From: an uncultured Chloroflexales bacterium
GTDB taxonomy: Bacteria > Chloroflexota > Chloroflexia > Chloroflexales > Chloroflexaceae
Assembly (NCBI GenBank): GCA_937918935.1
Contig: CAKZSI010000025.1
Span: 62,001 to 126,000 of the forward strand
Reading direction: 5' to 3'
Length of the DNA stretch: 64,000 bases
The stretch's first letter is position 1, and the number at the start of each line of letters is the position of its first letter. A program made the translations under genes and the position numbers. The notes beneath the pieces were generated by a model. It was not told the DNA's origin and made no database searches. It worked only from the letters and a program-made list of their open reading frames with translations. This document shows positions 1 to 64,000 of this stretch, piece by piece.

Positions 1-2
1 TG

Positions 3-548
3 CTCGACTTCTACCGCCCCAGCCGGGAGGGGATGCGCCCGGCGGACGTCGATGAGATCCTCGATGCAGTGCTGACCCTGACCGAGACGCAGATGGCCGA
101 GCAGGGGGTGCGGTTGATCCGCCAGCGAGCAGGTCAACTGCCCCGCGTCTTCGCCATCAGCAACCATCTCAAACAGGTGTGTTTCAACCTGATCTTTAAC
201 GCGCTCGAGGCCATGCCTGACGGTGGCGAACTCCGCGTAAAAACCGCCGTGCTCGAAGATGGCGCGGAGCCTGACATCGAGGGCTTCGTCACCGTTTTGG
301 CGGGCGGGACGGCGGAGCGGGCGGGCCGGGCGATGGTGCTGATCGAGATCAGCGATACCGGCGGCGGTATCCCGACCCAGGATCTGCCGAAGATCTTTGA
401 ACCCTTTTTCACTACGCGCACCAAGGGCACGGGGCTGGGCCTGGCGGTGAGTTACAGTATCATCGAGCAGCACCACGGCGATCTGGCGGTGCGCTCGGTG
501 GTCGGCGAAGGGACCACCTTCCGGATTGCGCTGCCCGTGGCGCAGTAA
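3..548 (+). CDS. sensor histidine kinase, C-terminal part (cut by window edge)
   Basis: The reading frame is open from the first bases of the window, so only the C-terminal part is visible. It carries the ATPase half of a histidine kinase: an N box (NLIFNALEAMPDGGEL), a G1 box (DTGGGIP), an F box region (FEPFFTTRTKGTG) and a G2 box (GTGLGLAVSYSIIEQHHG). In this family the domain binds ATP and phosphorylates the conserved histidine of the missing upstream dimerisation domain. The style of the boxes resembles NtrB/PAS-type kinases. The partner regulator is not in the window. The gene converges on rimM, and a palindromic repeat sits between the two stops. Kinase identity is secure; the signal sensed is unknown. 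Confidence 0.92.
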   Translation, partial: LDFYRPSREGMRPADVDEILDAVLTLTETQMAEQGVRLIRQRAGQLPRVFAISNHLKQVCFNLIFNALEAMPDGGELRVKTAVLEDGAEPDIEGFVTVLAGGTAERAGRAMVLIEISDTGGGIPTQDLPKIFEPFFTTRTKGTGLGLAVSYSIIEQHHGDLAVRSVVGEGTTFRIALPVAQ

Positions 549-553
549 TGCGA

Positions 554-600
554 GGATATGGGGCAACCAGGTTTTCTTTTCCCCCTGCCGGATTCGGAGG
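554..600 (+). repeat. family-1 palindromic repeat, copy 1
   Basis: GGGGCAACCAGGTTTTC followed by CCCCCTGCCGG matches the window-wide consensus GGGGAAACCNGGTTTCCCC plus a CCCTGCCCG-like tail. It fills the gap between the convergent histidine kinase and rimM genes and could act as a bidirectional terminator. Confidence 0.7.
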
Positions 601-608
601 GTAGAGGC

Positions 609-1130
609 TTAGAGGAGGCCCTCGATCGGGCGAATGATAATGCGCCCGTTGGCAATATCGAGGGTGAGGATAAAGTCGCGCACCATAGGTACCAGCGCAT
701 CGGTATGGCCGGGACGGGAAATGACCAGCACCTGTCCGGCGCCGGTTTCGAGCACTTCGCGCACCTGGCCAATCGACTGGCCATCCTCGGTGCTGGCGCG
801 CAAGCCGATCAACTGGTGAAGGAAATACTCGTCTTCGGCCAGTGGGGCCGCCTCGCTGGCCCGGATGTAGATCTCGGCGCCGCGCAGCGCGTCGGCGGCC
901 TCGCGGCTGGTGATTTCGCGCAGGGTCACGACAAGAATGCCAGGTTTGTGTTCAATCACCCCGGTCAACGTCAGGGGCGTGTGCTGATCACCCAGATAGA
1001 CCGTGCGTACGTTGCGGCTGAGATGGTCGGGGCGATCGGTATAGGATTTTACCTTGATCTGGCCACGCACTCCGAAGGGCGCAGCGATCTGGCCGATCAG
1101 CAGAAACTCGTCAGGTGAAAGATCGGTCAT
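609..1130 (-). CDS. rimM: ribosome maturation factor RimM
   Basis: The 173-residue protein has the RimM two-domain plan. The N-terminal beta-barrel starts LLIGQIAAPFGVRGQIKVKSY and a PRC-barrel-like C-terminal half follows from about residue 90 (EDEYFLHQLIGL...). RimM binds ribosomal protein S19 and helps mature the 30S head. Position agrees: it is the last gene of an ffh-rpsP-khpA-rimM series on the minus strand. The usual next gene, trmD, is absent, and a convergent kinase gene follows instead. A 277-base gap holding a MITE-like repeat separates it from khpA, so it may not be fully co-transcribed. Length is normal for the family. Confidence 0.96.
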   Translation of the reverse strand: MTDLSPDEFLLIGQIAAPFGVRGQIKVKSYTDRPDHLSRNVRTVYLGDQHTPLTLTGVIEHKPGILVVTLREITSREAADALRGAEIYIRASEAAPLAEDEYFLHQLIGLRASTEDGQSIGQVREVLETGAGQVLVISRPGHTDALVPMVRDFILTLDIANGRIIIRPIEGLL

Positions 1131-1212
1131 GGCACCAGAGGGAGGGATTGTCTCCCTTCAGGCCTCCCCTCACGGAAAGGATCCAGGAGGGCGCGGCCCT
1201 CTCAAGAACTAA

Positions 1213-1380
1213 TGCAACAACGAGACTTCGTCTCGGCGGAGGTGGCGGGGGGCGCGGGTCCCCGCAGGCTTTCCCTTTCCAGTGCGGTGCGGCCATGCCC
1301 CGCCGCACCGGAAAGGGGCGGTTGGGAGCGACGTCACCCCTCCGAACCGCCCCTCTGAATAGAAGGCTCGTCGTTGTACC
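1213..1380. repeat. family-3 MITE-like element, copy 1
   Basis: This non-coding element in the khpA-rimM gap has a small hairpin CGAGAC-ttc-GTCTCG (1221-1235), a G-rich stretch, a second larger stem with CCCTTTCC (1273-1280) pairing to GGAAAGGG (1310-1317), and an end (GTCGTTGTACC) that roughly mirrors its start (CAACAACGAG). The same architecture recurs near 49964 and 58681. No coding frame is seen. It would be transcribed within the rpsP-khpA-rimM message. Confidence 0.55.
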
Positions 1381-1407
1381 AGGATGCGCTAAGATGCGGT
1401 GTGGCCG

Positions 1408-1635
1408 CTACTCAATATCTACGTGGACCCGTTTGTTCTGGCGCGCGGCGGCGACGCCCATCAGGTCACGGATCGCCTTGGCCACGCGCCCGCTGCGCCC
1501 GATTACCTTCCCCGTCTCATCCGGGGCGACGGAGAGCTCATAGGTCACGGTAAAACGACCTACCCGTTCCTTGATCTGCACCGCCTCGTGGTTATCCACG
1601 AGGTTCAGGGCGATATACTCGAGCAACGCTTTCAT
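1408..1635 (-). CDS. khpA: KH-domain RNA-binding protein KhpA
   Basis: The 75-residue protein starts MKALLEYIALNLVDNHEAV. It contains the single KH domain signature with GxxG loop GRSG (VIGRSGRVAKAIRDLM) and ends HVDIE. The family binds RNA, is placed between rpsP and rimM in very many bacteria, and in Gram-positives partners KhpB in control of cell division. I chose the ATG at 1635 because family members begin there. An in-frame start at 1680 would add 15 residues overlapping the end of rpsP. It is likely co-transcribed with rpsP, 41 bases upstream. Confidence 0.93.
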   Translation of the reverse strand: MKALLEYIALNLVDNHEAVQIKERVGRFTVTYELSVAPDETGKVIGRSGRVAKAIRDLMGVAAARQNKRVHVDIE

Positions 1636-1676
1636 AGGATACCGCAGACACAGAGGCCCGGAGCGAGGCGCGCCGT

Positions 1677-1955
1677 TCACCCCTCCGCCGGGGCGGGAGT
1701 CGGGCGGCCTTGCTCATCGAGCACGTTGACGCGCTGGAGCAGTTTGACCACGGTTTCCGTGGGTTGGGCGCCGACGCTGAGCCAGTAACGGGCGCGATCG
1801 GCCTTGATTTCCAGCACCTTGGGCTGGCGAATCGGGTTATAGTGGCCGATAATCTCGATAAACTTGCCATCGCGGGGCGAGCGCGAGTCGGCGACCACCA
1901 CGCGGTAACTGGGCTGTTTGGTCTTGCCGGTGCGGCGAAGACGGATCTTTACCAT
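1677..1955 (-). CDS. rpsP: 30S ribosomal protein S16
   Basis: [41 protein letters not shown] is a classic S16 N-terminus, and the 92-residue length is typical. S16 is needed for assembly of the 30S body. The sequence AGGTAAAATTCGCGT lies just upstream of the ATG and gives a modest ribosome binding site. An extended -10 promoter at 2139-2147 gives a leader of roughly 175 bases that contains two palindromic repeats. The gene heads the rpsP-khpA pair, downstream of ffh on the same strand. Confidence 0.98.
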
Positions 1956-2301
1956 ACGCGAATTTTACCTCCGGTAACCAGATCTAAACACCTGAAGAAC
2001 GGGGGAACCCGGGTTCCCCGACGCCTGCCGGGCGGGTGCCGGCGGCTCCAACGCCGGTTGTTGAGAGATGGGGAAACCAGGCTTGCTTGCGCTCCTGCCT
2101 CACAGACGGGCAGCGCCGCGTAAGACATCTAAGCGATGATTATACCACACTTGTCAGGTAAAAACGCCTGAAGGATGCACAGGGCTCATGCGACGTCTCT
2201 GGGGCAAACCAGAAACTGTTTCGGGCGGCCAGGCCGCCCCGAACCCCATTGCTGGAGTTGAATGGTGTCTCAACCCTGGCAAGGGCCAGGCGCGCCCGCA
2301 G
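1956..2301. other. ffh-rpsP intergenic region with two family-1 repeats
   Basis: This 346-base gap holds no gene. It has two family-1 palindromes (about 2005-2045 and 2067-2110), an extended -10 promoter reading toward rpsP (2139-2147), and a GC-rich inverted repeat (2220-2230 with 2232-2243) just after the ffh stop. That inverted repeat may terminate or attenuate ffh transcription. Confidence 0.6.
2139..2147 (-). promoter_or_regulatory. extended -10 promoter for rpsP
   Basis: Read on the minus strand the sequence is TGGTATAAT, a perfect -10 hexamer with an upstream TGn extension. No good -35 hexamer is seen at 17 bases, which is acceptable for extended -10 promoters. Predicted transcription start is near 2132. 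Confidence 0.6.
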
Positions 2302-3696
2302 TCATTTCAGCATGCGCATCAACTCGTTAATATCCATGCCCCCGGGGCCGCCCGGGCCGCCGCGGCCGCCACGCCCGCCACGGCGGCCCCCGCGACCCTG
2401 ATCGCTGGCAATCTGTTTCATCATACGCTGCATCTGCTGGAACTGCTTGACCAGCGCGGCCACGTCGCGTTCAGAAGTGCCGCTGCCGCGGGCGATACGC
2501 GCGCGACGGCTGCCCTTGATCACCTCGGGGTTGCGGCGCTCATAGGGCGTCATCGAGAAGATCATGGCCTCGATGCGCTTGAGCTGGCGCTCATCAACCA
2601 GTTCCTCGTTGCGGGCAAGCTGGCCCATGCCGGGGATGAGCTTGAGCAGTTCCTGCAGCGGGCCAAGCTTGCGCATTTGCTGCATGGAGGTCAGGAAGTC
2701 CTCGAAATCGAACTTGCCCTTGCGCAGCTTTTTCTCCATCGCGCGGGCCTGCTCGGCGTCGTACATCTGCTCGGCCTTCTCGATGAGCGAGAGCACATCG
2801 CCCATGCCGAGAATGCGCGAGGCCAGACGGTCAGGGTAAAACGGCTCAAGGGTGTGGGTGTCGACCTTTTCGCCGGTGGACAGAAACTTGATCGGCACGC
2901 CGGTGACGGCGCGCACCGAGAGAGCCGCACCGCCGCGGGCATCGCCATCCATCTTCGTCATCACCAGGCCGGTGAGGTTGACGCGGGCGTTAAAGGCCTC
3001 GGCAACGCGCACAGCTTCCTGGCCGGTCATCGCGTCCACGACGAGCAGGCGCTCGGTGGGATGCACCCGCGCATCAATTTCAGCGAGTTCCTGCATCAGC
3101 GGCTCATCGATCTGCAGGCGGCCCGCGGTGTCGATGATCACCACATTGACCAGATCGCGCCGGGCCTGTTCCACGGCGTGGACGGCGATGTCTGGCGGGC
3201 GAGCGGACGTGCCCTCACTGTAGACCGGCACGTTCAACTGCTTGCCGAGGGTTTGCAACTGGGTAATGGCGGCAGGGCGGTACACGTCGCAGGCGGCGAG
3301 CATCACGCGGCGCCCCTTCTTGCGCAGGTGCAGGGCCAGCTTGGCGGCAAGTGTCGTCTTACCGGTACCCTGGAGCCCGACGAGCATAATCACCGTCGGG
3401 CCGGGCCGGGCCTCCTGCAGCGGCGCATTCTCAACGCCCAGCAGGTTGATCAACTCGTTGTGAACGATCTTCACCACCTGCTGGTGGGGCGTCAGGCTTT
3501 TGGTGACTTCTTCGCCGATGGCCTGTTCGGTTACGCGGGCAACAAAATCTTTAACAACCTTGAAGTTCACATCGGCTTCAAGCAGGGCCAGGCGAACCGC
3601 CTTCATCGCCTCGCGGACATCATCCTCGTCGAGGCGGCCCTTGCTGCCGAGTTTTTGAAACACCGCCTGGAGGCGGTCGGAAAGACTCTCAAACAT
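2302..3696 (-). CDS. ffh: signal recognition particle protein Ffh (SRP54)
   Basis: This 464-residue GTPase targets nascent membrane and secreted proteins to FtsY and SecYEG as part of the signal recognition particle. The NG domain shows G1 GLQGTGKTTLAAKLA, DTAGRLQIDE, and the TKMDGDARGGAALS motif. The methionine-rich M domain follows (ILGMGDVLSLIEKAEQMYD; GPLQELLKLIPGMGQ; MTPYERRNPEVIKGSRRARIARGSG), which binds 4.5S RNA and signal sequences. The extreme C-terminus is an RGG-type tail (GRGGRRGGRGGRGGPGGPGG) before a conserved-looking end, MDINELMRMLK. A consensus promoter lies at 3881-3909. Confidence 0.98.
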   Translation of the reverse strand: MFESLSDRLQAVFQKLGSKGRLDEDDVREAMKAVRLALLEADVNFKVVKDFVARVTEQAIGEEVTKSLTPHQQVVKIVHNELINLLGVENAPLQEARPGPTVIMLVGLQGTGKTTLAAKLALHLRKKGRRVMLAACDVYRPAAITQLQTLGKQLNVPVYSEGTSARPPDIAVHAVEQARRDLVNVVIIDTAGRLQIDEPLMQELAEIDARVHPTERLLVVDAMTGQEAVRVAEAFNARVNLTGLVMTKMDGDARGGAALSVRAVTGVPIKFLSTGEKVDTHTLEPFYPDRLASRILGMGDVLSLIEKAEQMYDAEQARAMEKKLRKGKFDFEDFLTSMQQMRKLGPLQELLKLIPGMGQLARNEELVDERQLKRIEAMIFSMTPYERRNPEVIKGSRRARIARGSGTSERDVAALVKQFQQMQRMMKQIASDQGRGGRRGGRGGRGGPGGPGGMDINELMRMLK

Positions 3697-3752
3697 TGGC
3701 GCTCACTTTGTGTTGGCGGGTTGGACCCACGCGGCTGTGCCGCACAGTGTAT

Positions 3753-3847
3753 GCGGGAGCGTAGCGCCCTCCCGGACCCTTCCATTGGGCAATCGCGCAA
3801 CAACGGGAATGCACAAGAGTTCTCTCGGGAGGGCATGCCTTCCCGAA
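3753..3847. repeat. two family-2 palindromes in the ffh leader
   Basis: CGGGAGCGTAGCGCCCTCCCG (3754-3774, stem-like) and TCGGGAGGGCATGCCTTCCCGA (about 3825-3846) match the family-2 pattern GGGAGGGC-N-GCCCTCCC. Both lie between the ffh promoter and the ffh start, so they would fold in the 5' leader. Confidence 0.6.
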
Positions 3848-3880
3848 CCATCCACCAGGATGGAGGATGATCGCCAGAAC

Positions 3881-3909
3881 ATTGTAGCCGCTCGAAGGGA
3901 GGGAGTCAA
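3881..3909 (-). promoter_or_regulatory. sigma-70 promoter for ffh
   Basis: On the minus strand TTGACT (3909-3904), 17-base spacer, TACAAT (3886-3881). Both hexamers differ from consensus by one base and spacing is ideal. The -35 begins right after the stop codon of the small upstream gene. Predicted start near 3874, giving an ffh leader of about 178 bases. Confidence 0.75.
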
Positions 3910-3910
3910 C

Positions 3911-4183
3911 TCAGGCAGTGGCAGCCTCGGCGCGCACCAGAGCGATTGCCTGCTCGCGCCAGTGGAGCAGCGACTCCAGTTCCGTCAGGAGATTGGCGAG
4001 GAGGTGGTAGTCGCGCCGGAGGGCCTGCTCCTCGGCCTGGTCGAAGGGCAGGGTCGTTATCGGGCCGAGCCAGTCTTCGAAACAGGCGCCGCCAATGAAC
4101 GTCTCCAGGGAGTGGATGGCGCTCAGGCGCCGCCAGATGTGGGCCGCGCTATCCGTGAGCAGTCGAACGCTGTCGATGGCCAT
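3911..4183 (-). CDS. hypothetical protein (90 aa)
   Basis: I do not recognise this protein. It starts MAIDSVRLLTDSAAHIWRRLSAIHSLETFIGGACFEDW and looks mostly alpha-helical. A Leu/Glu-rich helix near the end (LRRDYHLLANLLTELESLLHWREQAIALV) could form a helical hairpin or coiled coil. Third codon positions are strongly G/C biased like neighbouring genes, which supports real coding. There are no membrane segments. It is transcribed toward ffh but stops just before the ffh promoter, so it is probably a separate unit. No clear Shine-Dalgarno sequence is visible. It could be a small regulatory or structural protein; function unknown. Confidence 0.65.
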   Translation of the reverse strand: MAIDSVRLLTDSAAHIWRRLSAIHSLETFIGGACFEDWLGPITTLPFDQAEEQALRRDYHLLANLLTELESLLHWREQAIALVRAEAATA

Positions 4184-4304
4184 AGGCGCCTGCCTGATGC
4201 TGATCGTGCGGTACCGGTCAACCCGGTCCTATGGTACCGCGGGCCCGCGGAGCGGGGCATCGGTCGGAAGGTTTACATGTATCTCCTTACAAGCGCTGGG
4301 CGCG

Positions 4305-4350
4305 GCAAGGGGAAACCAGGTTTCCCCATGCCCTTGCCTGAGGAGAAGAC
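4305..4350 (+). repeat. family-1 palindromic repeat
   Basis: GGGGAAACCAGGTTTCCCC followed by ATGCCCTTGCCTGAGGAG: an almost ideal copy of the family-1 consensus with its tail. It sits between the divergent small hypothetical gene and the ABC1 kinase gene. Confidence 0.8.
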
Positions 4351-4437
4351 AGCCGTCTCCTACGCCAGGCTCGGGGGGGCGCCCCGGGGTCTTCGCCCAG
4401 GACTCGTATTCTCGGGTCGTCGCCGGAACGAGGTTTC

Positions 4438-4446
4438 TGGTATAAT
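4438..4446 (+). promoter_or_regulatory. extended -10 promoter for the ABC1 kinase gene
   Basis: TGGTATAAT is a perfect extended -10 element. Predicted start is near 4453, giving a leader of about 25 bases before the ATG at 4478. No convincing -35 is seen. Confidence 0.65.
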
Positions 4447-4477
4447 CCTGAGGAGAATCAGCGAACCAACGGCAAAT

Positions 4478-6325
4478 ATGACGCAAGATACTCAGTTTTC
4501 CGGCGTGGCTGCAACAATCACCGATCAGACTGGCGTACCCCGCCCCAGCGCGGCGCCCCGGTTTTACCCGCGCCAGCGGTTTCTCCGCGTTTCCTCATAC
4601 ATGCTCCGGGTCGTCATTCATATCTTTGTCTGGGACATATTTATGTTCCGGATTGGCGTGCTGCGCTGGCTGGTACGGCGCAGCGCCAATCGCCGCTGGC
4701 GGCGCCTGGCCCGCGATTTCCGCAAACTGGCCATTGATCTGGGCGGCATGCAGATCAAGCTCGGCCAGTTCCTCTCCTCGCGCGCCGATGTGGTGCCCGA
4801 TGTGGTGCGCCAGGAACTGGCCGGGCTGCAAGATGAAGTGCCGCCGGCCCCGGCGAGCCATGTGCTTGAAGTCATCATTGAGGAGCTGGGCGCCCCGCCC
4901 AGCGAGTTGTTCCTGCGCTTCGAGGAGGAGGCGGTTGCGGCCGCCTCGCTCGGCCAGGTGCACTTCGCGACCCTCCACGACGGGCGCGATGTGGCCATCA
5001 AGGTGCAACGACCCTACATCGAAGAGATCATCCAGGTGGATCTGAGCGCGGTCTCCTGGGTGATCCGTCTGGTGAAGAACTATCCGCCGATCCGGCGCCG
5101 GGCCGACCTGGAGGCGCTGCTGGCCGAGTTCGCCAGGGTCCTGATGCTAGAACTGGACTACGTGGAAGAGGGGCGCAATGCCGCGACCTTCCGCAAGAAC
5201 TTCGTCGGGGTCCAGGGGGTCTATTTTCCTGAGCCGATCCTGGAATTGACGACCAGGCGCGTGCTGGTGATGGAGCGCATCAGCGGGATCAAGATCAGCG
5301 ATCTGCGAACGCTGGAGGCGCTGGGGGTGAGCCGGGTGGAGTTGGCGGCGCGGCTGAACAACTGCTATCTGAAGCAGTTTTTCATTGATGGCTTCTTCCA
5401 TGCCGATCCGCATCCGGGGAACCTGTTCGTGCGGGTTGACCCCGAACTGCCAGTAAACTACGGCGTCTCGTTCAATGGCAAGGCGCCCGCGGGCACCCCC
5501 AATGGAAACGGCGTGCTCCCCGATGGGCATCTCTTTGGTGACGCCGAGGCTCATGCCGTGGCGCCAGGACGCCCATTCACCCTGATCTTCGTGGATTTTG
5601 GCATGGTCGGCGCCCTGCCGCCGCAGACGATGGATGTCGTGCGCGGAGGCGTACTGGGCCTGGCAACAAATGATGCCGAGCGGATCGTTGATGCGCTGGA
5701 TCGCTTGAACATGATCCTGCCCGGCGCCGATCGCCGCCCGATCATCCAGGCGGTGCAGATTATGCTGCGTCACTCATTCAACCGCACTATGCGCGAGATG
5801 ACCAGCATTGACGTCGAGGCGATCTTCGAGGAAACCAAGGATATTGTCTACGATCTGCCCTTCCAGATCCCCCAGGATCTGCTCTACTTCGGGCGGGCCC
5901 TGAGCATGGTCGCCGGTCTCGCTACCGAGATTTGCCCGGATATCAATCTGTTCCACGAACTGCGTCCCTTCGCGCAGATGCTGCTGGAGCGGGAACGTAA
6001 CGGTATCAACTGGGCCGAGCGGGCCCAGAAGGAGTTGCGCGATCTGGGGCAGTTGCTCTTCTCGCTGCCCCGCCAGATGGAGACCTACTACCGTTCGGCC
6101 AATCGCGGGGAGATTCAGATGCGTTCCGACCTGTCGCGCCTGGAGCGCGGCATCCGCCGTGTTGAGCGCTCGAGCGACCGGCTCGCTGGCGGGGTGCTGG
6201 CGACGGGCCTGTTCCTCGGCGGCGTGCAGTTGCGCACCCGCGGCTTCGAGAAGGAGGCGAGCCGGGCGTGGATGGCAGCAGCGGCGGCGATCGTCTGGGC
6301 CCTCTGGCCCCGCGGAGAGAAGTGA
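4478..6325 (+). CDS. ABC1/AarF (UbiB-like) family atypical protein kinase
   Basis: This 615-residue protein has the ABC1/UbiB signature: KxGQ motif (QIKLGQFLSSR, Lys94), A-rich loop and ATP-binding lysine (VAIKVQRP, Lys175), catalytic region HADPHPGN (Asp310) and DFG (VDFGMVG, Asp373). The C-terminus looks membrane-associated (ATGLFLGGVQLRTRG...WMAAAAAIVWALW). Family members support isoprenoid quinone or lipid metabolism and show ATPase activity. About 60 residues separate HADPHPGN from DFG, including a Gly/Pro/Asn-rich insertion. The frame stays open far upstream, but the ATG at 4478 sits just downstream of an extended -10 promoter and begins a plausible N-terminus, so I start there. Confidence 0.92.
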   Translation: MTQDTQFSGVAATITDQTGVPRPSAAPRFYPRQRFLRVSSYMLRVVIHIFVWDIFMFRIGVLRWLVRRSANRRWRRLARDFRKLAIDLGGMQIKLGQFLSSRADVVPDVVRQELAGLQDEVPPAPASHVLEVIIEELGAPPSELFLRFEEEAVAAASLGQVHFATLHDGRDVAIKVQRPYIEEIIQVDLSAVSWVIRLVKNYPPIRRRADLEALLAEFARVLMLELDYVEEGRNAATFRKNFVGVQGVYFPEPILELTTRRVLVMERISGIKISDLRTLEALGVSRVELAARLNNCYLKQFFIDGFFHADPHPGNLFVRVDPELPVNYGVSFNGKAPAGTPNGNGVLPDGHLFGDAEAHAVAPGRPFTLIFVDFGMVGALPPQTMDVVRGGVLGLATNDAERIVDALDRLNMILPGADRRPIIQAVQIMLRHSFNRTMREMTSIDVEAIFEETKDIVYDLPFQIPQDLLYFGRALSMVAGLATEICPDINLFHELRPFAQMLLERERNGINWAERAQKELRDLGQLLFSLPRQMETYYRSANRGEIQMRSDLSRLERGIRRVERSSDRLAGGVLATGLFLGGVQLRTRGFEKEASRAWMAAAAAIVWALWPRGEK

Positions 6326-6334
6326 GCGGTTGGA

Positions 6335-6385
6335 GAAAGGTGGGGAAACCTGGTTTCCCCACACCCCTGCCTGATGGCAGGGGAG
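6335..6385 (+). repeat. family-1 palindromic repeat with hairpin tail
   Basis: GGGGAAACCTGGTTTCCCC followed by CCCCTGCCTGATGGCAGGGG. Here the tail is itself a perfect 8-bp stem, showing the two-hairpin structure of the family. It is located in the ABC1 kinase-TPR gene gap. Confidence 0.8.
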
Positions 6386-6427
6386 CGCCCTCCGAAGCCA
6401 GGCCCTTTGCATTCCGAAAGCAGCAGG

Positions 6428-7933
6428 ATGGATATCCTCGCACCATTGCCTCGGCGCTGGCGGACGGTGTTTGCGCTGCTCGGCTGGTTCGCCCTGCTGC
6501 TTGCCACGGTGCTGGCGCTCTCTCTCGTACTGCGTCCCGATCGACGCGACGGTTTGCGTTCCGCTGACCGGCTCTTCAGTACAGGGCGCTACCATGAGGC
6601 GCTGGCGATCCTGACGCCGCTCGCGCCAGCGTTGCCCGAGGCCCAGGTGCGCCTGGGCATGCTGCATACGCTGCGCGGCGAACACGTCGCAGCCGAGCGC
6701 CAGTTGCGCGCGGCGATGCTCCGTGGCCTCGGGCCGGTCGATTACCAGCGGGCGCTGCTCTACCTGGGGCGCACGCTGGCTGACTCGGGGCGGCGCGACC
6801 TGGCAGTGCGCACGTGGGCGCTGGCGGAGGATTGCCGCTCGATTGAGACCTGCTCCTATCGCGGCCCGGCGCGCGTGCTGGCCGCCGATGAGGCCCTGCA
6901 ACGGGGCGAGTACCTGCTGGCCACGGCCGGGTTGCAGGCGGCCCTGGCTGAGCCATTGTCGCCGCCCTGGGCCGAATCCGCCCGTTATCGCCTGGCCCTG
7001 CTGCGCGCCAACAGCGCCCCCGACGCCGCGCGCCGGGATCTGACCCTCGCGGTCGCAGCCGAGCGTACCGATCCGCTGCTTGCCCCTCTCCTGCCCGTGG
7101 TGGGCGATGGTCCGCTCCGCCTCAAGGCCGCGCTTGATGCTTCACCCGCTGAGCGTCCGCAGATGCTGGGCGTGTTCTATCTGAGCCTGGGTCTCTATGG
7201 CCTGGCCGAGGAGCAGTTTACGCAGGTTGACCCCCACGGCCCGGATGCCCTCGGCGCCGCGGCCTATGCGGCCTACACCCGCTGGCGCTCCGGGGATGCC
7301 AGCGGCGGTCTCCAGCGGCTACAGGCCCTGGTCGAGGCGCATCCCGACGACCCGCGGGTGCGCACGCTCCTGGCACTCACCTATCTCACGACCGATGCCG
7401 GCGATGTCGCGCAGGATGAACTGGACGCTGTCGCGCAGTTGCGGCCCGATGATCCGGGCGTGGCCCTGGCCTGGGCCAGTTGGTACGCCGCGCGCCGAGA
7501 GTACGACCAGGCCAGCCAGGCCTATATGCGCGCGCTGGCCCTGGCCCCCGAGGCCGAGCGGGGCCGGTACGCGCTGCTGGCGGCGAAGTTTCATCTCGCC
7601 ACTACCTTTGAACTCTGTGAAAGGGGGTTGTCAGTTGCCGAGGCAGCCGCGGCAGCGGCGCCCGGCGATCCGGAGGCCCTGACGTCGCTGGCCGCCCATC
7701 GCTACCACTGCGGCCAGTTTGCGGGCGCGGTCGAGGCCGCCCGCGCGGCCCGGCGGACCGGCGGCGGCCCCGATGCGTTGTATTACCTTGGGGCGGCCCT
7801 GGCGGCCCTCGGCGACGCAGAGAACGCGCGCAGCGCCCTCATCCGCGCCGCCGACCTGGCGCCTGCCTCCGACTGGCGCCGGAGGGCGGAGTTAGTACTG
7901 GGTATGCTGCCGCTCTATGCCTCTTCGAAGTAA
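6428..7933 (+). CDS. membrane-anchored TPR-repeat protein
   Basis: A 501-residue protein starting MDILAPLPRRWRTVF. One N-terminal membrane segment (residues about 12-35, ALLGWFALLLATVLALSLVL) is followed by a long extracytoplasmic or cytoplasmic solenoid of TPR-like helical pairs (for example ADRLFSTGRYHEALAILTPLAPALPEAQVRLGMLHTLRG; LRPDDPGVALAWASWYAARREYDQASQAYMRALALAPE; DALYYLGAALAALGDAENARSALIRAADLAP). Such proteins scaffold protein complexes; the partner is unknown. I chose the ATG at 6428 because upstream in-frame codons run through a palindromic repeat. The 3' end overlaps the convergent sigma-factor gene by 19 bases. Confidence 0.85.
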   Translation: MDILAPLPRRWRTVFALLGWFALLLATVLALSLVLRPDRRDGLRSADRLFSTGRYHEALAILTPLAPALPEAQVRLGMLHTLRGEHVAAERQLRAAMLRGLGPVDYQRALLYLGRTLADSGRRDLAVRTWALAEDCRSIETCSYRGPARVLAADEALQRGEYLLATAGLQAALAEPLSPPWAESARYRLALLRANSAPDAARRDLTLAVAAERTDPLLAPLLPVVGDGPLRLKAALDASPAERPQMLGVFYLSLGLYGLAEEQFTQVDPHGPDALGAAAYAAYTRWRSGDASGGLQRLQALVEAHPDDPRVRTLLALTYLTTDAGDVAQDELDAVAQLRPDDPGVALAWASWYAARREYDQASQAYMRALALAPEAERGRYALLAAKFHLATTFELCERGLSVAEAAAAAAPGDPEALTSLAAHRYHCGQFAGAVEAARAARRTGGGPDALYYLGAALAALGDAENARSALIRAADLAPASDWRRRAELVLGMLPLYASSK

Positions 7934-8856
7934 CCGTGCAGCCGGCGGCCCAGCAGCGGGTCGCGCAGCTTCTTGAGGGCCTCACTCTCGAGTTGCCGCA
8001 CCCGCTCGCGGGTCAGGTTGAGGCGTTGGCCGATCTGCTCAAGGGTCAGCGCAGTTTCGCCGTACAGCCCGTAGCGCAGACAGAGGATGTGGCGCTCCCG
8101 GGACGTCAGGTGTGACATCGCCTCGCTCAGATCGTCGCGCAGCAAAGCGTGCGAAACCTCATCCAGCGGCGAAGGTTGCAATGGGTCGGAGATGACCTCG
8201 GCCAGTGTGCCGGTGCCATCCTCGGTGTGCGCCTCGTCGAGTGAGGCCGGGGTCAGCGCGGCCTGCTCGGCGCGCGTCACCTGTTCCGGCGTAAGCCCGG
8301 CTTCGCTGGCAACCTCTTCGGGGGTCGGTTCGCGGTCGAGGCGCTGGATCAACTGCTGGCGCACCCGCGCGAGCCGCGAGAGTCGCTCACCCAGATGCAC
8401 CGGCAGGCGCACCGTGCGCCCATGATCGGCAATGGCCCGGCCAACACTCTGGCGGATCCAGTAGGTGGCATAGGTCGAGAACTTCAGGCCCCGCCCGGGA
8501 TCGAACTTATCCACGGCGCGCATCAAGCCCAGGCTGCCCTCCTGGATGAGATCCAGCAGGCTCAGGCCGTGGCCCTGGTAGCGGCGCGCGATGCTCACCA
8601 CCAGACGCAGATTGGAATTGATCAACTGGGCTCGTGCCCGCTCACCTGCGGCGACCTGCTGCTCGAGGCGCTGGCGCTCGGTGAGAGGCGGCTGCGGCTC
8701 GGCAGCGAGACGGTTGGCTGCTTCCAGGCCCTCGGCCATGGCGCGCGCAAGGGCCTGTTCCTGATCAAAGGTCAAGAGTGGCTCATCGCCGATCTCATTC
8801 AAATATAGAATGATAGTATCTGTAGCACCGGGGCTGATAACCGCCGGATTGGTCAT
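7915..8856 (-). CDS. RNA polymerase sigma-70 family factor (RpoD/SigA-like)
   Basis: A 313-residue sigma factor. Region 1.2 is DTIILYLNEIGDEPLLTFDQEQALA; region 2 has NLRLVVSIARRYQGHGLSLLDLIQEGSLGLMRAVDKFDPGRGLKFSTYATYWIRQSVGRAI; region 3 follows; region 4.2 has the helix-turn-helix LTLEQIGQRLNLTRERVRQLESEALKKLR. It lacks region 1.1 and is short, so it may be a group 2 factor, although compact primary factors exist in Chloroflexota. AGGGGAG lies 7 bases before the ATG as ribosome binding site. The extended -10 promoters seen here suggest a housekeeping-type recognition region 2.4/3.0, but which factor reads them is unknown. Confidence 0.93.
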   Translation of the reverse strand: MTNPAVISPGATDTIILYLNEIGDEPLLTFDQEQALARAMAEGLEAANRLAAEPQPPLTERQRLEQQVAAGERARAQLINSNLRLVVSIARRYQGHGLSLLDLIQEGSLGLMRAVDKFDPGRGLKFSTYATYWIRQSVGRAIADHGRTVRLPVHLGERLSRLARVRQQLIQRLDREPTPEEVASEAGLTPEQVTRAEQAALTPASLDEAHTEDGTGTLAEVISDPLQPSPLDEVSHALLRDDLSEAMSHLTSRERHILCLRYGLYGETALTLEQIGQRLNLTRERVRQLESEALKKLRDPLLGRRLHGYFEEA

Positions 8857-9168
8857 GGGTCGCTCCCCTTTCAGGTTCGTTGTCCGGGCTGCGACCGAAG
8901 CAAACGAACGTGTTGGTTGTCCCGTTCAGCAGGGGGTGATCCGCGTGGGGACGAGAGCCAGCAGGAGTCGGGGCACTCCCGGGGGACGTCAGGAGAGAAG
9001 TATAGACCAGGGGGCTAAGAGTGGGCTTAGCTCTGGATGAGAGGAGGATGAGAGAAGGGGCGATTGGCGATTCTGGATTGGCGCTTGCGGATTGCGGTTC
9101 GCGAACCGTCCCTACCGGCGGACCAGAGGCGGGCCGGCAGGGGCGATTCGCGAACTGTCCCCAACCAC
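8857..9168. other. intergenic region between sigma factor and typA
   Basis: This 312-base gap holds no gene. A possible -10 (TATACT on the minus strand, 9004-8999) lies ahead of the sigma gene. Near the typA stop there is a palindrome GGTTCGCGAACC (9096-9107) and a second half-copy GATTCGCGAACTGTCCCC (9145-9162). The two share the CGCGAACYGTCCC core as a direct repeat and may form a terminator region. GGATTG-type short repeats occur at 9061-9095. Confidence 0.45.
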
Positions 9169-11001
<1,833 letters not shown>

Positions 11002-11045
11002 AAACCCTCAGCGCCCGCCGGGCGCGTTTGTAGCTACACATAGAG

Positions 11046-11079
11046 ACGCTCAGGCGCCTGACGCTGCGGGCCTGAGCGT
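11046..11079. repeat. inverted repeat in typA leader
   Basis: ACGCTCAGGC (11046-11055) pairs with GCCTGAGCGT (11070-11079), a perfect 10-bp stem. It lies between the predicted typA start site and its start codon. The loop contains GACGCTGCGGGC, which recurs in the nested hairpin near 20370. Confidence 0.6.
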
Positions 11080-11091
11080 TTGCTCACGTAT

Positions 11092-11100
11092 ATTGTACCA
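11092..11100 (-). promoter_or_regulatory. extended -10 promoter for typA
   Basis: Minus-strand TGGTACAAT: -10 hexamer TACAAT with TGn extension. No clear -35. Predicted start near 11085. Confidence 0.6.
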
Positions 11101-11110
11101 CAGCCACGGA

Positions 11111-11153
11111 CGGTATATTCCTGGGAGGGCGCCGCCCTCCCAGGAATATACCG
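11111..11153. repeat. perfect 43-bp palindrome (family 2, long form)
   Basis: Two perfectly complementary 21-base arms (11111-11131 and 11133-11153) flank a single central base. The core is CCTGGGAGGGC/GCCCTCCCAGG. It lies between the divergent typA and histidine-kinase genes. Two less perfect family-2 copies follow at about 11163-11184 and 11193-11219. There is no T-run, so it is not a classic intrinsic terminator. Confidence 0.85.
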
Positions 11154-11275
11154 TTCAGCCGCGTGGGAGGACGGCGCCCTCCGGCGGGGAGGGTCGGGGA
11201 GAGTGCCGCTCTCCCAGGATGACTCTTTAGCGTCCGGCTGGCGCGCGGCGCAGCCGCAGGGAGCGCAGACGAGTA

Positions 11276-11284
11276 TGCTACACT
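11276..11284 (+). promoter_or_regulatory. extended -10 promoter, probably leaderless, for histidine kinase
   Basis: TGCTACACT: TACACT (11279-11284) with TGn. The ATG at 11292 begins 7 bases after the hexamer, so transcription would start at or next to the A of ATG. No Shine-Dalgarno sequence is present. Confidence 0.5.
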
Positions 11285-11291
11285 ATAAATT

Positions 11292-13310
11292 ATGAAGGCA
11301 AAAGCCACACCCCAACGAATTCCCGTAATGGCTCTGCCCTACCCGTTCGCCGTGCAGAGCGTAGTGACGCTGGTGCTGCTCGGCGCGCCGTTGAGCGCCC
11401 TGGGGGAGCGTTATGCCGTCTGGCGCCTGGTGGGGCTGGCGGGATTATGTGGCGGCCTCCTGATCGCCGTGACCTTTGTTCCGGTACGACGTCTGCCGCG
11501 CTGGGGCCAGGCGCTGTTCCTGCTCGGGCAGGTGGCGCTGACGGCCCTGGCGCAGGTGCTCGCTCCTGCGCCGCTACTTGATTACGTATACCTGGCGCTG
11601 GTGCTCCAGGCCATCGCGTTGTTTCCACCGTGGTTGTGGATTCCCTTTGCGGTGGGGGTTTACGCCGTCTGGAGCGGGATGTTGCTGGTGGCGACGGCAA
11701 ACCTGATCGACTGGCTGCAGGGCAACCTGACGCTGGCCTTTCCGGTAACCTGCGCGATCATCGCTGCGATCTTCTACCTGCGCCAGCAGCGCCGGAGCGA
11801 GCAGGTGCAGCACATGTTGCAGCAGGTACAGCAGCGTTACGACGCGCTGGCCGCGGGTGTGCGCGAGGCGCAGCAGCGCATCATGCTCGAGGAGCGCCAC
11901 CGGCTCGGGCAGACGATCATCGGCGACGTGCAGGCGGCCCTGAGCCGCACCGAGCAGAGTGTGGCGGTGGCGCTGGCGCAGGCCCAGAGCAACCTCTCAC
12001 GGGTTGAGGCGGCGGTGAGCCAGACGCGGGCCGCCGCCGCCAGCGCGGTGGAACGCCTGCGGGCCACGGTGGCGACGTTGCGCCAGGGTACGGTAGAGCC
12101 CCCCCCCGGCGACTCGCCTCTGGCAACCGTGACTCCATCGGATGAGCCGGTGATCGCCCGGCCGCTGAACCGGGTGCTGACGTGGGTGTTACCGGCGGTC
12201 TTTCTGGTCCTGACGATCAGTTCAGCCGCATTGGAGGGCCCGCTGGTGTCGGGAGCCTTCGGGATGTTGCTGGCATGGGCCGCAGTGTTGCTGCTGGCCT
12301 ACGTGACCACCCAGCTCATCAGCCAGCCGTTGCTGATCCAGGTGGGTCTGGCGGCGCAGTCGGTGGCGATCCTGGCGCTGGCGCAACTTGCCCACACCCT
12401 CACCCCGCTCCTGGGGCTGCTGCTGGTGCTCTGGCAGGTAGCAGTGCGGCTCCCGCCGCGCCAGATTGTGCTGCACCTGGCGGGATTGCTGGTTGGGATC
12501 ACCGTGCTTGCGGCGTACTGGGGGCCGGAGCGCTTCGACCACAACGCCCTGCTGATCAGTACGGTGACGGCGGCGGCGGTTGGCGGGCCGTTGCTGATGG
12601 GGCGCCGGCAGCTCGAGCGGCGCAAGCAGACAGAGTTGCGCCTGGCGCTGTTGAACGCGGAGATCGAGCAGCAGATGGCCGAGGTGCGCATGCTGGCCGT
12701 GGCGGCCGAGCGGGCGCGGCTGGCCCGTGAGGTGCACGATGATCTGGGGTCGCGGCTGGTGCTGGTGCATCTGCAATTGCAACTGGCCGAGGATCTGGCC
12801 GCCGAGGACGCCGAGGCGGCCCTGGAACAGGTGCGCGAGAGCCGCGAACAGTTGCACCTGGCCTGGCGCAGCATGCTGGCGGTGGCCGATGCCGAACTCC
12901 CGGTGCGGGGTGCCGAACTGCGTCGCGCGTTGGAGGAACTGGCGGCCTCGGCGGTTGCGCCGCCGTGCGTAACGTTGATCCTCGATGGGGAACTGGAGGA
13001 GGTGTCCGATGCGCTGGCCTGCACCATCTACCGCACGGTGCAAGAAGGTGTAACCAACGCGCGCAAACACAGTCGTGCGACGCGGGTCGAGGCGCGGGTG
13101 GTGAACCTGGGCGGCTATGTCACGGTCACGGTCACGAATGACGACCCCGGTGGAGCGGAACCTGCGGCGTCCCGGCCAGGGTCGGGCGAGAGTTTCGGGT
13201 TGGTGGGTCTGCGTGAGCGGGCCGAGGCCCTCAACGGCGGCATGGAAGCCGGTCCGTTGCCCGGTGGCGGCTGGTGGCTGCGGGTGGTGTTGCCGACCGA
13301 AGGCGTATGA
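11292..13310 (+). CDS. NarL-type sensor histidine kinase with two membrane modules
   Basis: A 672-residue kinase. Residues about 15-150 contain several membrane helices, followed by a long Gln/Ala/Glu-rich helical linker (about 155-265). A second membrane block (about 290-430, VLTWVLPAVFLVLTISSAAL...) precedes the catalytic part. HisKA_3 is LAREVHDDLGSRLVLVHLQL with phospho-accepting His482. The ATPase has N box VQEGVTNARKHSRATR and FGLVGLRERAEALNGGM. It phosphorylates the adjacent LuxR-type regulator. Its stop overlaps an ATG in the regulator frame (ATGA at 13307). Two separate multi-span blocks around a coiled coil are unusual; the ligand is unknown. Confidence 0.92.
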   Translation: MKAKATPQRIPVMALPYPFAVQSVVTLVLLGAPLSALGERYAVWRLVGLAGLCGGLLIAVTFVPVRRLPRWGQALFLLGQVALTALAQVLAPAPLLDYVYLALVLQAIALFPPWLWIPFAVGVYAVWSGMLLVATANLIDWLQGNLTLAFPVTCAIIAAIFYLRQQRRSEQVQHMLQQVQQRYDALAAGVREAQQRIMLEERHRLGQTIIGDVQAALSRTEQSVAVALAQAQSNLSRVEAAVSQTRAAAASAVERLRATVATLRQGTVEPPPGDSPLATVTPSDEPVIARPLNRVLTWVLPAVFLVLTISSAALEGPLVSGAFGMLLAWAAVLLLAYVTTQLISQPLLIQVGLAAQSVAILALAQLAHTLTPLLGLLLVLWQVAVRLPPRQIVLHLAGLLVGITVLAAYWGPERFDHNALLISTVTAAAVGGPLLMGRRQLERRKQTELRLALLNAEIEQQMAEVRMLAVAAERARLAREVHDDLGSRLVLVHLQLQLAEDLAAEDAEAALEQVRESREQLHLAWRSMLAVADAELPVRGAELRRALEELAASAVAPPCVTLILDGELEEVSDALACTIYRTVQEGVTNARKHSRATRVEARVVNLGGYVTVTVTNDDPGGAEPAASRPGSGESFGLVGLRERAEALNGGMEAGPLPGGGWWLRVVLPTEGV

Positions 13311-13345
13311 GCGATTTCCCGACGGGCTTTCAAAGGGTGCCAGCG

Positions 13346-14023
13346 ATGAGCGAGAAGATCCGTGTGTTGATCGTGGACGACCAGGCCCTGATCCGCACCG
13401 GAATCGCCACGCTGCTGGCGCGCAAACCCGGCATCGAGGTGGTGGGCCAGGCGAGCAATGGGCAGGAAGCTCTCGACCTCGTGGCCACACTTGACCCGGA
13501 CGTGGTGCTGATGGATGTGCTGATGCCGGTGATGGATGGAGTCGAGGCCACCCGGCGGCTGGCGGAACGGGGGCCGCGCCCGGCGGTGATCATTTTAACG
13601 ACCTTTCGTGACGACGCATATGTTTTTCGGGGCCTGGCGGCGGGTGCGCGGGGCTACCTGTTGAAGGACGTGGACCACAAGGCCCTTGCCGAGGCGGTGC
13701 GCACCGTGGCTGCCGGCGGGGCGCTGCTGGCGCCGGAGATCACGGCTCAGATGCTGCCCCATCTGGGGCGACTGGCAGGCGAGGTTGAAGCACGCAAGCC
13801 AGCCGCGACCGTGGGGCCCGCCGAGCGGCTGGCCTTCCTCACCGAACGCGAACGGGCCATTCTGGTGCTGCTGGCGCGGGGGCGCACCAACCAGGAGATC
13901 AGCGAGGCCCTGTTGATCAGCGTCGGCACGGTGAAGAACCATATCAGCAACATCCTCAGCAAACTCGGCGTCCGCGATCGTACCCAGGCGGCCCTCTGGG
14001 CGCAGCAGCAGGGGTTGGGGTAG
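13346..14023 (+). CDS. NarL/FixJ-type response regulator with LuxR DNA-binding domain
   Basis: A 225-residue regulator: receiver domain [20 protein letters not shown] with phospho-acceptor Asp57 ([16 protein letters not shown]) and conserved Lys in [13 protein letters not shown], then a LuxR-type helix-turn-helix ([54 protein letters not shown]-like). Partner is the upstream histidine kinase. I start at 13346 ([12 protein letters not shown]), typical of the family. An in-frame ATG at 13307, overlapping the kinase stop as ATGA, would add 13 residues and give translational coupling; it is a real alternative. A family-1 repeat follows the stop. Confidence 0.93.
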   Translation: [225 protein letters not shown]

Positions 14024-14054
14024 CCTGGTTCAAACGCGCTTGAGAGCAGATTGA

Positions 14055-14095
14055 AGGGGCGTGGGGAAACCTGGTTTCCCAACGCCCCTTCGCGC
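14055..14095 (+). repeat. family-1 palindrome after the response regulator
   Basis: GGGGCGTGGGGAAACC...GGTTTCCCAACGCCCC forms a long, nearly perfect stem. It lies 30-70 bases past the regulator stop with no other gene between, so a transcription-terminating role is plausible. Confidence 0.75.
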
Positions 14096-14281
14096 ATGCG
14101 TCCCATGACCACAGTCATAGGCCTCTGGTTGTATGTGCGCACTGTCACAAATCAGGCCGGGGATGACAAACGACTGGACCGGATGCACTTACGCAGCGTG
14201 ACAGCGCGGGTTACACTGGGGTGCAGTGGTCGCAAAAAAAAGATATGCGGCCCGGCGCCTATTGCATTGAGGAGATGAAAG

Positions 14282-15169
14282 ATGGCACGTGTCGTACCCT
14301 CCACCCCTGTTGAACCCCGGCTTGAAAAGAGCCTCGGCGAGAAGATCGGCGTTTTGATCATCGTCGCGCTGCCGTTTCTGGCGACGATCTATGCGATGGT
14401 CATGCTGTGGAACCGCGCCGTTGACTGGCTGGACGTGACCCTGATGCTGGTCTTCTACGTGATCTCGGGCCTGGGGATCACGGTCGGTTACCATCGCATG
14501 CTGACCCACAAGAGTTTCGAGACCCACTCCTGGCTGAAGCGCCTGTTCCTGATCATGGGCAGTATGGCCTTCGAGGGCAGCCCGATCGCCTGGGCCTCCA
14601 CGCACATTCAGCATCACGCCCACTCTGATGGCGAAGACGATCCCCACAGCCCGCTGGAGGGGCTGTGGCACGCCCATATGGGCTGGCTGTTCCACCATAA
14701 AGAGAACGTGGACGTGTACGGCACCTGGCTGAAGCGCGACCCTGACGTCGTGTGGGTCTCGCGCACCTGGTTGTTGTGGGCCGGGTTGGGGCTGCTGATC
14801 CCCTTCCTGATCGCCGGCTGGAGCGGGCTGATCTGGGGTGGATTGGTGCGGGTCTTTCTCACGCACCACGTTACCTGGAGCGTCAACTCGATTTGCCACA
14901 CCTTCGGCGCGCGTGACTACCAGACGCGCGACGCAAGCCGCAATAACTTCATCGTTGGGCTGCTGGCATTTGGCGAGGGCTGGCACAACAACCACCACGC
15001 CTTCCCCCGGTCGGCCTTTCACGGCCTGCGCTGGTGGCAGATCGACATCTCGGCCTACGTGATCCGCAGCCTGGAGGCGACCGGTCTGGTCTGGAACGTG
15101 TACCGGGTAAGAGAGACCGATCTGGAGAAGCGGGTAATCCCGGCAAGCGCGGAGGGGATGGGCGATTAA
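14282..15169 (+). CDS. acyl-CoA/acyl-lipid delta-9-type fatty acid desaturase
   Basis: A 295-residue membrane di-iron desaturase. The three histidine boxes are HRMLTH (71-76), HIQHH (108-112) and HNNHH (235-239), with hydrophobic spans between. It introduces a cis double bond into saturated fatty acyl chains, using reduced ferredoxin/cytochrome and O2, and tunes membrane fluidity. The family is usually 270-320 residues in bacteria. GAGGAGATG lies just before the start as a strong ribosome binding site. TACACT at about 14212 is a possible -10. A perfect 41-bp hairpin follows the stop. Confidence 0.95.
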   Translation: MARVVPSTPVEPRLEKSLGEKIGVLIIVALPFLATIYAMVMLWNRAVDWLDVTLMLVFYVISGLGITVGYHRMLTHKSFETHSWLKRLFLIMGSMAFEGSPIAWASTHIQHHAHSDGEDDPHSPLEGLWHAHMGWLFHHKENVDVYGTWLKRDPDVVWVSRTWLLWAGLGLLIPFLIAGWSGLIWGGLVRVFLTHHVTWSVNSICHTFGARDYQTRDASRNNFIVGLLAFGEGWHNNHHAFPRSAFHGLRWWQIDISAYVIRSLEATGLVWNVYRVRETDLEKRVIPASAEGMGD

Positions 15170-15194
15170 GGGCAGGCCCAATCTTGTCCCGCAA

Positions 15195-15235
15195 GCAAGG
15201 TCGAAGCCGTGGCGCAGCCACGGCTTCGACCTTGC
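15195..15235. terminator. perfect 19-bp-arm hairpin after the desaturase
   Basis: Arms 15195-15213 and 15217-15235 are perfectly complementary around a GCA loop. It lies 26 bases after the desaturase stop. It lacks a T-run, so it may be a repeat-derived or Rho-assisted terminator. A degenerate relative (GAAGC...GCTTCG) is present near 55098-55117. Confidence 0.6.
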
Positions 15236-15296
15236 GAGGCCAGCGCCCGCCGCCAGAGGCAGAGGTTCATCAGCCCTGGCTTCGACCAACTTGTGG

Positions 15297-15325
15297 TTGA
15301 CGCCGGGCGAGAAAGGCAGTATTAT
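15297..15325 (+). promoter_or_regulatory. sigma-70 promoter for the ATP-grasp/alpha-E/transglutaminase genes
   Basis: TTGACG (15297-15302), 17-base spacer, TATTAT (15320-15325). Predicted start is near 15332, about 100 bases before the chosen ATP-grasp ATG. Confidence 0.65.
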
Positions 15326-15433
15326 AGCGAACAATCCCGAGAGAAGAACCGCAGTAGCCGTGGCAGCGCCGCCCGCTCAGCTCTCTCCGATCCTGGTTTC
15401 AGATTCGGCAGAAAGCCTTATTCCCGCACACCT

Positions 15434-16906
15434 ATGCTCACCGAGCACCGCGCGCGCGCCAACGGCCATTCGCTCTTTGCCACGTACGATCTCGGCGCCA
15501 TCTACGACGAGATGTTCGACGAGGCGGGCGAACCGCGGCCCCACTACCAGCTCCTGTACCAGCGCCTGCAGGAACTCTCCGCCCGCGACCTCCAGCAGCG
15601 GCAAAGTTACGCCAACCTCACCTTTCTCAATCAGGGCATCACCTTCACTGTCTATGGTGATGATCAGGGAACCGAGCGCATCTTTCCCTACGATCTGCTG
15701 CCGCGGATCGTGACCCACGACGAGTGGTCGGTGATCGAGGCAGGGCTGAAGCAGCGCATTCAGGCGCTGAACCTGTTTCTGCACGACATTTACTACCAGG
15801 CGCGCATCCTGGCCGATAAGGTCATTCCCCGCGAGCTGGTGTACACCTGCCCGCACTTCCGCCGTGAGATGCGGAACGTCGCGGTGCCCCAGCAGGTCTA
15901 TGTTTCGATTACTGGAACAGACCTGGTGCGCATGCCCTCAGGGGAATTTGTGGTGCTGGAGGATAACCTGCGCGTGCCCAGCGGGGTGAGCTACATGCTC
16001 ACCAACCGAGCGGTGATGAAACGGGCCTTTCCGGGGCTGTTCGCCAACTACGGTGTGCGCTCGATTGACCACTATGGGCACGCACTGCTCACGACCCTGC
16101 GCGCCCTGGCCCCTGCTCACCGTCCTGACCCGACTATTGTGGTGCTGACGCCGGGGGTGTACAACTCAGCCTACTTTGAGCATACGTTCCTCGCCCGGCT
16201 CATGGGGCTGGAACTGGTTGAGGGGCGTGACTTGCTGGTGCACAACAACATCGTCTACATGCGCACCACGGCTGGCCTACGGCGGGTGGATGTGATCTAT
16301 CGGCGGGTAGACGACGATTTTATTGATCCGCTGACCTTCCGTTCGGATTCGATCCTCGGTGTGGCCGGCCTGTTCAACGCTTTCCGTGCTGGAAATGTGA
16401 GTCTGGCGAATGTGGTTGGCACCGGCGTGGCCGATGATAAGGCGATCTACGCCTACGTGCCGAAGATTATCAAATACTACCTCGGTGAAGATCCGATCCT
16501 GTCGAATGTCGAGACCTACCTCTGTGACAATCCGCTAGAGCGGGCCTACGTGCTCGAACATCTGGATGAACTGGTGGTAAAGGCGGTGGGGGAGTCAGGC
16601 GGCTACGGAATGCTGATCGGACCGCACAGCACCGTTGAGGAGCGTGAACGCTTCCGGCGCCTGATCGAGGCCCATCCGCGGAATTACATCGCCCAGCCAA
16701 CCCTGCAATTCTCGCGGGCTCCGTGCTTCGTTGACGGACGGGTGGAACCGCGCCACGTCGATCTCCGCCCGTACATTCTCAACAGCGGCGATCAGATTAC
16801 CATCGTACCGGGGGGCCTCACCCGAGTGGCATTACGCAAAGGCTCACTGGTGGTCAACTCGTCGCAGGGCGGAGGCAGCAAGGATACGTGGGTGCTGTTC
16901 GAGTGA
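15434..16906 (+). CDS. circularly permuted ATP-grasp protein (DUF404/DUF407, COG2308)
   Basis: A 490-residue protein. It begins [38 protein letters not shown], typical of COG2308, and contains conserved stretches [48 protein letters not shown] and [13 protein letters not shown]. Circularly permuted ATP-grasps are predicted amide- or peptide-bond-forming ligases using ATP and an acyl-phosphate intermediate. It is followed by alpha-E and transglutaminase genes, the association described for this family and predicted to make or attach a peptide. I chose the ATG at 15434, downstream of the promoter, because the family starts there. The substrate is unknown. Confidence 0.93.
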
Positions 16907-17123
16907 CGCGCCGTTCTTTATTACCTTACAGACTCGAGGCATGCCAGGAGACACGGCATCCCAACAACCCTTTGCCGTCCGCGGCAGGCGCGCGCCCGGT
17001 CAAAACGCGGACGTGTCTGCGGCGGTGAGCCGAACCATACGTATCGCGGAAGGCTACACCTTCCATACCTCCCTTGAACTGGCCCGTCATAGGTCCCGCT
17101 GCGAAACCTTGTCTTAGTACGAT

Positions 17124-18086
17124 ATGCTCTCACGTGTAGCCGATGGGCTCTACTGGATGAGCCGCTACCTGGAACGGGCCGAGCACACGGCGCGCCTGAT
17201 CGGCGTCGGGTTAAACCTGATGCTGGATCAAACTCCCGAGTCGGTGGAGGTGCGCTGGAAACGCCTGCTGGCGGCCCTGCGCACGCCCCTGTCCCCTGAA
17301 GCGGCCAATGACCCCTACACCATCACTCGCGCATTGACCTTCGATCCTGCTAATCCGAACGCGATCGTCAATTGCATTGCCCTGGCTCGAGAAAATGCCC
17401 GGCAGGTGCGCCAGCAGATCAGTTCGGAGATGTGGGAGCAGGTCAACCGCCTGTACCTGTTTATGCGCTCGGCAAGCCCGGAGCGCATCTGGCAAGGCGA
17501 GCCGATTGAGTTCTATCAGGCGATCAAAGAAGGGGCGCATCTCTTCCAGGGCATCACCGACACTACCATGACCCACGGCGAGGGGTGGTACTTTATCCAG
17601 GTGGGTCGCTACCTGGAACGGGTCAGTGCTACGGCCTTGCTCCTCGATGTATACTTTCGCCCCTACCTGGAGGCGCCCGACGATCCGGCGCTGATGCTGG
17701 AGTATAACGACTGGGTCGGGTTGCTCAAGTGCGCCACCGCGTTCGAGGCCTACTGCAAGGTGTACACCGCTGATGTGCAACCTCAGACGGTCGCGGAGTT
17801 TTTGCTGCTCGATGGCGAGTTTCCGCACTCGGTGCGTTTCGCCGCCGATCGCATCCAGCGGGGCCTGCAGGCGATTGCGCAAAGCGCTGGCGCCCGCAGC
17901 GGCGGGCGGGCCGAACGCCTGGCCGGGCGATTACGCGCCTCGCTCGATTATGGACAGGTGGAAGAGATCCTGGCCGATAACATGCATGCCTACCTCGATG
18001 GCATCCAGCGCCAGTGCCTGGCCATCCATAGCGCGATCTATCAGACCTACGTGAACTACCCCGTGGAGAAGGCGCTTGATACCTAG
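17124..18086 (+). CDS. alpha-E domain protein (DUF403, COG2307)
   Basis: A 320-residue all-helical protein starting MLSRVADGLYWMSRYLERAEHTARLIGVGLNLML, the hallmark of the alpha-E family. Other conserved stretches are NARQVRQQISSEMWEQVNRLY, LFQGITDTTMTHGEGWYFIQVGRYLERV and DGEFPHSVRFAADRIQ. It has no membrane segments. The family almost always accompanies COG2308 ATP-grasp proteins and is thought to act with them in peptide synthesis, but its biochemical role is not established. It lies 217 bases after the ATP-grasp gene, a gap containing a small hairpin (GAAGG...CCTTC) and no gene. Confidence 0.94.
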   Translation: MLSRVADGLYWMSRYLERAEHTARLIGVGLNLMLDQTPESVEVRWKRLLAALRTPLSPEAANDPYTITRALTFDPANPNAIVNCIALARENARQVRQQISSEMWEQVNRLYLFMRSASPERIWQGEPIEFYQAIKEGAHLFQGITDTTMTHGEGWYFIQVGRYLERVSATALLLDVYFRPYLEAPDDPALMLEYNDWVGLLKCATAFEAYCKVYTADVQPQTVAEFLLLDGEFPHSVRFAADRIQRGLQAIAQSAGARSGGRAERLAGRLRASLDYGQVEEILADNMHAYLDGIQRQCLAIHSAIYQTYVNYPVEKALDT

Positions 18087-18320
18087 AGCACTGACCGGAA
18101 TTGATTGATCGGCTGAGGACACTGAGCCGTGTGGCGTACGGCGCTCGCGCCGCCATTCTTGCAGGTCAATCTTTTCAAGAAACGCTATCATACGTCGTCC
18201 GAGTTCTTCTGACGGGTTGCGCTCGTTGGGCCAAAGGATTGGCTGCGCCTATGCTTCAGCCTTACCAGGCAAGAACCGACCCATCATCCGGTACAGGTTA
18301 CCCGGAGTTGCACCTGCCAT

Positions 18321-19277
18321 ATGTATTATTCCATTCTGCATAAGACCCGTTTTCGCTACAGCGCCCCGGTGAGCGAGAGCATCACCGAGGTGCGGAAGCA
18401 ACCTCGCTCGGAAGGTTCACAACACTGCCTCAGTTTTCGCCTGGTGACGAGTCCCATTGCTCGTGTGCAACACTACACCGATTGCTACGGCAATACCGTT
18501 CACCACTTCAGTATTCCCGCGCCGCACCGCACCATGACAATTACTGCCGAGACGGTGGTCATTCTACAGCCGCCGCCGCCGCTCCCCGAGCGGCTCGACC
18601 CCGACGCCTGGTCAGCCCTCGACGCGCTGACCGAGCGCGAGGATCACTGGGATTTTCTTGCACCCAGTTTTTTCGCCCATCCGACGGCGCTGCTCGAAGA
18701 CCTGGCCCGCGAGCTGGAGGTGTGTCGGCGTGACGATCCGCTCTCCCTGCTGCGCGAGTTGAACGCGCGGCTCTACGATGCGTTCGCTTACGATCCTGAG
18801 CACACCAAAGTCGACTCGCCGATCGACGTGACCCTCGCCGCCCGGCGGGGGGTGTGCCAGGATTATGCGCACATTATGATTGCCCTGCTGCGCCCCCTCG
18901 GCATCCCCTGTCGTTATGTGAGCGGCTATCTTTTTCACCGGGTGGAGGATCATGACCGCTCTGAGCAGGACGCGACTCATGCCTGGGTCGAGGCGTTGTT
19001 GCCGGAACTAGGGTGGGTAGGCTTTGACCCGACGAATAACCTGATCGCCGGGGAGCGGCACATTCGCACGGCGGTGGGGCGCGACTACGCCGACGTGCCG
19101 CCGACGAAGGGGGTCTTCAAGGGCCAGGCCGAGAGTACGCTGGAAGTCGGCGTTAAGGTTGCGGCGACCGAGGCGCCGATCGCCGACGAGGAGGTGCTGC
19201 CAGTTCTGGCGGGCCAGGCAACGGCGGTTGAAGCGGATGAGCCGTTTCAGGATCAGCAGCAACAGCAACAGCAGTGA
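18321..19277 (+). CDS. transglutaminase-like cysteine protease family protein
   Basis: A 318-residue protein with the bacterial transglutaminase-like N-terminal beta domain (MYYSILHKTRFRYSAPVSESITEVRKQPR) and a papain-like core. Catalytic triad: Cys179 (RGVCQDYAHIM), His220 (DATHAWVEALL), Asp236 (VGFDPTNNL). It has no signal peptide. Members next to ATP-grasp and alpha-E genes may cleave or transfer the peptide made by them. The C-terminus ends in a short polyglutamine tract (seven Gln coded by CAG/CAA), outside the fold and probably dispensable. The ATG at 18321 gives the usual family start. Confidence 0.92.
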   Translation: MYYSILHKTRFRYSAPVSESITEVRKQPRSEGSQHCLSFRLVTSPIARVQHYTDCYGNTVHHFSIPAPHRTMTITAETVVILQPPPPLPERLDPDAWSALDALTEREDHWDFLAPSFFAHPTALLEDLARELEVCRRDDPLSLLRELNARLYDAFAYDPEHTKVDSPIDVTLAARRGVCQDYAHIMIALLRPLGIPCRYVSGYLFHRVEDHDRSEQDATHAWVEALLPELGWVGFDPTNNLIAGERHIRTAVGRDYADVPPTKGVFKGQAESTLEVGVKVAATEAPIADEEVLPVLAGQATAVEADEPFQDQQQQQQQ

Positions 19278-19289
19278 CCGAATAGATAC

Positions 19290-19395
19290 CGGGGAACCGG
19301 GTTTCTGCGGCTCGATGGCCAGGGTTTGGCAGCTCCGGGGCCCTGCCTGACGGGGTATGGTTCAACCCGGTTTCCTCACGCCTCTGCCGGAAGCC
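19290..19395. repeat. two family-1 repeats between convergent genes
   Basis: Copies at about 19290-19345 and 19353-19390 (GGTTCAACCCGGTTTCCTC, tail CGCCTCTGCCGG) fill the gap between the convergent transglutaminase and DUF547 genes. The first has an interrupted tail. They may serve both genes as terminators. Confidence 0.65.
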
Positions 19396-20271
19396 CTAGC
19401 GGGTGTTCAGCGACCAGTCGTAGGGCTTGAATGCCAGGGCTACCTCTGCGTGAGCGTCAATCCAGCGTCGGCGCTCGTCATCGGGGGGCAGGTGGCTGTG
19501 GATGAAGCGCAGCACGCCTTCCAGTCCCCCGAAGTCGTTCTGGTACCATTTGAAGATGGACGAGACGAGGAGCGTGCCGGTCTGGAGGTCGAGGTCGGTG
19601 TCGGCGCCGACGAATGCGCGGGCGGCCAGATCGAGCTGGGTCTCAATCCGCGCGCCGTCGTAGACGGCAATGGGCGGGCAGGAGCGGCTGGCGCAGTTGA
19701 GGGCGAAGTGAATGCGCGGTTCGAGCGGGCTGATGGCCCAGGCCAGGCGCGGGTCGTCGTCGGCGAACTGTGGGCCGGGGAGAAAGGGATTTCCGGCGTT
19801 GGCGCGGAGCATGCCATGCTCGATGTCGTCGGCGCAGAGGCGGTAGCCGCCGACGATGTAGGCGATACGGCGGAAGAAGCTTAACCCGCCCAGGCCCGCG
19901 CGCACGCTGCGCCGCACGGCGTATGCCACCACGCCATCGAGAACCATCCCGTTGTAGAGGTTGATCCAGAAGGCCATCCGCGTGCCCCGGTCGGCCAGGA
20001 CCGACGGGTCGAAGGTGACCAGGAGGGGCGTTACCTGCTCGATGTAGTCGGCGTAGGCCGGGCTGTCGCGCAGGGCGGCGTAGTCCACGGCAATGCCATC
20101 GTCACTGGCGGCAGCGATCTTGAGCGCGCGCACAGCGGCGGCCAGCCGGTCGGCCAGTTCGGGTCCGGCAGGGGGGTGGCCGGCAGGGGGCGGCACGTTG
20201 AGGGCCTCGCCGGCGCGAACGCCGGTGACCAGGCTCAGCGCCGCCTCGCGAAGGGCAAGCAGTTCGTTCAT
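19396..20271 (-). CDS. DUF547 domain protein
   Basis: A 291-residue protein with DUF547 landmarks: MAFWINLYNGMVLDGVVAYAV, DDIEHGMLRANAGNPF, PRIHFALNCASRSCPPI and the C-terminal WYQNDFGGLEGVLRFI...YDWSLN. The conserved Cys-Ala-Ser-x-Ser-Cys-Pro-Pro and Asn-x-Tyr-Asn motifs suggest a papain-like hydrolase fold, but no activity is established. It has no signal peptide and looks cytoplasmic. The start at 20271 is supported by GAGGT spaced before ATG; the frame stays open upstream into repeat-rich DNA that is not part of the gene. It converges on the transglutaminase gene. Confidence 0.9.
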   Translation of the reverse strand: MNELLALREAALSLVTGVRAGEALNVPPPAGHPPAGPELADRLAAAVRALKIAAASDDGIAVDYAALRDSPAYADYIEQVTPLLVTFDPSVLADRGTRMAFWINLYNGMVLDGVVAYAVRRSVRAGLGGLSFFRRIAYIVGGYRLCADDIEHGMLRANAGNPFLPGPQFADDDPRLAWAISPLEPRIHFALNCASRSCPPIAVYDGARIETQLDLAARAFVGADTDLDLQTGTLLVSSIFKWYQNDFGGLEGVLRFIHSHLPPDDERRRWIDAHAEVALAFKPYDWSLNTR

Positions 20272-20754
20272 ACATACCTCGGTGGCGCGATGAGGCTCGC
20301 GCAGTTTATGCCGCTCATGGCGACACTCACGCCCCCGATGCCCGGAGGGGGCGATGCCAACCAGCCGGACGCTGCGGGCTAAAACCTTGTCTGAGTTCAT
20401 AAAAGCCCCGCAGGGCTTCTGAGCGTTAGCCCGCAGCGCCCCGGGCGGTATACTTATAAGGCGCCTGGCTCTCCCGGCCCTTCCCGATGCGACCGTAAAG
20501 GAATAGTCACGCGACAATGCTGGCGTCCGAGCTTTGCCCGCCATGTCCGCGCGGATTCCGGGGAGGGGGACTGCCTGATCGTTACGTGTTCGCCCTTCCC
20601 CAGGTACCGTACCACAGTCTGGTTGTACAGGCAATGGTTCGACGTAACTCATATGTAACCTTCGCTGATACCCTCGGAGTTGTAACCACCAGGGAAATGC
20701 GCGAACCGGTGTAGGTCTACATCGGAGGGCCGGAGAATACTGAGGAGGATAGGT
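20272..20754. other. DUF547-phasin divergent intergenic region with nested hairpin
   Basis: This 483-base gap holds no gene. Its main structure is a nested inverted repeat: outer arms GCTGCGGGCTAA (20371-20382) and TTAGCCCGCAGC (20426-20437), inner stem AAGCCC/GGGCTT (20403-20408, 20413-20418). Upstream of the phasin start, GTAAC occurs three times (about 20644, 20655, 20679) and may mark a regulator site. No confident promoter hexamers are seen. Confidence 0.5.
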
Positions 20755-21288
20755 ATGGACTGGTCGAAGCAGGCGAACGATATGATCAAGACCTGGACCG
20801 GCACGCAGCAGAAGGTCTGGGAGAGCTGGATGAGCTCGATGCAGGCGATGACGACCCCGCAAAGCCCGGAGGCTTGGCAGAAGACGGTGGAGACGTGGCG
20901 CGGCACGGTGCGCTACGCGATTGAGCAGCAGGTGGAGTTGACCCGTCTCTGGGCCGAGAGTGTCGCCGCTGCCTCTGTGAATATGCCAGCGATGCCGGCG
21001 ATGCCTTCCGTTCCGGGTGTGCCGACAACTCCGGTAGAGTGGACCCGCCAGATGTTAGAGATGACGCGGGTCTGGGCCGAGACGCAGATGCGCTTCTCCG
21101 AGAACTGGTTCGATCTGCTCAAGAAGGCTGAGCCAAGTATGCTCGCCCAGATGTGGGACATGACCCAGGCGCAGAAGATTATGGCGACCTGGCAGGAGGC
21201 TGCGCAGAAAGCCGTTGAGGCGCAGACCCAGTTCAGCCAGATGGTGATGAAGAGCGCGGCCAATAGCGTGGATATTTCCAAGAAGTAG
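20755..21288 (+). CDS. phasin-like polyhydroxyalkanoate granule-associated protein
   Basis: A 177-residue amphipathic helical protein rich in Trp, Met and Gln: MDWSKQANDMIKTWTGTQQKVWESWMSSMQAM, then a Pro/Met linker (MPAMPAMPSVPGVPTTP), then a second helical region ending FSQMVMKSAANSVDISKK. This fits phasin/PhaM-like proteins that coat polyester granules or recruit PHA synthase. AGGAGG lies 7 bases before the ATG, one of the strongest ribosome binding sites here, and a T-rich terminator follows, pointing to a highly expressed single-gene unit. A PhaC-like gene lies 40 kb away at the right end. Assignment is from composition and helix pattern, so moderate. Confidence 0.65.
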   Translation: MDWSKQANDMIKTWTGTQQKVWESWMSSMQAMTTPQSPEAWQKTVETWRGTVRYAIEQQVELTRLWAESVAAASVNMPAMPAMPSVPGVPTTPVEWTRQMLEMTRVWAETQMRFSENWFDLLKKAEPSMLAQMWDMTQAQKIMATWQEAAQKAVEAQTQFSQMVMKSAANSVDISKK

Positions 21289-21322
21289 AGGCGCGGCTCC
21301 GTCGCGTCTCCCGTCGCAGCCC

Positions 21323-21360
21323 GCCCCCTCTCCACGTTCGAGAGGGGGCTTCGTAATTTT
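21323..21360 (+). terminator. intrinsic terminator of the phasin-like gene
   Basis: GCCCCCTCTC (21323-21332) pairs with GAGAGGGGGC (21340-21349), a perfect 10-bp stem, followed by TTCGTAATTTT. This is the clearest Rho-independent terminator in the window. Confidence 0.8.
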
Positions 21361-21376
21361 GGGGATGAGAACGAGC

Positions 21377-21429
21377 CTTGCAGGTAGGGGGATGGGGAAA
21401 CCGCGTTTCCTCATCCCCCTACCTGCAAG
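21377..21429. repeat. long family-1 hairpin overlapping hydratase stop
   Basis: Arms of 25 bases (21377-21401 and 21405-21429) pair with one mismatch around a 3-base loop and contain the family-1 core GGGGAAACC..GTTTCCTC. The right arm includes the stop and last codons of the hydratase gene (which ends at 21419). It lies between convergent genes, so it may be a bidirectional terminator. Confidence 0.8.
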
Positions 21430-22207
21430 CCAGACGTACTGGCCCCAGGTGATCGAACACGGCCTCGAAGGCGTCGCCGGGGGCGCAGGGAACCAGCGGC
21501 GTCAGCGAGCCGGCCAGCACTACCTGGCCCGCCTGGAGCGCATGTCCGTGGGCAGCTATGCGGTTCGCCATCCAGGCCAGGGCGTTGGCCGGGCTGCCCA
21601 GCACGTTGGCGCCCCGCGCGCGCGCCGCCTCCTGCCCGTTGCGGAAGAGCACCACCTCAAGCGCGGCCAGGTCCACGCCGGTCACCGGGACGATCTGGTC
21701 GCTGAGCACGTAGCGGGCCTGGAAGACATTGTCGGCGATCATTTCGGGCATTTTTGCCGCCCAGCCCGCGGTGCGCGCATCAACGATTTCAAACGCGGCG
21801 AGCATGCCCTGAACGGCGGCCAGGGCCATCTCGGGCGTTACACCGGGACCGCTCAGGTCGCAGGCGAGGAGAAAGGCGACCTCGCACTCCACGCGGGGGT
21901 GGATCAGGCCCGCCATGGGCAGGGTCGCGCCGCTGGAGAGGCGCCGTTGGCGGAGAAGCTGGCCGTAGACTGCCTCACGTAGCCCGAAGGTGGACTGCGC
22001 CCCGGGGTTGGTCGCGCCGGCCTTCCAGCCGGCCAGGGTCGCCCCGTTGGCCAGATGCAGCCGGAGCAGTTCGCTCTGGATGGCGTAGGCATCGTCTTCC
22101 GTTACGGCGGGAAAGCGCTCGTGCCATGGCGGTACAGGGGCGGCTTCGCGCTCGGCGCGCAGGTACATGGTGGCGAGTTCAGCGATGGTGGATTGATCCA
22201 GGGTCAT
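21419..22207 (-). CDS. 2-keto-4-pentenoate hydratase family protein (MhpD/FAH superfamily)
   Basis: A 262-residue protein of the hydratase/4-oxalocrotonate decarboxylase branch of the fumarylacetoacetate-hydrolase superfamily. Signature stretches: AGWKAGATNPGAQSTFGL, GLIHPRVECEVAFLLACDL, and the divalent-metal Glu pair in PRVECEVAF, with VLAGSLTPLVPCAPGD near the end. Such enzymes hydrate 2-oxopent-4-enoate-type acids in meta-cleavage pathways. No other aromatic-degradation gene is nearby, so the substrate cannot be given. It lies upstream of the ABC exporter on the same strand, 81 bases apart with a repeat between; ribosome binding site GAGGAGG precedes the ATG. Confidence 0.88.
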   Translation of the reverse strand: MTLDQSTIAELATMYLRAEREAAPVPPWHERFPAVTEDDAYAIQSELLRLHLANGATLAGWKAGATNPGAQSTFGLREAVYGQLLRQRRLSSGATLPMAGLIHPRVECEVAFLLACDLSGPGVTPEMALAAVQGMLAAFEIVDARTAGWAAKMPEMIADNVFQARYVLSDQIVPVTGVDLAALEVVLFRNGQEAARARGANVLGSPANALAWMANRIAAHGHALQAGQVVLAGSLTPLVPCAPGDAFEAVFDHLGPVRLACR

Positions 22208-22234
22208 AGCATTTCCTCCTCTCTGATGTGAAGG

Positions 22235-22288
22235 GTGTCGGGCGGCCTCGCCGCCGGTTGGCGGAGGAAACCCGGTTCCCCCGGATAT

Positions 22289-22290
<2 letters not shown>
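22235..22290 (-). repeat. family-1 repeat in opposite orientation
   Basis: Read on the minus strand it is GGGGGAACCGGGTTTCCTCC followed by a GC-rich palindrome (CCGGCGGCGAGGCCGCC). This is the one copy whose tail clearly lies on the minus-strand side. It lies between the hydratase and exporter genes. Confidence 0.55.
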
Positions 22291-24220
<1,930 letters not shown>

Positions 24221-24226
24221 TTCTCT

Positions 24227-24232
24227 AGTATA
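24227..24232 (-). promoter_or_regulatory. -10 element for the ABC exporter (possible leaderless start)
   Basis: Minus-strand TATACT followed by AGAGAA and then the ATG at 24220. Normal spacing puts transcription start at the ATG. No -35 match at 17 bases. Confidence 0.4.
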
Positions 24233-24423
24233 CTTTCACTCTGAGTTCGGGAGATCCGTCGAATGACCTGGATCCAGAGCTTGTGCGACTTCCGCCTCCG
24301 ACGGTGCGTTGGGGGCAGCTATGGCCTTCGACAAACCTGGAGTCGGGGGCTTGCACCGTATTCGCTCTTGATCTGGATCGTGGCCGGTCGCATAGCCGGT
24401 GGCCGTGCCGGAGGGAGAACAGG

Positions 24424-25551
24424 GTGAAGTGGCTGCGGTATCTGATCGTCTTTGTACCGGTGGCCTTCGTACTCGAGTTCGTGCCGGGATTGCGGAACGA
24501 CCTGCTGCTGTTTCTGGTGTGCTGCCTGGGGCTTATTCCCCTGGCCGGCTTTCTCGGCGAAGCCACGGAAGAACTGGCGGTCCACACCGGCCCGAAGGTG
24601 GGCGGCTTGCTCAATGCGACGCTGGGGAACGCTGCGGAGTTGATTATCTCGATTGTGGCACTCTCACAGGGGAAGATCGAGTTGGTGAAGGCCTCGATCA
24701 GCGGTTCCATCCTGGGAAACTTGCTGCTGATCCTGGGCCTGGCTCTGCTGCTTGGCGGCCTGCGCAACGGCCTCCAACACTTCGATCGGCAGGCGGCCAG
24801 CGTGGCGGCCTCGATGATGACCCTGGCGGTGATCGGGCTGATTGTTCCGACGCTGTTCGAGGTGGTGCGGGAAATCCAGTTCGGCCAGCTCGATCTCCTG
24901 ACTACCGACGTGGATGATCCATCGCTGAACGCCCTGAGCCTGGGTGTGTCCGGCGTGCTGATCGTGCTCTATGTACTCAGTCTGATCTTCACCTTTCGCC
25001 GGCCCGAACGGGGCGTAGGCGGCCGTGCCGCAGCAAAAGTCGCCCCCCCCGATGACGAGGACCACAAGGCGAAGTGGAGCGTGCCGGTCTCGCTTGGCGT
25101 ACTGGCGGTAAGCACCCTGGGCATCGTCTTCCTCAGCGAGTTCCTGGTGGGGACGGTCGAACCCTTTGCCGAGGCTCTGGGATTGAGCGAGTTGTTCATC
25201 GGGATCATCATCATCCCCCTGGTGGGCAACGTCGCCGAACATATTGTGGCCGTGCAGATGGCAATCAAGAACAAAATGGATCTGGCGATGACGATTGCCA
25301 TGGGGTCTTCGATGCAGGTGGCATTGCTGGTAGGTCCGCTGCTGGTCTTCATCAGCCTCTTCCTCGGGCAGACGATGACGCTCTTCTTCACGGTGCTTGA
25401 GGTGGCGGCGCTGACGCTGGCGGTGCTGATCGCAACAATCATCGCCGTGGACGGTGAGAGCAACTGGCTCGAAGGGGCGCAGTTGCTGGCGGTGTACGCG
25501 ATTACCGGGCTGGGGTTCTTTTTTATCACCAGGGGGGTGATCGGGGGGTAA
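24424..25551 (+). CDS. Ca2+/H+ antiporter, CaCA superfamily (Cax/ChaA type)
   Basis: A 375-residue membrane carrier with about 11 helices. It carries the two alpha repeats diagnostic of CAX exchangers: GNAAELIISIVALSQGKIELVKASISGSILGNLLL in the first half and GNVAEHIVAVQMAIKNKMDLAMTIAMGSSMQVALL in the second, separated by a charged cytoplasmic loop (FRRPERGVGGRAAAKVAPPDDEDHKAK). It exports Ca2+ in exchange for protons. The GTG at 24424 follows a GGAGGGAG ribosome binding site and gives the normal start (VKWLRYLIVFVPVAFVLEFVP). The open frame continues upstream without family features. Length fits the family. Confidence 0.92.
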   Translation: MKWLRYLIVFVPVAFVLEFVPGLRNDLLLFLVCCLGLIPLAGFLGEATEELAVHTGPKVGGLLNATLGNAAELIISIVALSQGKIELVKASISGSILGNLLLILGLALLLGGLRNGLQHFDRQAASVAASMMTLAVIGLIVPTLFEVVREIQFGQLDLLTTDVDDPSLNALSLGVSGVLIVLYVLSLIFTFRRPERGVGGRAAAKVAPPDDEDHKAKWSVPVSLGVLAVSTLGIVFLSEFLVGTVEPFAEALGLSELFIGIIIIPLVGNVAEHIVAVQMAIKNKMDLAMTIAMGSSMQVALLVGPLLVFISLFLGQTMTLFFTVLEVAALTLAVLIATIIAVDGESNWLEGAQLLAVYAITGLGFFFITRGVIGG

Positions 25552-25690
25552 GGGGAATATGCGAACCAGAGGTTACCCATACCTGTCCGGATTGCGGATT
25601 GCAGATTGCAGATTGCAGATTGGATGTAAGGGGAATATGGGGAACCAGAGGTTACCCATACCCTTGCCCGGAGGGGGCGCCGGGTGAAAC
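25552..25690 (+). repeat. two family-1 repeats and an ATTGCAG tandem repeat
   Basis: Family-1 copies at about 25553-25590 and 25628-25680 share GGGGAATATG-GAACCAGAGGTTACCCATACC, a variant with a G-A interruption of the palindrome, and flank a short tandem array of GATTGCA/GATTGCG units at 25590-25620. The pair looks like a local duplication. Confidence 0.7.
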
Positions 25691-25813
25691 TTTTTCCCTG
25701 GCGCTGTCGTCATGGACAACGGGACGTTAGAAGGGACGGGCGACCGGGCCGAGCTGCGACGTGCCGGTGGCCCGTTCCATTTCTGATCTTACGCACACGA
25801 AAGGCGACTGCGT

Positions 25814-26401
25814 ATGGAGGGCTTGATCGCGCTGGCGTCCGGCCTGGGGCTGGCGATGGCCTCGGGGCTGAACCCGTACCTTCCACTGTTGACGATTGGC
25901 ATTTTCGCGCGCCTGGGATGGATCCAGTTAGCCTCGCCGTTCGACCTGTTAACCAATGTCTTTGTCTTGTTGATCATCGCTGCGCTGGCCGCGCTGGACT
26001 TCGTGGGTGACAAGATGCCGGTGGTTGACAGCACGCTGCATGCCGCGGGGCTGATCATTACGCCCATCGCGGGTGCCATCCTGGCCCTGGCCAGTCAGGG
26101 CGATGTGGCGATCATCAATCCCGCAATCGTGGCCGTCGCCGGCCTGATCGTTGCCGGGAGCACCCATCTGACGCGCAGCGCAGTGCGCCCGGTGGTAACG
26201 ACGGCGACCGGGGGGACGGCCAATCCGGTGTTGAGTTTTGTCGAAGACGCAACTTCGCTGTTCCTGAGCATTGTGGCGATTGTGCTGCCCATTCTGGCGT
26301 TGCTGCTGGTGGTGGCCCTGGTGGTGCTGGCGGTGCAGTTCTTCCGCCGTACCTCCAGGGTGTGGCAACGGGATCGTGCTTCGGTGAATGGGCGCAAGTA
26401 G
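25814..26401 (+). CDS. DUF4126 family membrane protein
   Basis: A 195-residue protein with about five membrane helices. The start MEGLIALASGLGLAMASGLNPYLPLLTIGIFARLG is typical of DUF4126, as are LDFVGDKMPVVDSTLHAAG and STHLTRSAVRPVVTTATGGTANPVLSFVEDATSLFLSI. Short conserved polar motifs within helices suggest transport or lipid binding, but no function is known for the family. It is likely a single gene. A perfect family-1 palindrome follows its stop, then a strong promoter for the next gene. Confidence 0.9.
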   Translation: MEGLIALASGLGLAMASGLNPYLPLLTIGIFARLGWIQLASPFDLLTNVFVLLIIAALAALDFVGDKMPVVDSTLHAAGLIITPIAGAILALASQGDVAIINPAIVAVAGLIVAGSTHLTRSAVRPVVTTATGGTANPVLSFVEDATSLFLSIVAIVLPILALLLVVALVVLAVQFFRRTSRVWQRDRASVNGRK

Positions 26402-26418
26402 GGTTGGCCTTCCCCACT

Positions 26419-26459
26419 GGCTGGGGCGTGGGGAAACCCGGTTTCCCCACGCCCCAGCC
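26419..26459 (+). repeat. perfect 41-bp family-1 palindrome
   Basis: Arms 26419-26438 and 26440-26459 are perfectly complementary around one base. The core is GGGGAAACC-C-GGTTTCCCC. It is located 18 bases past the DUF4126 stop. Confidence 0.85.
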
Positions 26460-26538
26460 CATTCGGGCGAAAAGGGGTTTTCTGCATGCTCATGCGCCAG
26501 GGACACCCTTCCTGATCGGCGCGCCGCGCGGCCCTACG

Positions 26539-26567
26539 TTGACAGTCGCTCCCTCTGCGCATACAAT
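26539..26567 (+). promoter_or_regulatory. consensus sigma-70 promoter, leaderless start, for the glycosidase-ligase fusion
   Basis: TTGACA (26539-26544), exactly 17 bases, TACAAT (26562-26567). Only 8 bases (CCGCCCCG) separate the -10 from the ATG at 26576, so the transcript should begin at or within about two bases of the ATG. No Shine-Dalgarno sequence is present. Confidence 0.8.
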
Positions 26568-26575
26568 CCGCCCCG

Positions 26576-29500
26576 ATGAACACCGCCGGTCAGCGTCTCC
26601 TTCTGCTGCTATTCCTCAATCTACTGCTGCTTGTGGCCCTGGCCGCTGTGGTCTGGGCCGATAATGCGGCCAATCGTGGTATTACCTTCACGCCCGATCC
26701 GCGCCCGATCCCCTTCGCAGAGGGGCCGGTGCTAGGCGTGAATCTGTTCAATATCCACCTCGAACCCGATCCCGAAGCGGTGCGGCGCTCCTTTACCATG
26801 GCCCGCGATCTGGGGGCGCGCTATGCGCGGATGCAGGTTCCCTGGGAGGATATCGAGATCCATGGGCGCGGCGATTTCGAGGATCGGCGCAACCTGGAGA
26901 CAATGGGCGCGGTGTCGGCGTGGGCGAAGTACGACCGTCTGGCCGCCGAAGCCAATGCCGCAGGCGTCGAGTTGATCTGGCGCCTGGAGCGCCCGCCTCT
27001 GTGGGCGCGTGAGCGAGCTGTCACTTCGCCCTACTTTCAGGCCGGTCTGGAACGCGACGGCAATTCCACCGGCCCTCCTGACGATGTTGCCGACTACGCC
27101 GCGTTCGTGCGCGCCGTGGTCGAGCGGTATGACGGCGACGGCATAGAGGACGCGCCGGGCAGCCCGGTGGTGCGCTACTTCCAACTCTGGAATGAGCCGA
27201 ATTTGAAGAACGAGTGGAACTGGGAGACGCCCCGGCCCGAGGATTTCGTCGCGTTGTTGCAGGCGGGGGCCACCGCGGCGCGGGCGGCCAACCCCGCGGC
27301 GGTGATCCTCTTCCCGGGCCTGGCCCCCACCGATGGGCTCGACGATCGCGCCCCGATGACGGAACTGGAGTACCTCGACCGGATCTACAAAGCTGGCGGC
27401 GCGGCCTACTTCGACGTGATGGCCGCGCAGAACTACGGCCTGGGCCAGCCTCCCGATGAGCACCGTTACGTGTTTCTGCGGGGACGGGACAACTGGAACC
27501 GGGGCCGCCCGGTTGACACGCGCAACGACGTGAGCCGGATCGTGCTGCTGCGGGAGGTGATGGAGCGCAACGGGGACGCTGGCACGGCGGTCTGGGTGAC
27601 CGAGTTTGGCTGGAATGCTGCCCCGGAGCATATTCCCGCCGAGCGGCGCTCCACCTGGGGTGCGCCGGTGAGTGAGGAGACCAAAGGGCGCTACCTGGTG
27701 GGCCACATGGAGCGCGCCCGTACCGAGTGGCCCTGGGTGGGGGTGATGAACGTATGGATGCTGCGCTACGGCGGTTACGCCGAGCCGGCCCCCGACGACC
27801 CCACGCCCTACTTTGCCCTGGTGACGCGCGACTGGCAGCCGCTGCCGGCCTTTGAGGCTCTGGCGGCCTACACCCACGCCCCCGTCCGTGCCGGGGTTGG
27901 CGCGCACACCCGGGCGCATCCGGCGGTTGAGCGATTGTCTGATGGCTGGCGCATCCGTTTCAGCGGGGCGCGCCTCACTCTCCTCGGCAACCTGCCGGCG
28001 CCGCCTGTCGCCACCCTCAACGGCGCAGAGGTGACGCTGGCGCCGGGTGAACTGGACGGGTTGCCGGCCTTTGTCACGCCGGCTCTGCCTGACGGCGAGC
28101 ATACGCTGGAGGTGCGCGGGCGGAGCGTGCCGGAACGCTTCATCGTCGAGCGGGCGCGTCCCCGCGGCTGGCTGTGGGATCATGGCCCCCTGGCGCTGAT
28201 CGTGGCGCTGATGGTGAGTATAGGCGCCACGCTGCACCTGGCCTTCCCGGCGACTGCGGGCGCCTTGAGGCGGCTGCGGGATGCGCAGCAGCGCGCAGAG
28301 GGCAGCCCGCGCCTTGCCGACCGGCTCATACAGCCCGACAGCCTGTTCGTCGTCGGCATGCTGGTAGCCGCGCTGATCGCCTACCGTGCCTCGCCGCAAC
28401 TGCCGCTGACGCTGCTGGGGCTGGCGCTCTTCGGGGCGCTGGCCCTGGTGCGTCCCGATCTGGGCCTGCTGCTGGTCCCGCTGACCCTGCCGTTCTACTT
28501 CATCCCCAAGGATCTCTTCGACACCCGTTTCGGCATCCGCGAGAGCGGTCTGTATCTGCCCCTGCACGAAATCCTGCTTCTTATCGCCGGCGCTGCTGTG
28601 GTCGCGCGCCGGGTGGGAACAGAGCCGTGGCAACGAGGGCGCCCGCGGGCGGGCGGCGTGACCGCCTGGCTGGGGGAGATGGCGCCGATAGGGCTGTTTC
28701 TGGCGGCGGCCGGGTGGGGGGTGTATATCGCCGAGGCGCGTAGCCTGGCCCTGCGCGAGTTCCGCTGGACAGTGCTCGAACCGATGCTCTTCGTGGGGCT
28801 GGCCTGGCTCGCGGGGTCGCGTCTGGCCCATGGCAGCCCCAGGGTCTACTGGCGGAAGGTAACGTGGTTCTGGCTGGCGGGTGGGGCCGTGGCGGGGTTG
28901 GTGGGGTTGTTGCAGTTTGTCGGGCTGAACCTGGCGCCGCTCTTCGGCGAAAAGGCCGGCTTCGGCGAAGATCGCTTCCTGGTGGAGGGCGTTCAGCGGG
29001 TGGCGGGGTTGTACGGGCATCCAAACAACCTGGGGCTGGCGATGGGGCGCTACTGGCCGGTCGCGGCGGCGCTGGCCCTCGGAGCCTTGCGGGAGGCGGA
29101 CAGCCGTGGCGCAGGGCTGCGCCAGGCGTGGCCGGCAGCGCTGGTGGCGCTGCTGTGTGCGGGCGGCCTGCTGGTCTCCTTCTCGCGGGGAGCCTACCTG
29201 GGCGCACTGGTGGCCGTGGGCCTCCTGGCAGCGCTGCTACTGCCGCGCTCCTTCTGGCGCGACCGGCGCGCGCGCCTCGCACTGGGGGTGCTCGGCGGCG
29301 CAGCGTTGCTGGCCCTGGTCGTCGCCGCGGCCCTGGATATCGAACGCTTCAATCCGATCGGCGCCAGCGGCGCGGTGCGTTTGAAGACCTGGGCGTCGGC
29401 CCTGGCGATGCTGCGCGACCATCCCCTGGGAGTCGGGCTTGACCAGTTCGGCCAGTTGTACCCGACCTATATCGCCCCGGAGCTGGCCGGCACGAGCGAG

Positions 29501-29761
29501 ATTAATACCTCGCATCCCCACAACCTGTTTCTGGACATCGCCCTGCGCATGGGGCCGCTGGGGCCGGTCGCCTTTGCCTGGCTCATCTTCCGTTTCTACC
29601 ACGACGCCCGGGTCTGCTCGAGCGGCAGCGCGGCGCTCTGCGCCGGCCTTATCGCCGCCATGAGCGCGGCGCTGGCGCACGGCCTGGTGGACCAGTTCTA
29701 CTTCTGGTCGGATCTGGCCTTTGCGTTCTGGATCCTGGTGGCGTTGGCGCGGGATAGCTAG
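26576..29761 (+). CDS. fusion of glycoside-hydrolase-like domain and O-antigen ligase/polymerase-like membrane domain
   Basis: A 1061-residue protein. An N-terminal anchor (about 7-28) precedes a clan GH-A-like (beta/alpha)8 domain, residues about 45-430, with YFQLWNEPN (acid/base Glu207) and AVWVTEFGW (nucleophile Glu343), resembling GH39/GH5-type enzymes. A small beta domain (about 440-525) follows, then from about 535 a polytopic membrane part with O-antigen ligase (Wzy_C/WaaL) features: YGHPNNLGLAMGRYW, VSFSRGAYLGA, SHPHNLFLDIALRMGPLGP. Plausibly the outer domain trims or senses a glycan that the membrane domain polymerises or attaches. The frame is continuous, with no sign of a sequencing join. 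The order of domains is clear; combined activity is inference. Confidence 0.88.
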   Translation: MNTAGQRLLLLLFLNLLLLVALAAVVWADNAANRGITFTPDPRPIPFAEGPVLGVNLFNIHLEPDPEAVRRSFTMARDLGARYARMQVPWEDIEIHGRGDFEDRRNLETMGAVSAWAKYDRLAAEANAAGVELIWRLERPPLWARERAVTSPYFQAGLERDGNSTGPPDDVADYAAFVRAVVERYDGDGIEDAPGSPVVRYFQLWNEPNLKNEWNWETPRPEDFVALLQAGATAARAANPAAVILFPGLAPTDGLDDRAPMTELEYLDRIYKAGGAAYFDVMAAQNYGLGQPPDEHRYVFLRGRDNWNRGRPVDTRNDVSRIVLLREVMERNGDAGTAVWVTEFGWNAAPEHIPAERRSTWGAPVSEETKGRYLVGHMERARTEWPWVGVMNVWMLRYGGYAEPAPDDPTPYFALVTRDWQPLPAFEALAAYTHAPVRAGVGAHTRAHPAVERLSDGWRIRFSGARLTLLGNLPAPPVATLNGAEVTLAPGELDGLPAFVTPALPDGEHTLEVRGRSVPERFIVERARPRGWLWDHGPLALIVALMVSIGATLHLAFPATAGALRRLRDAQQRAEGSPRLADRLIQPDSLFVVGMLVAALIAYRASPQLPLTLLGLALFGALALVRPDLGLLLVPLTLPFYFIPKDLFDTRFGIRESGLYLPLHEILLLIAGAAVVARRVGTEPWQRGRPRAGGVTAWLGEMAPIGLFLAAAGWGVYIAEARSLALREFRWTVLEPMLFVGLAWLAGSRLAHGSPRVYWRKVTWFWLAGGAVAGLVGLLQFVGLNLAPLFGEKAGFGEDRFLVEGVQRVAGLYGHPNNLGLAMGRYWPVAAALALGALREADSRGAGLRQAWPAALVALLCAGGLLVSFSRGAYLGALVAVGLLAALLLPRSFWRDRRARLALGVLGGAALLALVVAAALDIERFNPIGASGAVRLKTWASALAMLRDHPLGVGLDQFGQLYPTYIAPELAGTSEINTSHPHNLFLDIALRMGPLGPVAFAWLIFRFYHDARVCSSGSAALCAGLIAAMSAALAHGLVDQFYFWSDLAFAFWILVALARDS

Positions 29762-30096
29762 CGAAAAAGGGGCAACCGGGTTTCCCCATACCCTTGCCCG
29801 TGGGAGCGTCTGGGAGGGCAACGCCGCGAAAATGTCTGGTACGACGACGAGGGAACTGGCTTTCCCCGATCCTCTGCCCGAAGGGAAGGCCCGGGCGGCC
29901 CTGAAGCCGGTTGAAGGGATGCGGGGAAAGCATGTTTCCCCGCACCCTGGTTCTCCAGGGAACCCGTTTTCCCCGTGTTCCTGCCTCGCCGGGGTAACCG
30001 GCGTGTTACAATAGCGTAACGTATTTCAAAAGACTGCCCCAGGCCGGGCGTGCGCGGTTGCCCGGCGGCTCTGCCGGCGGGGACCATTGAAATCAT
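29762..30096 (+). repeat. cluster of four family-1 repeats plus one family-2 half copy
   Basis: This 335-base gap holds no gene. Family-1 copies are seen at about 29768-29803, 29850-29882, 29916-29950 and 29955-29992, all with the tail on the + strand side, plus CTGGGAGGGC (about 29810) from family 2. A promoter for the zinc-ribbon gene follows at 30004-30012, and GTTAC (30005-30009)/GTAAC (30016-30020) forms a small inverted repeat around it. Confidence 0.7.
30004..30012 (+). promoter_or_regulatory. extended -10 promoter for zinc-ribbon and lyase genes
   Basis: TGTTACAAT: TACAAT with TGn extension. It is overlapped by the inverted repeat GTTAC-N6-GTAAC, a possible operator. Predicted start near 30019. 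Confidence 0.5.
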
Positions 30097-30306
30097 ATGC
30101 CATTCTACCGGGATATGGAACTGATCTGCCGCAGTTGCGGCGAAACGTTTATCTTTACTGCGGGTGAGCAGGAGTTTTACGCCGACAAGGGCTTTCTGCA
30201 CGAACCAACCCGCTGCCCGCGCTGCCGCACGCGCCGTGACGGTCCCGCGAACGGGCGTCAGGGCGCCAGGCCGGCACGAGGCGCCCGGCGCGAGGAAGAG
30301 GAATAG
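30097..30306 (+). CDS. small zinc-ribbon protein
   Basis: A 69-residue protein. MPFYRDMELICRSCGETFIFTAGEQEFYADKGFLHEPTRCPRCRTRR carries two Cys-x2-Cys pairs (CRSC and CPRC), the treble-clef-like zinc-ribbon family found in many Chloroflexota and Firmicutes. A charged, disordered tail (ARPARGARREEEE) follows. It probably binds one zinc ion; its role is unknown, possibly nucleic-acid or protein binding. It lies 19 bases upstream of the lyase gene and is likely co-transcribed with it. Confidence 0.88.
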   Translation: MPFYRDMELICRSCGETFIFTAGEQEFYADKGFLHEPTRCPRCRTRRDGPANGRQGARPARGARREEEE

Positions 30307-30325
30307 AGGCTGCCGGAGGTCAACG

Positions 30326-31258
30326 ATGACAGGCATACAGAGCTGGCCCGGGTTGCCGGCGCGCGCCCACATACGCGAGGTGGGGCCGCGTGATGGTTTG
30401 CAGAATGAGGAGAAAATCCTCTCAACGGCTGAGAAGCTGCGGTTAATCGAGGCTCTCGGCGCCACCGGTCTGACCGAGATCGAAGTGGGCGCCTTTGTGC
30501 GCCCGCAGAACGTGCCGCAAATGGCTGATACCGCCGAAGTGTTTGCCGGGCTGCGACGCCGCCCCGGGGTAACCTATAGCGCGATCGCTCCCAACGTGGT
30601 GGGCGCGCGGCGCGCGGTGGCGGCGGGCGCCGATGCGGTGCAGGTGTTTCTCAGCGCGACCGAGAGCCACAATCGCAGTAATGTGAACATGAGCGTCGAA
30701 CAATCCCTGGCGAACGTCGCCGATATGGGCGAGGTGGTGCGCTCGGCGGGGATCCCCTTCGATGCGGTGCTCTCGGTGGCCTTTGGCTGCCCCTTCGAGG
30801 GCCACGTGCCGATCGCGCGCGTGCTGGAGTTGTGTGGCCGCCTGCTCGACCTGGGCGCGGAACGGCTGACCCTGGGCGATACGACGGGGATGGCCCACCC
30901 GGTGCTGGTGCGGCAGGTGGTGCTGGCCTTCCGTGAACGCTTTCCGCGGCAGCCGCTGCGCCTGCATCTCCACAGCGCCCGTGGCGCGGGTCTGGCCAAT
31001 ATCCTCGCCGCGCTCGAGGTCGGGGTGGCCGAGTTCGACAGCAGTATTGGCGGGATCGGCGGCTGCCCCTTCGCCCCCGGAGCGCCCGGCAATCTCTGCA
31101 CCGAGGATCTGACGCATATGCTCCACGAAATGGGCATCGCGACCGGGTTGGACCTGCTCGCGCTGATTGATGCCGCACTGCTGCTGGAGCGGATGCTCGG
31201 CCATGTGGTGCCCGGGCAGACGATCAAGGCGGGGATCTGTAAGCATTTGACGGGGTGA
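30326..31258 (+). CDS. hydroxymethylglutaryl-CoA lyase
   Basis: A 310-residue DRE-TIM aldolase. IREVGPRDGLQNEEK is the family start with catalytic Arg and metal-binding Asp. Further conserved parts are the HxH metal site (RLHLHSARG), GDTTGMAHP and FDSSIGGIGGCPFAPGAPGNLCTEDL, with the active-site Cys in GGCPFAPGA. It cleaves HMG-CoA to acetyl-CoA and acetoacetate (leucine breakdown), or a related CoA ester. GGAGGT lies 5 bases before the ATG, which decides the start. It is in an operon-like pair with the zinc-ribbon gene. A related enzyme type (citramalyl- or other CoA lyases) cannot be excluded. Confidence 0.92.
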   Translation: MTGIQSWPGLPARAHIREVGPRDGLQNEEKILSTAEKLRLIEALGATGLTEIEVGAFVRPQNVPQMADTAEVFAGLRRRPGVTYSAIAPNVVGARRAVAAGADAVQVFLSATESHNRSNVNMSVEQSLANVADMGEVVRSAGIPFDAVLSVAFGCPFEGHVPIARVLELCGRLLDLGAERLTLGDTTGMAHPVLVRQVVLAFRERFPRQPLRLHLHSARGAGLANILAALEVGVAEFDSSIGGIGGCPFAPGAPGNLCTEDLTHMLHEMGIATGLDLLALIDAALLLERMLGHVVPGQTIKAGICKHLTG

Positions 31259-31350
31259 TACTATTTTGGATTTTGGATTGCCGTACATGGCGTTCCAATG
31301 GGACCTGGCGATAATGCGCCAGTGGTCGGTTCTTGTTTAAGCGCCGCTCT

Positions 31351-32160
31351 ATGGATCCACGTCATCGCGTTGTTGTCATTACCGGGGCCTCGGCGGGCAT
31401 TGGCGCAGCAACGGCGCACCTGTTCGCCGCGGCTGGCGCGCGGCTGGTGCTGGCGGCGCGTTCCCGCGAGCCGCTGGAACGCCTCGCGGCCACGTTGCCG
31501 GGCGCGGTAGCGATACCAACCGATGTGGCCGACCCGGCCCAGTGCCAGGCGCTGGTCGAGAAGGCCCACGCTCGCCACGGGCGAGTGGACATCCTGATCA
31601 ACAATGCCGGCGTTGGTCTCGCCGGCCCGGTCGTTGATCTGTCCAGCGATGATCTGCAACAGGCGCTGGCGGTGAACCTGTTCGGGCCGTTGTGGCTGAT
31701 GCAGGCGGTGACGCCGCTGATGCGCGCCCAGGGGCAGGGCCAGATTATCAACATCTCAACGGTGCTGGCGGAGCAGCCTCTGCCTTACCTGGGCGGCTAC
31801 GCTGCGGCCAAGGCGGCCCTGGAGCGGTTGAGCGAGACGCTGCGGATGGAACTGCGCGGCACGGGGGTCAGGGTCACAGTGGTGCGACCGGGCAGCACGC
31901 GCACCGAGTTTCGGGCGCGGCGCCTGGGTGCGGGCGGTGAACGGCGCCGCATGGCCCCGCCCACTGTGCCCCCCGAGGCGGTCGCGCGGGTGATCCTCCG
32001 CGCGGCGCGCCGCGAACCGCTGCGCGCCTATGTCACCTTTGGCGACCGTATGGCGATCTGGGCCGCACGGATGCTGCCCGGTCCGGTTGAGGCGCTCCTC
32101 AGCCGGGCGATTAGCTGGGCGCCGGTCGCCGGGCCAGCCCCGTCGAAGCCGGAAGGGTGA
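31351..32160 (+). CDS. short-chain dehydrogenase/reductase
   Basis: A 269-residue Rossmann-fold oxidoreductase. The dinucleotide motif is GASAGIGA (TGxxxGIG type), the structural NNAG motif is present (ILINNAGVG), the active-site Ser is in INISTVLAE, and the catalytic Tyr-x3-Lys is in YAAAKAA. The Arg after the first strand (AARSREPL) hints at NADP preference. The C-terminus (TFGDRMAIWAARMLPGPVEALLSRAISWAP) resembles membrane-interacting SDRs of the YqjQ/DltE type. Substrate unknown. I start at the ATG 31351; an in-frame TTG at 31333 would add six residues. GGATTTTGGATTG short repeats lie in the gap before it. Confidence 0.9.
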   Translation: MDPRHRVVVITGASAGIGAATAHLFAAAGARLVLAARSREPLERLAATLPGAVAIPTDVADPAQCQALVEKAHARHGRVDILINNAGVGLAGPVVDLSSDDLQQALAVNLFGPLWLMQAVTPLMRAQGQGQIINISTVLAEQPLPYLGGYAAAKAALERLSETLRMELRGTGVRVTVVRPGSTRTEFRARRLGAGGERRRMAPPTVPPEAVARVILRAARREPLRAYVTFGDRMAIWAARMLPGPVEALLSRAISWAPVAGPAPSKPEG

Positions 32161-32261
32161 TCTCTGCCGGAGGAAGGTGCGGGGCGTGGGGAGGCGCAGC
32201 CTGCTCGCAACTCCCGTTCTGCCCCTGGCAGGCGCGCCCGCGCGAAATCCCGGCTGGCAGG

Positions 32262-32305
32262 GGTATGGGGAAACCTGGTTTTCCCATACCCTGCCAACCG
32301 TCTGT
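32262..32305 (+). repeat. family-1 palindrome before the tricorn-like gene
   Basis: GGCAGGGGTATGGGGAAACC pairs with GGTTTTCCCATACCCTGCC with one bulge, an extended form of the family that includes the CCCTGCC tail in the stem. Confidence 0.75.
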
Positions 32306-32346
32306 CTATCGTTTCAAGAAAATCTTATCATAGAGAATCCACTACC

Positions 32347-35300
32347 GTGAGCGAACCCGTACCTCAGTTGTACCTGCGCACGCCGGCCATCGACGCCGAT
32401 GGGCAGCACATCGCCTTTGTGTATGCCGGCGACATCTGGCTGGCGGGCGCCAGCGGCGGCGCCGCCGAGCGGATCACGGCCCACCAGGCCTACCATTACG
32501 CGCCCCGCTTCAGCCCGGATGGCGCCAGTATTGCCTTTACGTCGGGACGAAGCGGTTCGGGCGATGTCTATGTGCTACCGCTCAGCGGCGGTCCCGTCAA
32601 GCAGTTAACGTTTCACGACGCTTTCTGCCATGTCGAGGACTGGTCGCCTGATGGGCGGAGCATCTACTTTACCTCGGATCGTGAGCGGATCGGCCCCGAT
32701 ATCTACCGAGTTGGCCTGGACGGGGACACACCGGTGCTGGTGTACAGCGAACCCTACGAGAGCCTGGGGCACGTGAGCGTCTCGCCCGATGGGGAGTGGC
32801 TGGCCTTTGCCAATACGCGCGACCGCTGGTGGCGGCGCGGCCCGAATCCCTTTGCGCCTGATGAGATCTGGATTGGGCCGTCTGTGCCTGACTACGCAGC
32901 CCTGCGCAAAGTTGCCGGCCCTGGCAGCGCCAACGGCCATCCGGCAATCGTCGCTCCCTACGCCGGGCGCAACACCACGCCCCTCTGGGCTCCTGATGGT
33001 CGGGGACTCTACTTTGTCAGCGATCGTGACGGCGTCGAGAATATCTGGTACGTGCCGCTGGACGGGGGCGAACCACGCCAGGTGACCCGCTTCACCGACG
33101 GGCGGCTGTGCTTCCCGGCGATCGCCCGGCGGAGCGGGCTGATCGTCTTCGAGCGCGACTGGCGCCTCTGGCGGCTGGATCCGGCCTCGGGCGCGTGCGA
33201 GCCGATTGACGTGCGGGTGCGCGCGGATACCAAGCATACCCCGGTGCGGGTGGAGAGCTGGTCCCGCGGGTTCTCCGAGTTGCGCCTTAGCCCTGACGGC
33301 AAGAAGATCGCCTTCGTGGCCCGTGGCGAGATTTTCGCCGACTTCGCCGATAAGGAGACCGACCGCGACATCCGCCAGGGACCGTCGTTTCGCGTTACCG
33401 ACACTCAGGCCCGCGAGAGCCAGATCGCCTGGACCCCCGACAGTAATAGCCTGATCTACATCTCCGACCGCCACGGTGAGGACGAACTGTACCGCTACGA
33501 TTTCGCTACCCGCCAGGAGACACGCCTGACCCACGATCTGACGCCCAGGCGCCTGCCCCGCGTCGCGCCCAATGGCAAAGCGGTGGCCTACATCAGCGGC
33601 CACGAGGTCCTCTGCGTCCTCGATCTGGCCAGCGGCGAGAGCCGGGAATTGTGTCGCGCGCGCTTTGTGTTCGCCAATGACCTGGCCTGGTCACCTGATT
33701 CGTACTGGATCGCCTTCCTGGCCCAGGATGAACACTACTTCAGCAATGTCTGCGTGATCCCTGCCGCGGGTGGCGAGGCGCGCCAGGTCAGCTTTCTCAG
33801 CAACATTGGCGGCGGCGACCTGCTCTGGGCGCCGAATGGCCAGTTCCTTCTCTTTACCACCGAACAGTACCGCGCCGAGACGCAGATCGTGCGGGTGGAC
33901 CTGCGTCCGCAACGGCCGGTCTTTCGTGAGGCCGAGTTTGAGCGGTTGTTCGAGAAGCCGAGCGCTGGCGAGCAGGCGGGCGCGGAGGGCGCGCCCGCAT
34001 CCGAGCGCCGCCAGCCCGAGGCCGAGCAGGGCGCGACGGGCGAGCAGCCGCCCGACGCTGCGGCGCCTGCTACGGAAAAGCCTGATGCCGGTGATCCCCC
34101 TGCCGCAACTCCCCCACCCCTGGAAATCGTTTTTGAGGGCATCGAACGGCGGCTGCGCTTCCTCACCCCGCTGCAGATGAACGCCAGCGCCGAGGCGATC
34201 AGCCCCGACAGCAAGGACCTGCTGTTGCTTGCCACTGTCGCCGGAAAGGTCAATGTCTGGACGTTGCCTCTCGATGAGCCGCGCGCCGACCAGGCACCGC
34301 GGCAGTTGACTGCGACCGATGGCGGTAAGCATGCCCTGCAGTTCACGCCCGATGGCAAGGCCTTCTTCTACCTCGATGACGGCTACGTCACGGTCCGCAA
34401 GTTCCCCGGTGGCAATGACCCTGTGCGCGTCAATGTGCGCGGGGACGTAAACGTTGATTTTCACCGCGAGAAGTGGCAGGTCTTCGGTGAAGCCTGGCGC
34501 GCCCTGCGCGACAGTTTCTATGACCCGACCTTTCGCGGCCAGGACTGGGCGCGGGTGCGCGAGCGATTCGCGCCGCTGGTCGCCGGTGTGCAGACGACCG
34601 GCGAGCTGCACACGGTGATCGATCTGATGGTCGGTGAGTTGCGCGCCTCGCATCTCGGCAGCGTCTTCAATGGCTGGACGGGCGCCGATGGCTACACCGG
34701 GATCATCTTCGACGCGGCTGAGCAACGCGCCACCGGCCGGTTGCGCGTGGCCCGGCTCGTGCCCGACAGCCCCGCAGCCCAGGCCGAACACCCCCCGCGC
34801 CCCGGCGAGTACCTGCGCGCGGTTGATGGAGTTCCTCTCGGATCGGAAACAAGCCTGGATCAACTCTTGCGCCGCAGCGCAGGGCGCCGTGTGCGTTTGA
34901 CCTTCGCCGACACGCCCGATGGCGACCAGGAGCGCGATGTGGCGTTGCGCCCGGTGGATGCCGACGACTACGAGCGACTGCGCTACCGCGACTGGGTGAT
35001 TACCAATGAGCAGTACGTCCATCGGATGAGCAACGGCCGCCTGGGGTATGTGCACATCGAAGAGATGAGCTATGCGGCCTACCAGCAGTTCCTGGCCGAC
35101 CTCGATGCCGAAACCTACAGCAAGGATGGCGTCATCATTGATGTGCGCTACAATGGCGGCGGCCATACTGCCACCTTCATGCTTGACGTCCTGACGCGAC
35201 GTTCCACTGTACTCAGCGGCTTTCGCGAGCGCACCGGGGCCGATGCCAGCCATCTGGCGGGTAACCGGGTGCTCAACAAGCCGACGGTGCTGGTCACCAA

Positions 35301-35589
35301 CGAACGTTCAGCGAGCAATACCGAGATGTTTAGCGAGAGCTACCGCCGGCTGGGTCTGGGCAAGGTCGTCGGTCGTCCCACCGCCGGGGCAGTCATCTGG
35401 ACCTACCGCATCCGCCTGCTGGACGGGGTCTGGTTTCGGCTTCCGCGCCTGTATGTGGTGACCCCTGAGGGAGAGGATCTCGAGGGACGCGGACGACCGG
35501 TTGATGTGGAGGTGGAGCGCCCGTTGGGCGAATGGGCGCTGGGTCGTGACCGCCAGCTCGACGCGGCAATAGCTGTGCTGCTGGGGTAA
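32347..35589 (+). CDS. tricorn protease homologue (S41 family)
   Basis: A 1080-residue protein built like archaeal tricorn core protease. Two beta-propeller regions of WD40-like PD repeats (for example APRFSPDGASIAFTSGRSG; WSPDGRSIYFTSDR) span residues 1-540, a Glu/Ala/Pro-rich linker about 541-600, the C1 helical domain about 690-760, PDZ about 765-860, and the S41 core ending with LVTNERSASNTEMFSES (nucleophile Ser990). It degrades oligopeptides from larger proteases. It has no signal peptide, so probably cytoplasmic. GTG start at 32347 has TATCAT about 15 bases upstream and no clear ribosome binding site, suggesting a very short leader. The acidic linker is an oddity between propeller and core. 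Confidence 0.94.
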   Translation: MSEPVPQLYLRTPAIDADGQHIAFVYAGDIWLAGASGGAAERITAHQAYHYAPRFSPDGASIAFTSGRSGSGDVYVLPLSGGPVKQLTFHDAFCHVEDWSPDGRSIYFTSDRERIGPDIYRVGLDGDTPVLVYSEPYESLGHVSVSPDGEWLAFANTRDRWWRRGPNPFAPDEIWIGPSVPDYAALRKVAGPGSANGHPAIVAPYAGRNTTPLWAPDGRGLYFVSDRDGVENIWYVPLDGGEPRQVTRFTDGRLCFPAIARRSGLIVFERDWRLWRLDPASGACEPIDVRVRADTKHTPVRVESWSRGFSELRLSPDGKKIAFVARGEIFADFADKETDRDIRQGPSFRVTDTQARESQIAWTPDSNSLIYISDRHGEDELYRYDFATRQETRLTHDLTPRRLPRVAPNGKAVAYISGHEVLCVLDLASGESRELCRARFVFANDLAWSPDSYWIAFLAQDEHYFSNVCVIPAAGGEARQVSFLSNIGGGDLLWAPNGQFLLFTTEQYRAETQIVRVDLRPQRPVFREAEFERLFEKPSAGEQAGAEGAPASERRQPEAEQGATGEQPPDAAAPATEKPDAGDPPAATPPPLEIVFEGIERRLRFLTPLQMNASAEAISPDSKDLLLLATVAGKVNVWTLPLDEPRADQAPRQLTATDGGKHALQFTPDGKAFFYLDDGYVTVRKFPGGNDPVRVNVRGDVNVDFHREKWQVFGEAWRALRDSFYDPTFRGQDWARVRERFAPLVAGVQTTGELHTVIDLMVGELRASHLGSVFNGWTGADGYTGIIFDAAEQRATGRLRVARLVPDSPAAQAEHPPRPGEYLRAVDGVPLGSETSLDQLLRRSAGRRVRLTFADTPDGDQERDVALRPVDADDYERLRYRDWVITNEQYVHRMSNGRLGYVHIEEMSYAAYQQFLADLDAETYSKDGVIIDVRYNGGGHTATFMLDVLTRRSTVLSGFRERTGADASHLAGNRVLNKPTVLVTNERSASNTEMFSESYRRLGLGKVVGRPTAGAVIWTYRIRLLDGVWFRLPRLYVVTPEGEDLEGRGRPVDVEVERPLGEWALGRDRQLDAAIAVLLG

Positions 35590-35644
35590 GCAGGGCGCCT
35601 CCTGCCTGGGAGAGGAAACCACAGTCCCACCGCTGGTGGAAGGT

Positions 35645-35676
35645 GTGGGGAAACCAGGTTTCCCCACACCCCGCTG
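35645..35676 (+). repeat. family-1 repeat before the secreted protein gene
   Basis: GGTGTGGGGAAACC / GGTTTCCCCACACC is a perfect 14-bp stem. It ends only about 15 bases before the GTG start of the next gene, so it could affect its translation. Confidence 0.8.
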
Positions 35677-35690
35677 AAGGAGATGTGTTC

Positions 35691-37880
35691 GTGCGTCCAC
35701 TGGTGCTTGTTGCGACACTGCTAGGTTTCATACCATGCTTCATCACCGGACTTTCGCCAGTGTCTTTCGCGCAAGGCTCGCCCGTCTTGATCGCCGAAAA
35801 CCTGCTGCCGCGCTCAAATGATGTCAAACGGCCCCACGTGGATACCCTTCCGGCTTCGGGGCAGCCGCACAGCGTGCTCGTGAGCGGCGTCGCCGAACGT
35901 TCCGAGGCGCGTTTCTGGTCGAAGCCCGACAGTGTTCCCCAGTTCCCCAATCCGCAGCCCATTGGTGTCGCCGAGGGCCAGCCGGACGACACGACCACCT
36001 CGGTCTTCGTCGCACCGGATCGGACGATCTACTACGCCTGGGTCAATGCCAGTACCAATCAGATCTTTCTGCGCGCCAGGCGCCCCGGCGACGCGGATTT
36101 CGGCCCGCCGCAACTGATTTTTAGCGACCCTGCCTTTCCGAATGATGTCGAGGTGGGCGCCAATGAGGATGGGGTCTTTGTCTTCTGGCGGATGGCGGAT
36201 GGAGTGATCCTGTACCGCCGTTCGCGGGACGGGGTCTCCTGGTCTGATCCGCCGGTGCGGCTGATGCCCGGCGTGGCCCTGCGTCGCATGGATGTCGCCG
36301 CCGGTCCGGGCCGCCAGTTGATCATCGGCTACACCAGGCCGCTTGGCGACGCGCTGCAGACCTACGTCTCGATCTGGAACCGGGATACAGGCGCCTTCTT
36401 TGAGGAACGGATTCCTACGGTGACCGATCGGCCCTTCGCCGATCCGCAGGTGGCGCTTAACCCCGGTGGGGGCTATTTTGTGGCCCTGCGGAGCGATGAT
36501 GGCGTGCTCGGCGGCGCGTGGTTCTCCGAACGCGCCGCCAGCGGCGCCTGGTCGCAACCCGGACGTCTGGTACGGGGCAGGGTCAGTTCGATTGCCGTGG
36601 ACGTGGACGTGTTCGGCAATGTGCATCTGGCCTGGATCGGTGACGCGACCGGCACGCCCGATCTGTTCTACGCCTTCCGGCGGGCGGGTGGCACATTCGA
36701 GGGTCCCCTGCTGGTGCGCAGCGGCGCGCTGCCGATCTTCAATCTGCAACTGGCTGCCAACGTGCGTGACCAGAGCTATGCCCATATTGTGGCTGAACGC
36801 TTCACCGGCGGCGGTTTGCGGGGCCAGTACTACCTCTTCGGTGCGCCGGTGTCGCCGGTCAACGCCGCCGGCATAGCCATTGAAGGCGGGGCGGCCTTTA
36901 CCAACCGGCCTGTCGTCAGCGTCGCCTTCGCCGGGCTTCAGGGCAATCCGAATGAGGTGCGCTGGCGCTGGGGCGCGCCGCCCACTGACCAGGAGAACGA
37001 CTCGGGTGGCTACCGTCCGTTCACTAATCCCCTTAACGTTCCTGCACCGCCCCTGCCTGATCCGGCGCGCTGCACACCGGCGGTCCTGTACACTCAAGTG
37101 CGAGCTGGTAGTGTGTTCCAGCTCGAGCCGAACAGCGATGCGATCACGTTTGACCGAGCCATTCAGACGGCGGTGACGGTGGCCAGTCCGCTTGAGGGTT
37201 TCGATCCGGGGTACACCAATGAACTGGCGGCGACGATCTCCCTCAACAATGCCGCAGAGTGTTCCGGCCTGGTCGCCACGCTGGTGAGCGGGCCGTTGAA
37301 TGTGCCAGGCGGGGTGTTGCCGCTGGAGGTGGCCGGCAGGCTGGCGCTGGAGGTGACCGTCGGGCTGACCGGCGATCGCGGTCCGAAGACCCTGCGCTTC
37401 GCCTTCACCGATGGGGTGGGCAATAGTCTGGAAACCGAGCGGACGATTGTGTACGATCCGGTGCGTCCGCTCTTTGACCCGAGTGGGGCCACGCTGGCGC
37501 TGACGCCCAATCCCCAGGGTACGAGCGTGTTGGAACTGGTCCTCGACAATGTCGCCGCAGGGGACGATGTGCGGCTCTTTGGAATCGTAGTGCGGCCGGA
37601 GTTGACCCCCGCCGGTGGCGGGGCGCCGGTAGCGGGGCGCCCGCTGGCGCTGCCTTTCGGGGCAATGAACGAGGTGACCACGCGCGACGGACGAATACGC
37701 CTGCGCGCCACGGTGAATCTGGCCCGCTCCTTCGCCCCCTCACAGCTTGCGCCAGGCGTCTATCGTCTGGCGGTCACCTTCGCCGACGCCGCGGGCAACG
37801 AGAGCCTGGCGAACATCGTCGGCGATGTGAACCTGGAGCGGATCAGCTTCCCGGTCTGGCAGCCGCTCGCGCGCCGCTGA
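35691..37880 (+). CDS. secreted protein of unknown function with sialidase-like repeats
   Basis: A 730-residue protein with an N-terminal signal peptide (VRPLVLVATLLGFIPCFITGLSPVSFA|QGSP). Residues about 90-400 contain repeated beta-strand units with Tyr/Trp and Asp (for example VFVAPDRTIYYAWVNASTNQIFLRARRPGDADF; GVFVFWRMADGVILYRRSRDGVSWSDPP), resembling BNR/sialidase-type propellers. The C-terminal part is beta-sandwich-like (LEVTVGLTGDRGPKTLRFAFTDGVGNSLETERTIVYDPVRP). I do not recognise a catalytic site. GAAGGAG 8 bases before GTG 35691 sets the start. The protein is likely extracellular or surface-associated. It may belong to the envelope glycan group together with the fusion protein upstream and the DUF2298 protein, but that is speculation. 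Confidence 0.75.
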   Translation: MRPLVLVATLLGFIPCFITGLSPVSFAQGSPVLIAENLLPRSNDVKRPHVDTLPASGQPHSVLVSGVAERSEARFWSKPDSVPQFPNPQPIGVAEGQPDDTTTSVFVAPDRTIYYAWVNASTNQIFLRARRPGDADFGPPQLIFSDPAFPNDVEVGANEDGVFVFWRMADGVILYRRSRDGVSWSDPPVRLMPGVALRRMDVAAGPGRQLIIGYTRPLGDALQTYVSIWNRDTGAFFEERIPTVTDRPFADPQVALNPGGGYFVALRSDDGVLGGAWFSERAASGAWSQPGRLVRGRVSSIAVDVDVFGNVHLAWIGDATGTPDLFYAFRRAGGTFEGPLLVRSGALPIFNLQLAANVRDQSYAHIVAERFTGGGLRGQYYLFGAPVSPVNAAGIAIEGGAAFTNRPVVSVAFAGLQGNPNEVRWRWGAPPTDQENDSGGYRPFTNPLNVPAPPLPDPARCTPAVLYTQVRAGSVFQLEPNSDAITFDRAIQTAVTVASPLEGFDPGYTNELAATISLNNAAECSGLVATLVSGPLNVPGGVLPLEVAGRLALEVTVGLTGDRGPKTLRFAFTDGVGNSLETERTIVYDPVRPLFDPSGATLALTPNPQGTSVLELVLDNVAAGDDVRLFGIVVRPELTPAGGGAPVAGRPLALPFGAMNEVTTRDGRIRLRATVNLARSFAPSQLAPGVYRLAVTFADAAGNESLANIVGDVNLERISFPVWQPLARR

Positions 37881-37909
37881 GGGCGGGAGTTCCCTTGTAT
37901 GGCGGGACG

Positions 37910-38061
37910 ACTCATTAGTCCGTAAACAACGTCTTTCGCTACACCCCCGCCACCTCCCCAACCCTTCCCCGCCGGGGGAGAAAAGTCAGATCCTCCCCCC
38001 GGCGGGGGGAGGCTGAGAGGGGGCGGACATGCCACGAAGCTTACTTTGCAGACTAATCAGT
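37910..38061. repeat. 152-bp MITE-like element with terminal inverted repeats
   Basis: ACTCATTAGTC (37910-37920) and GACTAATCAGT (38051-38061) are inverted repeats with one mismatch. Between them lies a GC-rich hairpin, CCCCGCCGGGGGAG pairing with CTCCCCCCGGCGGGG (about 37966-38013). The right end overlaps the stop codon of the DUF2298 gene. No coding frame. Confidence 0.5.
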
Positions 38062-41000
38062 CATTCCCTATCGTAACCTCGTTACCCCTTGCGTGAAACG
38101 ATTCTTCATTGCGGTATATGCGCACCTCTCCGGCACCGAAAGCCAGGGGCAGGTTGGCAGCAAAGAGGCGCTCGCTGCTCGCCCCATACAATCCGCGCTC
38201 GATTGGCCCGAAGTAGACATAATCTATCCGATGTTGGCGCAGCAGGGCCAGGGCGGTCGCGAAGTCGCTCGCGCCGTAGATCGCCGGGATGTCACGCTCA
38301 CGGCGGGTCATCTCGGCCATCTGATCGGGGCGGCCGCTGCGCCACACACGCTCATGGCCGTCGAGCCAGCCCAGCAGGGTCTGCACGCCGCTGAGGGCGC
38401 CCACCCGGCTCACCCGTTCATAGTCGCAGTTGCAGAACCCGGTGAGCACCCGTTCTCCGGGGGCCACGTTGGCGGCCAGCCAGCGAATAGCTGTCACCTC
38501 GTCCGGCGCCTCGCGGGCCAGAAAGGCCAGCCCGTTGAAGGTGCGCTCGCCCGGGCGCCACGGTTCGGCCCGGCGCAGCCCGATGGGGTAGACCAGCGCC
38601 CCCAGGAGCAGCGCCGCCGCGGGCAGGCTCCAGAGCAGATCGCGGCGGTGGCGCGGCCCCACCCGGAGGATGCGCCAGACGGCGTAGGCCGCCACCAGAC
38701 CCCAGAGCAACCAGACCTGGTAGAAGAACTTGAAGATGGTGATCATCCGGCTCATCTCACCCTCCAGATGGTCGCGGATGAACACCACTTCGGGCACGAG
38801 GAGCGCCAGCGCGCCCACCGCCCCCGCCCAGCCGGAGAGGGCCTCGGCGGGCGATTGCGCTCGCCACGCTCCGCGGGCCAGCAGGCCGGCCAGGGGCAGC
38901 AAGAAGAGCAGCGAAAAGTCTGCCAGCATACCGGCCACGAGGCTGAGCGCCAGCAGCGCGAGCAGCATTCGCCCCCATGGCTCCGTTGCGCCCTGCCGGA
39001 GCGCCAGGCCGAGGATGGGTAGGAGGAACAGGCCGAACATCCCCAGGAAGCTGTGCAGTGCCGTGCGGTTCTGGGCCAGGCCGAAGGTGCTGGCGAAGCG
39101 CCCGATCAGCGGCATCCCGGCGAACCATGCGCCCGTGGCCGGCCCGGCGGGCGGGCTGAAGGTGAGGGCGAAGGGTAGCGCGGCAAGGCCGGCGCCGATT
39201 GCCAGCGCGGCCAGCCCTGGCAGCGCACGTCGCCACTCGAGGCCGCCCGCGCTTCGCCAGCCGAGCAGCAGGGCGCCCGCGCAGATCGCTCCGTAGGTGG
39301 GCGCATCCCAGGCGTTCAGGCTGTAGAGCGCCCCCACGACGACGCCGGTGCAGGCCGCGAGCGCGACCGGTGCACCGCCCGTGGCCAGGGCCAGGGCCAG
39401 GGCCAGGGCCAGCAGGTTGACCGGCATGGCCAGCACGTGGGGGTGCAGGTCGCCCAGGTAGAGGCTGAACGCCGGAAACTCGGTGATCGCGTAGCGCCGC
39501 TCCACGTTCCCATCGGGCAGGCGCACGTCGTCGTAGACCGCCCGTGACGGCCGGAACCAGTCGAACGCGGCGGGCGCCGATGGCTGGATGGTGTCGAATC
39601 CCGGCCCGTCCCAACCTGGCGGCACGGGGCGGCTCAGACGCAGGGTTTCCGCGCCGCCGAAGCGCTGGACGAGCGCCTCGGAGAGTTGCCCGGCGTCGAG
39701 GGCGCGGGCCAGGTGCGAGCCGGTGAGGAGGTGCAGGGCGGCGGCCTGATTGCCTGCCACCAGCGTGAGCATCACAGCGAGCAGCGCCAGGCCGAACGCG
39801 CTGCGCTCGCGGGCCGCCGGCGTCAGCGCCGCCAGGGCTACGGCCAGGTAGGCTGTGCCGGTGAGGGTCAGGGCCACGATCAGGGCAAAGCCCAGGTTGA
39901 AAGCGAAGGCGGCTTCCGTGGCGGTGACAAGCGCGAGTGCGGCTACGCTCACATAGCCGAAGTAGTAGTAATTGATCCCAAAGCCGGCGAACCAGGGGTC
40001 CAGCGGTGGAAAGCGGTTATAGCGCAGCACGGCGTTGAGGATGGCCATCTCCATGGGCTTCTCGGTGCCGGTGATCGCCGGGCCAACCGCGCCGTGCCAG
40101 CGCAGCAGCGCGCCCGCGAACAGCCCCACCGCGAAGAGGAGTTCCCAGCCCGCCACGGCACGCCAGGTCAGCCGTGGGAGCGGAGGGTTGCCCGCACGTC
40201 TGGCCCGGACCCAGGCGGCGCCCCAGCCGCCAGGCAGCAGCCCGAACCACAGCGTCGCGACCAGGGGCAGCCTGAAGGGTGCTACCCCGGCCACGGCGAT
40301 GGCCCAGCTTCCCAGGGTGATCAGGAACAGCCCGATGATCTTCGCCAGGGGATAGCCGCCGAGCGGCAGCGGTCGCAGGATGAGCCAGGCGAATGGCAGG
40401 CCGGCCAGCCCCGCTGCCTGGGCCGCCAGCCACCAGCGCAGCACCAGCGGGTCGAGAAAGGCCCGCGCGTCGTGCAGCAGCGGCCCCACCATCTCGGGCC
40501 GGGCAGCCCAGACCAGCGCCAGCGTCAGTCCCGCCGCGGCGCCGCCGAGGACGGCGACCCGGGGCGAGCATCCGGCGAGGTTCAACGCCGCGGCGATCAG
40601 CAGCGGCGCGCCGCCCAGGACGAGCCAGGCGAATGCCGGCGGTAGCCGGAACCGGCTTGTGACCGGCGCGATTTTCACCTCGGCCAGCGCCATCCCGAGA
40701 CGGCGCCCCTCGATGCTCGCCAGGGGCGTCGCGCTGATGCGCAGGTCGAGCCAGCCCAGGGAATCAGGCGAGGCGACCAGGAGGACGTAGCGCCGGAGTT
40801 GCGGGGGCGCCGTCGTGGGGGGCAGCGTGACGTGGGTCGTACCGGCCTCGATCGCCAGAACGGCGCCGGGGGCGGCCACGCCGCGCAGCGTCAGGATGCC
40901 TGGAAGACCCCCGCCGGGGAGCGACAGCCCGGCTTCAGGGGCGATGCTCCAGCGCCACGGGCCGACAGGCCCCGCCTCGGGCGGGGCGAAGCCGGTAAGA

Positions 41001-41116
41001 CCGCTCTGGTCGGGCCGCGTGCCCGGTTGAACCGCCACACCCCCTGCGGCCTGCCAGAGGATCGGCACGGCCAGCACGGGCAGCAGAAGGAGCCACAGAA
41101 ACGCCCATCGCCGCAT
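38057..41116 (-). CDS. DUF2298 (Chlor_Arch_YYY) polytopic membrane protein
   Basis: A 1019-residue membrane protein with many helices. It has the signature NYYYFGYVSVAALALV that names the family and GDLHPHVLAMPVNLLALALALAL, typical of DUF2298 glycosyltransferase-like proteins of Chloroflexota and Archaea. An N-terminal soluble beta domain (about 30-150) follows a signal-like anchor. The acidic residue patterns FGINYYYFGY/DLHPH resemble GT-C enzymes, so transfer of a sugar from a lipid carrier is a reasonable guess, not shown. Five in-frame GGCCAG hexamer repeats (39383-39412) code for an LALALALALA stretch in one helix. The gene is downstream of an MFS gene on the same strand. Confidence 0.93.
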   Translation of the reverse strand: MRRWAFLWLLLLPVLAVPILWQAAGGVAVQPGTRPDQSGLTGFAPPEAGPVGPWRWSIAPEAGLSLPGGGLPGILTLRGVAAPGAVLAIEAGTTHVTLPPTTAPPQLRRYVLLVASPDSLGWLDLRISATPLASIEGRRLGMALAEVKIAPVTSRFRLPPAFAWLVLGGAPLLIAAALNLAGCSPRVAVLGGAAAGLTLALVWAARPEMVGPLLHDARAFLDPLVLRWWLAAQAAGLAGLPFAWLILRPLPLGGYPLAKIIGLFLITLGSWAIAVAGVAPFRLPLVATLWFGLLPGGWGAAWVRARRAGNPPLPRLTWRAVAGWELLFAVGLFAGALLRWHGAVGPAITGTEKPMEMAILNAVLRYNRFPPLDPWFAGFGINYYYFGYVSVAALALVTATEAAFAFNLGFALIVALTLTGTAYLAVALAALTPAARERSAFGLALLAVMLTLVAGNQAAALHLLTGSHLARALDAGQLSEALVQRFGGAETLRLSRPVPPGWDGPGFDTIQPSAPAAFDWFRPSRAVYDDVRLPDGNVERRYAITEFPAFSLYLGDLHPHVLAMPVNLLALALALALATGGAPVALAACTGVVVGALYSLNAWDAPTYGAICAGALLLGWRSAGGLEWRRALPGLAALAIGAGLAALPFALTFSPPAGPATGAWFAGMPLIGRFASTFGLAQNRTALHSFLGMFGLFLLPILGLALRQGATEPWGRMLLALLALSLVAGMLADFSLLFLLPLAGLLARGAWRAQSPAEALSGWAGAVGALALLVPEVVFIRDHLEGEMSRMITIFKFFYQVWLLWGLVAAYAVWRILRVGPRHRRDLLWSLPAAALLLGALVYPIGLRRAEPWRPGERTFNGLAFLAREAPDEVTAIRWLAANVAPGERVLTGFCNCDYERVSRVGALSGVQTLLGWLDGHERVWRSGRPDQMAEMTRRERDIPAIYGASDFATALALLRQHRIDYVYFGPIERGLYGASSERLFAANLPLAFGAGEVRIYRNEESFHARGNEVTIGND
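39383..39412. repeat. hexanucleotide tandem repeat (GGCCAG)5 inside DUF2298 gene
   Basis: Five perfect GGCCAG units on the + strand, coding on the minus strand for alternating Leu-Ala in a membrane helix. Being 6 bp long, unit gain or loss would change helix length, not frame. Confidence 0.85.
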
Positions 41117-41147
41117 GGGGCCATTCTACTACAGCTTTCAGGCTGAA

Positions 41148-41230
41148 AAGTGGGAAAACCAGGTTTCCAGGCCGACATGAAAAAAATGGGGCAACCTGGT
41201 TGCCCCATCTCCCATCCCCCATCCCCCTGC
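41148..41230 (+). repeat. two adjacent family-1 repeats
   Basis: Copies at about 41150-41178 (GGGAAAACCAGGTTTCC) and 41188-41232 (GGGGCAACC-T-GGTTGCCCC, then CCCCCTGCCGCG). In the second copy both arms changed together (AA to CA with TT to TG), a compensatory change that supports selection on the stem. Located between the DUF2298 and MFS genes. Confidence 0.75.
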
Positions 41231-41274
41231 CGCGTGGACGCCGGTAGGGGCGAAACATCTTTCGCCCGTGGGTT

Positions 41275-42471
41275 TTAATCTGCCGTGGCCACCACTGGCG
41301 TCGGGGCCGCCGCTTGCCGTCCGGGGAGGGTGAGCGCCAGCAGGGCCGCCGGCACGCCCAGCACTGTCGTCCAGACCATAACCATTTCGAGGCCGACCAT
41401 GTCGGCCAGGAGACCGGCGAGGGCGGTGCCGATCGCGCCGGTGGCAAAGGTGAAGCCGAGGATCAGTCCCGCGGCGAAGCCCTGCTTCACCGGCAGCAGC
41501 CGCTGGGCATGGACCACCAGCACGCTATGCTGGCCGCCAAACAGAAACCCGGCGGCAATGCAGCCCACGAAGGCCGCCCAGACCGGTTGGGCCAGGAGCC
41601 CCAACAGCCCGGCGGGCACGCCAAGCAGCAGCGGGGCCACGGTGGCGATACGCATCCCATGGCGGTCGGCCAGATTGCCGCTGACGAGCTGCCCCACGGC
41701 GCCCGCGCCCATAAAGGCGCCCGACAGCAGGCCGAACAGGGCCGGTTCCCAGCCCCGGCTCTGAAAGAGTTGGGGGAGGAACGACATATACACCTGCTGG
41801 ATCGACGAGCGCACCGCCACCAGCACCACGAAACTGGCGATCAGGGCGATGCTCGCCGCGGTCCACGCCCTGGCGGCGGAGGCCGCGCCTGCTTGCCTGC
41901 TCCGGCGGGGGGTAAGGCTGGCCTCATCGCGGCGGGCGCGCAGGAGCATCAGGGCGGGGATCAGGGCCAGCACCGTCAGCGGAAGCAAGCCCGGCGCACC
42001 GAAGCGCCCGGTCAGGGCGCCGGCGAGGAAGGGGCCAATCGCCAGCCCGAGCTGGCCAAAGAAAAAGAACGTCGAGGTCGCGCTGGCGGCCCGCTGCGGC
42101 ACCGCCGCCGCCGAGGCCGCCGTGCCGATGGGGTGAAACAGGCCACTGCCCAGGGGCGCCAGCATGAACACGGGCAGCAGCAAGGCCCAGGTGGGCGCCA
42201 CGGCCACCAGGGCGAAAAATAGTGCCACCCAGGCCAATCCCCCACCCGCCAGTACCATCCAGCGCCCGGCCAGCCGGTCGGAGAGCCAGCCGAAGACCGG
42301 CTGCGAGAGGGCGCCGATCAGCAAGTAGGCCGTCAGCGCCGCGCCGATCTGCGCGTAGCTCAGGCCCAGGGGTTCGCGCAGCACCGCCAGGAGCACTGCG
42401 CCGCTGCTGTTGAGAACGTCGATGGCGAAATGGCCGCCGACAACGGCCCGAAAGACCCGATTCTTGAACAT
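41275..42471 (-). CDS. MFS transporter, Fsr (fosmidomycin resistance)-like
   Basis: A 398-residue carrier with 12 predicted helices. The N-terminus (VGGHFAIDVLNSSGAVLLAVLREPLGLSYAQIGAALTAYLLIGALSQPVFGWLSDRLAGR) has the Fsr-subfamily pattern with the conserved GxxxDR loop (GWLSDRLAG). A central loop (RARRDEASLTPRRSRQAGAA) divides two six-helix halves. Probable proton-driven efflux of a small compound; the substrate cannot be told. The start at 42471 is in a GC-rich inverted repeat (GCGCGC...GCGCGC) that would hide the ribosome binding site in a stem, and no close Shine-Dalgarno is visible. Downstream gene is DUF2298. Confidence 0.88.
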   Translation of the reverse strand: MFKNRVFRAVVGGHFAIDVLNSSGAVLLAVLREPLGLSYAQIGAALTAYLLIGALSQPVFGWLSDRLAGRWMVLAGGGLAWVALFFALVAVAPTWALLLPVFMLAPLGSGLFHPIGTAASAAAVPQRAASATSTFFFFGQLGLAIGPFLAGALTGRFGAPGLLPLTVLALIPALMLLRARRDEASLTPRRSRQAGAASAARAWTAASIALIASFVVLVAVRSSIQQVYMSFLPQLFQSRGWEPALFGLLSGAFMGAGAVGQLVSGNLADRHGMRIATVAPLLLGVPAGLLGLLAQPVWAAFVGCIAAGFLFGGQHSVLVVHAQRLLPVKQGFAAGLILGFTFATGAIGTALAGLLADMVGLEMVMVWTTVLGVPAALLALTLPGRQAAAPTPVVATAD

Positions 42472-42539
42472 GTACCGCGCGCCGGTTGACGTGGCGCGCG
42501 CTCCTTTCTTTCAGCATGCTCACGTGAACAACGGGTTGA

Positions 42540-42640
42540 AGCAGGGTGGGAAAACCAGGTGTCCCCAGTCCCCGGCCCGGTAGCGGGTTCCGGCGGCCCG
42601 GCCCGCCGGGAGGCTCTGGGAGGGCACAGCCCTCCCAGAG
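42540..42640. repeat. family-1 plus family-2 composite repeat
   Basis: A family-1 copy (about 42544-42590, GGGAAAACCAGGTGTCCCC, tail CCCCGGCCCGG) is directly followed by a perfect family-2 hairpin, arms 42614-42625 and 42629-42640 with core CTGGGAGGGC. The hairpin lies 9 bases past the amidohydrolase stop and could terminate that gene. Confidence 0.75.
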
Positions 42641-42648
42641 AACAAGGT

Positions 42649-44265
42649 CTAACGCTCAAACACAACCCGGCCCTCGACAAGCGTCATCGCCGCGGTAATG
42701 GCGGGAAGCTCGGCGGGACTGCTGCGGAAGGGGTCGCCGGTCAGCACGGCGAGATCGGCCAGCATCCCGGGGGCAATGCGGCCCTTCTCGGCGCTTTCAC
42801 CACTGGCCAGGGCCGGTCCGACGCAGTACGCCTCCAGCGCCTCGGCGACGCTCAGCCGCTGTTCGGGATACCAGCCCCCCTCGGGGTAGCCGGTGGGGCG
42901 TTGCCGGGTCACCGCGGCGTGGAGGCCCATCCAGGGGTTCATTGTCTCCACCGGGGCGTCGGAGCCAAAGGCGAGGATAGCCCCCGTATCGCGCACACTG
43001 CGCCAGGCGTAGGCCAGGGCGCAGCGGTTGCCCCAGAGGGCCTCGGCCATCTCCATGTCACTGGTGGCATGGATCGGCTGCATCGAGGCGACGACCTCCA
43101 GGTGGGCCAGGCGGTCCACATCGCGGGGGTGCAGCACCTGCACGTGCTCGATGCGGTTGGGGAGTGGTGGCGCAGCGGCGCCGGAGGCGCGCCGATCGGC
43201 AGCGGCGCGCTCGAGCGCGTCGAGCACGCGCCGGTTGGCGGCATCGCCGATGGCGTGGACGGCCACGGCAATGCCGTGGGCATTGGCGCGGCGAATGGTC
43301 GCTTCAAGCGTCTCCGGGTCAATCGTGGCGATGCCGGTGTGGCGACGGCCCTCGTAGTGGGTGAGCATCTCGGCGCTTTCGGAGCCGAGTGAGCCATCGG
43401 CGAAGAGCTTGAGCCCGCCGATCCGCAGCCAGCGATCGCCCAGCCCACTGCGCAGGCCAAGCGCGATGGCCGCCTCAAGCTGCGGTTCGGCCAGATGGAC
43501 CAGACAGCGCAGGGGCAGTTCGCCTCGGGCGCGCAGGGTCTGCAGATCCCCCAGCGTCTCGGGCGCCGTGGCGTGGTTGGGGGTCGGGGGTACATGGATC
43601 GAAGCAATGCCATAGCTTAGGGCCTCGTTCATCGCCAGCCGCAGGGCGTTAAGGCGTTCTGTCTCGGTCAGTTCCGGCTCCACCCGGCGCACCAGATCCA
43701 TGGCCGTCTCGATGAGGATACCGGTCGGCTCGCCGTCCGGGTCGCGCTGGATCGTGCCGCCGGGCGGATCGGGCGTCGTGGCGCCGATGCCGGCGAGCCG
43801 CAGGGCCACGCTGTTGACCCAGACCGAATGCCCGTCTTTGCGGAGTAGCACGGCGGGGCGTTCAGGGCACACAATGTCGAGATCGGTACGAGTGGGCCAG
43901 CGGCGGCCCCAGGACACGTGGTCCCAGCCGCTGCCGCGCAGCCAGGCCCCCGCTGGCAGGGTGACGGCCCGGTCGGCTATCAGGCCGAGGGCTTCCTCAA
44001 GGCTAGCCACGCCGGCCAGGCGCACTTCCATGCTCGCCAGGCCCTGCAAGGTGATGTGCACATGCGCGTCGGTGAGCGCTGGCACCACCGCGCGCCCCTG
44101 CAAATTGAGCGCATCGCCGCGCAGACCCGCAACCGCCGCCTGCACTCGCCCGACGCTGCCCACTGCGTAGATGCGCCCGTCACGAATGGCCAGCGCCTGG
44201 GCGGTAGGCGCCTCGGCGGTGAAGGTGTAGATTGGGCCGTTGTAGAGAACCAGAACTGAAGCCAT
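42649..44265 (-). CDS. amidohydrolase family protein, YtcJ-like (amidohydrolase 3)
   Basis: A 538-residue metal-dependent hydrolase. It has the HxH metal motif near residue 67 (LTDAHVHITLQGLASMEV), KLFADGSLGSESAEMLTHYEG with the candidate carboxylated Lys, the VHAIGDAANRRVLDALE motif and FGSDAPVETMNPWMGLHAAVTR with the metal-binding Asp. It belongs to the YtcJ/exoenzyme-regulatory (NfdA-like) group that hydrolyses N-acyl or formamide bonds; substrate unknown. GGAGCAGGCA precedes the ATG. It is a single gene divergent from the phosphatase, and the gap between is 379 bases. Confidence 0.92.
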   Translation of the reverse strand: MASVLVLYNGPIYTFTAEAPTAQALAIRDGRIYAVGSVGRVQAAVAGLRGDALNLQGRAVVPALTDAHVHITLQGLASMEVRLAGVASLEEALGLIADRAVTLPAGAWLRGSGWDHVSWGRRWPTRTDLDIVCPERPAVLLRKDGHSVWVNSVALRLAGIGATTPDPPGGTIQRDPDGEPTGILIETAMDLVRRVEPELTETERLNALRLAMNEALSYGIASIHVPPTPNHATAPETLGDLQTLRARGELPLRCLVHLAEPQLEAAIALGLRSGLGDRWLRIGGLKLFADGSLGSESAEMLTHYEGRRHTGIATIDPETLEATIRRANAHGIAVAVHAIGDAANRRVLDALERAAADRRASGAAAPPLPNRIEHVQVLHPRDVDRLAHLEVVASMQPIHATSDMEMAEALWGNRCALAYAWRSVRDTGAILAFGSDAPVETMNPWMGLHAAVTRQRPTGYPEGGWYPEQRLSVAEALEAYCVGPALASGESAEKGRIAPGMLADLAVLTGDPFRSSPAELPAITAAMTLVEGRVVFER

Positions 44266-44644
44266 TGCCTGCTCCGCGCCCCGAGACGAGCATTCACGCT
44301 GTGGGGATGTGATGTATCGTACTCCCGTTGGGAAGGAGCTGTCAAACAGGGTTTCTCCTCCTGACTGTTCAGACCCGGACGAAAGGAGTCTTCGGAGACA
44401 GCCGCCTGGCTGAGGTGCGGCAACATGTATCGAAGCGGTTGAGGCCGCACGTGCCGGGTCTCGAAGCCGTATCGGCTTGCTGCCATGACCTGTACGGGCG
44501 AGACGCCCGCAGTTCCAGGTTTCAGCTCGCCCTCGTTCCCAGGAGCGGGAGTTCGCCAGCCGTATCGTTGCAAAAGCCCGTTCTGCCAGACCTGTGGTAT
44601 GATGCTCCCGTCCGTTGCATCAGCATGTCTCAGGAAATTACCCG
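44266..44644. other. divergent intergenic region, amidohydrolase/phosphatase
   Basis: This 379-base gap holds no gene. A small hairpin CGGGCG-aga-CGCCCG is at 44495-44509. An extended -10 for the phosphatase is at 44595-44603, and a weak minus-strand TACGAT (near 44319) may serve the amidohydrolase. The rest is unstructured to my eye. Confidence 0.45.
44595..44603 (+). promoter_or_regulatory. extended -10 promoter for the phosphatase gene
   Basis: TGGTATGAT: -10 TATGAT with TGn. Predicted start near 44610. No clear -35. Confidence 0.5.
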
Positions 44645-45322
44645 ATGCAAACGACCGTCTACCTGATCCGTCATGGCGAAACCGACTGGAACCTCACCGG
44701 GCGCTGGCAGGGGCATGCCGATGTGCCGCTCAACGCCGTCGGCTGGCGCCAGGCGCAATTACTCGGCCAGCGCCTGCTTCGGGAAGGCGTGCGTTTCGAC
44801 GCCCTCTACAGTAGCGATCTGGCCCGAGCCTCGCAGACCGCACGTGAGGTGAGCACGGCCCTCGGGGTGGCAGTGCGGCTCGTCCGCGGTTTGCGCGAGA
44901 TTGACCTGGGTTCGTGGAGTGGCCATACCACTGCCGAACTGCAGGTCCTCTATCCCGAAGATTTCGCCCGTGTCGCCGCCGGTGAAGATATTCCGCGCGG
45001 CGGCGGCGAGTCGATCCGCGCTATGCGCCAGCGTGTTGTGACGACCGTTGAGCGAATCGTCGCCGAGCATTCCGGCGCGACCCTCGGTGTTGTCACCCAC
45101 GGCGGCTGCATCCGCGCCCTGCTATCGCATGCGGTGAGTCTTGACGGCAATGAGTTCCAGCACTTCCCGCACATCGGCAATACCTCAATTAGCGTGGTGC
45201 GTATCGGCGCCCTGGGGTGGGATACGCTCGTGGTCAACGATATGGCCCACCTGGAGGCAACCCACGATCCCGAGATGATCTCTGCGCCTCCCGATGACGC
45301 CGAGCAGCCCCCTGCGCTGTAA
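44645..45322 (+). CDS. histidine phosphatase family protein (phosphoglycerate mutase-like)
   Basis: A 225-residue protein. It has the catalytic RHGETDWN motif at residues 8-15 (phospho-accepting His9), the second Arg region (LYSSDLARASQTA), the Glu in LREIDLGSW and the C-terminal His (VVTHGGCIRALL). It matches the cobalamin phosphatase/phosphoglycerate mutase branch, so it may act on sugar phosphates or on alpha-ribazole phosphate; not resolved. ATG at 44645 is preceded by AGGAA at nine bases and agrees with the family start (MQTTVYLIRHGE). Confidence 0.93.
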   Translation: MQTTVYLIRHGETDWNLTGRWQGHADVPLNAVGWRQAQLLGQRLLREGVRFDALYSSDLARASQTAREVSTALGVAVRLVRGLREIDLGSWSGHTTAELQVLYPEDFARVAAGEDIPRGGGESIRAMRQRVVTTVERIVAEHSGATLGVVTHGGCIRALLSHAVSLDGNEFQHFPHIGNTSISVVRIGALGWDTLVVNDMAHLEATHDPEMISAPPDDAEQPPAL

Positions 45323-45351
45323 TTGCGCTTGCTTCTGGATGGGAGGATCTG

Positions 45352-45400
45352 GAGGAGAATCGGGGACCCGGGTGTCCCCGCGTTCCTGCTCGCCGGGACC
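45352..45400 (+). repeat. family-1 repeat between phosphatase and RDD genes
   Basis: GGGGACCCGGGTGTCCCCGCGTTCCTGCTCGCCGGGA: family-1 core with diverged arms and a matching tail. Very similar in tail to the copy at about 29955-29992, suggesting a subfamily (core-CGTGTTCCTGCYTCGCCGGGG). Confidence 0.6.
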
Positions 45401-45505
45401 GCGGTTGTGACCGGGGAAATCAGCCAGCAAGGAGCGTTTGGAAGGGGCAGTCTCCTCGCAACCCTCCAGCATAGTTATGTCGGTGTGAACTGTGTCCGGG
45501 TTCTT

Positions 45506-46285
45506 ATGGACGATGGCCACTACTACGTCGAGACCCCCGAGGTTGTCCCGATAAGCTACACCGTGGCCGGGGCCGCTTCTCGTTGTCTGGCGGCGACGGT
45601 TGATACGTCGCTGATCCTGCTCTTACAGATTATCCTCGGCGTGTCGGCCCAGTTTCTGGAGGCGCTGAACCAGGCCATCGCCCGGGCCGGTTCGGTCTTT
45701 TATGCTATCTGGGCTATACTGGCCTTTGTCCTGGTCTGGGGCTATTACCTGTTCTTTGAAGTGCTCTGGTCCGGGCAGACTCCCGGCAAAAGGCTGATCG
45801 GGCTGCGGGTGCTGCGCGAGGGTGGCCGGCCAGTTGATTTTAGCGCCTCGGCCGTGCGTAACCTGGTGCGCGCGGTGGATTTTCTGCCCCTCGCCTACGG
45901 TCTGGGTGTTCTGGTGATGTTCGCCGACCCGCGAGGGCGACGGCTGGGCGATCTGGCGGCCGGTACGCTGGTGGTGCGCGAAGGGTTGCCGATTACCCTG
46001 GCTGAACTGACCCGTGGCGCGGCGACGGTTGCTCTTCCACCACGCGACCCCGAGGCACCGCCAACCCCTCTGCTCCCTGACCTGCACCTCCTCACTCCGG
46101 CCGGCTACGCCCTCGCCGAGGACTTTCTGCGCCGCCGCGAGCAGCTTGGCCCTGGTCCCCGCGCGGAACTTGCCGCCGCCATCGCCGCAACCCTGCGCGC
46201 CCGTCTTGGTCTTGCCGTTACGGGCGACCCCGAGCGCTTCATTGAGCATCTGGTGCGTGAGTATCGGGTGATTCTGGAGGCTTGA
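45506..46285 (+). CDS. RDD family membrane protein
   Basis: A 259-residue protein with two to four membrane helices. The RDD pattern is seen (AAGASRCLAATVDTSLILLLQIILGV near the start with Arg-x-Ala..Asp; LVWGYYLFFEVLWSGQTPGKRLIGLRVLREGGRPVDFSASAVRNLVRAVDFLPLAYGLG; FADPRGRRLGDLAAGTLVVREG). A soluble helical tail of about 80 residues (LPDLHLLTPAGYALAEDFLRRREQLG...) follows, longer than in plain RDD proteins. The family has been linked to ion or small-molecule transport, without proof. The start ATG 45506 gives MDDGHYYVETPEVVPISY; codons upstream run through repeat DNA. Confidence 0.88.
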   Translation: MDDGHYYVETPEVVPISYTVAGAASRCLAATVDTSLILLLQIILGVSAQFLEALNQAIARAGSVFYAIWAILAFVLVWGYYLFFEVLWSGQTPGKRLIGLRVLREGGRPVDFSASAVRNLVRAVDFLPLAYGLGVLVMFADPRGRRLGDLAAGTLVVREGLPITLAELTRGAATVALPPRDPEAPPTPLLPDLHLLTPAGYALAEDFLRRREQLGPGPRAELAAAIAATLRARLGLAVTGDPERFIEHLVREYRVILEA

Positions 46286-46360
46286 TGTTGGATTGTGGAG
46301 GGGGGAGGGAACCAGGGAAGGGCTGACCTGGTTTCGCCTGACCTGACCCGCCGGGTTGCG

Positions 46361-47299
46361 CTACGATGGAGCCAGGGCCATCTCCTGCCACTCCGGGTGC
46401 TCGGGCGTCCAGATCTCCACGTTGGGCAGCCGGCGAAACCAGGCCGCCTGGCGGCGGATGAAGGCATGGGTGTCGAACTTCAGGCGCTCGATGCAGGCCG
46501 CCAGGCTGGCCTGGCCCTCGAAGTAGGGGCGAAACTGGATGTACCCCAGGCTCGACATCGCTGGCAGGTTCCAGCCATAGCCTGTGGCCAGCAAGCGGGC
46601 CACCTCGTCAACCAGTCCAGCGGCGATCATAGCCTCAACCCGGGCGTCGGCGCGGGCATAGAGTTCGTTGCGCGGGCGGGTGAGCCAGATCGTGCGGATC
46701 TGGTAGGGCGGCGGCTCGCGCCGCTGCTGCGCGGAAATCGGCTGGCCCGTCAGGGTATACACCTCCAGGGCGCGCACCAGCCGGCGCACATTCGTGGCAG
46801 GGATGCGCGCTGCGGCGATCGGGTCAACCGCGGCCAGGCGGGCGTGGAGCGTCTCCACGCCGCCTTCGGCGGCTTCACGCTCCAGGCTCGCGCGCAGTTC
46901 GGGGTGTGGTGCAACGCGAGGGATCTGCCAGCCCTCGAGCACCGCCGCCAGATACTGGCCCGTGCCGCCGACCAGCAACGGTACGCGCCCACGGGCCGTA
47001 ATCGCCGCCAGCGCCGCCAGCGCCAGTTCCTGGTAGGTCGCCAGCGAGAACTCCTCGTCGGGGTTGCGGATGTCAATCAGATGGTGTGGAACCGCCTCAC
47101 GCTCTTCCGGCGTGGGCTTTGCCGTGCCAATGTCCATGTGGCGGTAGATCTGTCGCGAATCGGCAGAGACGATCTCGCCGCCGATGCGGCGCGCGAGCGT
47201 AATGGCCAGGGCCGTTTTGCCGACCGCGGTCGGCCCGACGATGGCGAGCAGAGGCGGCAGCGCGTTGGGAGGAGCGTGATTCACGGACATGTGTATCAT
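46361..47299 (-). CDS. miaA: tRNA dimethylallyltransferase
   Basis: A 312-residue enzyme that adds dimethylallyl to N6 of A37 in tRNAs reading UNN codons. P-loop is VGPTAVGKTALA; next DSRQIYRHMDIGTAKPT with the catalytic Asp region, HHLIDIRNPDEEFSLATYQ, and VGGTGQYLAAVLEGW. The C-terminus is normal. Start may be 47299 or the second ATG at 47290 (MSVNHAPPNALPP); neither has a strong ribosome binding site. A -10-like TGGTACAGT and an overlapping inverted repeat lie just upstream. The gene is divergent from the GNAT gene. Confidence 0.96.
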   Translation of the reverse strand: MIHMSVNHAPPNALPPLLAIVGPTAVGKTALAITLARRIGGEIVSADSRQIYRHMDIGTAKPTPEEREAVPHHLIDIRNPDEEFSLATYQELALAALAAITARGRVPLLVGGTGQYLAAVLEGWQIPRVAPHPELRASLEREAAEGGVETLHARLAAVDPIAAARIPATNVRRLVRALEVYTLTGQPISAQQRREPPPYQIRTIWLTRPRNELYARADARVEAMIAAGLVDEVARLLATGYGWNLPAMSSLGYIQFRPYFEGQASLAACIERLKFDTHAFIRRQAAWFRRLPNVEIWTPEHPEWQEMALAPS

Positions 47300-47305
47300 C
47301 CAGTG

Positions 47306-47336
47306 CAGTGTAACTCCAGCGTGTTACACTGTACCA
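47306..47336 (-). promoter_or_regulatory. miaA promoter with overlapping inverted repeat
   Basis: Minus strand: TGGTACAGT (extended -10, 47336-47328). CAGTGTAAC (47306-47314) and GTTACACTG (47323-47331) are perfect 9-bp inverted repeats that overlap the -10 and the likely start site, an operator-like layout. Confidence 0.5.
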
Positions 47337-47349
47337 TGAATACAGGGCC

Positions 47350-47476
47350 TGCATAGGAGGGCGAAGCCCTCCCAGAAAACACAGGCTGCAATCTCTAGAG
47401 GGCTGTAGGGAAACCAGGTTTCCTCACATCCCGGCCCATAGGAGCATATGGAAAGGCAAATGCCTTTCCCGTGCTT
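47350..47476. repeat. family-2, family-1, family-2-like composite
   Basis: AGGAGGGCGAAGCCCTCCCAG (about 47356-47377), a family-1 copy (about 47405-47442, GGGAAACCAGGTTTCCTC, tail CCCGGCCC), then GGAAAGGCAAATGCCTTTCC (about 47450-47469). Three different stems in 125 bases between divergent miaA and GNAT genes. Confidence 0.65.
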
Positions 47477-47486
47477 CCCTGAGGGC

Positions 47487-48119
47487 ATGAATAGCGAGGA
47501 TAGCTTGACTCAATCCCTATCTCCGTTCCATCCGAATATGGAAGCCGCCGTAACCCTGCGCGCCCGAGACGGGCGCGAGGTGCGCGTGCGGCACATGCGT
47601 GGCGAAGACGCCGAGTTGCTTACGCGCATGTTCTACCGGCTCTCCCCGGAGACACGCTACCGGCGCTTCTTTGTGCCACTCAACGATGTTGATGAGGAGC
47701 GCGTGCGCCAGGAGGCCATTCGCCTGGCGACGATTGACCCCGGGCGCGAAACGGCCCTGATTGCCGTGGTAGACGAAGAGGGTCGCGAGGAGGCCGTTGC
47801 GGTGGCGCGCTTCGCGCGCCTGGTTGAACACGAGGCGACCTGCGAAGCCTCGATTGTTCTTCGCGATGATTACCAGGGTGTGGGGATCGGGCGTCAGCTC
47901 TTCGACCTCCTGGTCCAGACGGCCATGGTTCGCGGCTTCCGGCACATGATCCTGCTTACCCACGCCGACAATGCCGGTATGATCGCCCTGGTCCAGGGTC
48001 TCGGGATGCCCTATGAGGGGCGCTTCAGCGCTGGTCTGTACGAGATTGACTTGCAGTTGACCGGTTTCTGCAAGGCGGTCTTCCCATTCACTGCTCCTGA
48101 AGGGTCTCGCGACGGCTAA
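47487..48119 (+). CDS. GNAT family N-acetyltransferase
   Basis: A 210-residue protein with one GNAT domain (about residues 30-190). The acetyl-CoA binding motif A is RDDYQGVGIGRQLFDLLVQTA (Q/R-x2-G-x-G/A), with substrate-side strands before it, and the N-terminal segment LTRMFYRLSPETRYRRFFVPL is typical of the acyltransferases that can modify metabolic enzymes (Pat-like catalytic units). It lacks a cyclic-nucleotide or NDP-CoA ligase domain. Substrate unknown. ATG at 47487 has GAGGG before it; an upstream in-frame ATG at 47448 lies within repeat DNA, so I reject it. Confidence 0.9.
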   Translation: MNSEDSLTQSLSPFHPNMEAAVTLRARDGREVRVRHMRGEDAELLTRMFYRLSPETRYRRFFVPLNDVDEERVRQEAIRLATIDPGRETALIAVVDEEGREEAVAVARFARLVEHEATCEASIVLRDDYQGVGIGRQLFDLLVQTAMVRGFRHMILLTHADNAGMIALVQGLGMPYEGRFSAGLYEIDLQLTGFCKAVFPFTAPEGSRDG

Positions 48120-48242
48120 GGGCCTATCCGCTACCTCTCTGCGGGGCGGGTCTGTAAGGGCTTTGCCCGCCTGCAATGTACGTCGGATACCCTGGTTATC
48201 CGGATCGGCTGGAAGTCCATGTCCCGCCAGGGAGGCCACGCA

Positions 48243-48623
48243 ATGCTCAACCTGGTCGCGATTGCACTTGGCGCCGCGATAGGCGCCAATCTGCGCTACG
48301 GCCTCTCCACCTGGGCCGCGCAGCGCCTCGGCGCCGCCTGGCCGTATGGCACCTTTCTGGTGAATGTTCTGGGCTGTCTGGGCATCGGCGTCCTGCTGAC
48401 CCTGGCCGCTACCCGTCTATCGCTTAGCGAGCCGGTACGCCTGTTCCTGGTGACAGGTTTGCTGGGCGGGTTTACAACCTTCTCGACCTTTGGCTACGAG
48501 AGCTTCACCCTCGTCACCCGTGGCGACTGGCTCGGGGCCGGGCTGTATATCGGCGGCAGCATGATCGTTGGACTGGCAGCGGTGTTTCTCGGGGCGAGCC
48601 TGGCGCGCATGTTCGGACCATAG
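48243..48623 (+). CDS. crcB: fluoride channel CrcB/Fluc
   Basis: A 126-residue four-helix membrane protein that exports fluoride passively as a dual-topology dimer. Signatures: GAAIGANLRYGLSTW, WPYGTFLVNVLGCLGIG (conserved Asn), and GLLGGFTTFSTFGYES (the fluoride-box TTFSTF). GGGAGG lies seven bases before ATG 48243. No fluoride riboswitch could be made out in the 120 bases upstream. It is directly followed (27 bases) by the DUF190-CBS gene, an association seen in many bacteria. Confidence 0.95.
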   Translation: MLNLVAIALGAAIGANLRYGLSTWAAQRLGAAWPYGTFLVNVLGCLGIGVLLTLAATRLSLSEPVRLFLVTGLLGGFTTFSTFGYESFTLVTRGDWLGAGLYIGGSMIVGLAAVFLGASLARMFGP

Positions 48624-48650
48624 TCCGCGATGGTGCGGAAGGAGACCTCT

Positions 48651-49958
48651 ATGCAGCAGGAGCTTTACCAGCAAGTCTGGATCTACATTGACGAGAGCGA
48701 CCGGCTGCGTGGCCGCGCGCTCTCGCTCCGTATGCTCGACGCGCTCCGCGCTGCCGGCTGCCCTGGAGCGACGGTCCTGCGCGGAATAGGTGGCTACGGC
48801 GTCCACGGCGTGGTCCATACCGATCTGGCGGTAGAACTGCCCAGCCATCTGCCGCTGATCATCACCTTCATTGACCATGCTGAGCGGGTCGCCCAGGTGC
48901 TGCCGGCGCTGCGCGAACTGGTTACTGAGGGGCTGATTGCCACGACGCCGGTTACGGTGGTCCAGACCAGTCATCGCCCTGCGGGGCCATTTCCGCGGCA
49001 CCTCAGCGTTGCCGATGTCATGAGCCGCGATGTGGCGCGGGTGCACCTCGACACCCCGGCCTCGGAGATCGTCAGGCTGTTGATCGATCGCGCTCTGCGG
49101 GCCGTGCCGGTGGTTGATGCCGACCAGCGGGTCGTGGGTATCATCACCGATGGCGACCTGTTGAGCCGTGGCGTCACCACCCTGCCGCTGCGTCTCAAGC
49201 AGTTGCTGCCCATCGAAGAACGCAGCGAGCGTGTCGCGTCCCTTGCCGCCAAACCGCAGCGTGCCGCCGACCTGATGACCCCCAATCCGGTGACCCTTCC
49301 CGAAACTGCCTCACTGGCCCAGGCCGCTGCGGTGATGAACGACCACAATCTTAAACGGCTGCCGGTGGTAGATGCTACGGGGCGCCTGATAGGGATGGTC
49401 AGCCGCCTTGACCTGCTCAAGACCGTGGCCGAGGGTGTGCGCCAGCGTCCCGAGCAGCCGCCGAAGTTGCCCCGGGGCGCTCCGGCGACGGTCAGTGAGT
49501 TGATGATCACCAGTGTGCCCACCGTCTATGCTGACACCCCGCTGACGGAAACTCTTGACCGGCTCCTGGAGACGGAGAGGCGCCGTGTGGTGGTGATCGA
49601 CAAGGACCGGCGCGTGGTGGGCATTATCACTGATGGCGACGTGCTACGGCGGGCCGGGCGGCGCGTGCAGCCGGGGGCGTTGAAGCGCCTGGCAGCCTGG
49701 TTCGCCGGCGGCGAGCGTCCCGAGGGGCTGGAAGTGGAGGCCCAGGGCCGCACCGCTGGCGATGTCATGAGCAGCCCGGTTTTTACGGTGACACCCGACA
49801 CGCCCATCACCGAAGCTATCCGCCTGATGATGACCTACAAGATCAAGCGTCTGCCGGTAGTGGATGAGGAGGGATGTCTGCTGGGCATGATCGGCCGCGC
49901 CGCCGTTCTCAGCGCCCTGGCCCAGGGGGTTGAAGACGCCTCAACGGGAGCTTCGTAG
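48651..49958 (+). CDS. DUF190 protein with four CBS domains
   Basis: A 435-residue protein. Residues about 1-105 are a DUF190 domain (KVWIYIDESDRLRGRALSLRMLDALRAAGCPGATVLRGIGGYG-like), a PII-like ferredoxin fold. It is followed by two tandem CBS pairs: about 118-175 and 200-260, then 280-345 and 362-430, each with the VVGIITDGDLL/RLPVVDxxG pattern. CBS domains bind adenine nucleotides; DUF190 proteins often sit next to crcB. A sensor that gates or supports fluoride/ion handling is inferred. AAGGAG 8 bases before ATG 48651. A MITE-like repeat follows the stop. Confidence 0.92.
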   Translation: MQQELYQQVWIYIDESDRLRGRALSLRMLDALRAAGCPGATVLRGIGGYGVHGVVHTDLAVELPSHLPLIITFIDHAERVAQVLPALRELVTEGLIATTPVTVVQTSHRPAGPFPRHLSVADVMSRDVARVHLDTPASEIVRLLIDRALRAVPVVDADQRVVGIITDGDLLSRGVTTLPLRLKQLLPIEERSERVASLAAKPQRAADLMTPNPVTLPETASLAQAAAVMNDHNLKRLPVVDATGRLIGMVSRLDLLKTVAEGVRQRPEQPPKLPRGAPATVSELMITSVPTVYADTPLTETLDRLLETERRRVVVIDKDRRVVGIITDGDVLRRAGRRVQPGALKRLAAWFAGGERPEGLEVEAQGRTAGDVMSSPVFTVTPDTPITEAIRLMMTYKIKRLPVVDEEGCLLGMIGRAAVLSALAQGVEDASTGAS

Positions 49959-49959
49959 C

Positions 49960-50100
49960 AAAGCGAGACTGAGTCTCGGCGGGGGCCGTGCAGGCCGCGG
50001 ACCCCGCGGATTCTCTTTCCGGTGGGGTATGTCAAAGCCATGCCTGCCGGAAAGAACTTTTCGGAGGAGCTTCGCCCCTGCAGGTCGCCCCTCGACGGAG
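49960..50100. repeat. family-3 MITE-like element, copy 2
   Basis: CGAGAC-tga-GTCTCG (49964-49978), G-rich stretch, then CTTTCCGG (50015-50022) pairing with CCGGAAAG (50047-50054). Same order of stems as copy 1 at 1213-1380, with different arm lengths. Between the CBS and hemD-like genes. Confidence 0.55.
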
Positions 50101-50137
50101 AAGCGTCATTGGCGCAACCAGGGGAAGTACCAGAACC

Positions 50138-51007
50138 ATGACCAGTGCGCCAATGTCTGATTCGGTCCTCGCCATGCTGCGCCCGGCCGAAGCGTTGCCA
50201 CTGTTCGGCAGGCGCGTGCTGCTCACCGCCCCGCGCACCTACGCGCTGCGATTCGCTGCCGCGATCCTGGCCCGGGGCGGCCTGCCTGTCCTCATGCCCA
50301 CAATCGAGACCTCGCTGCTCGATGATTATGCGGCGCTCGACGCTTACCTGCGCCGACTCGAGACCTTCGACTGGATCGCTTTCACCAGTCGCAACGGAAT
50401 CGAGGCACTGGTGTACCGGTGCGAACAACTCGGGTTGCCGCCCATGGCGCTAAACGCCTGTCGGCTGGCAGCGATCGGCAAAGACGCTGAACGCCTCTCA
50501 GAACTGGGCCTGCGTGTGGATCTGATGCCACGGGAGCCCAGTCCCCGTGGCATCGTTGACGCTCTGAGGGCGCTCGAATCCACCGGCGGCGCCGCGATCC
50601 TCGTGCCCGCGCCAGTCGTCGAGGGCGTGCCAGAACCCGATGTCGTTCCTACCTTCGTTACCGACCTCCAGCGTATCGGCATGCGCGTGACCCGCGCGCC
50701 CGCCTACCGGACCCGTGCGCTCGACGGGGCGCGCTACGCGCCCGAACTGGCGCTGATCCGCCAGGGGGCCATAGACGCGATTGCCTTCAGCAGCGCCGCC
50801 GAGGTCGCCGCCTTTCTGGCCATGCTCAACGCTCCTCAGGACCATGGACGCTGCGCAATCTGCTGCTTCGGACCCTACACCGCCGCCCACGCCCGCCGCA
50901 TGGGGCTGTCCCCTGCCGTGGTCGCCGAGGATTTCGGTTCCTTCGACGGCTTCGCTATGGCCATCGCCCGCCACTTCACAGGCGCAAAGCCGGCACACTC
51001 AGGTTAA
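50138..51007 (+). CDS. hemD: uroporphyrinogen-III synthase (HemD)-like protein
   Basis: A 289-residue protein with two alternating Rossmann-like lobes of HemD: LFGRRVLLTAPRTYALRFAAAILARGGLPVLMPTIET, DWIAFTSRNGIEALVYR, RLAAIGKDAERLSELGLRVDLMP, and later VTRAPAYRT..DAIAFSSAAEVAAFL..CCFGPYTAAHARRMGLSPAVVAEDFGSFDGFAMAIARHF. The enzyme closes and inverts ring D of hydroxymethylbilane for heme, siroheme and bacteriochlorophyll. The sequence signature is weak in this family, so assignment rests on overall pattern. Alternative ATG at 50153. No other tetrapyrrole gene is in the window. Confidence 0.88.
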   Translation: MTSAPMSDSVLAMLRPAEALPLFGRRVLLTAPRTYALRFAAAILARGGLPVLMPTIETSLLDDYAALDAYLRRLETFDWIAFTSRNGIEALVYRCEQLGLPPMALNACRLAAIGKDAERLSELGLRVDLMPREPSPRGIVDALRALESTGGAAILVPAPVVEGVPEPDVVPTFVTDLQRIGMRVTRAPAYRTRALDGARYAPELALIRQGAIDAIAFSSAAEVAAFLAMLNAPQDHGRCAICCFGPYTAAHARRMGLSPAVVAEDFGSFDGFAMAIARHFTGAKPAHSG

Positions 51008-51091
51008 GAGTTCATAACCAGGCAGAGGGGCTGATGCAGCCATTCCGCATTCTAGCGCCTTGGAGCCGTTCGGCGTCATCTTGCACAGCAT

Positions 51092-51119
51092 TTGCAGATA
51101 TTGATTCTCATGCTAGCAT
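51092..51119 (+). promoter_or_regulatory. promoter of the peptide ABC operon
   Basis: TTGCAG (51092-51097), 16-base spacer, TAGCAT (51114-51119) with TGC extension. Predicted start near 51126; 50 bases of leader before the ATG at 51177. Confidence 0.5.
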
Positions 51120-51176
51120 TGATGACTAAAGGTACAACAGACTCTGTACTACCAGACAGCCGACGGAGGTTTTAGG

Positions 51177-52850
51177 ATGCGTACCATGCGCGTACTTGCC
51201 CTGCTGCTCCTCGTCACCGTCGCGGGTTGCGGCCCGGCGGCCCAGGCTCCCTCGGTAGCGCCGACCACGGTGCCAGCCCCTCCCACGGAGGCTGCACCGG
51301 TCGCGGCGACCACGGCCCCTGCAGCCCCCACCACGGCGTCTGCTCCGACACCAGTACTGGGCGGCACTGTCACCCGCGCCATCACCGCCGAACCGACCAG
51401 TCTCGATCCGCACGCCGCCCCTGGTTCGGGTCAGAACGTCATTCTCCCCTATATCTTCGACACCCTGGTGTTCCGTGACATGGACAACACCTACCAGCCC
51501 TACCTGGCCACCGGCTGGGAGATTGCCCCTGATGGCAAGAGTGTCACCTTTACGCTGCGCGACGATGTGACCTTCCACGATGGCACGCCGCTCAACGCCG
51601 AGGCGGTGGTGTTCACCTTCAAGCGCTTCAAAGAGGCCAGGACATCGGCGGGTGAGGGCCTGGCCAGTATGACCGACGTGGAAGCCCTTGATGACTATAC
51701 GGTACGCTTCACTTTCAGCGAGCCTTCGGCGGTCTTCTTCAGCACCCTGGCAACTCCCTACGCCGGGATCGTCAGCCCTGCGGCGGTTGAGGCCGCGGGC
51801 GACGCCTTCGGCCAGCAACCGGTGGGCAGCGGGCCGTTCAAGTTCGCCGCCTGGCAGCAGGGGACGAAGGTGGTGCTGGAGCGCAATCCTGACTATCGCT
51901 GGTCACCGGCGCCCGTCACCAACCCCGGCGCCCCATACCTGGATCGGGTGGTCTTCACGGTGATCCCCGACGCCAGCACGCAACTGGCGGCCCTGCAGGC
52001 GGGCGAGGTCGATCTGATCTTCGTGAATGCGCCTAATCATGTTGAAAAGCTGAAGACCGATCCTTCCGTCGAACTGATCGAAACACGTCTCAACAGCCTG
52101 ATCTATCTGGGTTTCAACTGCGCAAAGGCGCCCCTCGACGAGGTGAAGGTGCGCCAGGCCCTCTCCCATGCGGTCAACAAGGAAGAGATTGTGACCGCAG
52201 CCCTTGGCGGCACGGGCCAGGTGGCCTTCGCGCCGATGGCGCCGACCCTGCCCGGGTTCGATCCAGGTCTACAGCAGTATGAACTCGGCTACGATCCAGA
52301 CCGTGCCAGCGCGCTACTGGCCGAGGCCGGCTTTGCCCCAGGCGCCGATGGCACGCTCGCCCGCAACGGCCAGCCGCTGAACCTGACCCTGCTCACCTTC
52401 GCCCGCGCCCCGAACGAGGATGTCGCCACGCTCTTGCAGAGCCAGTTGAAGGCCATCGGGGTCAAGGTGACCATCCAGCAGTACGATACGCCCACCGCAG
52501 CGAAGGCGGCCACCGAGGGCCAGTACGATCTGTTGCTGTGGCGCTATGATCGCAACGATGCCGATGTACTCAACGTTAACCTGCACTCCAGCCGCATTGG
52601 CAGTTCCAACCGCTTTGGCTACAGCAACCCTCAGGTAGACGAGTTGCTCGACCAGGCGGCGCAGGAACTCGACGAAGCCACTCGTGCCAGGTACTACGTC
52701 GAGGCCCAGAAGCTGATCATGGCCGATGCTCCCTGGCAGCCGCTCTACGTGCCGGTGGATGTGCTGGCAATCAATAAGCGCATCCACAACTACCACCTGG
52801 CTTCGATGGGGCGCATTCTGCTCAATGAGGCCCGGGTGATAACGCAGTAA
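51177..52850 (+). CDS. oligopeptide-type ABC transporter substrate-binding lipoprotein (SBP family 5)
   Basis: A 557-residue lipoprotein. Signal peptide and lipobox MRTMRVLALLLLVTVAGC (Cys18), then an Ala/Pro/Thr-rich spacer to about residue 60, then the SBP_bac_5 fold (ITAEPTSLDPHAAPGSGQNVILPYIFDTLVFRDMDNTYQPYLATGWEIAPDGKSVTFTLRDDVTFHDGTPLNAEAVVFTFKRFKE). Such proteins deliver oligopeptides, nickel or sugars to the DppBC-type permeases encoded immediately downstream (5 bases and then 93 bases). Ribosome binding site GGAGG before the ATG. Ligand unknown. Confidence 0.95.
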   Translation: MRTMRVLALLLLVTVAGCGPAAQAPSVAPTTVPAPPTEAAPVAATTAPAAPTTASAPTPVLGGTVTRAITAEPTSLDPHAAPGSGQNVILPYIFDTLVFRDMDNTYQPYLATGWEIAPDGKSVTFTLRDDVTFHDGTPLNAEAVVFTFKRFKEARTSAGEGLASMTDVEALDDYTVRFTFSEPSAVFFSTLATPYAGIVSPAAVEAAGDAFGQQPVGSGPFKFAAWQQGTKVVLERNPDYRWSPAPVTNPGAPYLDRVVFTVIPDASTQLAALQAGEVDLIFVNAPNHVEKLKTDPSVELIETRLNSLIYLGFNCAKAPLDEVKVRQALSHAVNKEEIVTAALGGTGQVAFAPMAPTLPGFDPGLQQYELGYDPDRASALLAEAGFAPGADGTLARNGQPLNLTLLTFARAPNEDVATLLQSQLKAIGVKVTIQQYDTPTAAKAATEGQYDLLLWRYDRNDADVLNVNLHSSRIGSSNRFGYSNPQVDELLDQAAQELDEATRARYYVEAQKLIMADAPWQPLYVPVDVLAINKRIHNYHLASMGRILLNEARVITQ

Positions 52851-52855
52851 CGCCT

Positions 52856-53785
52856 ATGGCCGGTTATGTGCTCAGGCGCCTTGCCGGGGCAGTGCTGATG
52901 CTGCTTGCCGTTAGCCTGATCGTCTTTGTCCTGCTCGATGTGATACCCGGCGATGCGGCACATACTCTCGCGGGTGACCTGGCCTCTGCGGAACAACTGG
53001 CAGCCGCGCGTCACGAACTGGGCCTCGACCAGCCCCTCCCTGTGCGGTACGCGCGGTTCGTTGAAGGGGTCGTGCTCCGTGGCGACCTGGGCGCGTCGGT
53101 CGTCTCAGGTCGCCCGGTGGCCACCCTGCTTTCGGAACGTTTCGGGGCGACACTCAAGCTGGCGCTGGCGGCCCTGGGCCTGGCGCTGGTGGCAGGATTG
53201 CTCATCGGCGCCCTTGCGGCCATTCGTGCCGGGGGCTACCTGGACCTCGCGGTGATGGCCGGGGCGACACTGGGCGAGTCGCTGCCATCGTTCTGGGTAT
53301 CGCTACTGCTGATCCAGGTGTTTGCCCTCAGGCTGGGCTGGCTGCCGGTGTTCGGGGCCGGCAGCCCGGCGCACCTGGTGTTACCCGCGGTGACCCTGGC
53401 GCTGCCGGCGATTGCGCTGCTGGCCCGCCTCGTGCGTAGTTGTCTGCTCGACGTGCGCAGCGCCGACTTCGTCCGCACGGCCCGCGCCAAGGGCCTGGGG
53501 CCGTTGCTGGTGTGGCGTGATCACATTTTTCGGAATGCCATCCTGCCCGTGATCACCATCCTCGGCCTGTACCTCGGCCATGTGCTTGGCGGCGCGTTCA
53601 TCGTCGAAACGATCTTCGCCTGGCCCGGCCTGGGACGGCTGGTGGTGCAGGCCATCTTTGACCGCGATGTTCCCGTCGTGGTAGGCGCCGTGCTTCTGAT
53701 TGCTCTTATCTACCAGGTGTTGAACCTGGCAGTTGACCTGATCCACGCCGTGCTGGACCCCAGGGTGGGTCATGAGGCGCTATAG
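52856..53785 (+). CDS. ABC transporter permease, DppB/OppB type
   Basis: A 309-residue inner-membrane protein with six helices. N-terminal MAGYVLRRLAGAVLMLLAVSLIVFVLLDVIPGD is typical of DppB, and the EAA loop is RLVRSCLLDVRSADFVRTARAKGLGPLLVWRDHIFRNAILPV (contacts the ATPase). It pairs with the DppC-type permease downstream. The start lies 5 bases after the stop of the binding protein, indicating a tight operon. No ATPase gene is present here. Confidence 0.95.
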   Translation: MAGYVLRRLAGAVLMLLAVSLIVFVLLDVIPGDAAHTLAGDLASAEQLAAARHELGLDQPLPVRYARFVEGVVLRGDLGASVVSGRPVATLLSERFGATLKLALAALGLALVAGLLIGALAAIRAGGYLDLAVMAGATLGESLPSFWVSLLLIQVFALRLGWLPVFGAGSPAHLVLPAVTLALPAIALLARLVRSCLLDVRSADFVRTARAKGLGPLLVWRDHIFRNAILPVITILGLYLGHVLGGAFIVETIFAWPGLGRLVVQAIFDRDVPVVVGAVLLIALIYQVLNLAVDLIHAVLDPRVGHEAL

Positions 53786-53878
53786 CGTCATTTTAATTGT
53801 GGATTGCCGTATCTAGCGCCCTGACGCTACCTCGTCATTTTGCCCCTGGCGAGGGTTGCGGGGATTGGCATAAACGCT

Positions 53879-54793
53879 ATGGCACTCAAGATCGAGCAAA
53901 CTGCTGGTCGCACAATCGGGCGTCGCCAGGGCAAACGTGCCGTAACTCACGGCACGGGGCGACGGCGGCGGAGCGGCCTGCGCCCGAACGTGCTGGTTGG
54001 CGCCCTTCTGGTAGGGATGCTCGTGCTGGCTGGCGTGCTCGCGCCACTCCTGGCCCCATACCCCCCCGATCAGATCCAGCCTGCCCTGCGCCTGCGGCCA
54101 CCGAGCCTCGAACATCCCTTCGGCACCGACGCCTTCGGACGCGATCTGTACAGCCGGGTGCTGCACGGCGCGCGCATTGCCCTGCGGATCTCGCTCCTGT
54201 CGGTGCTGCTGGCGGCGGCGCCGGGGATCTGGCTCGGTCTGCTGGCAGGCTACCATAGGGGATGGAGCGAACAGATCCTCTCGCGTCTGATGGAGATCTG
54301 GCTGGCATTCCCTGGACTGCTGCTCGCCATTGTGCTGGTGGCGCGCCTGGGTCCTTCGCTGGATACGACGGTAATCGCCCTGGGGGTCGTTGGATTGCCC
54401 TCGTTCTACCGCCTGGCCCGCAACGGAACGATCTCTGCCCGCCACGCGCTCTACGTGGAGGCAGCCCGGGCGCTGGGCATCGGCCAGACGCGCATCCTCC
54501 TGCGCCACATCCTGCCCAACCTGGCTTCACCGCTTATTGTCCTCGTGACCCTGCGGATGGGCACCATGCTCCTGGCCGCTGGCGGGCTGAGCTTCATCGG
54601 TCTGGGGGCGCAGCCACCCCTCCCCGAATGGGGCGCCCTGCTGGCAACCGGACGTGACTACCTCGACACGGCCTGGTGGCTGGCGTTCTTTCCGGGGCTG
54701 GCCTTTACGCTGAGCGTTACGGGGTTCAACCTGCTCGGCGACGGGTTGCGCGACCTGCTGGCGCCCGAAACGCGCGAGGGAACGGCGCGCTGA
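53879..54793 (+). CDS. ABC transporter permease, DppC/OppC type
   Basis: A 304-residue inner-membrane permease. After a basic N-terminus (ALKIEQTAGRTIGRRQGKRAV) it has a first membrane helix (NVLVGALLVGMLVLAGVLAPLLAPYPPD) and the LRPPSLEHPFGTDAFGRDLYSRVLHGARIALRIS motif of DppC. The EAA loop is NGTISARHALYVEAARALGIGQTRILLRHILPN. It forms the other half of the channel with the DppB-type gene. The ATG at 53879 lies 93 bases after the upstream stop. An ATPase gene would be expected next but the region changes to minus-strand genes. Confidence 0.94.
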   Translation: MALKIEQTAGRTIGRRQGKRAVTHGTGRRRRSGLRPNVLVGALLVGMLVLAGVLAPLLAPYPPDQIQPALRLRPPSLEHPFGTDAFGRDLYSRVLHGARIALRISLLSVLLAAAPGIWLGLLAGYHRGWSEQILSRLMEIWLAFPGLLLAIVLVARLGPSLDTTVIALGVVGLPSFYRLARNGTISARHALYVEAARALGIGQTRILLRHILPNLASPLIVLVTLRMGTMLLAAGGLSFIGLGAQPPLPEWGALLATGRDYLDTAWWLAFFPGLAFTLSVTGFNLLGDGLRDLLAPETREGTAR

Positions 54794-55122
54794 GAGATGC
54801 TTGCGGCGGATAGAGTGCGGGAAGGGCCGCTCACGCTCACGTGCAGCATTGTTCAGAGAGAAGCTGTGAGGGGCCGGGCCCTTCGCGCCTCCCCCAAACG
54901 AGAGCACTGGCCGGCATCCTTGATGCCCCGAGGCCCCCGCGCCATGTGGCTCGCCGCACTCGCCCCGCCAGCGTTGCGGGTCTATCGTTTTACACGAAAG
55001 AGCCGGGAGGCGGGTTTCTGAGAAGGCTTTGCCCTCCCAGACCCTCCCGTTCGAGAACTTGCCGATGCCCCATGTAGAGCGATTGCGGATTGCGAAGCAG
55101 CGGCGTAGCCAGTGCTTCGGCC
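54794..55122. other. intergenic region between the importer and carboxylase operons
   Basis: This 329-base gap between convergent operons holds no gene. A family-2 pair is at about 55005-55045 (GGGAGG...GCTTTGCCCTCCC). Near the carboxylase stop there are GGATTGCGGATTG short repeats and an imperfect GAAGC/GCTTC hairpin (about 55094-55118). Probable terminator region for both operons. Confidence 0.5.
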
Positions 55123-57180
55123 CTACTGTTTCTCGAGCACGAACAGCAATTGCCCTTCCTTGACAACGTCGTTGAGCTTGATGCAGACCTCGGCGATGCG
55201 GCCGCTGAAAGGGGCGAGAATGGCGTTCTCCATCTTCATCGCCTCCAGGTTGGCCACCTCCTCACCTTTGTGCACAACATCGCCGACCTGGATCGGGCCA
55301 CGCTGCGGGTTGCCGATGCGCCAGACGTTGCCGTTGATCGGGGCGCCGATCTCGTTGGGCCCCTTCGCCATGCGTATCTCGGCCTTCCTGGCCCGCGGCG
55401 TCGCAACGGGGTAGACCCGGGTCACATTGTTGACCTTCAGCACCACGTGGATAATGCCCTCGTGCTCGGCGCCAACCGATACCAGTTCAATACAGTACGG
55501 TTTGCCGTCGAGTTCGAAATCAACTTTATCGCCGCTGCGCAGCAGGCCCTGGCGCCAGACATCGGTCGGCAGCACCAGGGGCGCCATGCCGTAACGCTCG
55601 CGGAACTCGATGAAACTGAGGGCATCTTTGGGGTGCATCAGGTAGAGCACGAACTCCTCCTCCGTCGGCGCGCGCCCGATGGCATCGCTCAAGGTCTGGC
55701 GGAGCTTGTCGAGGTTGTCGTCCTTGAGCGTATCGAGGGGCGAGAGATCGCTGCGCCCCTGGATCTTCGCCTGCCACTCGTCGCCGAAGGCGCTCTGGTA
55801 GATCCAGTCGGCCGGCCAGCCGACCGGCAGTTTGCCATAGCCTCCCACCAGCAGGTTCTTGAAATCACCGGACGCGTTGCGGAAGAGTTGGAGCAACTCC
55901 TCGCGCTCCTCCTCGCTCATGGCCGCCATATCCTGCCCCTGCTCCTCGACAAACTTGCCGAGCAGCGCGATGAGTCGCCGGACGCCGCCCTCACCCTGCT
56001 CCTTGGCATAGCGGTTGACGATCCCGCTGCAGGTCACCCAGGTGATCTGCGAGCCCGGAGTGACGTCGAAGTAGCGCACGATCTGGTTGTAGAGGGCCAT
56101 GACCCGCAGGATCGCCGGCATGAGGTGCAGGAAGCCCCCCTTTTCGGCCTGCTCAAACGAACTCGGAAAGGCGCCGCCGGGCATACGGTGTTTGGTGACA
56201 CCGTGGTCGTAGCCCTTGAACGGCGACTCGGCCCACTCGTAGTGCGCGATCCACTCGCGCACCTGCTGGTTGGCCTGCTCGGCGGCCGGCCGGTTGAGAT
56301 GCACATGGATGCCGCCTTCCTCGAAGTAGGCATGCACCCCGAGAATGGGCGGGTGGCCGTAGAAACGCACCAGGGCGTCCTCCTGAACATCAACGATCCT
56401 GGCGCCAGCCTGCGCGGCGGCGAACAGCGCCGGGACGGCCAGCCCGTCGGTGACGTGGCGGTGGTAATGGATCAGCAACTCAGGGTAGTGCTGCTTGATC
56501 GTCGTCACCAACTGGCCAATGCGCACCGGGTTGCCGACGCCGGCCATATCCTTGATGCAGAGGATGATCTCATCCACGCCGCCGGCGAGGGCAACGATCT
56601 CGTGCACCACACTCAGGTAGTACGCATCGGTGGCCCAGTCGGCCACGGTAAATGAGATCGCCGGCTCAAACAGGCGCCCACGCTTCATCACCACTTCGGC
56701 CACCGCGCGCATGTTGCGCACATCGTTGAGGAACGAAAAACAGCGCCAGACATCAATATCCACCTGTGAGACGGCGTACTCGATAACGTTCCGAGGGTAG
56801 GGCCGGTAGCCCCACAGGTTCGTCTCGCGGACCAGGGTCTGGAGCAGGACGTTGGGCATCAACTGGCGCAGGATCTGGATCTCCTCGAACGGGCTTTCAC
56901 GGCGGTTCATGATCCCGACGTGCCAGCGGGCGCCGCCGTGACACTCGGCGCTGAACAGGCCCATGCGGTTGAACATCGGCGCCAGGGTCCGCAGATCGTA
57001 GATCCGGTGGCGATTCTTAAAGTCGGACTGCCCGGAGTCGCGCATGCTCACCGATGTCAGACAGACGCCCTGCAGGTTGCGCACGGCCTGCACGATCTCG
57101 CGCGCGGTCATGCCTGGACGAACGAAAATATAATCTTCCTGAGCGCCGGCGGGTTGGGCGGCCACGTTGCCGGTTTCCAT
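55123..57180 (-). CDS. carboxyltransferase with biotin carrier (pyruvate/oxaloacetate carboxylase B-like), divergent active site
   Basis: A 685-residue protein. Residues about 40-330 form the HMGL-like TIM barrel of pyruvate/oxaloacetate carboxylase alpha chains: MRDSGQSDFKNR (Asp48), CIKDMAG (Lys210), IHYHRHVTDG (His238, His240). The carboxylase-conserved middle follows, and the C-terminal biotinyl domain is EAMKMENAI (Lys649). The biotinyl group shuttles CO2 from the biotin carboxylase encoded 8 bases upstream. Metal ligands and catalytic Lys are retained. The Arg-Asp-Ala-His-Gln motif of PC reads Arg-Asp-Ser-Gly-Gln here, and the H-x-H-x-T-S-G motif carries an extra Arg-His, so the acceptor may not be pyruvate. 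A pyruvate carboxylase role remains the default. Confidence 0.88.
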   Translation of the reverse strand: METGNVAAQPAGAQEDYIFVRPGMTAREIVQAVRNLQGVCLTSVSMRDSGQSDFKNRHRIYDLRTLAPMFNRMGLFSAECHGGARWHVGIMNRRESPFEEIQILRQLMPNVLLQTLVRETNLWGYRPYPRNVIEYAVSQVDIDVWRCFSFLNDVRNMRAVAEVVMKRGRLFEPAISFTVADWATDAYYLSVVHEIVALAGGVDEIILCIKDMAGVGNPVRIGQLVTTIKQHYPELLIHYHRHVTDGLAVPALFAAAQAGARIVDVQEDALVRFYGHPPILGVHAYFEEGGIHVHLNRPAAEQANQQVREWIAHYEWAESPFKGYDHGVTKHRMPGGAFPSSFEQAEKGGFLHLMPAILRVMALYNQIVRYFDVTPGSQITWVTCSGIVNRYAKEQGEGGVRRLIALLGKFVEEQGQDMAAMSEEEREELLQLFRNASGDFKNLLVGGYGKLPVGWPADWIYQSAFGDEWQAKIQGRSDLSPLDTLKDDNLDKLRQTLSDAIGRAPTEEEFVLYLMHPKDALSFIEFRERYGMAPLVLPTDVWRQGLLRSGDKVDFELDGKPYCIELVSVGAEHEGIIHVVLKVNNVTRVYPVATPRARKAEIRMAKGPNEIGAPINGNVWRIGNPQRGPIQVGDVVHKGEEVANLEAMKMENAILAPFSGRIAEVCIKLNDVVKEGQLLFVLEKQ

Positions 57181-57188
57181 GGTTCACC

Positions 57189-58643
57189 TCACATCCAACT
57201 CTGCGGGCCCAGGGCGGAGATCTCGGCCACGTACTGGGCGATCCGGAGCATCTCATCCTCACTGGTACGCTCGCGGAAGCCGGAGACAAGTTCCGGCAGG
57301 TGCTGGTCGATGAACCTGGTCGAGAAATCGCCGGCAATGAACCTGGGGTGCCTGATGATACTCAGCAGCAGGGGCGCGAGAGTCTTGATGCCCTCGATGC
57401 GCAAATCGCCGGTGAGCGCCCGGTCCATTACCCGCAGAGCGTCGGCCCGGTCGGCGCCCGAGGTCATCAGGAGCATAAAGAGCGAGTCGTAGTACGGCGG
57501 GATGTCCTCGCCCTCCGCCGCGCCGAGCAGGACGCGCACGTTGGGGCCGAGGGGCGTGCGCAGACGGGTAATCTTGCCGAAGGAAGGGCCGAAGGTCCTG
57601 GGGTCCTCGGCATTCAGGCGCACCTCGAGGGCGCAACGGTTGGGGACGACATCGAGTTGCTTGATCGGCAGGGGCTTGCCCTCGGCCACATCGAGCATGA
57701 TGCTGACGATGTCCAGACCAGTGATGAGCTCGGTAATGCCATGCTCGACCTGGAGCCGCGTGTTGACCTCGAGGAAGTAGAAACTCTGGGTGGCGGGGTC
57801 GAAGATGAACTCGACGGTGCCGGCCGAGGTATAACCGATCCGGCGCATCAGGCGCGCCGCGGTGACGCAGATCTCCTGGCGCAGGTCATTCTCGAGGGTC
57901 GAGGGCGCTTCCTCAATAATCTTCTGGTTGCGGCGCTGGAGCGTGCACTCACGCTCGAAGAGGTGGACGACGTGCCGGTACTCGTCGGCCACCACCTGCA
58001 CCTCGATGTGCCGCCCATGCTCGATATACTTCTCGGCAAGAACAATATCGTTGCCAAAAGATTTCTTCGCCTCGGAACGGGCCTGGGCCAGGGCGACGGG
58101 GATCTGCTCGGGCGCATCGACCCTGACCATCCCCTTGCCGCCGCCGCCGGAGGCCGCCTTGAGCATGATCGGAAAGACGATGTCCTGGTCGCGCATCCAG
58201 TCGCTGATCTGCGCGGCGCTGGTGACGTTCTCGATCCCGGGGATGGTCGGCACATTCGAGCGCCGGGCAATCTCCTTGGCCTGGATCTTATCGCCCATCA
58301 TGCGGATGACCTCGGGCCGGGGGCCGATCCAGATCAGGCCGGCGTCAATAACCTGTTGGGCAAAGTCGGCATTCTCCGCCAGAAACCCCCAGCCGGGATG
58401 GATGGCATTCGAACCGCTGGCCAGCGCGGCCTCGATGATCCGTTCCCCGTTCAGGTAGGAATTAATTGGTGGGGCATCGCCAATGTGAATGGCGGTGTCG
58501 GCCATAAAGACGTGGTAGGCCAGCCGATCAGGCGTGCTGTACACCGCGGTGGTGGGGATCTTGCGGTCACGGCAGGTGTGCATGATTCTCACGGCCGGGA
58601 CGCCACGGTTTGCCACGAGCACTTTGTGGATGGTGCGTTGCAT
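57189..58643 (-). CDS. biotin carboxylase subunit (AccC/PycA-type)
   Basis: A 484-residue ATP-grasp enzyme that carboxylates the biotinyl domain of the neighbouring protein using ATP and bicarbonate. KVLVANRGVPAVRIMHTCRD (N-terminal domain), the Gly-rich loop KAASGGGGKGMVRV, the catalytic ERECTLQRRNQKIIEEAPS and EVNTRLQVEHGITELITG (with the Arg of NTRLQVEH) and the RLNAEDP region are all present. ATG at 58643 is set by AGGAG seven bases before it. It lies upstream of and 8 bases from the carboxyltransferase gene, so the two form an operon. The first gene of the operon has a MITE-like element just upstream. Confidence 0.96.
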   Translation of the reverse strand: MQRTIHKVLVANRGVPAVRIMHTCRDRKIPTTAVYSTPDRLAYHVFMADTAIHIGDAPPINSYLNGERIIEAALASGSNAIHPGWGFLAENADFAQQVIDAGLIWIGPRPEVIRMMGDKIQAKEIARRSNVPTIPGIENVTSAAQISDWMRDQDIVFPIMLKAASGGGGKGMVRVDAPEQIPVALAQARSEAKKSFGNDIVLAEKYIEHGRHIEVQVVADEYRHVVHLFERECTLQRRNQKIIEEAPSTLENDLRQEICVTAARLMRRIGYTSAGTVEFIFDPATQSFYFLEVNTRLQVEHGITELITGLDIVSIMLDVAEGKPLPIKQLDVVPNRCALEVRLNAEDPRTFGPSFGKITRLRTPLGPNVRVLLGAAEGEDIPPYYDSLFMLLMTSGADRADALRVMDRALTGDLRIEGIKTLAPLLLSIIRHPRFIAGDFSTRFIDQHLPELVSGFRERTSEDEMLRIAQYVAEISALGPQSWM

Positions 58644-59082
58644 ACGGCTCCTGCCTTTTGCGTGCGGTATTGGTAATCCTACAGCACGACTTCGTCTCGA
58701 TGGGGGCTGCGGGGGCCGAAGATCCCCCCAGGATTTTCCATACCGGTGCAGCACGGCTTCGCCGCACCGCACCGGTATGGAGCGCTCGGTGGGATTGTAC
58801 GCAGCCGAGCCTGCCCTCTTAAGGGGAGTTTCGTTGTAGTAGTCCTGGCTTCGCCAGGACGCTCACCCACCACGGCAGGTGTAGGGTTTTTCGAACGAGA
58901 AGGGGTTTTCGGCATTCCAATGCGCTTACGACCCTCCCACCCCTGCCCTCCTTCATCTCACGAGGAGAGTCTTTGAATGCGAAGAGGGGGGAAGGCAAAG
59001 CAGGGCCTCCAGCCAGAACGTTGACGTGGCCCTGCGATTGAAAGGCCGGCCAGTTGCGCCGGGGCGGCGCGTGGCGCCGGCT
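58644..59082. other. carboxylase promoter region with family-3 element and hairpin
   Basis: This 439-base gap holds no gene. A family-3 element (58681-58841) lies within 40 bases of the carboxylase start. It has the ACGAC-ttc-GTCTCG hairpin and CCATACCGGTGC (58738-58749) pairing with GCACCGGTATGG (58769-58780). A perfect 8-bp stem GTCCTGGC/GCCAGGAC (58842-58860) follows. No confident promoter was seen. Confidence 0.55.
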
Positions 59083-59637
59083 TTACGCCAGGCCCTTGTG
59101 CCGCCACTCCTCCTCCAGGGCGTGGGCGTCGGCGGCGCCGTCACGGTGGAGGATCGCCGTCGCGCGCTCGCGCTCATCGCCGTCGGCGCGCACCATCACC
59201 AGGGTGCCCCCGCGGCGGATGAGATCCTCGTACACCAGCGCCTCCTCATGCGTGATGCCCGCCCAGGTGAGCGCCCCGAGGATGCCGCCGCCCACCGCGC
59301 CTGCCCCGGCGCCGAGCACCATTGTGGCGCCAGCGGCGCCGCCCAGCGCCGCCGCCAGCGGACCGGCGGCGATTACCGGGCCGATGCCGGGAATGGCGAT
59401 TGCCACCATGCCCACCAGCGCCCCCAGCATCCCGCCGAGAAGCCCGCCTCCGACGGCGCCAATCGCCATGTCCTCCACATGCTCGACGTTGGTCCCCGGG
59501 ATGTTCACGTGTTCCTGCTGCTGCTGGGGGGTAACGAGGCTGATCTTCTCGCGCGCGATCCCGCTGGCGATCAGATCGCCAACTGCGCGCTCCGCGTCCG
59601 CGGTTTGCTCGAAGACACCTACCACGGTCTGCGTCAT
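59083..59637 (-). CDS. general-stress-type (YflT/17M-like) protein with glycine-rich hydrophobic middle
   Basis: A 184-residue protein. The N-terminal domain TQTVVGVFEQTADAERAVGDLIASGIAREKISLVT resembles the heat-induced stress YflT/GSP17M domain. The middle (about 60-140) is a Gly/Ala-rich hydrophobic stretch (GAVGGGLLGGMLGALVGMVAIAIPGIGPVIAAGPLAAALGGAAGAT) that may form glycine-zipper membrane hairpins, and the C-terminus repeats an alpha-beta pattern (LVYEDLIRRGGTLVMVRADGDERERATAIL). AAGGAGGTG before ATG 59637 is a perfect ribosome binding site. Function in stress or membrane protection is inferred from family. Confidence 0.85.
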   Translation of the reverse strand: MTQTVVGVFEQTADAERAVGDLIASGIAREKISLVTPQQQQEHVNIPGTNVEHVEDMAIGAVGGGLLGGMLGALVGMVAIAIPGIGPVIAAGPLAAALGGAAGATMVLGAGAGAVGGGILGALTWAGITHEEALVYEDLIRRGGTLVMVRADGDERERATAILHRDGAADAHALEEEWRHKGLA

Positions 59638-59659
59638 GGAAGCACCTCCTTGTGATCCG

Positions 59660-59895
59660 AAGCGGGGGAATCCAGGCTCCCCCATAACCGTGCCCGTCCC
59701 CGCGTTGGGCGCGTGGCGCGGGTTCTCCTCACAATGCAGGACAGCGATTCTCTTGCAGTATAGGCGATACTCGCGGGTTGCTCAAGAGGCTATTTTGATC
59801 CGCGCAGAGGTGATGAGAGGGTGTAGGGAAACCTGCTTTCCCCATACCCCTGCCCGATGGGCGGGTTGGGGAGGGCGTGGACCTCCCAGGAGTTT
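59660..59895. repeat. two family-1 repeats and a family-2 repeat between stress and FtsW-like genes
   Basis: Family-1 copies at about 59663-59700 (GGGGGAATCCAGGCTCCCCC) and 59822-59862 (TAGGGAAACCTGCTTTCCCC, tail CATACCCCTGCCCGATGGGCGGG), then GGGGAGGGC...CCTCCCAGG at about 59867-59893. The gap contains no gene. Confidence 0.7.
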
Positions 59896-59921
59896 CCCTG
59901 TTCTACTCGCCCTTGAGCATC

Positions 59922-61340
59922 TCAACTCTGGCTCAGGGCCGAAATCCGCATCAGCAGACCAATGATAATAAAGTTAACCAGCACCGACGAGCCGCCGTAG
60001 GAGACGAAGGGCAGCGTAATGCCGGTGAGGGGAATGAGCCGCAGGTTGCCACCGATGATAATCAGCGTCTGCACGGCAATGATCGTCGTCAGCCCGATCG
60101 CCAGGAGTTGCTCGAAGCCCCGAAAGCGCCCCGGTATCCGCAGGGCGATGTGAAAGCCGCGGAAGATCAGCAAGATGTAGGCAATTAACACCGCCAGCGT
60201 CCCGGCCAAACCCATCTCCTCACCGATGGCGGTGAAGATAAAGTCGGTATGAATAGCCGGCACGATCGCCGGTACCCCCAGCCCTAACCCCGCTCCGAAG
60301 ATCCGCCCCGCCGCCAGGGCATAGATCGCCTGGACGATCTGGTACCCGCTGCCCTGGGCCATGGCCCACGGGTCGAGCCAGATCTGCACGCGAACCGCCA
60401 CCACCGGCACGATCTGGTAGAGCACGTAGGCCCCCAGGCCAAAGGCCAGCATCCCCGCCAGCACGTACCAGCCCTGCCCCGTCGCCGCGTAGAGCATGGC
60501 CAGAAAGACGCCAAAGAGCAGCAGCGCCGCTCCCAGGTCGCGCTGGAACACGATTGTTGCCATTGCCAGCCCCCACATGCCCACGATTGGCGCCAGGTAG
60601 GGCAGCGGCGGCAGGGTCAGCGGCCCGATCCGGTAGCCCGCACTGACCACCTCGCGGTACTCGTTCAGGTACGAGGCCATGAAGATCACCAGAATGATCT
60701 TCAATAACTCCGAAGGTTGAAAGAGAAACAACCCGAAATTGAACCAGACCCTGACCCCGCTGTTGTTCGGATCGACGCCGAACAGGAAGGTGGCGAAGAT
60801 TAACAGCAACCCCAGGGTCAGCCAGACATAGCGGTAGTGGTCCAGAAAGTCGATGAGCGACAGGCGCAGGGTGCGGATGAGCAGGCGATCCCAGGGCACG
60901 AACAGCATAGCGCCCAGCCCCAGCACCCCCAGCGTCACCCAGAGTGATTGCCTGGCCGCGACACCTTCGTAACAGGGGAAGACCGTGCCATCGGCGGCGG
61001 TGCAGCGGTAGAGCGTGTTGAGGCTCGGTTCGAGCCGCGCGGTCAGCATCAGGCTCAGGCCGGCCAGCAGGGCCACCAGGGGCAGGAGCACCTGGTCGGC
61101 GCGCGGGCTGCTCACGCTCAGGCCCAGCGACACGCCGATGAACAGGAGCAGCGGGAGCGTCGAGGGCCACAGGATGTTCAACACCCCCGGCACGCTGGCG
61201 ACGAATTCTCGCTGCCGCGTCGCAACGACCACCAGCAGGTAACCCGCGGCGAAGAAGAGCAGGACGGTCAGAAGTAGTTGAAACTCTACCCCGCGAAACC
61301 GGCGGAGCATTGCCAGGGGGTTGACGGTGGGCTGTGCCAT
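59922..61340 (-). CDS. SEDS family protein (FtsW/RodA/SpoVE type)
   Basis: A 472-residue membrane protein with about ten helices. Peptidoglycan glycosyltransferase signatures: FGLFLFQPSELLKIILVIFMASYL, IVFQRDLGAALLLFGVFLAMLY, GEEMGLAGTLAVLIAYILLIFRGF and LTGITLPFVSYGGSSVLVNFI. It polymerises lipid II with a partner PBP2/FtsI-type transpeptidase, not encoded here. The extra N-terminal helices before the catalytic core are common in Chloroflexota and Deinococcota members. ATG at 61340 (MAQPTVNPLAMLRR) is chosen over an in-frame start at 61448, whose extension has no family features. Confidence 0.94.
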   Translation of the reverse strand: MAQPTVNPLAMLRRFRGVEFQLLLTVLLFFAAGYLLVVVATRQREFVASVPGVLNILWPSTLPLLLFIGVSLGLSVSSPRADQVLLPLVALLAGLSLMLTARLEPSLNTLYRCTAADGTVFPCYEGVAARQSLWVTLGVLGLGAMLFVPWDRLLIRTLRLSLIDFLDHYRYVWLTLGLLLIFATFLFGVDPNNSGVRVWFNFGLFLFQPSELLKIILVIFMASYLNEYREVVSAGYRIGPLTLPPLPYLAPIVGMWGLAMATIVFQRDLGAALLLFGVFLAMLYAATGQGWYVLAGMLAFGLGAYVLYQIVPVVAVRVQIWLDPWAMAQGSGYQIVQAIYALAAGRIFGAGLGLGVPAIVPAIHTDFIFTAIGEEMGLAGTLAVLIAYILLIFRGFHIALRIPGRFRGFEQLLAIGLTTIIAVQTLIIIGGNLRLIPLTGITLPFVSYGGSSVLVNFIIIGLLMRISALSQS

Positions 61341-61632
61341 ATGATGATCCGTTTGCTTGCGGGTTGGCCCTGTACAGGGAAGTGTAGCACATAGGCGCTT
61401 GCACGGTGAACATGGAAAAACCACAGGGCGATTGTGCTCGGGCGGCAATGATCCTTGTCTCCGGCAAACAAGTTTAACTATTTATTAATATAATCATGAC
61501 ACGCTCGTAATCTCTCCCCGCTATAGTAGTGAAGAACAGCGATGACTCTGCTCCTCCCGGGCGGTGCAGCCCCTGCCCATCCCTCCACACGTCTCTTCAA
61601 CTTGTGGCCATGACGTGAAAGGAATAGGAACT
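61341..61632. other. divergent intergenic region, FtsW-like/DUF3141
   Basis: This 292-base gap holds no gene. It is the most AT-rich stretch in the window (about 61470-61500, TTTATTAATATAATCATG) with TATAAT at 61489-61494 and TATAGT at 61522-61527, two possible -10 boxes reading right. No -35 with correct spacing is seen. Confidence 0.45.
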
Positions 61633-63969
61633 GTGCAGGACCTTCAGCCAACACGGCCTCAGCAGTTTGCTGCTGCTATGTTCATGCCGGCGCTGGCCAT
61701 CAATCCGGTCACTCTTACTCTCGGATGGATGGCGGCCTATCTGGATTACCTGCAGGACGCGAGCCAGCGCTCCATGCTCTTCCTCGATGTGCTGCGCCGG
61801 CGCGGCAACCAGTTCTTCGAGCACGAAGCCGCCGGCGCGCCGCCGGTCCTCAAGTTCGACTATGAGTTGCTCATCGACGGTAAGGATCTGCCCCGGCCCT
61901 GCAATTACCTCCTCTACCGGATCGTGCCCGAAGCCGGCCAGGAGCTTGACGCCAGGAAGCGCCCCTTCGTGATCGTCGACCCTCGCGCCGGCCACGGGCC
62001 TGGCGTCAGCGGAATGAAAGAAGACTCGCAGATCGGGGTGCTCCTGCGGGCCGGCCATCCGGTCTACTTTATCAGCTTCCGTCCCGATCCCGTACCTGGC
62101 CAGACCCTTGAAGATATCGGTGTGGCCGAGGCGACCTTCCTGCGCGAGGTGAGCCGCCTCCATCCCGACGCGCCGAAGCCCTGTGTGACCGGTAACTGCC
62201 AGGCCGGTTGGGCCGTGGCGATGCTCGCCGCTGTCGCACCGGACCTTGCCGGGCCGATCATTCTCAAAGGTGCCCCACTTGCCTACTGGTCCGGCGCCCG
62301 CGGTAAGAACCCTATGCGCTACAGCGGCGGTCTCTGGGGCGGCGCCTGGGTTGCCTCGTACCTCTCCGCCCTGGGCAATGATCGCTTTGATGGCGCCTAC
62401 CTGGTGCAGAACTTTGAGAACCTCAACCTTGCCAATACGTTCTGGACGAAGCAGTACAACGTCTACGCCAATATTGATACTGAGCCAGCACGCTTTCTCG
62501 CTTTCGAGAAGTGGTGGACCGGCTTCTTTAAGCTGACGACCGAAGAGATGGAGTTCATCGTCAACGATCTCTTCGTCGGCAACAAACTCGCCACCAACCA
62601 GATCCAGCTCTCCGACGGCCGCCAGGTCAGCTTGAAGAACATCAAGGCCCCGATCGTGGTTTTTGCTTCGCGCGGTGACAACATTACGCCGCCGGAGCAG
62701 GCCCTCAACTGGATCCTTGATGTTTACGAGAACGATGAGGAGATTATCCGCGACGATCAGGTGATCGTGTACACCCTCCACGAGGACATTGGCCATCTGG
62801 GGATCTTCGTCTCCGGGCGTGTCGCGCGCCGGGAGACCTCGGCCATCTATGGCACCCTGGAGTTCATTGATGAGCTCAATCCCGGTCTCTATGAGATGCT
62901 CATCGAAGCTGCCGATGAGACCCCTTACGATCCCGTCGCGGTGCTCCCCGAGTACCGCGTGCGTTTTGTCCAGCGCTCGCTGAACGACATCAGGCGCATT
63001 GACGATGGCCGCGACGAAGAACGCTACTTCGACACCTTCGCCCAGGTCTCTGAGGTTGCCACGAGTTGGTACAAGACCTTCGTGGACCCGTGGGTGCGTC
63101 TGGGTGTGACAGAGCAGTCGGCGGAGGCGCTGCGCCAACTCAACCCCGCCCGGCTCCAGCACTACGTCTTCTCCAACCGGAACCCCTGGATGTGGCCCGT
63201 CGCAGTGATGGCCGAGGCGATGCGCCGTAACCGGCGCCCCATCGCTGCCGATAATCCCTTCGTGGCCCTTGAGCGCGAGGTGTCCACCGCTATCGAGACC
63301 TGGCTGCAATCGGTGGGCAATGTTCGCGACGCGGGGATGGAACTCTGGTTCAAGGCCGTCTATGGCCCCCTGGGGCTGGGCATGCTGTTCCCGCCGCGCG
63401 AAGGGCGCAAGGTGCCGGTTGAGTCAGAGGCCGAGCAGGCATTCGCGGCGAAGGCCGAGCACCTCCGGGCGAACATCGCCGAAGGCGGCTTCCGGGCCGC
63501 CGCGGCACGCCTCATTATCCTGCTTTCCCGGGCCGATAAAGATGTCGAACCGCGCACCATCCAGAACGTCAACCGTCTGGTCGAGCACCCCCGCTTCGCC
63601 GGAATGAAGCCCGAGGAATTGCGGGCGCTCTTCAAGGATCAGTTCCTGACGCTTGCGCTGGATCGCCAGGGCGCGCTCGCGGCGCTGCCCCGGCTCCTGC
63701 CCAATCGTGAGGAGCGTGAAGAGGCCGCGGCCCTGGCATTACAGGTGGTGCTGGCTGGCGACAAGCCCAACCTGGCCGAAAAAGCCGTCCTGGACGCGAT
63801 CGCTGCCTCCCTCGGGCTGGAGGTGGAGCACCTGGTGTCGAGCATGGCCGGATCGCCAGATGGCGACATCGGCGCTGAAGTGGCGCACCTTCGGGCCGAG
63901 AACGAGCGCCTGCGCGCCGAACTGACCCGGCTCCAGCAGGGCGAGGGCCTGGCTGTCGGGAACGACTGA
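61633..63969 (+). CDS. PhaC-like alpha/beta hydrolase (DUF3141 family)
   Basis: A 778-residue protein. Residues about 80-470 form a PHA-synthase-like alpha/beta hydrolase: FVIVDPRAGHGPGVSGMKEDSQIGVLLRAGHPVYFISF, and the nucleophile elbow CVTGNCQAGWAVAML with candidate Cys in G-x-C-x-x-G, plus VFASRGDNITPPEQALNWI (Asp) and HEDIGHLGIFVSG (His). A helical C-terminus ends in a coiled coil (EVAHLRAENERLRAELTRLQQ). DUF3141 proteins resemble PHA synthase but their product is not established. GTG at 61633 follows AAAGGA; an in-frame ATG at 61678 is an alternative. With the phasin-like gene 40 kb away it suggests polyester metabolism. Confidence 0.88.
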   Translation: MQDLQPTRPQQFAAAMFMPALAINPVTLTLGWMAAYLDYLQDASQRSMLFLDVLRRRGNQFFEHEAAGAPPVLKFDYELLIDGKDLPRPCNYLLYRIVPEAGQELDARKRPFVIVDPRAGHGPGVSGMKEDSQIGVLLRAGHPVYFISFRPDPVPGQTLEDIGVAEATFLREVSRLHPDAPKPCVTGNCQAGWAVAMLAAVAPDLAGPIILKGAPLAYWSGARGKNPMRYSGGLWGGAWVASYLSALGNDRFDGAYLVQNFENLNLANTFWTKQYNVYANIDTEPARFLAFEKWWTGFFKLTTEEMEFIVNDLFVGNKLATNQIQLSDGRQVSLKNIKAPIVVFASRGDNITPPEQALNWILDVYENDEEIIRDDQVIVYTLHEDIGHLGIFVSGRVARRETSAIYGTLEFIDELNPGLYEMLIEAADETPYDPVAVLPEYRVRFVQRSLNDIRRIDDGRDEERYFDTFAQVSEVATSWYKTFVDPWVRLGVTEQSAEALRQLNPARLQHYVFSNRNPWMWPVAVMAEAMRRNRRPIAADNPFVALEREVSTAIETWLQSVGNVRDAGMELWFKAVYGPLGLGMLFPPREGRKVPVESEAEQAFAAKAEHLRANIAEGGFRAAAARLIILLSRADKDVEPRTIQNVNRLVEHPRFAGMKPEELRALFKDQFLTLALDRQGALAALPRLLPNREEREEAAALALQVVLAGDKPNLAEKAVLDAIAASLGLEVEHLVSSMAGSPDGDIGAEVAHLRAENERLRAELTRLQQGEGLAVGND

Positions 63970-64000
63970 ACTGCTGACACTGGCCCTGTGGGGCAACTGT

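Follow-up and report, generated by a model that had tools for sequence, protein, structure and literature searches.

The reason for which loci for exopolysaccharides encode hydrolases acting on the very polymer they make is an open question, for which PslG of Pseudomonas offers a close described case. The enzyme, a retaining endo-beta-glucosidase (PMC11912335), must be both membrane-associated and hydrolytically active for Psl to be produced in full; its position has been proposed to control the cutting of Psl at a certain length, and its role in Psl synthesis has been disputed (PMC6813494). For the O-antigen ligase WaaL, the roles of residues R191, R265 and H313 have been described (PMC10920833). 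Here we report a gene of Chloroflexota that joins a PslG-like glycosidase to a WaaL-like transferase. Searches of open-access journal papers returned no published description of such a fusion, and the sole comparable GT121 fusion that they yielded was WadA, whose partner is a GT25 domain (PMC10920833).

The fused gene

The window, by which we mean the whole 64,000-nt stretch of DNA that was analysed, from an uncultured Chloroflexales bacterium, contains a single open frame joining the two domains, as the initial annotation had claimed. From the N to the C terminus, the encoded protein consists of a signal anchor, a clan GH-A barrel, a beta-sandwich, a membrane helix and a polytopic half of the Wzy_C/WaaL type (Table 1). 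The promoter-like sequence in front of the frame is present in 5/5 congeners, and its position relative to the ATG supports the start codon of the fused gene. The mRNA, if transcribed from this predicted promoter, is probably leaderless. A very long antisense ORF of 762 aa overlaps the gene, and we take it to be a high-GC shadow of the real frame. When the window protein was compared with five relatives, dN/dS ranged from 0.11 to 0.17 in the barrel and from 0.17 to 0.29 in the membrane half, so that both halves of the gene are under purifying selection. These low values, together with the recurrence of the single frame in other genomes, indicate that the fused frame is neither a chance frame nor an artefact.

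Table 1. Features of the fused gene and its upstream region, in window positions
Feature	Position	Strand	Basis or remark
Fused PslG-like glycosidase / WaaL-like transferase gene, 1061 aa	26576..29761	+	one open frame, ATG to stop
Promoter-like TTGACA-N17-TACAAT	26539..26567	+	11/12 match to consensus; ends 8 nt before ATG
N-terminal signal anchor helix, aa 3-33	26582..26674	+	model helix; hydropathy peak 3.1 over aa 1-34
Clan GH-A (beta/alpha)8 barrel, PslG-like, aa 46-435	26711..27880	+	profile, AF2 model, Foldseek
Glu207, predicted general acid/base (= PslG Glu165)	27194..27196	+	profile alignment; kept in nearly all relatives
Glu343, predicted nucleophile (= PslG Glu276)	27602..27604	+	profile alignment; kept in nearly all relatives
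Beta-sandwich after barrel, aa 436-530	27881..28165	+	strand pattern in model
Membrane helix linking the halves, aa 531-574	28166..28297	+	model, hydropathy; split relatives break just after the helix
Polytopic WaaL/GT-C-like transferase half, aa 587-1060	28334..29755	+	AF2, Foldseek, profile
Pfam Wzy_C (PF04932), aa 856-1000	29141..29575	+	E 8e-20
Arg871 (= WaaL Arg191, diphosphate binding)	29186..29188	+	profile alignment
Arg935 (= WaaL Arg265, diphosphate binding)	29378..29380	+	profile alignment
His982 (= WaaL His313, acceptor activation), in HN-x9-GxxG	29519..29521	+	profile alignment

The glycosidase-like barrel

The barrel of the window protein does not reach the Pfam GH39 cut-off (PF01229; 17.1 bits vs 26). 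Split barrels matched GH39 with a best E of 2.4e-5, and 10/18 of them matched Cellulase (PF00150). A profile built from 60 fused proteins (profile A1) and compared with solved structures gave PslG as the best relative of the barrel (5bx9, E 5.4e-20). Since WNEPN begins at residue 205 and VTEFGW at 341, their glutamates are residues 207 and 343, exactly as the initial annotation had placed them. In the profile alignment Glu207 pairs with PslG Glu165 in a strong segment and Glu343 with PslG Glu276 in a short, low-scoring one (WxTEfGW vs WSTEWGW in PslG). AlphaFold2 modelled the whole protein with a mean pLDDT of 87 and a pTM of 0.69, and the top three Foldseek matches of this model in the PDB were all PslG entries. 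The predicted structure thus has the marks of a PslG-like clan GH-A enzyme, namely the barrel fold, the acid/base in WNEPN and the nucleophile in TExGW, with the catalytic pair in register with that of PslG; the barrel without a glycosidase-like pocket, which the initial annotation had named as counting against it, was not what the model gave. An archaeal disaggregatase-related repeat protein on a plasmid of Methanomethylovorans hollandica (L193) also matches the barrel, at 27% identity.

Both glutamates are retained in 61/65 readable fused barrels, in all 21/21 split partner barrels, in 35/35 barrels that have no Wzy_C neighbour and in 19 of the 20 stand-alone barrels that adjoin a fused gene. 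The four fused members lacking one or both are found at L069 978-4259 and L070 4632-7964 (both Thermoflexus-type), L126 2202-5207 and L159 3453-6518, and altered motifs seen in such barrels are WHNPN/SHFGW, WDDPN/VAFGW and WDQPN. Judged by these residues the four are natural dead or changed enzymes, so in some lineages the barrel can serve without normal catalysis. One might therefore propose that the barrel in general has no catalytic role and instead binds glycan or acts as a scaffold, presenting the chain to the transferase, since these four keep it. However, the pair is intact in the other fused members, in every split copy and in the window protein, and of the two halves the barrel is the slower to change (mean column identity in split partners, 58% vs 38% for the transferase; dN/dS, as above), so we give this proposal little credence.

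Retaining GH-A enzymes work through a covalent intermediate, which can pass to acceptors. On this ground the barrel might be a transglycosidase that breaks a chain and hands it on to a second glycan, so as to cross-link or edit the envelope, with the membrane half supplying new chains. The support for such a role includes no transglycosidase-specific sequence feature, and we regard it as quite improbable. We prefer to read the barrel as a putative hydrolase.

Residues 1-34 of the protein are a hydrophobic helix, and positively charged residues come after the second helix (aa 566-584), from which the positive-inside rule predicts that the barrel is outside the cell membrane.

The membrane half

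The Wzy_C domain of the window protein scores 71.6 bits, above the Pfam cut-off of 31.7. Among solved structures this half matched WaaL (7tpg) best, both with the 60-protein profile (E 4.1e-14) and with a profile of the membrane half only (E 2.1e-14). A model of aa 575-1061 (AF2; pLDDT 91, pTM 0.92) had WaaL 7tpg as its only Foldseek match in the PDB below E 0.001, with a TM-score of 0.49 (query) or 0.57 (target). In this model the fold is of the WaaL membrane type, and the conserved residues fall within a long external loop towards the C-terminus. The alignment with 7tpg recovers the residue set of a GT121-type enzyme, two diphosphate-binding arginines and an acceptor-activating histidine: every readable fused relative has R or K at the position of Arg871, Arg935 is invariant among the relatives and His982 is invariant wherever readable. 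The profile matches, the predicted structures and the conservation of catalytic residues thus uphold the pairing of a GH-A-like barrel with a Wzy_C/WaaL-like domain that had been read from the sequence at the outset.

Identity with a named family member is another matter. The window protein has no match to the RfaL equivalog in NCBIfam, and those relatives that do match it score 30-35 bits vs a cut-off of 277. Assignment to the IctB transporter (TIGR00947) was rejected, at 58.2 bits vs an equivalog cut-off of 366.4. After WaaL, the closest solved structure is that of an oligosaccharyltransferase (9rmk, E 1.6e-9), and relatives show weak matches to TfpM and PEP_O_lig_1, as would be expected if the membrane half were a PglL/TfpM-like O-oligosaccharyltransferase acting on surface proteins, with the barrel trimming transferred or free oligosaccharide. 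However, these relatives fall far below the NCBIfam cut-offs, and PglL_A and Wzy_C_2 are absent among the Pfam matches of the window protein up to E 1, which makes an oligosaccharyltransferase improbable in our judgement. A WaaL-like transferase is the reading that we retain.

The genome of the window encodes other Wzy_C proteins. Another Wzy_C protein, with 1137 residues and C-terminal TPR repeats, lies at L178 1799-5209, and weak Wzy_C frames of similar size occur in other Chloroflexota.

Fused and split forms

A whole-genome search found the pair, fused or split, in 38/41 sampled genomes of the order; no orthologue was found in the remaining genomes G014, G020 and G031, and G019 had only fragments. 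All 4/4 sampled congeners carry the single frame, at 76-89% identity (5/5 genomes of the genus with the window's own). Beyond the genus, most of family f1, to which the window belongs, and the genomes of f2 have it too. The halves are two adjacent genes on the same strand throughout f3 and f4 and in three f1 genomes (G005, G008, G011). The two genes share a 4-base start/stop overlap (GTGA or ATGA) in G011, G033, G039, G032 and the f3 genomes checked, in some cases accompanied by a Shine-Dalgarno-like sequence. A gap separates the genes instead in G030, G036 and G027, and in G005 there is no start codon at the split junction itself.

In other classes of Chloroflexota, fused proteins of about 1000-1250 residues are found in many families. 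Scans beyond the phylum covered a plasmid collection and one set of genome contigs; in the latter, searched with single-protein patterns, the taxonomically named matches were nearly all from Chloroflexota. The fusion is therefore a widespread architecture of this phylum, and the search for the domain pair that the initial annotation had called for recovered it across the genus and widely beyond. To regard the protein as one of a kind is too narrow, and PslG in Pseudomonas is a known case of a glycosidase that acts, un-fused, within a pathway of glycan assembly. In the other classes the fused gene is often directly preceded by a separate gene for a PslG-like barrel (L127, L129, L131, L140, L146, L148, L151-L157, L160, L161).

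In a maximum-likelihood tree of the barrel with 80 rows, the fused/split label has to change five times, and well-supported branches force at least four of these changes; the transferase tree gives the same order-level clades. Most deep lineages are fused, which makes it probable that the split state is the derived one, in a tree that is rooted by midpoint only and in which long branches meet.

Separate genes in relatives had been foreseen as a sign that the frame of the window might be a sequencing or assembly join of two genes. Adjacent and often overlapping genes do occur, as described above. However, the same single frame is found across many independent assemblies and deep in the phylum, including the single-contig genomes G148, G164, G254 and G062, and a join is rejected as extremely unlikely.

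Genomic context

The neighbours of the gene in the window are a cation exchanger, a DUF4126 gene, an HMG-CoA-lyase-like gene and an SDR gene, with no glycan genes among them. Neighbourhoods here and in family f1 consist of housekeeping genes and are uninformative for function, so the link to glycan synthesis comes from relatives. One Anaerolineae-type family has conserved neighbours that are likewise not glycan genes (NYN, AP_endonuc_2, an M50 peptidase and MnmE). In Roseiflexus-type genomes the pair is followed by two PMM/PGM-like genes, a CofD-like gene and a sugar nucleotidyltransferase. In six genomes, all outside the order (G304, G052, G058, G253, G276, G200), the gene adjoins a lipid-linked glycan cassette comprising some or all of GT4, LPG_synthase_TM, epimerases and a second Wzy_C. 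The window's own genome has a cassette on another contig (C39, L171 4097-12302) with GT4, LPG_synthase_TM, an epimerase, a Wzy_C protein of 532 aa, a further epimerase and Bac_transf, the initiating sugar transferase; homologues of this cassette adjoin the fused gene in other families. A relative of the second Wzy_C protein was present in 16/16 genomes tested. A Paracoccus plasmid carries an EPS cluster in which a PslG-like gene is accompanied by genes for glycosyltransferases, an export protein, a flippase and a protein of the O-antigen-ligase family. The pairing thus exists in another phylum as well, without fusion.

The membrane half could also be the polymerase of the pathway (Wzy), with the barrel as a chain-length regulator that cuts in place of a Wzz-type co-polymerase. 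Wzy_C spans polymerases and ligases alike, and PslG itself has been proposed to control Psl by cutting at a certain length (PMC6813494). However, the residues match those of WaaL, including the histidine, in place of which most families of GT-C1 polymerases have Asp or Glu (PMC10920833), and in several genomes the same cassette contains a further, separate gene for a Wzy_C protein. For these two reasons we prefer to regard the membrane half as a putative ligase, and hold the polymerase to be unlikely, though it is the alternative we take most seriously. The second Wzy_C proteins of the relatives also keep HxH, so this motif failed as a discriminator between ligase and polymerase, and the residue argument is weakened and not decisive.

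Proposed function

The folds, the residue sets, the conserved fusion or adjacency and the glycan cassette next door in several lineages, as seen in sequences and models, are the starting point of our proposal. We consider it probable that the protein works in lipid-linked glycan assembly with two active sites, those of a PslG-like endo-beta-glycosidase and of the WaaL-like transferase to which it is tethered. According to this proposal, the barrel would be a retaining enzyme, with Glu207 as acid/base and Glu343 as nucleophile, held over the outer face of the membrane by the signal anchor and the second membrane helix. The transferase would act on a lipid-linked glycan with the cutter fixed above it. 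The barrel, in turn, would cut this same glycan, setting its length, releasing chains or removing wrongly linked ones, and trimming or release would in this manner be coupled to the assembly or attachment of surface glycan. What the initial annotation suggested, cutting of a glycan followed by polymerisation or attachment of glycan, is still the best reading of the sequence and the models.

One may further speculate that these are single-chain cut-and-attach enzymes throughout Chloroflexota, in which the barrel would cut a polysaccharide, either lipid-linked or the mature surface polymer, and the WaaL-like half would attach the product to wall or protein. We think this rather unlikely; if true, it would provide length control and anchoring without a Wzz-type regulator or an LPS acceptor.

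Whether by fusion or by overlapping neighbour genes, the arrangement suggests that cutting is physically coupled to building or attaching surface glycan. A hydrolase tied covalently to a transferase, or encoded in an overlapping gene, would have the ratio and position of both activities fixed. Direct coupling of cutting and transfer becomes testable in one purified protein, and the fused enzyme offers a way into how Chloroflexota build and anchor their surface glycans.

Comparison with known systems

Each half of the protein is of a known kind and the combination is what is new, although annotation databases may list such proteins without remark. PslG (GH39, from the Psl locus of Pseudomonas aeruginosa) has the same barrel fold, WNEPN and TExGW motifs and membrane association, and a place in an exopolysaccharide assembly pathway that we infer for the Chloroflexota protein. 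However, it is a separate protein, whereas here one polypeptide holds the transferase as well and has two membrane attachments. WaaL (CAZy GT121; cryo-EM 7TPG) shares the membrane fold, the counterparts of R191, R265 and H313 and the HN-x9-GxxG pattern, but the Chloroflexota protein has an N-terminal glycosidase and an LPS core acceptor is not supported for it. BcsZ, AlgL, PgaB and PssZ (PMC6813494) are likewise glycan-cutting enzymes encoded with synthesis machinery; they are separate proteins, not fused to a WaaL-like transferase. The bimodular GT25-GT121 ligase WadA, of Brucella and relatives, also fuses a GT121-type ligase to a second carbohydrate-active domain; its partner domain is a glycosyltransferase that completes the acceptor (PMC10920833), whereas in the Chloroflexota protein the partner is predicted to be a hydrolase.
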